The translations under genes and the position numbers were made by a program. Shown one piece after another: positions 1 through 21,696 of a DNA stretch of 21,696 bases; the first letter of the stretch is position 1, and every line of letters begins with the position of its first letter. A model generated the notes under the pieces. That model did not search any database and was not told where the DNA came from. It worked only from the letters and a program-made list of their open reading frames with translations. Source of the stretch: a virus; the IMG/VR virus record IMGVR_UViG_3300030520_000117, positions 1 through 21,696 of that record; one strand, 5' to 3'.

Positions 1-49
1 CCTGCGATCATTCTGATTCGATAAGGATGATCGCGAAGTAGCACGCAAT

Positions 50-123
50 GGCCTGGTGGCAGAGTGGTCATGCAGCGGCCTGCAAAGCCGCGTACGCCGG
101 TTCGATTCCGACCTAGGCCTCCA
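50..123 (+). tRNA. tRNA-Cys (anticodon GCA)
   Basis: A complete cloverleaf is visible, ending in an encoded CCA at 121-123. The acceptor stem pairs GGCCTGG with CTAGGCC with one G-T wobble. The anticodon stem GCGGC/GCCGC holds the loop CTGCAAA, which reads GCA, cysteine. The T loop is TTCGATT. One oddity is a C-A mismatch at the second pair of the T stem (GCCGG against CCGAC); this may be natural in this lineage. A phage integrase follows at once, so the 3' half of this gene is the probable integration target, with the phage restoring the tRNA sequence. Confidence 0.96.
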
Positions 124-139
124 TTGCAATCAACGACTT

Positions 140-160
140 AGGCGCTTATGGCGCCTTTTT
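140..160 (+). terminator. Rho-independent terminator after tRNA-Cys
   Basis: The stem AGGCGC/GCGCCT with a five-base loop is followed by a run of T (155-160, then C and more T). It lies 16 bases after the tRNA and would end the tRNA transcript before the prophage integrase. Because it lies on the prophage side of the likely crossover, it may be phage-supplied. Confidence 0.75.
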
Positions 161-169
161 CTTTGCCTG

Positions 170-205
170 AAATCCGGCGTTTGCGGGTCAAAATCCGGCC
201 TTTGC
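170..205. repeat. Two 15-bp direct repeats, 21 bp apart, beside the attachment site
   Basis: AAATCCGGCGTTTGC at 170-184 recurs as AAATCCGGCCTTTGC at 191-205, 14 of 15 bases identical. The 21-bp period is two turns of the DNA helix, so both copies face the same side. Short phased repeats between an attachment core and int are typical of integrase arm-type or excisionase binding sites. This role is inferred from position only. Confidence 0.5.
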
Positions 206-226
206 CACTCGTTTTGGAGTGGCAAA
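201..226. repeat. Perfect 10-bp inverted repeat upstream of the integrase
   Basis: TTTGCCACTC (201-210) and GAGTGGCAAA (217-226) form a perfect 10-bp stem with a six-base loop. No T-run follows, so it is not a normal terminator. It overlaps the second copy of the 21-bp direct repeat and the earliest possible GTG start of the integrase (219). It could be a protein-binding site or an RNA hairpin limiting integrase translation. Confidence 0.6.
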
Positions 227-269
227 CTGGCGTAAGCTTCTTGATTATCCGATGACGCGAGTTTTTTGC

Positions 270-1391
270 ATGGCCACAAAGCGCCTCCGAAATGATGCGT
301 GGCACTACACGATCAGGCGTGCCGGTCTGCTGCCTAAGCCGCTCTATCTGAGTTTCGCGGATGAGGCCGAGGGTGATGAGTACGTGCGTCGGGTCGAGGC
401 GTTGCTCGATCGCGGTGTAGTGCCCGAGGAATTCGGCAAGAAGCGCGAGGTACAGGTCAGTCTCCGTGACAGTGTGCGCCGGTATCTCAAGGAACAGCAC
501 ACGGCACCGGATGATCCGGGGCTGCTGCGGATCGTGTTGCAGCGGCTGCCGATCGACATGTCGCTCGCCAGTATCACGTTCACATGGGCGACTGGTTGGG
601 TCACTGCGATGAAGCGTGAGCAGAACCTGGCGCCGTCGACGATCCGCAAACACGTGGGCGCGCTGGCGCGCTGCCTCGACTGGCTGGCTGGCCATGGTGA
701 TGTGCCGTTCAACCCGTTGCGATCGCTCGCCAAGGGTTACGCCACATATACGCCGGATGATGTGGCGGCAGTAGCTGTGATCGACGGCCGAGCGAAGGTC
801 GACACCGAGCGCGATCGACGACTCGAGAAAGGCGAGGACAAGAGAATTCGCGACATTCTTGCTGGCGAAAAGCCGAGGGATCGTCAGCGCGCACTTGAGC
901 TGAATCATGCCGACGCATTAAATCTCTTGTACGACACGGCGCTGGAATCGGCCATGCGACTGAGCGAAATGTTTACGCTGTCCGTGTATCAGGTCGACTT
1001 AAAGAAGTGCACGATCTTCCTTGAGAAAACCAAGAACGGAAGCAAGCGGCAGGTACCGATCACGACGGTGCTGCATGCTTTGTTAAAAGTGGCGCTGAAA
1101 AAACGCGACGAGAGCGAGCTGCTTTTTCCATGGTGGAATGGTCAAAAGGACCGAAAGAACCTAAAGCAGGCGTCGACGTTATTGTCGCGGCAGTTCGCGC
1201 GAATATTCAGCGCAGCAGGGTGCATGGATCTGCATTTTCACGATCTGCGGCACGAGGCAACCAGTCGGCTATTTGAACGCACGAAGCTGTCAGACATGGA
1301 AATTGCCAAGATCACCGGGCACAAGAGCCTGAGCCAGCTGGCCCGGTATGCGAACCTGCGCGGATCTAACCTCGCTGGCCAGCTGTGGTGA
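270..1391 (+). CDS. int: Phage tyrosine integrase
   Basis: This site-specific recombinase should catalyse integration at, and with an excisionase excision from, the adjacent tRNA-Cys. The C-terminal catalytic domain carries the family signature. Counting from the upstream GTG at 219, these are the box I arginine in AMRLSE (R247), the beta-hairpin lysine in KTKNGSKRQVPI, the HxLRH box in HFHDLRHEA (H341, R344), the GHKS histidine (H368) and the nucleophile Tyr377 in LARYANLR. The N-terminal part (about residues 20-160) fits an arm-binding plus core-binding SAM-like domain. I prefer the ATG at 270 (MATKRLRN), where family members usually begin. The frame is open back to GTG 219, which lies in a hairpin, and ATG 252 is possible. 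The gene ends 26 bases inside the convergent excisionase-like gene. Confidence 0.95.
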   Translation: MATKRLRNDAWHYTIRRAGLLPKPLYLSFADEAEGDEYVRRVEALLDRGVVPEEFGKKREVQVSLRDSVRRYLKEQHTAPDDPGLLRIVLQRLPIDMSLASITFTWATGWVTAMKREQNLAPSTIRKHVGALARCLDWLAGHGDVPFNPLRSLAKGYATYTPDDVAAVAVIDGRAKVDTERDRRLEKGEDKRIRDILAGEKPRDRQRALELNHADALNLLYDTALESAMRLSEMFTLSVYQVDLKKCTIFLEKTKNGSKRQVPITTVLHALLKVALKKRDESELLFPWWNGQKDRKNLKQASTLLSRQFARIFSAAGCMDLHFHDLRHEATSRLFERTKLSDMEIAKITGHKSLSQLARYANLRGSNLAGQLW

Positions 1392-1713
1392 TTTCGTAGG
1401 CGTCGAGGTTGGGCATGGCTGTCTTGCTGCCACGTCGGCGGGTGACGGCAGGTGTCGGGGAAGCGGCGGGCTGCTTGCGCAGCCGGCGCTTGTCGGCTTG
1501 TTTGCGGCCCTGCTCGCGTACGTAGGTGATCAGATCCTCGCGCAGCAGTACGCAATGCTTCTGGTTGCACGACAGCGCAGGCACCTCGCCGGTGTCGACC
1601 AGTTCTTTCATCGCCTTGAAACCAATGTGTAGCAGCGCAGCAGCCTGACTGAGGTCCATGGTGTCGTCGTTGGCGGCCGGTAGGGTGTTCATGCTGCCGG
1701 TGCCTTTACGCAT
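1366..1713 (-). CDS. Excisionase-like helix-turn-helix protein
   Basis: This is a 115-residue basic protein. Residues 19-65 read as a MerR/excisionase-type winged helix-turn-helix (MDLSQAAALLHIGF..., then a strand pair, then LREDLITYVREQ). The tail is rich in Lys and Arg and ends in a Pro/Ala/Thr linker. It is convergent with the integrase and overlaps its last 26 bases. Small HTH_17-type proteins beside int usually act as recombination directionality factors or as int regulators, so this is the best xis candidate here. Starts at 1713, 1692 or 1659 are all possible; the ribosome site does not decide between them. The function is inferred from fold and position. Confidence 0.75.
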   Translation of the reverse strand: MRKGTGSMNTLPAANDDTMDLSQAAALLHIGFKAMKELVDTGEVPALSCNQKHCVLLREDLITYVREQGRKQADKRRLRKQPAASPTPAVTRRRGSKTAMPNLDAYEITTAGQRG

Positions 1714-1785
1714 TGCATCACCGTCTTGCGGCCTCCGAGAATTGCCCGCACCATCGGCTCACTGGACAGAATGGGGAGTTCACGC

Positions 1786-2406
1786 ATGGCATGTACCTCG
1801 ATCGACTGGAATGCTGTCGGTGCTGTAGCAACGGCTGCAGCCACTCTGGTGGCGCTTTGGTTGGGTATCTACGGAATGTGGCATTCGCGAAAAGAAGCGG
1901 AGCGTCGCGACAAAGATGCAAAAATGAGGGGTAGCGTCGCATTGGCAATGCAGGTTCCCGAAATCGCGAGACTGGTGGCTTTGTTTGACCGCATCGAAGG
2001 TCACTATGTCGCGATGAAGCAACCTGGCGCGAACATCCGATCGCACATTTTGCAACTCGCCCAGCTGGCACCTGAAATAGCCAGCAACCTGCAGGACAAG
2101 CAGATCCATGACTTTTTCGATATGCCGGAGCATCTGCGGTACAACCTCCCGACGGTCATACATGCACTGCCGGCAGTGGCTGCGCATGCATCGCGGGTGG
2201 CGCGCTTGAATCCAGGAGTTGGGGCAGACAGCAAGACGCGAGAGGAATTTTTCGCTGAAGTAGACTTCGCTCTCGATTACGCCAGTAGTTGCGGGGTCGA
2301 CTTCCGAGCAGCATACGACTACGCGAAAGAGCACCTGCTGCCGATGCAACTCGAAAACATGAAGGAGCATTTGCCGGAACGATTTCAGCCGACGGCGGAA
2401 GGTTAA
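1786..2406 (+). CDS. Accessory single-pass membrane protein of unknown function
   Basis: The start at 1786 is chosen because GGGGAG (1773-1778) lies seven bases upstream; earlier in-frame starts lack this. The 206-residue product has one hydrophobic helix at about residues 10-30 (AVGAVATAAATLVALWLGIY). A basic, charged juxtamembrane stretch (HSRKEAERRDKDAKMR) follows, and then a long soluble, mostly helical domain predicted to be cytoplasmic. I do not recognise the family. It is divergent from the excisionase-like gene and convergent with the left operon, eight bases away. A lone gene between the recombination module and the early operon is a common place for lysogenic-conversion or superinfection-exclusion genes, but nothing in the sequence proves this. 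Confidence 0.8.
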   Translation: MACTSIDWNAVGAVATAAATLVALWLGIYGMWHSRKEAERRDKDAKMRGSVALAMQVPEIARLVALFDRIEGHYVAMKQPGANIRSHILQLAQLAPEIASNLQDKQIHDFFDMPEHLRYNLPTVIHALPAVAAHASRVARLNPGVGADSKTREEFFAEVDFALDYASSCGVDFRAAYDYAKEHLLPMQLENMKEHLPERFQPTAEG

Positions 2407-2414
2407 TTGCAGAA

Positions 2415-2708
2415 TCACGCTGCGATCGCCTCCCGCTCAGTAATGCGGTCTAGGGTTGTGCGCGCCACAATTTCGTTGTCAGCAGCTGCCGCGTGTGCTT
2501 GTGCGCGTGCCTGGCGCTCGGCTTCGTCGTAGACCTCGCGCGGTGATGCGCGCAACACAAGGTCGAGCTGATCGCGCAGGCTAGGGGCGCCGGCGTCGTC
2601 GGTGAATTGGTAGGCTGCGCCCATGAATATGGCGACGCGGCGGTCATGCATGCGAACCACTTGCGGCTTTGCCGGGCGGTTGGCGAATGGGGTGCGTGTG
2701 GCTGTCAT
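2415..2708 (-). CDS. Hypothetical protein, last gene of the left operon
   Basis: This is a 97-residue protein starting at 2708, where its ATGA overlaps the stop of the preceding gene by four bases. The frame is open further upstream, but that part is the shadow of the neighbour. The N-terminus is basic. The middle contains a short hydrophobic stretch (RRVAIFMGAAYQF), and the C-terminal half is an Ala/Glu/Arg-rich helix (YDEAERQARAQAHAAA) likely to form a coiled coil. I do not recognise the family. It is the final member of the six-gene leftward cluster, so it should be made only when the left promoter is derepressed. Confidence 0.72.
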   Translation of the reverse strand: MTATRTPFANRPAKPQVVRMHDRRVAIFMGAAYQFTDDAGAPSLRDQLDLVLRASPREVYDEAERQARAQAHAAAADNEIVARTTLDRITEREAIAA

Positions 2709-3013
2709 ACGGCGATGGCCTCGGCAAGTGCGTTTTGGGCGAAGTCGACACGGGCCTGCTGCAGGTCGGCCTCGATATCGTTCCAGCCAAACGCGGGCTG
2801 GTCGCGGTAGCGGTTGACGATCTGCTGCGGGGAATAGCGCTCGATCGCGCGGGCGTCGACATGGTTTCGGTGTTGCAGGTAGATGCACCCGTCATCGGCC
2901 ACCCAGCACATGTGCACGCTATTACCGTGGCCGGCCTTCACGCGTACGCTGATGTTGATTGCAGCGGGCGTGAGGTTGCCGGCGATGTGAGCGATGGGAC
3001 GTGTGCGTTGCAT
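2705..3013 (-). CDS. Hypothetical small phage protein, fifth gene of the left operon
   Basis: This is a 102-residue soluble protein. The start at 3013 is set by a GGAG six bases upstream (complement of 3019-3022); a TTG at 3025 is the only earlier option. The N-terminal half resembles a small beta-rich fold (INISVRVKAGHGNSVHMCWVADDGCIYLQHRN) and the C-terminal half is helical and acidic (WNDIEADLQQARVDFAQNALAEA). The family is not recognised. It overlaps the next gene by an ATGA. A 55-base gap separates it from the preceding gene, the only gap in the cluster, which explains why it has its own good ribosome site. Confidence 0.75.
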   Translation of the reverse strand: MQRTRPIAHIAGNLTPAAINISVRVKAGHGNSVHMCWVADDGCIYLQHRNHVDARAIERYSPQQIVNRYRDQPAFGWNDIEADLQQARVDFAQNALAEAIAV

Positions 3014-3068
3014 GCGACTCTCCAATAGCCGCCAGCAAAGCGCCGGCGGTAGCCTGGTGGTTGGGTGG

Positions 3069-3251
3069 TTACGGGGCGAGCAGCACTGCTAGGCCCCAGG
3101 CCAGCAAGCCAACGATCAGTGCGCGACGGATGCGCAGCTGTCGGAATGTAGGAAACCAGCCCTCGTTGCGGATGCTGATGTGCAGCACCAGCGAGAGTGC
3201 GCTGACGATCACGCCGGTAAAAAACATCGGGTGTGTGAGCGCATCGATCAT
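3069..3251 (-). CDS. 60-residue membrane protein, fourth gene of the left operon
   Basis: The product has two hydrophobic helices, at about residues 9-26 (MFFTGVIVSALSLVLHIS) and 43-60 (RALIVGLLAWGLAVLLAP). They are joined by a positively charged loop with the sequence RQLRIRR, so both ends probably face the periplasm. It overlaps the upstream gene by an ATGA. No family is recognised. Small inner-membrane proteins in an early phage operon may depolarise the membrane, block superinfection or alter host division, but none of these can be assigned here. Confidence 0.68.
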   Translation of the reverse strand: MIDALTHPMFFTGVIVSALSLVLHISIRNEGWFPTFRQLRIRRALIVGLLAWGLAVLLAP

Positions 3252-3490
3252 GTCTTGGCGCCACCGCGCAGCAGATCCATTGCCTGGTGCATCTTTTGCT
3301 GCGCGGCTACCTGCAGGATGCGGGTGGGCGCTTCTTTCTCGGCGTGCAGCGCGTGCACCAGATCGAGGTAGGCGCGATGGATGGCCGCCAGCTCACGGGC
3401 CAGTTTCGACTCGCCGCGCACGATCAGCTCAGTAACGGCACGGTTCGCGACAGCGGATGCGTGGGGTAGTTTTGGCTGTGGCGGGTTCAT
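3248..3490 (-). CDS. 80-residue helical protein, third gene of the left operon
   Basis: The start at 3490 is used because it overlaps the previous stop by four bases (ATGA); the open frame extends to 3574 but only as a shadow. The product is almost entirely alpha-helical, with a probable coiled coil from about residue 15 to 60 (ESKLARELAAIHRAYLDLVHALHAEKEA) followed by a second helix (QVAAQQKMHQAMDLL). There is no cysteine cluster or membrane helix. The family is not recognised. It could form an oligomer or partner of the two membrane proteins encoded on either side. Confidence 0.7.
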   Translation of the reverse strand: MNPPQPKLPHASAVANRAVTELIVRGESKLARELAAIHRAYLDLVHALHAEKEAPTRILQVAAQQKMHQAMDLLRGGAKT

Positions 3491-3684
3491 GGTTGCCACC
3501 CGAGCAACATGGCGAGCAGAGCCACGCCGGTGCCACTGCTGGCGAGCAGCACGACGGCACCCATCAGCGCCCACACGGTGGGCATGCCGTCATGCAAGCG
3601 CCACCCCGCCTCGGCGAAGCGATCCCACCACGATGCACGTGGTGTACGCACGGCTTGCGGGTGACGCAGGGGTGCGGTGCTCAT
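3487..3684 (-). CDS. 65-residue single-pass membrane protein, second gene of the left operon
   Basis: The start at 3684 gives an ATGA overlap with the preceding gene, and the gene itself overlaps the next one in the same way. A short basic N-terminus and an aromatic stretch (ASWWDRFAEAGWRLHDG) precede one strong membrane helix of about 22 residues (VWALMGAVVLLASSGTGVALLAMLLGW) at the C-terminal end. The shape resembles small phage inner-membrane proteins (holin-like, or exclusion proteins). It is in the early-left operon rather than with lysis genes, so a lysis role is unlikely. No family is recognised. Confidence 0.66.
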   Translation of the reverse strand: MSTAPLRHPQAVRTPRASWWDRFAEAGWRLHDGMPTVWALMGAVVLLASSGTGVALLAMLLGWQP

Positions 3685-3968
3685 GCGGCGGCACCGACTT
3701 TGCAGCGACGACGCTGGGTGCGCATCGGCAGCGGCAGCGCCAGCTGGGCGTAGTCGGAGCCCCACTCGCATTCGGCGGCGGCCAGTGTTTCATGGCGTGC
3801 CGTGCGCGACCCACAGGAGCATTCAAGGCTGTGGCGTTGCGCGGTGGCAAAGAACAGCACTGGCTCACTGCTGCTACGGCCAGCGGTGCGTATGTGGCGC
3901 GGCTCGCGGATGCAGTTTCGGCAGCGGGTGAAGCGTCCGGCTAGGTGTGTAATGACACGTTCGATCAT
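3681..3968 (-). CDS. Small Cys-containing (zinc-ribbon-like) protein, first gene of the left operon
   Basis: This is a 95-residue basic protein with C-x2-C at residues 16-19 and C-x-C at 50-52. The segment HSLECSCGSRTARHETLAAAECEWG resembles the second half of Lar-type restriction-alleviation zinc ribbons (CxCG ... EAExxW). The resemblance is a weak pattern match, not a firm family call. A ribosome site GGAGGG lies five to six bases before the ATG at 3968. This is the promoter-proximal gene of the leftward operon, about 31 bases from the predicted transcription start, the position held by the N antiterminator in lambda. The tail MRTQRRRCK is arginine-rich, but no N-type motif can be claimed. 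Confidence 0.72.
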   Translation of the reverse strand: MIERVITHLAGRFTRCRNCIREPRHIRTAGRSSSEPVLFFATAQRHSLECSCGSRTARHETLAAAECEWGSDYAQLALPLPMRTQRRRCKVGAAA

Positions 3969-4005
3969 GATGCCCTCCAGTGCCGCGTTGGGCGGCTGGA
4001 AGGAG

Positions 4006-4034
4006 ATATTAGGTATGTCCTAACATTTAATCAA
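4006..4034 (-). promoter_or_regulatory. Leftward early promoter (PL-like)
   Basis: Reading the minus strand, TTGATT (4034-4029) is followed by a 17-base spacer and TAATAT (4011-4006). Transcription would begin near 4000, giving a short leader before the first left-operon gene at 3968. The -35 is touched by one operator palindrome, and the spacer and -10 by another. Repressor bound there should block polymerase. Confidence 0.75.
4008..4024. promoter_or_regulatory. Operator OL1: TTAGG-N5-CCTAA palindrome
   Basis: TTAGG (4009-4013), TATGT, CCTAA (4019-4023) is a perfect five-base half-site palindrome centred on 4016. It covers the -10 and spacer of the leftward promoter. The same half-sites and the same 5-base spacing recur at four other places around the repressor gene. 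Confidence 0.82.
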
Positions 4035-4049
4035 TAGGTTAATCCTAAT
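4033..4049. promoter_or_regulatory. Operator OL2: palindrome variant
   Basis: AATAGG (4033-4038), TTAAT, CCTAAT (4044-4049) matches the operator pattern with one half-site base changed. It is centred on 4041, exactly 25 bp from OL1, and overlaps the -35 of the leftward promoter. The same variant half-site (AATAGG) occurs in the operator over the repressor start. Confidence 0.78.
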
Positions 4050-4082
4050 AAAAATCAACATGAAATTAAGGGTGGCCCGTTG

Positions 4083-4628
4083 TTAAGGCGCTTGTTTTTG
4101 ATCCACTTGGGCGATAAAGCGCTTGAGCGCGTTGTATGCCTTGCTATCTCGGCTGTCGTCGATGACGGCTCCATCCACGGTGCCGCTGGTCGTGCCTACG
4201 CGCACCCATACGCGATGCGCCATGGTGATGCGACGCACGACGTCCAGTGGGACGGCAAAGGTTTGCGTGGACTCGCGCAGCACGCCGCTGGGGTTGTCGT
4301 AATCGGTGGGCGTTGCGCCTGGCTGCAAATCCACGACGCTGCCGTCGATGTTGAGCAGCGCCGACTGAATGCCGAGGTATTCGGCGCCGCTCAACTGGAT
4401 GCGCAGGAATGCTCGATCGGGATGGGTTGATGACCACTGCGCACCGAGGTTGACGCAAGTTGTTGCGATTCTGCAGATGCCGCCATGCGGGTCGATATCA
4501 ATCACGCGCGAGCCATCAAAGCCGCTGCGTTGAACGATGGGCGCGTGGCCGCTAGTGGTGGTGCAGCCCGTCATGGCGAGCAAGAGCGCGAGCGCCAGCA
4601 GGCGCTGGATTGGTGGCGTGTGTTTCAT
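4083..4628 (-). CDS. Prophage lipoprotein in the repressor transcript
   Basis: The start at 4628 gives a classic lipoprotein signal: MKHTPPIQR, then a hydrophobic core LLALALLLAM, then TGC with the lipidated Cys at residue 22 (MTGC is a slightly unusual lipobox). The rest, 159 residues, is an extracytoplasmic domain with two further cysteines close together (GICRIATTC) that may form a disulphide, and a beta-rich pattern. The family is not recognised. It lies downstream of the repressor and a 67-residue gene on the same strand, with no other promoter or terminator evident, so it is probably expressed in the lysogen. Lambda's rexAB occupies this place, and lipoproteins from other prophages can block superinfection. 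The role here is inferred from position. Confidence 0.85.
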   Translation of the reverse strand: MKHTPPIQRLLALALLLAMTGCTTTSGHAPIVQRSGFDGSRVIDIDPHGGICRIATTCVNLGAQWSSTHPDRAFLRIQLSGAEYLGIQSALLNIDGSVVDLQPGATPTDYDNPSGVLRESTQTFAVPLDVVRRITMAHRVWVRVGTTSGTVDGAVIDDSRDSKAYNALKRFIAQVDQKQAP

Positions 4629-4680
4629 GGTTCCGTCCATTGGCCGCCGACGCCGGTGCGAACCGGCGCCGGTTGGCGTG

Positions 4681-4884
4681 TTATGGGGTTTCGATGGCCG
4701 CAAGGGCGCCGAGTAGCAGGATGCGCACGCGGGCTTGGGTGACTTCATTGGCGGCGCGGTAATTGAGGATCATGGCGACCTCGCGCGGCGAAAGTGCAGA
4801 CTCATTAGTTGCCGCGTTGTCGGGCGGTGGCTTGGGTTCGGTTTGGCTGTAGGTAGTTAACCTGGCATCTTCTGATTTGTGCAT
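4681..4884 (-). CDS. 67-residue protein between repressor and lipoprotein
   Basis: The ATG at 4884 is the only good start; an extension to 4920 would need TTG. The N-terminal half is polar and Pro/Asn-rich, and the C-terminal half (ALSPREVAMILNYRAANEVTQARVRILLLGALAAIE) looks like two helices, the second hydrophobic. The family is not recognised. It follows the repressor by about 85 bases and precedes the lipoprotein by 52, on the same strand, so it should share the repressor transcript. It could be a small regulator or partner of the repressor. Without homologues its reality is moderately supported only. Confidence 0.58.
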   Translation of the reverse strand: MHKSEDARLTTYSQTEPKPPPDNAATNESALSPREVAMILNYRAANEVTQARVRILLLGALAAIETP

Positions 4885-4947
4885 ACGGTCACTGGTTTCC
4901 GCCCTGTTGGAAGCGGTCAATAGTGGGCCGTAAGAAGTTACGTTTCA

Positions 4948-4966
4948 ACCGTCGAGCGTTGACGGT
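4948..4966. repeat. Hairpin just after the repressor stop
   Basis: ACCGTC (4948-4953) and GACGGT (4961-4966) form a perfect six-base stem with a seven-base loop, four bases downstream of the repressor stop codon on the minus strand. No T-run follows in that direction. It could act as a weak attenuator or RNA stabiliser between the repressor and the downstream genes. Confidence 0.4.
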
Positions 4967-4969
4967 CTG

Positions 4970-5398
4970 CTATTTTTTACGGGTTGCGCGGGCCTTTGCT
5001 GCAGGCTCCAGCGCCTTGTCGACCAGATCCTGCAGACCTTCCTCCGACATGCGGTAATGGCGCACCAGCGCAAGCTCACGAGGGGTAAGTACGAGCGGCG
5101 GCATGTCGACATAAGGGCCACCGTCGTCGGCATGCTGTGCCGTGTCGCGCTTGGGCAACTGGCCGAAGTACAGCCATTCAAAGCGCACGCTGTAATCGGC
5201 AGCCAGGAGGCGCGCGCGTTCAGGCGATGGCATATGGGTGCCGTTGAGCCATGCGTTGGCGGTGACCACACTGGTCTTGTGGCGCTTGGCGAGGCCGGTG
5301 CCGGCGCCGCGTCCGGTGTTATGGCCCACATCGGTCATGGCCTCTTTAAGGCGCTGGGCGAAATCGTGTGAATCGTGTGCTGGCGGGTGAATAGGCAT
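4970..5398 (-). CDS. Phage repressor (CI-like, HTH only)
   Basis: This is a 142-residue Cro/CI (XRE) family repressor. The HTH region runs about residues 12-79: FAQRLKEAM, then GTGLAKRHKTSVVTANAWLNGTHMPSPERARLLAADYSV, ending in the family hallmark FEWLYFG. The C-terminal 60 residues are short and helical and contain no S24/LexA-type Ser-Lys peptidase, so RecA-stimulated self-cleavage is not expected. It is divergent from the Cro-like gene, with three operator palindromes between and one covering its own start codon, which suggests autoregulation. Its targets should be these and the two palindromes at 4008-4049. The assignment as the lysogeny repressor rests on fold plus this arrangement. Confidence 0.88.
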   Translation of the reverse strand: MPIHPPAHDSHDFAQRLKEAMTDVGHNTGRGAGTGLAKRHKTSVVTANAWLNGTHMPSPERARLLAADYSVRFEWLYFGQLPKRDTAQHADDGGPYVDMPPLVLTPRELALVRHYRMSEEGLQDLVDKALEPAAKARATRKK

Positions 5399-5406
5399 GA
5401 CCTAAA
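5390..5406. promoter_or_regulatory. Operator OR3 over the repressor start codon
   Basis: AATAGG (5390-5395), CATGA, CCTAAA (5401-5406) is centred on 5398. The CAT in the spacer is the complement of the repressor's ATG. Bound protein would therefore sit on the repressor's translation start and block its transcription. Confidence 0.75.
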
Positions 5407-5420
5407 TTGTCCCTGATTTG

Positions 5421-5426
5421 ATATTA
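5421..5426 (-). promoter_or_regulatory. Possible -10 of the repressor promoter (PRM-like)
   Basis: On the minus strand 5426-5421 reads TAATAT, identical to the -10 of the leftward early promoter. No good -35 lies 16-18 bases upstream (AT-only sequence), as is usual for a promoter needing activation by its own repressor. Transcription would begin about 15 bases before the repressor ATG. Confidence 0.5.
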
Positions 5427-5439
5427 GGCTCGCCTTGTT
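5423..5439. promoter_or_regulatory. Operator OR2: degenerate palindrome
   Basis: A perfect left half-site ATTAGG (5423-5428) is followed by CTCGC and a poor right half-site CTTGTT. It is centred on 5431, exactly 25 bp from OR1, the same distance as between OL1 and OL2. The spacing supports it despite the weak half; it may be filled cooperatively. Confidence 0.6.
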
Positions 5440-5467
5440 GACATATTATTAGGTCAAACCTAATAAT
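5438..5467 (+). promoter_or_regulatory. Rightward early promoter (PR-like)
   Basis: A perfect TTGACA -35 (5438-5443) is followed after 18 bases by AATAAT (5462-5467), or after 17 by TAATAA. The start point would fall near 5474, so the Cro-like mRNA would have almost no leader before its ATG at 5477. The strongest operator overlaps the spacer and the -10. Confidence 0.8.
5445..5467. promoter_or_regulatory. Operator OR1: 9-base half-site perfect palindrome
   Basis: ATTATTAGG (5445-5453), TCAAA, CCTAATAAT (5459-5467) is a perfect palindrome with nine-base arms, centred on 5456. It is the best of the five operator copies and lies between the -35 and the end of the -10 of the rightward promoter, so occupancy should shut off the Cro-replication operon. 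Confidence 0.88.
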
Positions 5468-5476
5468 AGGGTCACT

Positions 5477-5761
5477 ATGAATAACGAAGCCCTCGACAAA
5501 GCATGCGACGCGATGGGGAGCCAAGAGGCGCTTGCAAAGGCGCTGTACATCCGTTCGCCGTCTATCTCTGAATGGCGCAAACGCAAGCGAGTGCCTGCAG
5601 GGCGTTGCCGCGACATAGAAAAGGTGACGGGCGGGCAGGTAACACGCCATGACCTTCGCCCGGATCTCTACGGCGAGCAGGTAACGCGCCATGACCTTCG
5701 CCTGGATCTCCACAACGAGGTATCCAGCGACGCAGAAGCGTTGGAGCAGCAAGCGGCTTGA
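5477..5761 (+). CDS. Cro-like (YdaS-type) regulator with duplicated C-terminus
   Basis: This is a 94-residue DNA-binding protein. Residues 1-60 match the YdaS/Cro phage regulator pattern: a helix (EALDKACDAMG), the HTH SQEALAKALYIRSPSISEWRKRKRVP, and RCRDIEKVTGGQVTRHDLRPDLY. Family members normally end soon after one VTR(Y/H)DLRPD signature. Here the signature is repeated as GEQVTRHDLRLDLH, encoded by a 42-bp tandem duplication. As the first gene of the rightward operon, divergent from the repressor, it should act as Cro or as an anti-repressor. With the predicted start of transcription only about three bases upstream, it may be translated as a leaderless mRNA. AGGG at 5468-5471 would help only if transcription begins earlier. 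Confidence 0.9.
   Translation: MNNEALDKACDAMGSQEALAKALYIRSPSISEWRKRKRVPAGRCRDIEKVTGGQVTRHDLRPDLYGEQVTRHDLRLDLHNEVSSDAEALEQQAA
5636..5719 (+). repeat. 42-bp in-frame tandem duplication inside the Cro-like gene
   Basis: Unit 1 is 5636-5677 and unit 2 is 5678-5719, 37 of 42 bases identical. The unit is exactly 14 codons, so the frame is kept. Of the five differences, one is silent (ACA/ACG) and the others change Pro to Leu, Tyr to His and Gly to Asn. Confidence 0.93.
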
Positions 5762-5772
5762 TGTGTAAGGCA

Positions 5773-5801
5773 CGTCGCCCAAGGTAGGGCGGCGTTTTTT
5801 T
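5773..5801 (+). terminator. Rho-independent terminator after the Cro-like gene (tR1-like)
   Basis: CGTCGCCC (5773-5780) and GGGCGGCG (5787-5794) form an eight-pair stem with one G-T, a six-base loop, and a run of seven T. It stands between the Cro-like gene and the replication genes, as tR1 does in lambda. Expression of the genes beyond would need readthrough, antitermination or another promoter. Confidence 0.88.
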
Positions 5802-5843
5802 GGACTGTTCATCTGATGGTTCTCCCTCGCTGAGGTAATGGAT

Positions 5844-6032
5844 ATGTACGACGACCCAACCCACATCCGCGACCGTGAAATAAAGGTCCGACTCAATGAC
5901 GACGAGCTGGCGCTGGTGGAAGCCGCTGCCCGTTACAACCACCGCCAGCGCGCGGCCTTCATTCGTGAAGTGCTGATGAGCTGCATTGCGGGAATCGAGC
6001 AAAAGGTTAGCGACCAGACACAGGCCGCCTGA
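5844..6032 (+). CDS. Ribbon-helix-helix DNA-binding protein
   Basis: The product is 62 residues with the Arc/CopG pattern: a short beta strand (REIKVRL), helix 1 (NDDELALVEAAARY) and helix 2 (QRAAFIREVLMSCIAGIE). Such proteins bind DNA as dimers through the paired strand and commonly regulate phage or plasmid genes. The ATG at 5844 sits eight bases after GAGG (5832-5835) and is preferred to the ATG at 5838, which is only two bases from it. It is the first gene beyond the terminator of the early right operon. Confidence 0.85.
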   Translation: MYDDPTHIRDREIKVRLNDDELALVEAAARYNHRQRAAFIREVLMSCIAGIEQKVSDQTQAA

Positions 6033-6063
6033 AGGCCCTTATGCGGGGCCTCAAGGAGGGCTT

Positions 6064-6273
6064 GTGCCAGATGTAGGAATCGCCTTGACCACGGCAGAGC
6101 ACCGCCGGCTTGAACGTATCGCGTTAGCCCAGGGCGTCACCGTGGAGCAGCTTGCGGAACAGCTGACCAAGGAATGGCTGGCAAAGAAGTTCGGACGCCC
6201 GGCCATACCGGGCAAGGTCTTACAGATGCGGCCAGCGGTCGCGAAAAGGGAAATGCAACGTGGACGTGATTGA
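6064..6273 (+). CDS. Small phage regulator-like protein
   Basis: This 69-residue protein starts at GTG 6064, four bases after a perfect AGGAGG (6054-6059). The open frame begins earlier at 5986, but that part only shadows the upstream gene. The sequence begins with a segment like a ribbon-helix-helix or short helical DNA-binding fold (VGIALTTAEHRRLERIALAQGVTVEQLAEQLTKEWLAKKF) and ends in a basic tail. This is similar in pattern to CopG-type small proteins. It overlaps the following zinc-finger gene by 14 bases, indicating translational coupling. Confidence 0.78.
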   Translation: MPDVGIALTTAEHRRLERIALAQGVTVEQLAEQLTKEWLAKKFGRPAIPGKVLQMRPAVAKREMQRGRD

Positions 6274-6481
6274 TGTGGCACAGCGACGACAGGCGGAAGA
6301 AATCGAGTACGTGCTGGCAGCTCGGCGCACGCCGCCGCGAGGCTTGACGCATTGCGAGCACGGTGACTGCGGCGAAGCGATCAGCGACCAGCGGCAACAG
6401 ATGGGCGCGCGGCTGTGTATCGACTGCGCGACGGTGCACGAACAGGAGGCGCGACGGTGGGCACCGCGCGCGTACGGTTAA
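6260..6481 (+). CDS. TraR/DksA-family zinc finger protein
   Basis: This is a 73-residue protein with four cysteines in the TraR/DksA C4 zinc-finger order: C32-x4-C37 in THCEHGDCGEAI and C53-x2-C56 in ARLCIDCATVHEQEAR. The pattern and length fit small phage TraR-like proteins. These enter the RNA polymerase secondary channel and change promoter choice. The start is GTG 6260, with AAGGG nine bases upstream. It lies in the chain of overlapping small genes before the primase, which fits an early regulator of host or phage transcription. Confidence 0.9.
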   Translation: MDVIDVAQRRQAEEIEYVLAARRTPPRGLTHCEHGDCGEAISDQRQQMGARLCIDCATVHEQEARRWAPRAYG

Positions 6482-6654
6482 AGCCATGCCCGCTCAAACC
6501 ATCGGAGCGCGCAGCGATGCGCGCCGCAGTGAATCAGATTACCCAAGCGCTCACGCATGGCGTGACGCCGGAACAACTAGCGCAGGCGCATACCGAGCTG
6601 CAGGCGCTGAATGCGCCACGCCAGCCGCAACTGCCGCTAAAGGGGAGGCCGTGA
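6457..6654 (+). CDS. Hypothetical early protein (65 aa)
   Basis: The start is GTG 6457, seven bases after AGGAGG (6444-6449), which lies inside the upstream gene. The 65-residue protein is basic at the N-terminus and then a helix-rich segment (SERAAMRAAVNQITQALTHGVTPEQLAQAHTELQAL). The family is not recognised. It overlaps both neighbours (25 bases at the start, four at the end, GTGA), so it is one link of a tightly coupled early operon. Confidence 0.75.
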   Translation: MGTARVRLKPCPLKPSERAAMRAAVNQITQALTHGVTPEQLAQAHTELQALNAPRQPQLPLKGRP

Positions 6655-6962
6655 GCGACGGCTGGATGTCGCCGGTGCCCAAGCGCATGGGCGGGCAGGT
6701 GCGCGTCTGGCGACCGGGCCGCTCGCTGCACGCCATCGCAGATATCGTATCGACACGTGCATGGACTGGCCGCGGCGTGCGTGTTTTCCATTGGCCGGAT
6801 GGCACATGGGCCATCGTCGCCGTCGACACGACGGCCGACATACGCATGGTGCGTGAGTGTGCTGCATTCCTGTTTGCCACTTATGCACGGGGTGCGCTGT
6901 TTACTCGCGTGCTGACGGAGCTGCGTTGGGCGGATAGGGAAGCCGAGGCCATGCGCGCATGA
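6651..6962 (+). CDS. Hypothetical early protein upstream of primase (103 aa)
   Basis: The start is GTG 6651, preceded by GGGGAGG (6642-6648), and overlapping the previous stop by four bases (GTGA). The 103-residue product is rich in Trp and Arg in its first half (GGQVRVWRPGRSLHAIADIVSTRAWTGRGVRVFHWPDGTWAIVAV), which suggests a small beta-rich fold. It ends in a helix (RECAAFLFATYARGALFTRVL). I do not recognise the family. It overlaps the primase start, so it is probably a replication accessory gene, but this is by position only. Confidence 0.75.
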   Translation: MSDGWMSPVPKRMGGQVRVWRPGRSLHAIADIVSTRAWTGRGVRVFHWPDGTWAIVAVDTTADIRMVRECAAFLFATYARGALFTRVLTELRWADREAEAMRA

Positions 6963-8008
6963 TCAATATCGAGTCACTGCTGGCCAGAGTTGATCTAGTA
7001 GATATCGTCGAGCGTTTCGGCGTTGATCTGAAACGGCAAGGTAGCGACGGCGAATACAGCGGGCTCTGCCCATTCCACAGCGAGCGCTCGCCCAGCTTCA
7101 CGGTGGCGCCCGACAAGGGTTTCGTGCACTGCTTTGGCTGCGGCGAACATTACAACGCCATCGGCTTTGTGATGCGCATGGAGCGCTGCGACTTCGTGAC
7201 CGCCTGCCACAAGCTGGGCGGTCACGACATGGGGATACAGGCCAAGCAGGCCGTGCGTTCTGCACCGCGTCGTCGCGAAGCGCCGGCCGAAGGCGTGTGG
7301 GTGCCGATTTGCCCGGTACCGGATGACGCGCCACGCTGGTTGCCTGGCGTGAAGGGGCGCGTGTGGAACATTAAGCGCGGGCGTTGGTGGGAAGGCCTGG
7401 CGCCGTCTCGCGCCGATGCCTATCTCGATCCTGACGGCGCCCTGTTGGGCTATGTGCTGCGGGTGGATATGGGCGATGACGACAAGATCACGCCGGTGGT
7501 CACGTGGTGCATCGGTCCTCATGGACAGGCGCAATGGTGCCTGCAGACGTTCCCTGATCCGCGTCCGCTGTTCGGGCTCGATCAGTTAGCGGCAAAGCCA
7601 AGTGCACCAGTGTTGATAGTCGAGGGCGAAAAGTGCGCGGCGATCGGTGCTGGCGCACTGCCCATGTATGGGGTATCGACTTGGGTGGGTGGCAGTCACG
7701 GCGTGAAGCATGCCGACTGGTCGCCATTGGAAGGGCGTGATGTGGTGCTTTGGCCGGATGCTATCGACGGCATTGGCGCGATGCTGGGCTACATCGATGG
7801 CAGCGGCTTGTTGCATGAAGGCGTTGCGCAGCTGGCTTATCGAGCCGGATGCGCCAGCCTGCGCGTGGTCGATGTAGCTGGAATGCCAAAGGGCTGGGAT
7901 ATCGCCGATGCGCTGGCAGACGGCTGGACGGCTAAACAATTGGCCACATGGGCGCGATCGCGCGTGCGGATGGTGGAAGTGGAACAGTCGCAGCGGGTGG
8001 CCAAATGA
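6959..8008 (+). CDS. DNA primase (CHC2 zinc finger plus Toprim)
   Basis: This is a 349-residue primase. The N-terminus carries the CHC2 zinc site: C37, H40 (CPFH), C58 and C61 (CFGCG), with flanking FHSERSPSFTVAPDKGFVHCFGCG. A Toprim region follows at about 215-300. The catalytic Glu lies in VEGEK (E222 or E224), and VVLWPDAID contains the acidic residues D267 and D270. The usual spacing is DxD, so DxxD is slightly unusual. It should synthesise RNA primers for phage replication. It starts inside the previous gene and overlaps the helicase gene by an ATGA (8005-8008), which indicates coupled synthesis. Confidence 0.92.
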   Translation: MINIESLLARVDLVDIVERFGVDLKRQGSDGEYSGLCPFHSERSPSFTVAPDKGFVHCFGCGEHYNAIGFVMRMERCDFVTACHKLGGHDMGIQAKQAVRSAPRRREAPAEGVWVPICPVPDDAPRWLPGVKGRVWNIKRGRWWEGLAPSRADAYLDPDGALLGYVLRVDMGDDDKITPVVTWCIGPHGQAQWCLQTFPDPRPLFGLDQLAAKPSAPVLIVEGEKCAAIGAGALPMYGVSTWVGGSHGVKHADWSPLEGRDVVLWPDAIDGIGAMLGYIDGSGLLHEGVAQLAYRAGCASLRVVDVAGMPKGWDIADALADGWTAKQLATWARSRVRMVEVEQSQRVAK

Positions 8009-9390
8009 GCGCCCCGTCAAAGGTAGTGGTGCAGATTGGTCAGCGCCAGAAGAAAGGCAACGGTAGTGGTGGTCGCGGTGGATCAGGTGGTGGTGGGCAT
8101 AGCGTACCTGGTGAGTGGTCGAGCGATCTGACACGCACGCAAGCCGGCAAGCCAGAATCGACCACGCACAACACGCTGCTGGTGATGGATAACGACCCCG
8201 CGCTCGATGGCCTGTTCAGCCTGGATGAGTTCGCCAACAAGGTGCGGTTAATGCGCGACGCATGCTGGGCGGGTGGTGAGCGCGATGAGTTCACCGATCA
8301 GGATGGTGTGGAGTTGGCCGGCTGGCTGGGAAGCCCGACGCGTTATCAGCTCAACGTGAAGAAAGACATGGTGATGGATTGCGTAGAGGCCATTGCCCGA
8401 CGGTACAAAGTGCATCCAGTGCGCGAGTATCTATCGCAGTTGCGCTGGGATGGTACGCCGCGCATCGGCACGATGTTTCCGCGTCTGTTCAAGGCCGAGG
8501 ACTGCAAGTATTCGGAGCAGGCGGCGTACTGTTTCATGGTGAGCGCCGTGGGTCGCATGCTCTGGGTTGATCCTGTGGTTCGCCACAACGGCGCACAAGT
8601 GGATTTCATGCTGGTGCTGGAGGGCAATCAGGGCATTCGCAAGACGTCCGCTGTGCGAGAGCTGTTTGGCGCGGAGTGGTATGCGGAGTCGATGGAGTCG
8701 CCCAGTAGCAAGGATTTCTATCAGAGCCTGCGTGGCCGGTGGTGCGTCGAGATTGGCGAAATGGACTCGTTCGGCAAGGCTGACGTGACCAAGGTCAAGC
8801 AGGCGATCACGTCGCGCTTCGATACCTATCGGCCGAGCTATGGCCGCGTCAGCCGGTCTTTCCGGCGCGAGTGCATTTTCGTCGGCACGACCAACGAAAA
8901 TGAATACCTGAAAGATCCGTCAGGTGGGCGGCGCTTCCTGCCGGTCAAGGTATTCGCCGTCGATATCCCCAACATCGTTGCAGAGCGCGATCAGCTGTGG
9001 GCTGAGGCGGTCGCGCTATTCCGCCAAGGTTATGCCTGGTGGCAGCTACCGGATGATGCGGTGGAGCAACAGGAGGATCGTTACGCTGAAGATAGCTGGC
9101 AGACCGTCATTCAAAAGTGGCTGGCCGGACGGGCGATGGACAGCAACTATCCGACACGCATTGCGCCAGCGGGTGATGGGCGGCCAATTGAATGGTGCAC
9201 AACCACTGAGCTACTGGGTTGGGCGTTAGGCATTGATGTAGGCAAGCACGACAAGCCGGCGCAGATGCGTGTCGCTGCCATCATGCGGCGGCTGAAGTGG
9301 TGGCACGATCGCGTCACCGTCAACGGCTACCGCGAGCGGCGATGGGTGCCATTGAGCCAGCCAGATGGGGATAGCCATGTTCCGTTCTGA
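8005..9390 (+). CDS. VapE/D5-type replicative helicase
   Basis: This is a 461-residue protein of the virulence-associated E family. A Gly/Ser-rich N-terminal linker (residues 18-36) leads to a domain of unknown detail, and then a P-loop ATPase. The Walker A is GNQGIRKT (207-214, with an Arg before the Lys, rather than the standard GK), the Walker B is CVEIGEMD (247-254), the sensor region is FVGTTNENEYL, and there is an Arg pair in GGRRFLPV that may be the arginine finger. The protein should act with the preceding primase in phage DNA replication. The ATG at 8005 overlaps the primase stop. The remaining upstream frame is a shadow. Confidence 0.92.
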   Translation: MSAPSKVVVQIGQRQKKGNGSGGRGGSGGGGHSVPGEWSSDLTRTQAGKPESTTHNTLLVMDNDPALDGLFSLDEFANKVRLMRDACWAGGERDEFTDQDGVELAGWLGSPTRYQLNVKKDMVMDCVEAIARRYKVHPVREYLSQLRWDGTPRIGTMFPRLFKAEDCKYSEQAAYCFMVSAVGRMLWVDPVVRHNGAQVDFMLVLEGNQGIRKTSAVRELFGAEWYAESMESPSSKDFYQSLRGRWCVEIGEMDSFGKADVTKVKQAITSRFDTYRPSYGRVSRSFRRECIFVGTTNENEYLKDPSGGRRFLPVKVFAVDIPNIVAERDQLWAEAVALFRQGYAWWQLPDDAVEQQEDRYAEDSWQTVIQKWLAGRAMDSNYPTRIAPAGDGRPIEWCTTTELLGWALGIDVGKHDKPAQMRVAAIMRRLKWWHDRVTVNGYRERRWVPLSQPDGDSHVPF

Positions 9391-9419
9391 CCCGCGATGG
9401 CGCTGCGATCTGCCTGCCA

Positions 9420-9589
9420 CTGCCCAACCTGCCCAACCTCTACCCGACCTCTGCCCAACCACTGCGGCGTTGCCCCGTATGGCATTGCCCAACCTACCCA
9501 ACCTTTTTGGGTTTCTCGCGTATATGTGCAAGCAGCAACCAGCAGCATCCATCTTATGTATGTGTCATCAGGTTGGGCAGGTTGGGCAG
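9420..9589. repeat. 20-bp perfect inverted repeat built of 9-bp units
   Basis: The left arm 9420-9439 (CTG followed by CCCAACCTG-type units) is the exact reverse complement of the right arm 9570-9589, 130 bases away. The arms are parts of tandem runs with about 9-bp period. Forward units occur at 9423, 9432, 9443 (one change), 9454, 9488 and 9497, and reverse units at 9570, 9579 and 9588. Confidence 0.85.
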
Positions 9590-9625
9590 GTTGGGTTAGG
9601 CCAGTTGCACCAATGGATTCGAGTG

Positions 9626-9660
9626 CCCAACCTCAAGCGGGAGGGGTTGGGCAGGTCGGG
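9626..9660. repeat. Further CCCAACCT units in both orientations
   Basis: A single forward unit CCCAACCT lies at 9626-9633. Reverse units follow at 9645-9651 (GGTTGGG) and 9653-9660 (AGGTCGGG, one change). They extend the same repeat family as the inverted repeat to the left. Confidence 0.8.
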
Positions 9661-9740
9661 CAGCCGTGCGAGTTCAAAGGTACTCCCCAGCCGTTCGGGT
9701 TGCGGGTTGCACGGCCGCGAAAACGCGGTGGTGGGAGGGT

Positions 9741-9792
9741 TTGAACTTTGGTTCAACAGGGGCACTCCCGGTTCACTGACCCGGTTCACTGA
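9741..9792. repeat. GGTTCA repeats and palindrome just upstream of the small terminase
   Basis: TTGAAC (9741-9746) and GTTCAA (9751-9756) form a palindrome with a four-base gap. Then CCGGTTCACTGA occurs twice, at 9768-9779 and 9781-9792, spaced by 13 bp. The core GGTTCA appears three times within 40 bp, ending nine bases before the small-terminase ATG. In lambda this position holds the cosB sites bound by the small terminase. Confidence 0.75.
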
Positions 9793-9801
9793 GGTTGCGG
9801 C

Positions 9802-10359
9802 ATGACGGAATTGAGCCAGAGCGAATATGCGGTGGCGCGCGGTTGGTCGGCTGCTTACGTGACGAAGCTCAAGCGACAGGGTCGATTGGTCATCACTGGA
9901 ACTGGCAAGGTGAACGTGGAAGCCACCGACCGGCTGATCGCCGCCACGCGCGATCCTGCACGCGGCGGCGATCGTCGCCAATCGGAAGGCGAGGGTGCTG
10001 ACATAGCGGCCGAGACCCACGCTAGCGCGAGCCGCGGCAAGGAGCCTATCGAATCGGGGGCGTACAAAGATGCAGCGACGCGTGAGCGCCTCGCCAAGGC
10101 GCGTCTGGCAGAACTGGAGCTGGCTGAGAAGGTCGGCCAGTTGGTCCGCCGTGCTGAGGTAGAAACCGCGATCTTCGGGCTGGCGCGACAGGCGATGGAG
10201 GCGCTCGACGCATTGCCTGACCGGCTGGCCTCGCAATGCGCTGCAGAGCCAGATGTGGATCGTGTGCATGCGTTGCTCACGAAGCATGTGAGGAAGATCG
10301 CGAAGGAAATGGCCCAGGCGATGCCATCGACGCCGACCGCTGAGCAGGAGGCCGCGTGA
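9802..10359 (+). CDS. Terminase small subunit (Nu1-like)
   Basis: This is a 185-residue protein. The N-terminal winged helix-turn-helix (LSQSEYAVARGWSAAYVTKLKRQGRLVITGTGKVNVEATDRL) has the layout of gpNu1-type DNA-recognition subunits. A Gly/Ser-rich linker (about 50-90) is followed by a long helical dimerisation region (AATRERLAKARLAELELAEKVGQLV). A C-terminal helix would contact the large subunit. It recognises the phage packaging site, which fits the repeats directly upstream. GAGG (9791-9794) lies seven bases before the ATG. It overlaps the large-subunit gene. Confidence 0.88.
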   Translation: MTELSQSEYAVARGWSAAYVTKLKRQGRLVITGTGKVNVEATDRLIAATRDPARGGDRRQSEGEGADIAAETHASASRGKEPIESGAYKDAATRERLAKARLAELELAEKVGQLVRRAEVETAIFGLARQAMEALDALPDRLASQCAAEPDVDRVHALLTKHVRKIAKEMAQAMPSTPTAEQEAA

Positions 10360-12344
10360 TGTTTGATGCGCATCCGCTCGACGTGGTGCTTACCGACGGC
10401 AACGAGATCGTCTGTGGAAGCTGGAGCCGCGGCTGGACCATGCCCGAACCCATCACGCTGAGTGATTGGGCAGACCGCTACCGCAAGCTGCCGAAGGAAG
10501 GCTCCAGCGAAGCCGGCGACTGGTACACCAGCCGCATGCCGTTCCTGCGCGAGATCATGGATTGCTTGCATCGCGAATCCAGAGTGCGCGAAATCACTCT
10601 CAAGAAATCCACGCAGGTCGGCGGTACCGAGGTTGGCATCAACTGGCTCGGCTACATCATCGAGCACGCGCCGGCACCGGTCATGTACGTGTTACCCACC
10701 ATCGACATCGCGCGCAAGTTCAGCGAGCAACGCCTTACTCCAGCTATCAACCTCATGCCGGTGTTGCAGGAGCGCATTCCGCCCGCACGCAGTCGCGATG
10801 GTGGCAATACCACGCTGATGAAGCGGTTCCCCGGCGGTGTGCTGGTGCTGAGCGGAGCCAATAGCTCGGCGTCACTGGCTTCAATGCCGATGATGTATTT
10901 GATCCTTGATGAGCTCTCGAAATACCCGACCAATCTGGATGACCAAGGCGGCGCCGAACAGCAAGCCCTGGCCCGTACATCGTCATTTACCCGCCGGAAA
11001 ATCCTGCGCATCAGCTCATGCACCATCAAAGATGCGTGCGCCATCAGCACGGCCTTCGATGCGGGCGATCAGAGCTATCTGTATTTGCCATGCCCGCATT
11101 GCGCGCACAAGCAAGTGCTGGTGATCGACCAGCTCACCGACGATGGCCAGTTCGTGTGTATCCATTGCGGCAAGCTCGTCGAGGAGCATCACAAAACCCG
11201 CATGCTGGAAGCGGGCGAATGGATCGCAAAGCACCCCGAGCGCAGTCACTTCCATCGCAGCTTCGCGATCTGGTCAGCTTTTGCTGCTGTCGGCCTGGGC
11301 TATACCTGGCGCGAAATTGCGGCCATGCGCGTGGAGACTCGGAAAGATCCCGCGAAAGAGGTGGTCTTCGTCAACACCATTCTCGGCGAAGCCTACGAAG
11401 GTGCCAGCCAGAAGGTCGAGGCCAATGACGCGCAGCAACGCGCGGCGAAGTGGTTGCGCCGCACGGTGCCACGTGGCGGCTTTATCCTTACGGCTGGCGT
11501 CGATGTGCAGGTCAATCGCTTCGCCGTGATCACCATTGCGTGGGGTCGCAATGAGCAGGCGTTCGTGGTCGATTATGTCGAACTACCCGCTGATCCGACG
11601 CGCAAGGAAGATTGGGACATCCTATGGGACTTCCTCGCCGAGCCTGTGATCAACGCGGCCGGCATCACCCTGCACATCAGCGCTGTCGCCGTCGACTCGG
11701 GCAACTGGACGCAGGAGGTCTACAACGCCGTGCGCCCTAGGCAGTCGCAGGGTGTCATGGCCATCAAGGGCAGCAAGGATGCCGCGCGTCCCATCATCGG
11801 CCGCGCCAGCAAGCAGGAGGTCGACAAGAGCGGACGCATTCAGCGCAGGGGCGTCAATCTGTGGATCATCGGTGTCAATTCGGCCAAGACCACGCTCATG
11901 CAGCGGTTGCTTGGTGATACCGATCGCGAGGAAGAAAATCGCCTGATTCATTTTCCAGCCGATCTGCCCGATGACTTCTACACCATGCTCACGGCCGAAC
12001 GTTTCGACTTAACCGCCAAGCGTTGGCTCAAGAAACAAGGAGCCCGCAATGAAGCGCTGGATACGTTCGTCTATGCCTACGCAGCAGCGCTCAGCCCGAG
12101 TGTGCGCATCCACGTCAAACGCGAGGCGGACTGGGCCGCGCTGGAGGCCAAGCTGGAACCGCCTACTGATGACCTGTTCACTGCACCTGTGGGGCGCGAA
12201 GAAAAAAAGGGGCCTGATAAGGGACTGCAAATAGACGTCCAGACGTCCGCAGTTCCACGTGAAACGGCTGACCGATCAGCATCTTCACCAGCGCCACGCA
12301 CTAATAACCCCTTTGCATCTTCCGACTGGTTGGACCGCCGATGA
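10359..12344 (+). CDS. Terminase large subunit (lambda gpA family)
   Basis: This is a 661-residue packaging motor and nuclease. The ATPase domain has the deviant Walker A KSTQVGGTE (about residues 83-91) and the Walker B LILDEL (about 182-187). A four-cysteine zinc ribbon, CPHC...CIHC (about 245-270), follows. The nuclease half has conserved acidic residues in AGVDVQ, AVDSGN and the C-terminal EALDTFVYAYAA. The gpA family cuts at cos sites, which implies cos packaging. The start is ATG 10359, seven bases after AGGAGG (10346-10351); a GTG at 10356 is one codon upstream. It overlaps the small subunit stop (TGATG) and the following gene (ATGA). Confidence 0.95.
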   Translation: MFDAHPLDVVLTDGNEIVCGSWSRGWTMPEPITLSDWADRYRKLPKEGSSEAGDWYTSRMPFLREIMDCLHRESRVREITLKKSTQVGGTEVGINWLGYIIEHAPAPVMYVLPTIDIARKFSEQRLTPAINLMPVLQERIPPARSRDGGNTTLMKRFPGGVLVLSGANSSASLASMPMMYLILDELSKYPTNLDDQGGAEQQALARTSSFTRRKILRISSCTIKDACAISTAFDAGDQSYLYLPCPHCAHKQVLVIDQLTDDGQFVCIHCGKLVEEHHKTRMLEAGEWIAKHPERSHFHRSFAIWSAFAAVGLGYTWREIAAMRVETRKDPAKEVVFVNTILGEAYEGASQKVEANDAQQRAAKWLRRTVPRGGFILTAGVDVQVNRFAVITIAWGRNEQAFVVDYVELPADPTRKEDWDILWDFLAEPVINAAGITLHISAVAVDSGNWTQEVYNAVRPRQSQGVMAIKGSKDAARPIIGRASKQEVDKSGRIQRRGVNLWIIGVNSAKTTLMQRLLGDTDREEENRLIHFPADLPDDFYTMLTAERFDLTAKRWLKKQGARNEALDTFVYAYAAALSPSVRIHVKREADWAALEAKLEPPTDDLFTAPVGREEKKGPDKGLQIDVQTSAVPRETADRSASSPAPRTNNPFASSDWLDRR

Positions 12345-12628
12345 ATGAGCAGATCAATGTTGCCGAAGCGCTGCAAGATGAGCTGGCTGCCGCCCTGCAG
12401 GAATCGCTAGGCCTGGGATTCGATGAGGCCAGCCGGTACGCAGCACCGGTGGTGCGGTACCTGCAGCAGCAGTACGGCGGCGACGAGCTATACATTCCGC
12501 AGCCCTACATGCGTCGAAACGTTGACGACATCCTCGCCGCGCGGAAGGCCGGCCAGCCGATCAAGAAAATACTGAAGGATTTCGCTATCAGCAGGCGAAC
12601 CTACTATCGCCTGCTCAGTCAGTTGTGA
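12341..12628 (+). CDS. Mor-family transcription activator
   Basis: This is a 95-residue protein with a dimerisation helical region (residues 5-40), then QYGGDELYIPQPYMRRN, the strand-turn typical of the Mor/C family. A C-terminal HTH follows (about 65-92, ILAARKAGQPIKKILKDFAISRRTYYRLLSQ). In phage Mu, Mor activates middle transcription. Here the gene overlaps the large terminase by an ATGA and precedes the moron cassette. It may activate late gene transcription of the head genes beyond, but the target is not visible. The length is close to that of known Mor-like proteins (about 100-130). Confidence 0.85.
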   Translation: MNEQINVAEALQDELAAALQESLGLGFDEASRYAAPVVRYLQQQYGGDELYIPQPYMRRNVDDILAARKAGQPIKKILKDFAISRRTYYRLLSQL

Positions 12629-12706
12629 TTGCGGCGAATCGACTACTAGGATGCGGCAGCAACTTGCGGATTGGCACGATTGAAGATCAAGGCGCTTTCA
12701 TTGGCC

Positions 12707-12937
12707 CTATTTAAAGGTGCGCTTGAGCATTTTTGATATTTGTTCTTTAGCGTAGTCAACAGCAGAGGCCCTCCCTTCTTCGGCCGCTACCTGAATCACA
12801 GAGTCATAATCGTTTAGCTCGCCACACTCTTGGCACTTGAGCAGATCGCCTGATTCGTATGTGTTCTCGGTATCGCCTTTTAAGTCACAGCCGCAGAACA
12901 AGCACTTCAGTGTGATATGGAATTCTTTGTTTTCCAT
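12707..12937 (-). CDS. Small zinc-ribbon protein of a moron operon
   Basis: This is a 76-residue acidic protein. Two CxxC pairs (CLFC at about 12-15 and CQEC at about 36-39) form a likely zinc ribbon. They are followed by NDYDSVIQVAAEEGRASAVDYAKEQISKMLKR, a helical tail. Similar small zinc ribbons ending this way occur in prophages without a known role. The ATG at 12937 overlaps the stop of the gene upstream (TGATG), so translation is coupled. The gene is leftward within a rightward late operon, and its base composition is more AT-rich than its neighbours. Both are signs of a separately acquired lysogen-expressed gene. Confidence 0.82.
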   Translation of the reverse strand: MENKEFHITLKCLFCGCDLKGDTENTYESGDLLKCQECGELNDYDSVIQVAAEEGRASAVDYAKEQISKMLKRTFK

Positions 12938-13347
12938 CACCTGACTCCCAAGAAACTGAAAACAAACGTGGCTAAGGCAACGAGAAAACCGAGAAGAACA
13001 AACCATCCCTTGTGGTCTTCAATGTAGTCGGACACTTTCTTGGGCTTTGTGCGTGAATCTTTTATCTCTACAGCTCTTGCTCTTGATCGTGCTGCTCCCA
13101 CTCCTTTGGATGTAGCACCGAGGTATCTGTATTTTTCGCCTATTGATTTATGGGAGACCCACTCATTCGCGATGCACCTGTCAACTGCTTTTTCTAGGTC
13201 ACTTATAGAGTAGTCGGTCCCATGTTTTGCATTGATTTCATCTGCGAGCTTTTGGTCAACATCGAACCTAACCAAGCTCGCGGTTAGACCCTGGGCTTCC
13301 ATGTAATCAATCACGTTACCTAGGATTTTGAATTCCGGCACAGTCAT
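12937..13347 (-). CDS. Tail-anchored winged-helix-like membrane protein of a moron operon
   Basis: This is a 136-residue protein. Residues about 1-75 look like a winged helix (KILGNVIDYMEAQG, then ISDLEKAVDRCIANEWVSHKSIGEKYRYLGATSKGVGAARSR, the usual helix plus beta-wing order). A basic linker (RTKPKKVSDYIEDHKG) leads to one C-terminal hydrophobic helix (WFVLLGFLVALATFVFSFLG) ending in VR, so the protein is predicted to be tail-anchored with the domain in the cytoplasm. It is the first gene of a two-gene leftward transcript. The function is not known. Membrane-anchored cytoplasmic sensors of this shape are good candidates for phage exclusion, but this is inference. Confidence 0.82.
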   Translation of the reverse strand: MTVPEFKILGNVIDYMEAQGLTASLVRFDVDQKLADEINAKHGTDYSISDLEKAVDRCIANEWVSHKSIGEKYRYLGATSKGVGAARSRARAVEIKDSRTKPKKVSDYIEDHKGWFVLLGFLVALATFVFSFLGVR

Positions 13348-13397
13348 CCCCTAACTACCTAGCTACCTACGTAACTGATCTTTTGCACGCTAGTGGA

Positions 13398-13428
13398 GTG
13401 TGCCACCTTTCCGGTAAACATGGCACAC
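13398..13428. repeat. 8-bp inverted repeat between the moron operon and the head genes
   Basis: GTGTGCCA (13398-13405) and TGGCACAC (13421-13428) are perfect inverted copies, with a 15-base gap, just before the gpW-like gene and upstream of the moron operon. It could be an operator or transcript hairpin. The flanking segment 13350-13373 is a partly repeated CTACCTA sequence without a clear role. Confidence 0.6.
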
Positions 13429-13429
13429 G

Positions 13430-13711
13430 ATGCCCGCGATGCTTGCGAGCATGTCCACAGCTTCCGACATGCTTGCCAGTTACCTCGCCGCCGAGTCGGC
13501 GATCCTTCGCGGCCAAAAATACCGCTGGGGCGATCGCGAGCTAACCCGTGCCGACCTGGCCATGGTGCAAGCCGGACGCCGCGAGTGGGAGCGCAAGGCT
13601 GCTGCTGAGTCACGCGGTGGTGGACGGGCCAGCGTCTCGCTGGCCAACCTTTCCGGCATGCCCATGGCGCCCGAGGGCGGCGAGGGCGATTGCCCGTGGC
13701 GCGGCCGATGA
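13430..13711 (+). CDS. gpW-like head-tail joining protein
   Basis: This protein of up to 93 residues has the core SDMLASYLAAESAILRGQKYRWGDRELTRADLAMVQAGRREWERKAA. It resembles gpW-type joiners of lambda-like phages, helical with a short beta hairpin (QKYRWGDREL). Its place between large terminase and portal is that of lambda W. gpW adds to the packaged head before tail joining. The start is uncertain: ATG 13430, 13439 or 13451 are all in frame and no clear ribosome site decides. It overlaps the portal gene by ATGA. Confidence 0.8.
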   Translation: MPAMLASMSTASDMLASYLAAESAILRGQKYRWGDRELTRADLAMVQAGRREWERKAAAESRGGGRASVSLANLSGMPMAPEGGEGDCPWRGR

Positions 13712-15258
13712 GCGCGGCGACGAAACCCGCCCTCATCGAGCGCGCTATTTTCGCGCTGTCGCCGTCGTGGGCGGCGAATCGCGCGCAGAACCGTCTTCGC
13801 GCTCAGGCGTATGGCAACGCGTACGACGCGGTGAACCACTCGCGCCTGCGCAAGCGGCAGCGCGATTTCGGCAGCGGTAACAACGTCGCCGGTCTCGCGC
13901 ATCGCGAGCTGCGCAACATGACGCGCAACCTCGATCGCAACCATGACCTGAGCCGCGGCATTCTCAACACGCTGGTACGCAACGTCGTCGGCCCCACCGG
14001 CATCGGCGTGCAGCCGCAGCCGCGTGATGCCGAGGGCAACGTGCTGACGGATCTGGCCAAGCAGCTAGATGAGTTGTGGCAACAGCACAGCCTGCAGCCG
14101 GAAGTCACCGGCGAATTGAACCGCGCCCGTGCCGAGCAACTGATCGCGCGCACGTGGTTTCGCGATGGTGAGGCCCTGTGGCAATACCTTGAGGGCACGG
14201 TGCCCAAGCTCAGTCATGGCACCATCGTGCCGTTCTCGCTGGAGCTGCTGGAGCCGGACCTACTGCCGATCGACTACAACGATCCGCTGCAAAACATTAG
14301 TCAGGGCATCGAAATTGATGCATGGGGCAAGCCGCAGGGCTACTGGTTTTACAAGCAGCATCCTGGCGATCCGTTCGTGGCCATGCCCACGCTCAAGCGT
14401 CTGGCTAGCGATCGCGTCGGCCACATCAAGCTGGTGGACCGCATCGGCCAGCGCCGTGGCGTCAGCATGTTCGCTAGCGTGCTGGCTCGCCTTGATGACC
14501 TGAAAGACTACGAGGAAAGCGAGCGCATCGCCGCGCGTATCGCCGCGAGCATGGCCGCCGTCATCAAGAAAGGTGACGCGCAGAGCTACGAGCCAGAAAA
14601 AGCGGGCCAGCCGCGCAGCATGAACTTTGCCCCGGGCATGATCTTTGACGATCTGCTGCCGGGCGAGTCGGTCGAAACCATCGACAGCAACCGTCCGAAT
14701 CCGAACGCGGTGACCTGGCGCGATGGTCAGATTCGCGCGGTGGCATGCGGCACCGACGTGAGCAACAGCAGCGCCAGCAAAAACTACAACGGCACGTATA
14801 GCGCGCAGCGGCAGGAGCTGGTTGAGCAAGACGCTGCCTATGGCGTACTCCGTCAGGCATTCATTGATCAGTGCACCAGCGAGGTGTATCGCCGCTTTGT
14901 CGCTGCGTGTCTCGCCGGTGGCCTGATCAAGCCGAGGAAAGGCGTCAGTTTCGCGCAGCTCAGCCATGCCGTGTACATGCCGCCGGTCATGCCGTGGATC
15001 GACCCGATTAAAGAGGTCACCGGCTGGCAGATGCAGGAAGACCGCTGCTACATCAGCGGCGCCGAGATCGTGCAGCGGCAGGGTCGCAACCCGGCCGATG
15101 TCATCCGCAGTCAGGGCAAATGGCAAGCCGACCTCAAGGCCGCCGGCATCGTCACGCAAGACGCGCCCACCGCGCAGCCCACCTACAAAAAGCAGCCGCC
15201 ACTGGCCGATGACACGCCGGAACAGGCCGCCAATCCCGAGGCCACAAACCATGCGTAA
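13708..15258 (+). CDS. Portal protein (lambda gpB family)
   Basis: This is a 516-residue portal. The N-terminal region (RDFGSGNNVAGLAHRELRNMTRNLDRNHDLSRGILNTLVRNVVGPTGIGVQP) is a clear match to the lambda portal family. It is followed by FRDGEALWQY and the conserved LLEPDLLP segment, and a stem and crown region. The C-terminal tail is polar and Pro/Ala-rich. It forms the dodecameric channel for DNA packaging and tail attachment. The ATG at 13708 overlaps the gpW-like stop; the upstream ATG at 13690 is less likely. The last eight bases (ATGCGTAA) overlap the start of the protease-capsid gene. Confidence 0.94.
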   Translation: MSAATKPALIERAIFALSPSWAANRAQNRLRAQAYGNAYDAVNHSRLRKRQRDFGSGNNVAGLAHRELRNMTRNLDRNHDLSRGILNTLVRNVVGPTGIGVQPQPRDAEGNVLTDLAKQLDELWQQHSLQPEVTGELNRARAEQLIARTWFRDGEALWQYLEGTVPKLSHGTIVPFSLELLEPDLLPIDYNDPLQNISQGIEIDAWGKPQGYWFYKQHPGDPFVAMPTLKRLASDRVGHIKLVDRIGQRRGVSMFASVLARLDDLKDYEESERIAARIAASMAAVIKKGDAQSYEPEKAGQPRSMNFAPGMIFDDLLPGESVETIDSNRPNPNAVTWRDGQIRAVACGTDVSNSSASKNYNGTYSAQRQELVEQDAAYGVLRQAFIDQCTSEVYRRFVAACLAGGLIKPRKGVSFAQLSHAVYMPPVMPWIDPIKEVTGWQMQEDRCYISGAEIVQRQGRNPADVIRSQGKWQADLKAAGIVTQDAPTAQPTYKKQPPLADDTPEQAANPEATNHA

Positions 15259-17599
15259 ACATTCCCTCACGCTTGCCATTGCTGGCCTGATGTTGGCCTG
15301 CTCGCCACACGCCCGCTTGTCTGCTGCATTCGCTGCCGCCGATGGCAACGTGCCCACCATCCGCCCGCTGATGGTGCTGCGCCCGATTGCCAACACCACC
15401 GAGGCCGAGCTGCTGGTGTATGGGGATATCGGCGACAGCTGGTGGGGCGAGTCGGTAACCGCGCTGAGCGTCGTGCAGCAGCTGCAAGCACTGCCTGCCA
15501 ACACCACACAGATCAACGTGCGCATCAACAGCTACGGCGGCAGCGTGAGCGATGGCATCGCCATCTATAACGCGCTCAAGCGGCACAGCGCCCGCGTGGT
15601 GGTCACCGTCGACGGCGTGGCCATGTCCAGCGCCAGCCTGATCGCCATGGCCGGCGACGAAATCCAGATGCCGGCCACCTCGCTGCTGATGATCCACGCG
15701 CCGTGGGGCGTCGCGCAGGGCAACGCGCAGGACATGCGCGTCATGGCCGACGTGCTCGATACCTACGCCCAGGCGATGGCTGGTGCCTACGCGAACAAAA
15801 CCGCGAAGCCCAACGCCGACATGCTGGCGCTGCTGTCGGATGGGCAGGACCACTACTACACCGGCGAGCAGGCCGTCGCCGAGGGTTTCGCTGACGCGCT
15901 GGTCGACGCCACGGCCGACCTCGGCGACGAAACAGACAATCAGAACGCGAGCGCACGGGCCGCTGGCGTCAATCGCCTGCTGGCGGGTGCGCCTGATCAC
16001 ATCAAGCAGATCGCTGTGGCCGCCGCTGCGCGTCATCCGGCCGCGCTGCCCGAACAGGCCAAGCCGCGCATGCGTATGCCGGCAGGTTTCGATGCGCAAT
16101 CCCTCGAACAGGCGCTGGCATCCGCCAGCGGTCAACAGGCCCTGATGGCCGCACTCACTACGGCCGCCACGGCCGAATCCGGAGATGTAGATATGAAACT
16201 TCGCAAGCTGTTTGCCGCGGGCTTCCGCAACAAGCTCGGTGCGGACGGTGGCGAAGGTGGCGGCGGTGTTGCCGCTACCGTCGCCGACGTCCACGCCGCG
16301 CTGCGTACCCGCAACGATGAAATCAAGGCCGTACTGGAACCGTATATGCGCCGCGAGGGAGTGAGTGCGCTGTACACCGCTGCCTTGGTTGATCCCTCAG
16401 TCACTGTCGACAGCGTGCGCGCCAGCTTGTTGCCGATCCTCGGCGGCGCGTCCGAGCCCGCAGGCACCACCATGCACATCGAGATGGGCGCCAGCGAGTC
16501 GGAGAAGCTGCGTGCTGCCGGTGAGCAGATCCTGTTGGCACGTGCGGGTGTCATCAAGGGCGCGGAAGCGGAAAGGGCACGTCAGGGCAATCCTTTCGCG
16601 CGCAGCACCATGATCAACATGGCGGAGCAGTTCTTGATTCGCGCCGGCGCGAATACCCGCGACATGGGTCGGGATGAGATCGCCCGCCGCGCACTCGCTG
16701 CGGGTGGCCAGACCACGGGCGACTTCCCCGTGTTGCTGGAGAACGTGCTGCATAAGACGCTGGTGGGTGGCTACAACCTCGCCTCATTCACGTGGACGCG
16801 CTTCTGTTCCACTGGCACGCTGTCTGACTACCGGCCGCATGGTCGATATCACTTAAGTTCGTTCTCCGACCTCAAGGGCGTCAATGAGGCCGGCGAATAC
16901 GAAACCGGTGTGCTGGGTGATGCGCAGAAGGAAACCATCATCGGTCAGCGCAAGGGCCGCATCTTGCAGATCACGCCTGAGGTGCTGATCAACGATGACC
17001 TCGGTGGCATCACTCGCATCGCAGCGGCACTGGGCCAGGCCGCCGGGCGCACGATTGAAAAGGATGTCTATGCGCTGTTCGCGATGAACGGTGGCGCCGG
17101 TCCGACGATGAACGATGGCAAGCCGTTATTCCACACCAGCCACGGCAATATTGCCAGTACCGGCGATGCTCCCACGGTCGCCGCCTTCGATCTGATTCGC
17201 CAGCAATTGGCCAACCAGAAAGATCCGGCCGGCAACGATTTCCTCGACATCACGGCGGCCCTTTGGCTCGGCCCGTTGTCACTGGGTGGTCAGGCGCGCG
17301 TGACCAACGAAGCGCAGTACGACGTCGACGTATCCAACAAGTTCGAAGTGCCCAATAAGTCGCGCGGCATGTTCCGTGATCTGGTGGACACCCCGCGCCT
17401 GTCCGGCACCGCGTGGTACGGCTTGGCTGATCCGGGCATCGAGCCGGTGATCGAGGTGGCGTTTCTCGACGGCATCCAGACCCCGACGCTGGAACAGGAA
17501 ACCAACTTCCGCACCGATGGCCTCGCCTGGAAAGCCGTGCACCGCTACGGCACCGCGGCGGTGGGCTGGCGTGGCGCGATCAAGAACCCGGGCAAGTAA
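15251..17599 (+). CDS. ClpP-like prohead protease fused to the major capsid protein
   Basis: This is a 782-residue fusion. Residues about 37-220 form a ClpP-like S14/S49 head-maturation protease. The strand INSYGGSVSDGIAIYNAL precedes the catalytic Ser126 (GVAMSSASLIAMAG), His149 (LLMIHAPWG) and an Asp near 190-197 (SDGQDHYYTGEQAVAEGFAD). A linker of about 90 residues follows (Gly/Ala-rich near 330). Residues about 480-782 are a capsid fold with the typical end (DGLAWKAVHRYGTAAVGWRGAIKNPG). Separate genes are the rule in lambda-like phages; fused forms are known in related prophages. The first 30 residues look like a signal peptide. The start overlaps the portal stop. An internal start at 16193 is described separately. 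Confidence 0.92.
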   Translation: MRKHSLTLAIAGLMLACSPHARLSAAFAAADGNVPTIRPLMVLRPIANTTEAELLVYGDIGDSWWGESVTALSVVQQLQALPANTTQINVRINSYGGSVSDGIAIYNALKRHSARVVVTVDGVAMSSASLIAMAGDEIQMPATSLLMIHAPWGVAQGNAQDMRVMADVLDTYAQAMAGAYANKTAKPNADMLALLSDGQDHYYTGEQAVAEGFADALVDATADLGDETDNQNASARAAGVNRLLAGAPDHIKQIAVAAAARHPAALPEQAKPRMRMPAGFDAQSLEQALASASGQQALMAALTTAATAESGDVDMKLRKLFAAGFRNKLGADGGEGGGGVAATVADVHAALRTRNDEIKAVLEPYMRREGVSALYTAALVDPSVTVDSVRASLLPILGGASEPAGTTMHIEMGASESEKLRAAGEQILLARAGVIKGAEAERARQGNPFARSTMINMAEQFLIRAGANTRDMGRDEIARRALAAGGQTTGDFPVLLENVLHKTLVGGYNLASFTWTRFCSTGTLSDYRPHGRYHLSSFSDLKGVNEAGEYETGVLGDAQKETIIGQRKGRILQITPEVLINDDLGGITRIAAALGQAAGRTIEKDVYALFAMNGGAGPTMNDGKPLFHTSHGNIASTGDAPTVAAFDLIRQQLANQKDPAGNDFLDITAALWLGPLSLGGQARVTNEAQYDVDVSNKFEVPNKSRGMFRDLVDTPRLSGTAWYGLADPGIEPVIEVAFLDGIQTPTLEQETNFRTDGLAWKAVHRYGTAAVGWRGAIKNPGK
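16181..16195 (+). promoter_or_regulatory. Internal ribosome binding site and start for a free capsid protein
   Basis: GGAG (16181-16184) is followed eight bases later by an in-frame ATG at 16193 (residue 315 of the fusion), opening MKLRKLFAAGFRNK. The spacing is ideal. Use of this start would make a separate 468-residue capsid-domain protein in addition to the fusion. Confidence 0.65.
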
Positions 17600-17610
17600 T
17601 CACCCCAGTG

Positions 17611-17633
17611 GTGGCGCGGGTCGCCCGCGCCAC
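17611..17633 (+). repeat. Perfect GC-rich 10-bp hairpin after the capsid gene
   Basis: GTGGCGCGGG (17611-17620), TCG, CCCGCGCCAC (17624-17633) is a perfect ten-pair hairpin with a three-base loop, 12 bases after the capsid stop. No T-run follows, so it is not a standard terminator. It could stabilise the capsid mRNA or lower the expression of the genes after it. Confidence 0.88.
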
Positions 17634-17668
17634 GGCGGCACACCTATTCCCGTTTCGGAGCAGATCCC

Positions 17669-18031
17669 ATGACCACGCGATACATCAAGCCTGGCGAAGC
17701 GCTTGACCATACCAACAACAGCACCGCTGCCATCAACGTCAACGACGTCATCGTCGCCGGTGCGTTGATTGCCGTTGCCGCCACCAACATCGCCGTTGGC
17801 GCCACCGGCACCATGCTGGCCAACGGCGTGTTCACGCTACCCAAGAAAGCCGGTACCGCGATGCCCGAAGGCACCCGGGTTACCTGGTCAGTGGCGGACA
17901 CGGCATTTATCGTCGGCGCGGGCATCGCCGGTGACGTTGCCAATGCCGGCATCGTGGTGGAAGCCGACGCAGCGGCTGGCGACACCAGTGCCCGCGTGCT
18001 GATCGCGCCCGGCCTCGGCAGCAAGGTCTAA
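17669..18031 (+). CDS. Capsid decoration / cement protein (DUF2190-like)
   Basis: This is a 120-residue beta-rich, Gly/Ala/Val-rich protein. The pattern MTTRYIKPGEALDHTN, DVIVAGALIAVAATNIAVGATGTMLANGVFTLPK and later TRVTWSVADTAF...NAGIVVEADAAAGDTSARVLI is the DUF2190 layout. These proteins sit on the capsid lattice and add stability, comparable to lambda D in position. A ribosome site GGAG lies about nine bases before the ATG. It follows the capsid gene after a hairpin, so its level may differ from that of the capsid. Confidence 0.88.
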   Translation: MTTRYIKPGEALDHTNNSTAAINVNDVIVAGALIAVAATNIAVGATGTMLANGVFTLPKKAGTAMPEGTRVTWSVADTAFIVGAGIAGDVANAGIVVEADAAAGDTSARVLIAPGLGSKV

Positions 18032-18034
18032 ACC

Positions 18035-18334
18035 ATGCTGGACGACTTCGCCGCGATGCATCGTGAACTGCTCGCTGTCCTCGGGGACAAAGAGCCGGGC
18101 ACGATTGCGCGCGGCGACGTCGTTTCCGATCCCATCCTGATGTTTGTGGATGACGCCGTGCAGGACCTTGGTCAGTACGGCCGCGTGGTCAGCAACAAGC
18201 GCGTCATTGGCATGATGAAAGCGGACTGGATGCCTGCACGCGGCGACGTCATCCGTGTGCGTGGGCGCACCAGCAAGGTGGAAGAAATCGTTAGCGACGA
18301 CGGCATTCTCGTCGTGGTGGTGATGCATGGCTGA
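18035..18334 (+). CDS. Head-tail connector protein (gpFII-like)
   Basis: This is a 99-residue protein: an N-terminal helix (LDDFAAMHRELLAVLGD), then strands DPILMFVDD, RVIGMMKADWMP and RGDVIRVRGRTSKVEEIVSDDGILVVVV. The short beta barrel resembles the head-completion proteins of the FII type. It fills the gap between capsid and tail, and the gene order (capsid, decoration, this, gpU-like) supports that role. AAGG (18023-18026) lies eight bases before ATG 18035. It overlaps the next gene by eight bases. Confidence 0.8.
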   Translation: MLDDFAAMHRELLAVLGDKEPGTIARGDVVSDPILMFVDDAVQDLGQYGRVVSNKRVIGMMKADWMPARGDVIRVRGRTSKVEEIVSDDGILVVVVMHG

Positions 18335-18806
18335 TCCACTGAGGAATCCGCCCATCATCACTACGCCCTCGCGTACCTGGTCGCTGATCAACGCGCTGCA
18401 GTCGCAGCTCGCCACCATTCGCGTGGCCAACGGTTACCTCACCGACCTCGGCGCCAACATCTGGACCACTGACAGCCAGCGCACCGATGCGCTCGGTCTG
18501 ATGATCTACAGCGAAAGCATCACCGGCACTGGCCTCGATCGCGAGCGTCCGGGCAAGCCGGTACGTGATTTCACCATCTTGCTGGAATGCGCCATCGGCA
18601 CCGATCTGGACGATGCGCAGCAGCAGATCCACAGCGTCATTGAAGATATCGACAGCTGCCTGGCGACGTTCGCCAAGCAGCCAACGGCCCTGAACGCCCT
18701 GCAATGCACCGCGATGCACGTGGCGGATATCGCCATCCTCGATCGGCCCGAAGGTGCGCCGGTGATCGCCGCACAGGCGCGCATCGTGGCGAGGTATTTT
18801 CGATGA
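18327..18806 (+). CDS. Tail terminator-like protein (gpU-like)
   Basis: This is a 159-residue protein. The pattern (LINALQSQLATIRVANGYLTDLGANIWTTDS...LLECAIGTDLDDAQQQIHSVIEDIDSCL...VADIAILDRPEGAPVIAAQARIVARYFR) fits the phage tail-terminator or minor-tail (gpU) fold: alternating helices and long strands, with an ordered C-terminal strand. It caps the tail tube and contacts the connector. The ATG lies eight bases inside the previous gene and the stop overlaps the next start (ATGA), as expected for coupled late genes. Confidence 0.8.
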   Translation: MADPLRNPPIITTPSRTWSLINALQSQLATIRVANGYLTDLGANIWTTDSQRTDALGLMIYSESITGTGLDRERPGKPVRDFTILLECAIGTDLDDAQQQIHSVIEDIDSCLATFAKQPTALNALQCTAMHVADIAILDRPEGAPVIAAQARIVARYFR

Positions 18807-19456
18807 GCCGTTACACCCGCCTTGCCGTGGAGCTGACTGGCGCGCTCGACGCCATGCAGGACATGCAGCAAATCCCTGCACGCATCCTGCTGGCACAGAA
18901 ACGCGCGATCGGCACCGTACAGCGCAAGCTGCCCACCGAGGCCAAACGCGATATCGGCGCGGAGTACAACCTGCTCGCCGGACGCATCGCCGATGGGCTC
19001 AGCGCACGCATCACCGGTGACGGCATCAGCCTGGTGGGCAAGTCGCGCGGCATCAACGCCATACAGTTCGGCGCCACGTGGAGCCGGATCAAGGGCAGCG
19101 GCCTGGTTGCCACCAGCAGTCGCCGCCACTTCACCGCCATTCGCTACCGCGGCAGGTTGCGCGGCGAGTCGGCGCTGGGCGCCAAATTCGCCATCAAGCG
19201 CGGCGCCCCGCCCGAGGTGCATGCGGGCAGCTTCATCGCGCGCGGAAAAAACGGCGCGCTGCTGGTGTTCGAGCGTGGTGGTAAGGGCGCTGTGTTGACA
19301 AAAAATGGCACGTTCCCGCGCCTGCCTCTTAGCGGCGTCTACGGCCCCAGCGTCGGCCAGATGCTCAAGCACGGCCGTCGCCCCGAGCGCCTGGTGGACT
19401 TCGCCATCCGCACCCTGCAGAGCGAGCAGGTGCGCCTGCTTGGGAGCACCCCATGA
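18803..19456 (+). CDS. Minor tail protein, gpZ-like
   Basis: This is a 217-residue protein. Its N-terminal helices (MQDMQQIPARILLAQKRAIGTVQRKLPTEAKRDIGAEYNLLAGRI) and later beta-rich, basic section (ISLVGKSRGINAIQFGATW...KFAIKRGAPPEVHAGSFIARGKNGALLVFERGG) are the usual layout of the lambda Z family. The family helps join the tail to the connector. It begins at 18803 by ATGA overlap; the frame further upstream to 18704 is a shadow of the previous gene. It overlaps the following small gene by four bases. Confidence 0.85.
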   Translation: MSRYTRLAVELTGALDAMQDMQQIPARILLAQKRAIGTVQRKLPTEAKRDIGAEYNLLAGRIADGLSARITGDGISLVGKSRGINAIQFGATWSRIKGSGLVATSSRRHFTAIRYRGRLRGESALGAKFAIKRGAPPEVHAGSFIARGKNGALLVFERGGKGAVLTKNGTFPRLPLSGVYGPSVGQMLKHGRRPERLVDFAIRTLQSEQVRLLGSTP

Positions 19457-19638
19457 AAGTCACCTTGAACAAACCGCACACGCACGCTGGTGTCGATCAC
19501 CCCGCCGGTGCCGTGATCAACGTTACGCACACCGATGCCGAGTGGCTGATCGCCGCCGACGTCATCAGCCCACCTAACGCCTCGCCACGCGGCGACACCG
19601 ACACGACCACCGGAGCGCACGACCATGCAGAATCCTGA
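19453..19638 (+). CDS. Small His/Thr-rich phage protein (DUF7210-like)
   Basis: This is a 61-residue protein: MKVTLNKPHTHAGVDHPAGAVINVTHTDAEWLIAADVI, then a disordered Thr/Asp/His tail. Such small proteins between tail terminator-type genes and the tail tube gene are common in lambda-like prophages and have no proven role. The ATG overlaps the gpZ-like stop. The gene also overlaps the following tail tube gene by 14 bases. Confidence 0.75.
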   Translation: MKVTLNKPHTHAGVDHPAGAVINVTHTDAEWLIAADVISPPNASPRGDTDTTTGAHDHAES

Positions 19639-20413
19639 AACCTATTACTACGGCCAAGGCCGCGTCTCCATTGCCTTGCGCGATGCCATCACCGGTGCCC
19701 TCGGCAAATGGCGCTGGATTGGCGACGTCAGCGCGCTGAGCATCAAGCTGAGCGTGGACAAGGTGCAGCACAGCGAAAGCTATAGCGGGCAGCTTGGGCT
19801 GGCGCGATCGTTTCCGGCCAAGAAAACCGCCACGCTCGATATGACGGTAAACCAGATCGACACCGACAATCTGCAGTTGGGCCTGTTCGGTACCGTACTG
19901 GCGAAGGCTGGCGGCACCGCCGCTGCGGAAGCTCTGCCGGCTGGCTTGGTTGCTGGCGACGTGTTCTACCTCGCCAACCCCGGCGTGGCCAGTGTGGTGA
20001 TCACCGACAGTACCGCCACTCCGAAAGCGCTGGTGCCGGGCACCGACTACGTGGTGGAAGATGCCAGCTTTGGTCGCTGCCGTCTGGTCAGCGTCGGCAC
20101 CTATACGCAGCCGTTCAAAGCCGCTTATATCTATGGCGCCACCAAGTCGGTCGGGATGTTCACCGCCGCCCAGCCGAACGTGGCCGTGCGCTATGAGGGC
20201 ATCAACCTGGCCGAGGGCAACGCGCCGGTGCTGGTGGACCTGTACAAGGTCGCCACCGATCCGTTGCAGGAACTGGCGCTGATCAGCTCGGGCAACGACG
20301 TCACCGGCATGCAGGTGAGCGGCGGCATTCTGCTCGACAGCAGTAAGCCGGCCACGGGGCCGCTGGGCCAGTACGGCGCGATCTCGCAGATCACGCAGGC
20401 CGTGTCGCCCTGA
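19625..20413 (+). CDS. Major tail tube protein
   Basis: This is a 262-residue protein. The N-terminal part (YYYGQGRVSIALRD...WRWIGDVSALSIKLSVDKVQHSESYSGQLGLARSFPAKKTATLDMTVNQID) carries the tail tube fold pattern, and an Ig-like beta domain (about 90-190) includes AGDVFYLANPGVASVVITDST. The C-terminal part contains ITQA near its end. It builds the inner tube of a non-contractile tail. GGAG (19612-19615) lies nine bases before the ATG. The stop overlaps the tail chaperone start (TGATG). Confidence 0.9.
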   Translation: MQNPETYYYGQGRVSIALRDAITGALGKWRWIGDVSALSIKLSVDKVQHSESYSGQLGLARSFPAKKTATLDMTVNQIDTDNLQLGLFGTVLAKAGGTAAAEALPAGLVAGDVFYLANPGVASVVITDSTATPKALVPGTDYVVEDASFGRCRLVSVGTYTQPFKAAYIYGATKSVGMFTAAQPNVAVRYEGINLAEGNAPVLVDLYKVATDPLQELALISSGNDVTGMQVSGGILLDSSKPATGPLGQYGAISQITQAVSP

Positions 20414-20895
20414 TGACCATGGCGACCGATAACACCGATGGCGCACAGGACGCTGCCATCCTGCTGCCGGAGCGCCACGACACCATCGCCGGCACGGCGG
20501 TGGTGATGCGTGAATACAGCTTCGCCGAAAGCCTGCGGCACTTCGCACTGATCGCCGCGCTCACCGATGCCATGACCGGCGTCGCACTGAATCGCGACTT
20601 TCACGACTTCGATTCGTTGCGTGCCGCTTTCGGCGACAACGCCGACGGCGTGATGGCGCTGATCGCGATCGCCTGCGATCAGCCGCTGACGTGGGTGCGT
20701 GGGTTGAGTGCCGACGATGGCGAAGCGTTGCACATGCTGTGGTGGGGAGTGAACGCGGATTTTTTTCTGCGTCGCGTCCTGCTCAGCGTCAGGCTGCGAA
20801 AGGTGCGCGAACTGGCTGGGCTGACATCTTCGCCACCCTCACCGCCGCCGGGCACGACGCGCGAAGCCTCACCGGATACACCCAGCGACAGCTGA
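20413..20895 (+). CDS. Tail assembly chaperone (gpG-like)
   Basis: This is a 160-residue protein: an acidic N-terminal part, then a helical core (MREYSFAESLRHFALIAALTDAMTGVAL, then RAAFGDNADGVMALIAIACDQPLTWVRGLSADDGEALHMLWWGVNADFF), and a Pro/Ser-rich tail unlike the rest. Between tail tube and tape measure this is the gpG slot; gpG-type chaperones coat the tape measure during tail assembly. A slippery T-run at residues about 116-118 allows a fraction of ribosomes to shift into the next frame (see the extended product). The start is ATG 20413, with ATG 20419 possible; coupling is by TGATG. Confidence 0.85.
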   Translation: MTMATDNTDGAQDAAILLPERHDTIAGTAVVMREYSFAESLRHFALIAALTDAMTGVALNRDFHDFDSLRAAFGDNADGVMALIAIACDQPLTWVRGLSADDGEALHMLWWGVNADFFLRRVLLSVRLRKVRELAGLTSSPPSPPPGTTREASPDTPSDS

Positions 20896-21020
20896 TGCTG
20901 TTCTACGACGCGACGCTGCGTAAAGAGCGTCGTGATCGCCGGGCACGCGTCAAGGATATGGCGGCCGCTCATGTCGGCGGTAAAGCAGCCAGTGAATACA
21001 TCGCGCACTTGAAGGATTGA
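20413..21020 (+). CDS. Tail assembly chaperone extended by -1 frameshift (gpGT-like)
   Basis: The frame -1 relative to gpG is open from 20691 to 21020. The slip would occur at T_TTT_TTT (20760-20766), where gpG reads GAT TTT TTT CTG. After the slip, 84 more residues follow (SASRPAQRQAAKGARTGWADIFATL...LTGYTQRQLMLFYDATLRKERRDRRARVKDM...YIAHLKD), a helix-rich extension of the T type. It ends nine bases before the tape measure start. The fusion would be about 202 residues. The heptamer's codon pairing permits re-pairing in both sites. The arrangement is the family rule for these tail chaperones; use of this exact site is inference. Confidence 0.8.
20760..20766 (+). promoter_or_regulatory. -1 ribosomal frameshift site T_TTT_TTT
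   Basis: The heptamer TTTTTTT, read by gpG as T TTT TTT, satisfies the X_XXY_YYZ rule with all bases equal. It lies inside the overlap of the gpG and T reading frames. No other good heptamer is seen in the overlap; the sequence G CGA AAG nearby does not fit the rule. Confidence 0.8.
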
Positions 21021-21029
21021 ATTACCCGC

Positions 21030-21696
21030 ATGGCCGTCCAAGATTACGAGTTGTTACTGCGCGTCCGGGCGGACCTGATGGAGGCCGTCAAGGGCATGGA
21101 CGGCCTTTCAACCAGCATCGGCGGCGCCAAGGCCGCCAGCGATGCCGTGGGCGAAAGCGCGGATCAGGCCAGCGCCCGCATCCAGAAGATGGTGCAGGCC
21201 ACCAGCCAGCAGGTGCAGGTGCAGGAGTCGGCGCGATCGCAGGCCGAGCGTGCGGCAGAAACCGCGCGTAACACCATCAAGAACTATGACGATCAGGCCG
21301 CTGCGGCAAAGCGTGCCAGCGATGCGCTGGCGTCTTACCGTTCGCGCATGGCCACCAGCGCTGGCACCGGTGGTGCGGCTGCCGGCATTGCTGCCGAACG
21401 CATGGAAATGGCGAAGCTCGCCGAGCAGATCGACCCGACCCTAAAGGCGCTGGCCAAGCTCGACGCGCAAGAGCAATCGCTAAACGCCATGCGCAAGGCT
21501 GGCGTGGTTGGCATCGACGATTACACCCGCTTTAAGTCCGTGATCGACCAGAACCGTGTGGCCATCACTGGTGCCGGCACGGCCATGCACACGTTCAACT
21601 TCAACACGTCGCAGACGCGCATCGAAATGGGGCGGTTGATCAAGGATCTGTCGACCGGTCAGTGGGACCGGCTCGGGCAGACCAGCATGACACTGG
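21030..21696 (+). CDS. Tail tape measure protein (partial, runs past the window end)
   Basis: The frame starts at ATG 21030 and is open to the last base of the window, 222 codons. The sequence begins MAVQDYELLLRVRADLMEAVKGMDGL, and then long Ala/Gln/Glu-rich helices (DQASARIQKMVQATSQQVQVQESARSQAERAAETARN). HTFNFNTSQTRIEMGRLIKDLSTGQWDRLGQT follows, which resembles the N-terminal section of the lambda gpH family. It sets tail length and is loaded by the gpG/gpGT chaperones encoded just upstream. The most likely ribosome site (AAGGA at 21012-21016) is rather far from the ATG, so coupling to the upstream stop is probable. Confidence 0.9.
   Translation, partial: MAVQDYELLLRVRADLMEAVKGMDGLSTSIGGAKAASDAVGESADQASARIQKMVQATSQQVQVQESARSQAERAAETARNTIKNYDDQAAAAKRASDALASYRSRMATSAGTGGAAAGIAAERMEMAKLAEQIDPTLKALAKLDAQEQSLNAMRKAGVVGIDDYTRFKSVIDQNRVAITGAGTAMHTFNFNTSQTRIEMGRLIKDLSTGQWDRLGQTSMTL

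Follow-up and report, generated by a model that had tools for sequence, protein, structure and literature searches.

Organisation of the immunity region

The window (the whole stretch of viral DNA that was analysed, 21,696 bases) carries a repressor gene and a Cro-like gene in divergent orientation, together with putative promoters and palindromic sites of the form TTAGG-N5-CCTAA, arranged as follows.

4006 to 4034, minus strand: PL, predicted leftward early promoter, TTGATT-17-TAATAT, fused with OL1 and OL2; the module is also found in relatives.
4009 to 4023: OL1, TTAGGTATGTCCTAA, a perfect palindrome whose minus-strand right half lies within the PL −10 TAATAT.
4034 to 4048: OL2, ATAGGTTAATCCTAA, one mismatch; its minus-strand end CCTAT adjoins the PL −35 TTGATT.
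4083 to 4628, minus strand: gene for a 181-aa protein in which LLAMTGC resembles a lipobox signal; like lambda rexAB, it is flanked by OL and the repressor.
4681 to 4884, minus strand: 67-aa open reading frame downstream of the repressor, found also in the related locus L011.
4970 to 5398, minus strand: prophage repressor (CI analogue), 142 aa, with a five-helix HTH domain and without an S24 peptidase domain.
5391 to 5405: OR3, ATAGGCATGACCTAA, one mismatch; its centre is base 5398, where the repressor ATG has its A.
5398 to 5412, minus strand: putative PRM start region, with a −10-like GACAAT and no clear −35, proposed on the model of lambda cI and paaR2.
5424 to 5438: OR2, TTAGGCTCGCCTTGT, three mismatches; one good half, and a degenerate half adjoining the PR −35.
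5438 to 5467, plus strand: PR, predicted rightward early promoter, TTGACA-17/18-TAATAA(T).
5449 to 5463: OR1, TTAGGTCAAACCTAA, a perfect palindrome in the PR spacer, with its right half within the −10.
5477 to 5761, plus strand: Cro analogue, 94 aa, of the YdaS / P22-Cro family.

The 181-aa protein matched phrog_7678, a family of unknown function. In relatives the same slot holds small membrane or secreted proteins or a DUF450 protein (L037 type), or is empty, and because its contents vary in this way it resembles a lysogenic cargo slot like that of lambda rexAB. A PADLOC search of the cargo returned no defence match. Further along the window, two small minus-strand open reading frames (99 and 136 aa; 12707-13347), also without a PADLOC match, break the run of rightward late genes and are possible moron cargo, and a 95-aa late-region protein (12341-12628, plus strand) is weakly similar to PHROG late transcriptional activator families (E = 4e-4).

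Probable operator sites and promoters

Five copies of the palindrome in two clusters had been proposed in the preliminary description, and four of them, two exact and two with one mismatch, exceed what is expected by chance. We compared the window with 100 randomised versions of it in which dinucleotides were kept; sites with no more than one mismatch averaged 0.06 per shuffle, and four were seen in none of the 100. Sites with three mismatches, the class to which OR2 belongs, occur in the window at chance level (24 observed versus 27.7 expected), and the fifth copy is credible because relatives keep the site, conservation being what supports it. Measured centre to centre, OL1 and OL2 are 25 bp apart, OR1 and OR2 are also 25 bp apart, and OR2 and OR3 are separated by 33 bp, which bears out the equal spacing of the two pairs noted at the outset; the start-to-start distance from OL1 to OR1 is 1440 bp, in agreement with the earlier estimate of about 1.4 kb between the clusters.

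A leftward promoter had likewise been placed under the left cluster, and a match to one is present there as sequence. Read on the minus strand, TTAGGATTAACCTATTGATTAAATGTTAGGACATACCTAATATC contains OL2, a −35 element, a 17-bp spacer and the right half of OL1 embedded in the −10, and PR, TTAGGCTCGCCTTGTTGACATATTATTAGGTCAAACCTAATAAT, has an identical layout. The form common to these modules is TTAGG-N5-CCTA-TTGA(C)-N-TTAGG-N5-CCTAAtat. The 25-bp spacing follows from this arrangement, because OR2 and OL2 adjoin the −35 while the right halves of OR1 and OL1 form the −10, and fusion of operators with promoters, rather than cooperativity alone, best explains why the spacing is the same on both sides.

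Repressor, putative PRM and Cro

The 142-aa repressor showed a weak match to HTH_3 and none to NCBIfam, including the RacR family NF049929. In its structural model a high-confidence five-helix HTH domain is joined through a loose linker to a helix at the C-terminus. The nearest folds are HTH domains of phage and XRE type, among them lambda CI, P22 c2 and TP901-1 CI, none of which reached E = 0.001. The C-terminal S24 peptidase domain is absent from this protein and present in the relatives L022, L041, L110 and L053. Since the domain is lacking, RecA-driven cleavage is probably not the induction route, and self-cleavage of this repressor appears unlikely from its sequence; an antirepressor is a plausible alternative inducer, no candidate having been identified.

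GACAAT occupies positions −13 to −8 relative to the repressor ATG, and relatives have similar elements at about the same place. From this position a leaderless mRNA is predicted, and by analogy the repressor transcript of the window is probably leaderless, as is the lambda cI mRNA. The distance from OR2 to the predicted start of PRM is 33 bp, against about 42 bp for OR2 of lambda; lambda-style activation of PRM therefore does not simply carry over.

The Cro analogue scored 82.7 bits against Pfam YdaS (PF15943; cut-off 30) and also matched P22_Cro. A profile built from four sequences found solved Cro proteins, the best being 3bd1 (E = 7e-27), with 2pij (Pfl 6) at 7e-5, and an AlphaFold2 model of the window protein is entirely helical. 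The preliminary description had left this protein without a place among known types; it belongs to the YdaS / P22-Cro family, which has solved relatives. Within the gene (5634-5720) we also observed an internal near-repeat, GCAGGTAACACGCCATGACCTTCGCC / GCAGGTAACGCGCCATGACCTTCGCC, which makes the C-terminus longer than that of its relatives.

Conservation in related phages

We collected relatives by searching viral contigs with the repressor and Cro proteins. Phages whose repressors are 78%, 56% and 37% identical to that of the window each retain five sites at the same local spacing. Among relatives, OL and OR are 641 to 2974 bp apart, and the gene content of the OL-repressor interval also differs. 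A DNA scan for the OL pair, in which the pattern itself fixes the 25 bp, returned 114 stretches; their Cro proteins fall nearly all into one cluster, and their repressors into at least two main types, that of the window and one to which E. coli RacR belongs, besides small outliers. Counting near-identical records, OL1 and OL2 are 25 bp apart in 30/30 modules of the window type and 51/51 of the RacR type, and OR1-OR2 measures 24-27 bp across the fetched loci. Because the OL loci were partly fetched by the pattern, the independent evidence for the 25-bp OL spacing comes from the set fetched by protein.

The position of OR3 is conserved: in each of the 21 distinct window-type regions (one start codon corrected) its centre coincides with the A of the ATG that starts the repressor, and OR3 is centred there in RacR-type regions too, with 1-2 mismatches in most. 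The weak half of OR2 is itself a conserved feature of the window type; of 19 distinct PR modules, 18 have CCTG or CTTG there. The corresponding PL site reads CCTA in 17/17 (Fisher p = 4e-9 for PL against PR, ancestry ignored). RacR-type OR2 sites have CCTA in 20/20.

A profile comparison of the full-length repressor types aligned their S24-like regions and not the HTH, and the N-terminal domains were compared instead; between the window and RacR types these showed no detectable homology outside the core of the HTH (HHalign probability 20%). In both types one and the same HTH domain can be found joined to S24 or lacking it, the S24-bearing relatives named above being of the window type in three cases and of the RacR type in one (L053), a pattern that, judged from the sequences, suggests that the self-cleavage domain has been lost or exchanged repeatedly. 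Neither the repressor protein nor the DNA of the region had a match in the INPHARED phage collection. A scan of host genomes with the single window repressor sequence gave no matches, and an alignment query found two hosts with related prophages.

Specificity of the operator and covariation with Cro

We scanned the genomes of these two bacteria, a Rhodanobacter (4.1 Mb) and a Luteimonas (4.6 Mb), and all exact copies of TTAGG-N5-CCTAA lay inside the prophage immunity region, so that the confinement to the prophage for which the preliminary description proposed a genome scan was found in both. The full promoter-operator module, allowing at most one mismatch, occurred once in 233 Rhodanobacter-family genomes, in the related prophage of Rhodanobacter.

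Covariation of the half-site with the HTH had also been put forward as a check. Among loci retrieved solely by their Cro sequence, blind to the operator, TTAGG-type sites accompanied 15/17 Cro proteins with an SPSI(S/A)xW helix versus 0/46 other Cro proteins (p about 1e-12, ancestry ignored). The association held for the Cro helix; repressor types change under one operator. This ties the operator to the Cro recognition helix as an association, and either protein may be the one that sets it.

The two SPSI(S/A)xW exceptions have TTAGC-N5-GCTAA sites and a third repressor type. A scan for this sister operator returned one more SPSISGW Cro (L236) and Cro proteins of a different type, and three distinct Cro proteins (L158/L223, L159/L238 and L236) now combine SPSISGW with it. 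In the loci that carry it (L158, L159, L236, L218-L238) two sites lie 50 bp apart, beside either an SPSISGW Cro or an unrelated Cro type, and the repressors of L158 and L159 are different and longer. A one-residue code, with E/D versus G in the Cro helix specifying the half-site, was considered and rejected as a strict code because two G-bearing Cro proteins (L157/L110 and L051) keep TTAGG.

Proposed switch and alternatives

Taken together, these results make it very probable that the five sites are the operators of a repressor/Cro switch of the Rac/CP-933P kind, governing lysogeny in a temperate phage, with binding by the window's own proteins being predicted from that likeness. In such a switch the short HTH repressor and the YdaS-family Cro would compete for TTAGG-N5-CCTAA; repressor bound at the promoter-embedded pairs would shut PL and PR, and filling of OR3, by Cro first or by abundant repressor, would turn off the repressor's own promoter, PRM. 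Induction would be SOS-independent and proceed without RecA-driven cleavage. The order of site affinities and the PRM start given here are predictions.

Looping between OL and OR is possible on this plan. That OL and OR instead act separately, PL being simply a second repressed promoter, is somewhat less likely than not but a serious contender, and is compatible with the rest of the switch proposed here. The OL-OR distance has no fixed value across its 641 to 2974 bp, and the repressor is short, without the kind of C-terminal domain from which the higher-order assembly of lambda CI comes. On the other hand, the OL pair is always retained, and PaaR2, which is short as well, is reported to be octameric like CI (PMC8630535).

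A less probable reading, to which we give little weight, is that the palindromes are operators of Cro alone or of the repressor alone, the other protein reading different nearby sequences. It would account for a site that tracks the Cro recognition helix while repressor types change, and in CP-933P the exact PaaR2 and YdaS sites are not resolved (PMC8630535). However, RacR, a repressor, binds TTAGGC/GCCTAA in K-12 (PMC5700373), the sites occupy PL, PR and the start of the repressor gene, all places on which a repressor has to act, and no second conserved palindrome stands out in intergenic alignments. Chance or compositional palindromes of AT-rich promoter DNA, for which it can be said that the −10 TAATAT and the half-site CCTAA have letters in common, are excluded for practical purposes by the shuffles, the form of the modules, the genome scans and the conservation across diverged phages.

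Implications of a shared operator

In lambda-type immunity regions, operator and repressor are usually thought to diversify together. We tentatively raise the possibility, which we hold to be less likely than its opposite, that TTAGG-N5-CCTAA has stayed almost unchanged across phages of Enterobacteriaceae and of Xanthomonadales-type hosts while the repressor was swapped between families, with or without S24. If so, a single cross-immunity group would unite phages that otherwise share almost no sequence, and it would be the YdaS-type Cro, not the repressor, that keeps the operator constant. What is new here is the breadth over which operator and geometry are conserved while the repressor type changes: one word is fused to both early promoters and to the repressor start codon, and is kept through changes of repressor family and of S24. 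This constancy raises a direct question, namely whether the immunity given by one repressor extends to a phage whose repressor is unrelated.

Comparison with known systems

In lambda, one palindrome is repeated in two clusters over PL and PR/PRM, and the gene order is early left genes, OL, cargo, repressor, OR, cro. The window has two such clusters over PL and PR/PRM and the same gene order. Its repressor and Cro genes point away from each other on either side of an OR that has three sites (OR2 half-degenerate) and covers PR, and a second cluster, OL, kept in relatives, covers a leftward early promoter. It differs from lambda in its operator, repressor and Cro sequences, in the placement of OR3 on the start codon, in the lack of S24 and in the 33-bp OR2-OR3 distance. 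Both the geometry, conserved in many relatives, and the literature on Rac and CP-933P uphold the lambda-like OL/OR plan first suggested for this DNA.

The operator, which the preliminary description did not recognise, is the RacR operator word of E. coli Rac (PMC5700373), and it is not new because it is already known from Rac. Between racR and ydaS, E. coli K-12 has three GCCTAA/TTAGGC variants, and purified RacR binds this intergenic DNA in three complexes (PMC5700373). We located the K-12 OR-side sites at starts 1420270, 1420295 and 1420321 of NC_000913.3, and a left pair 25 bp apart (starts about 1419629 and 1419654) just downstream of racR, at 4130-4169 of our locus L217 (NC_000913.3 about 1419629-1419668). 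By its sequence this pair may be the left operator of Rac; the portion of PMC5700373 available contained no mention of it. The poorly studied E. coli Rac switch is in this way placed in a wide family. Like the window, Rac has the TTAGGC/GCCTAA word, a Cro of the YdaS family, repressor and cro genes that diverge, two left sites spaced by 25 bp and, in K-12, a degenerate site on the repressor ATG. The two differ in the repressor, which in Rac belongs to the RacR family (an NCBIfam equivalog) and in the window lies outside it. They differ also in the half-site, which is 6 bp (TTAGGC) in the RacR type; the window type shares 5 bp of it, the sixth base is not fixed and the centres vary.

The paaR2-ydaS-ydaT region of E. 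coli O157:H7 CP-933P resembles the window in its OL/OR plan, its PL, PR and PRM promoters, its short repressor, YdaS as Cro, and cargo between OL and the repressor. There, PaaR2 and YdaS protect overlapping DNA and repress PL and PR, PaaR2 at low level activates PRM, 5′ RACE showed paaR2 mRNA to be leaderless, and the short PaaR2 is the repressor for which CI-like octamers were reported (PMC8630535). YdaS and YdaT have been argued by Jobling to be analogues of Cro and CII (PMC5917428). CP-933P differs in its operator word, which consists of 18-bp inverted repeats (consensus GTTTAGTAA), and in having three OL sites and toxin-antitoxin cargo. With the operator of Rac and a YdaS-family Cro, and with a repressor from outside the RacR family, the window is a Rac/CP-933P (RacR-YdaS)-type immunity region with another repressor.
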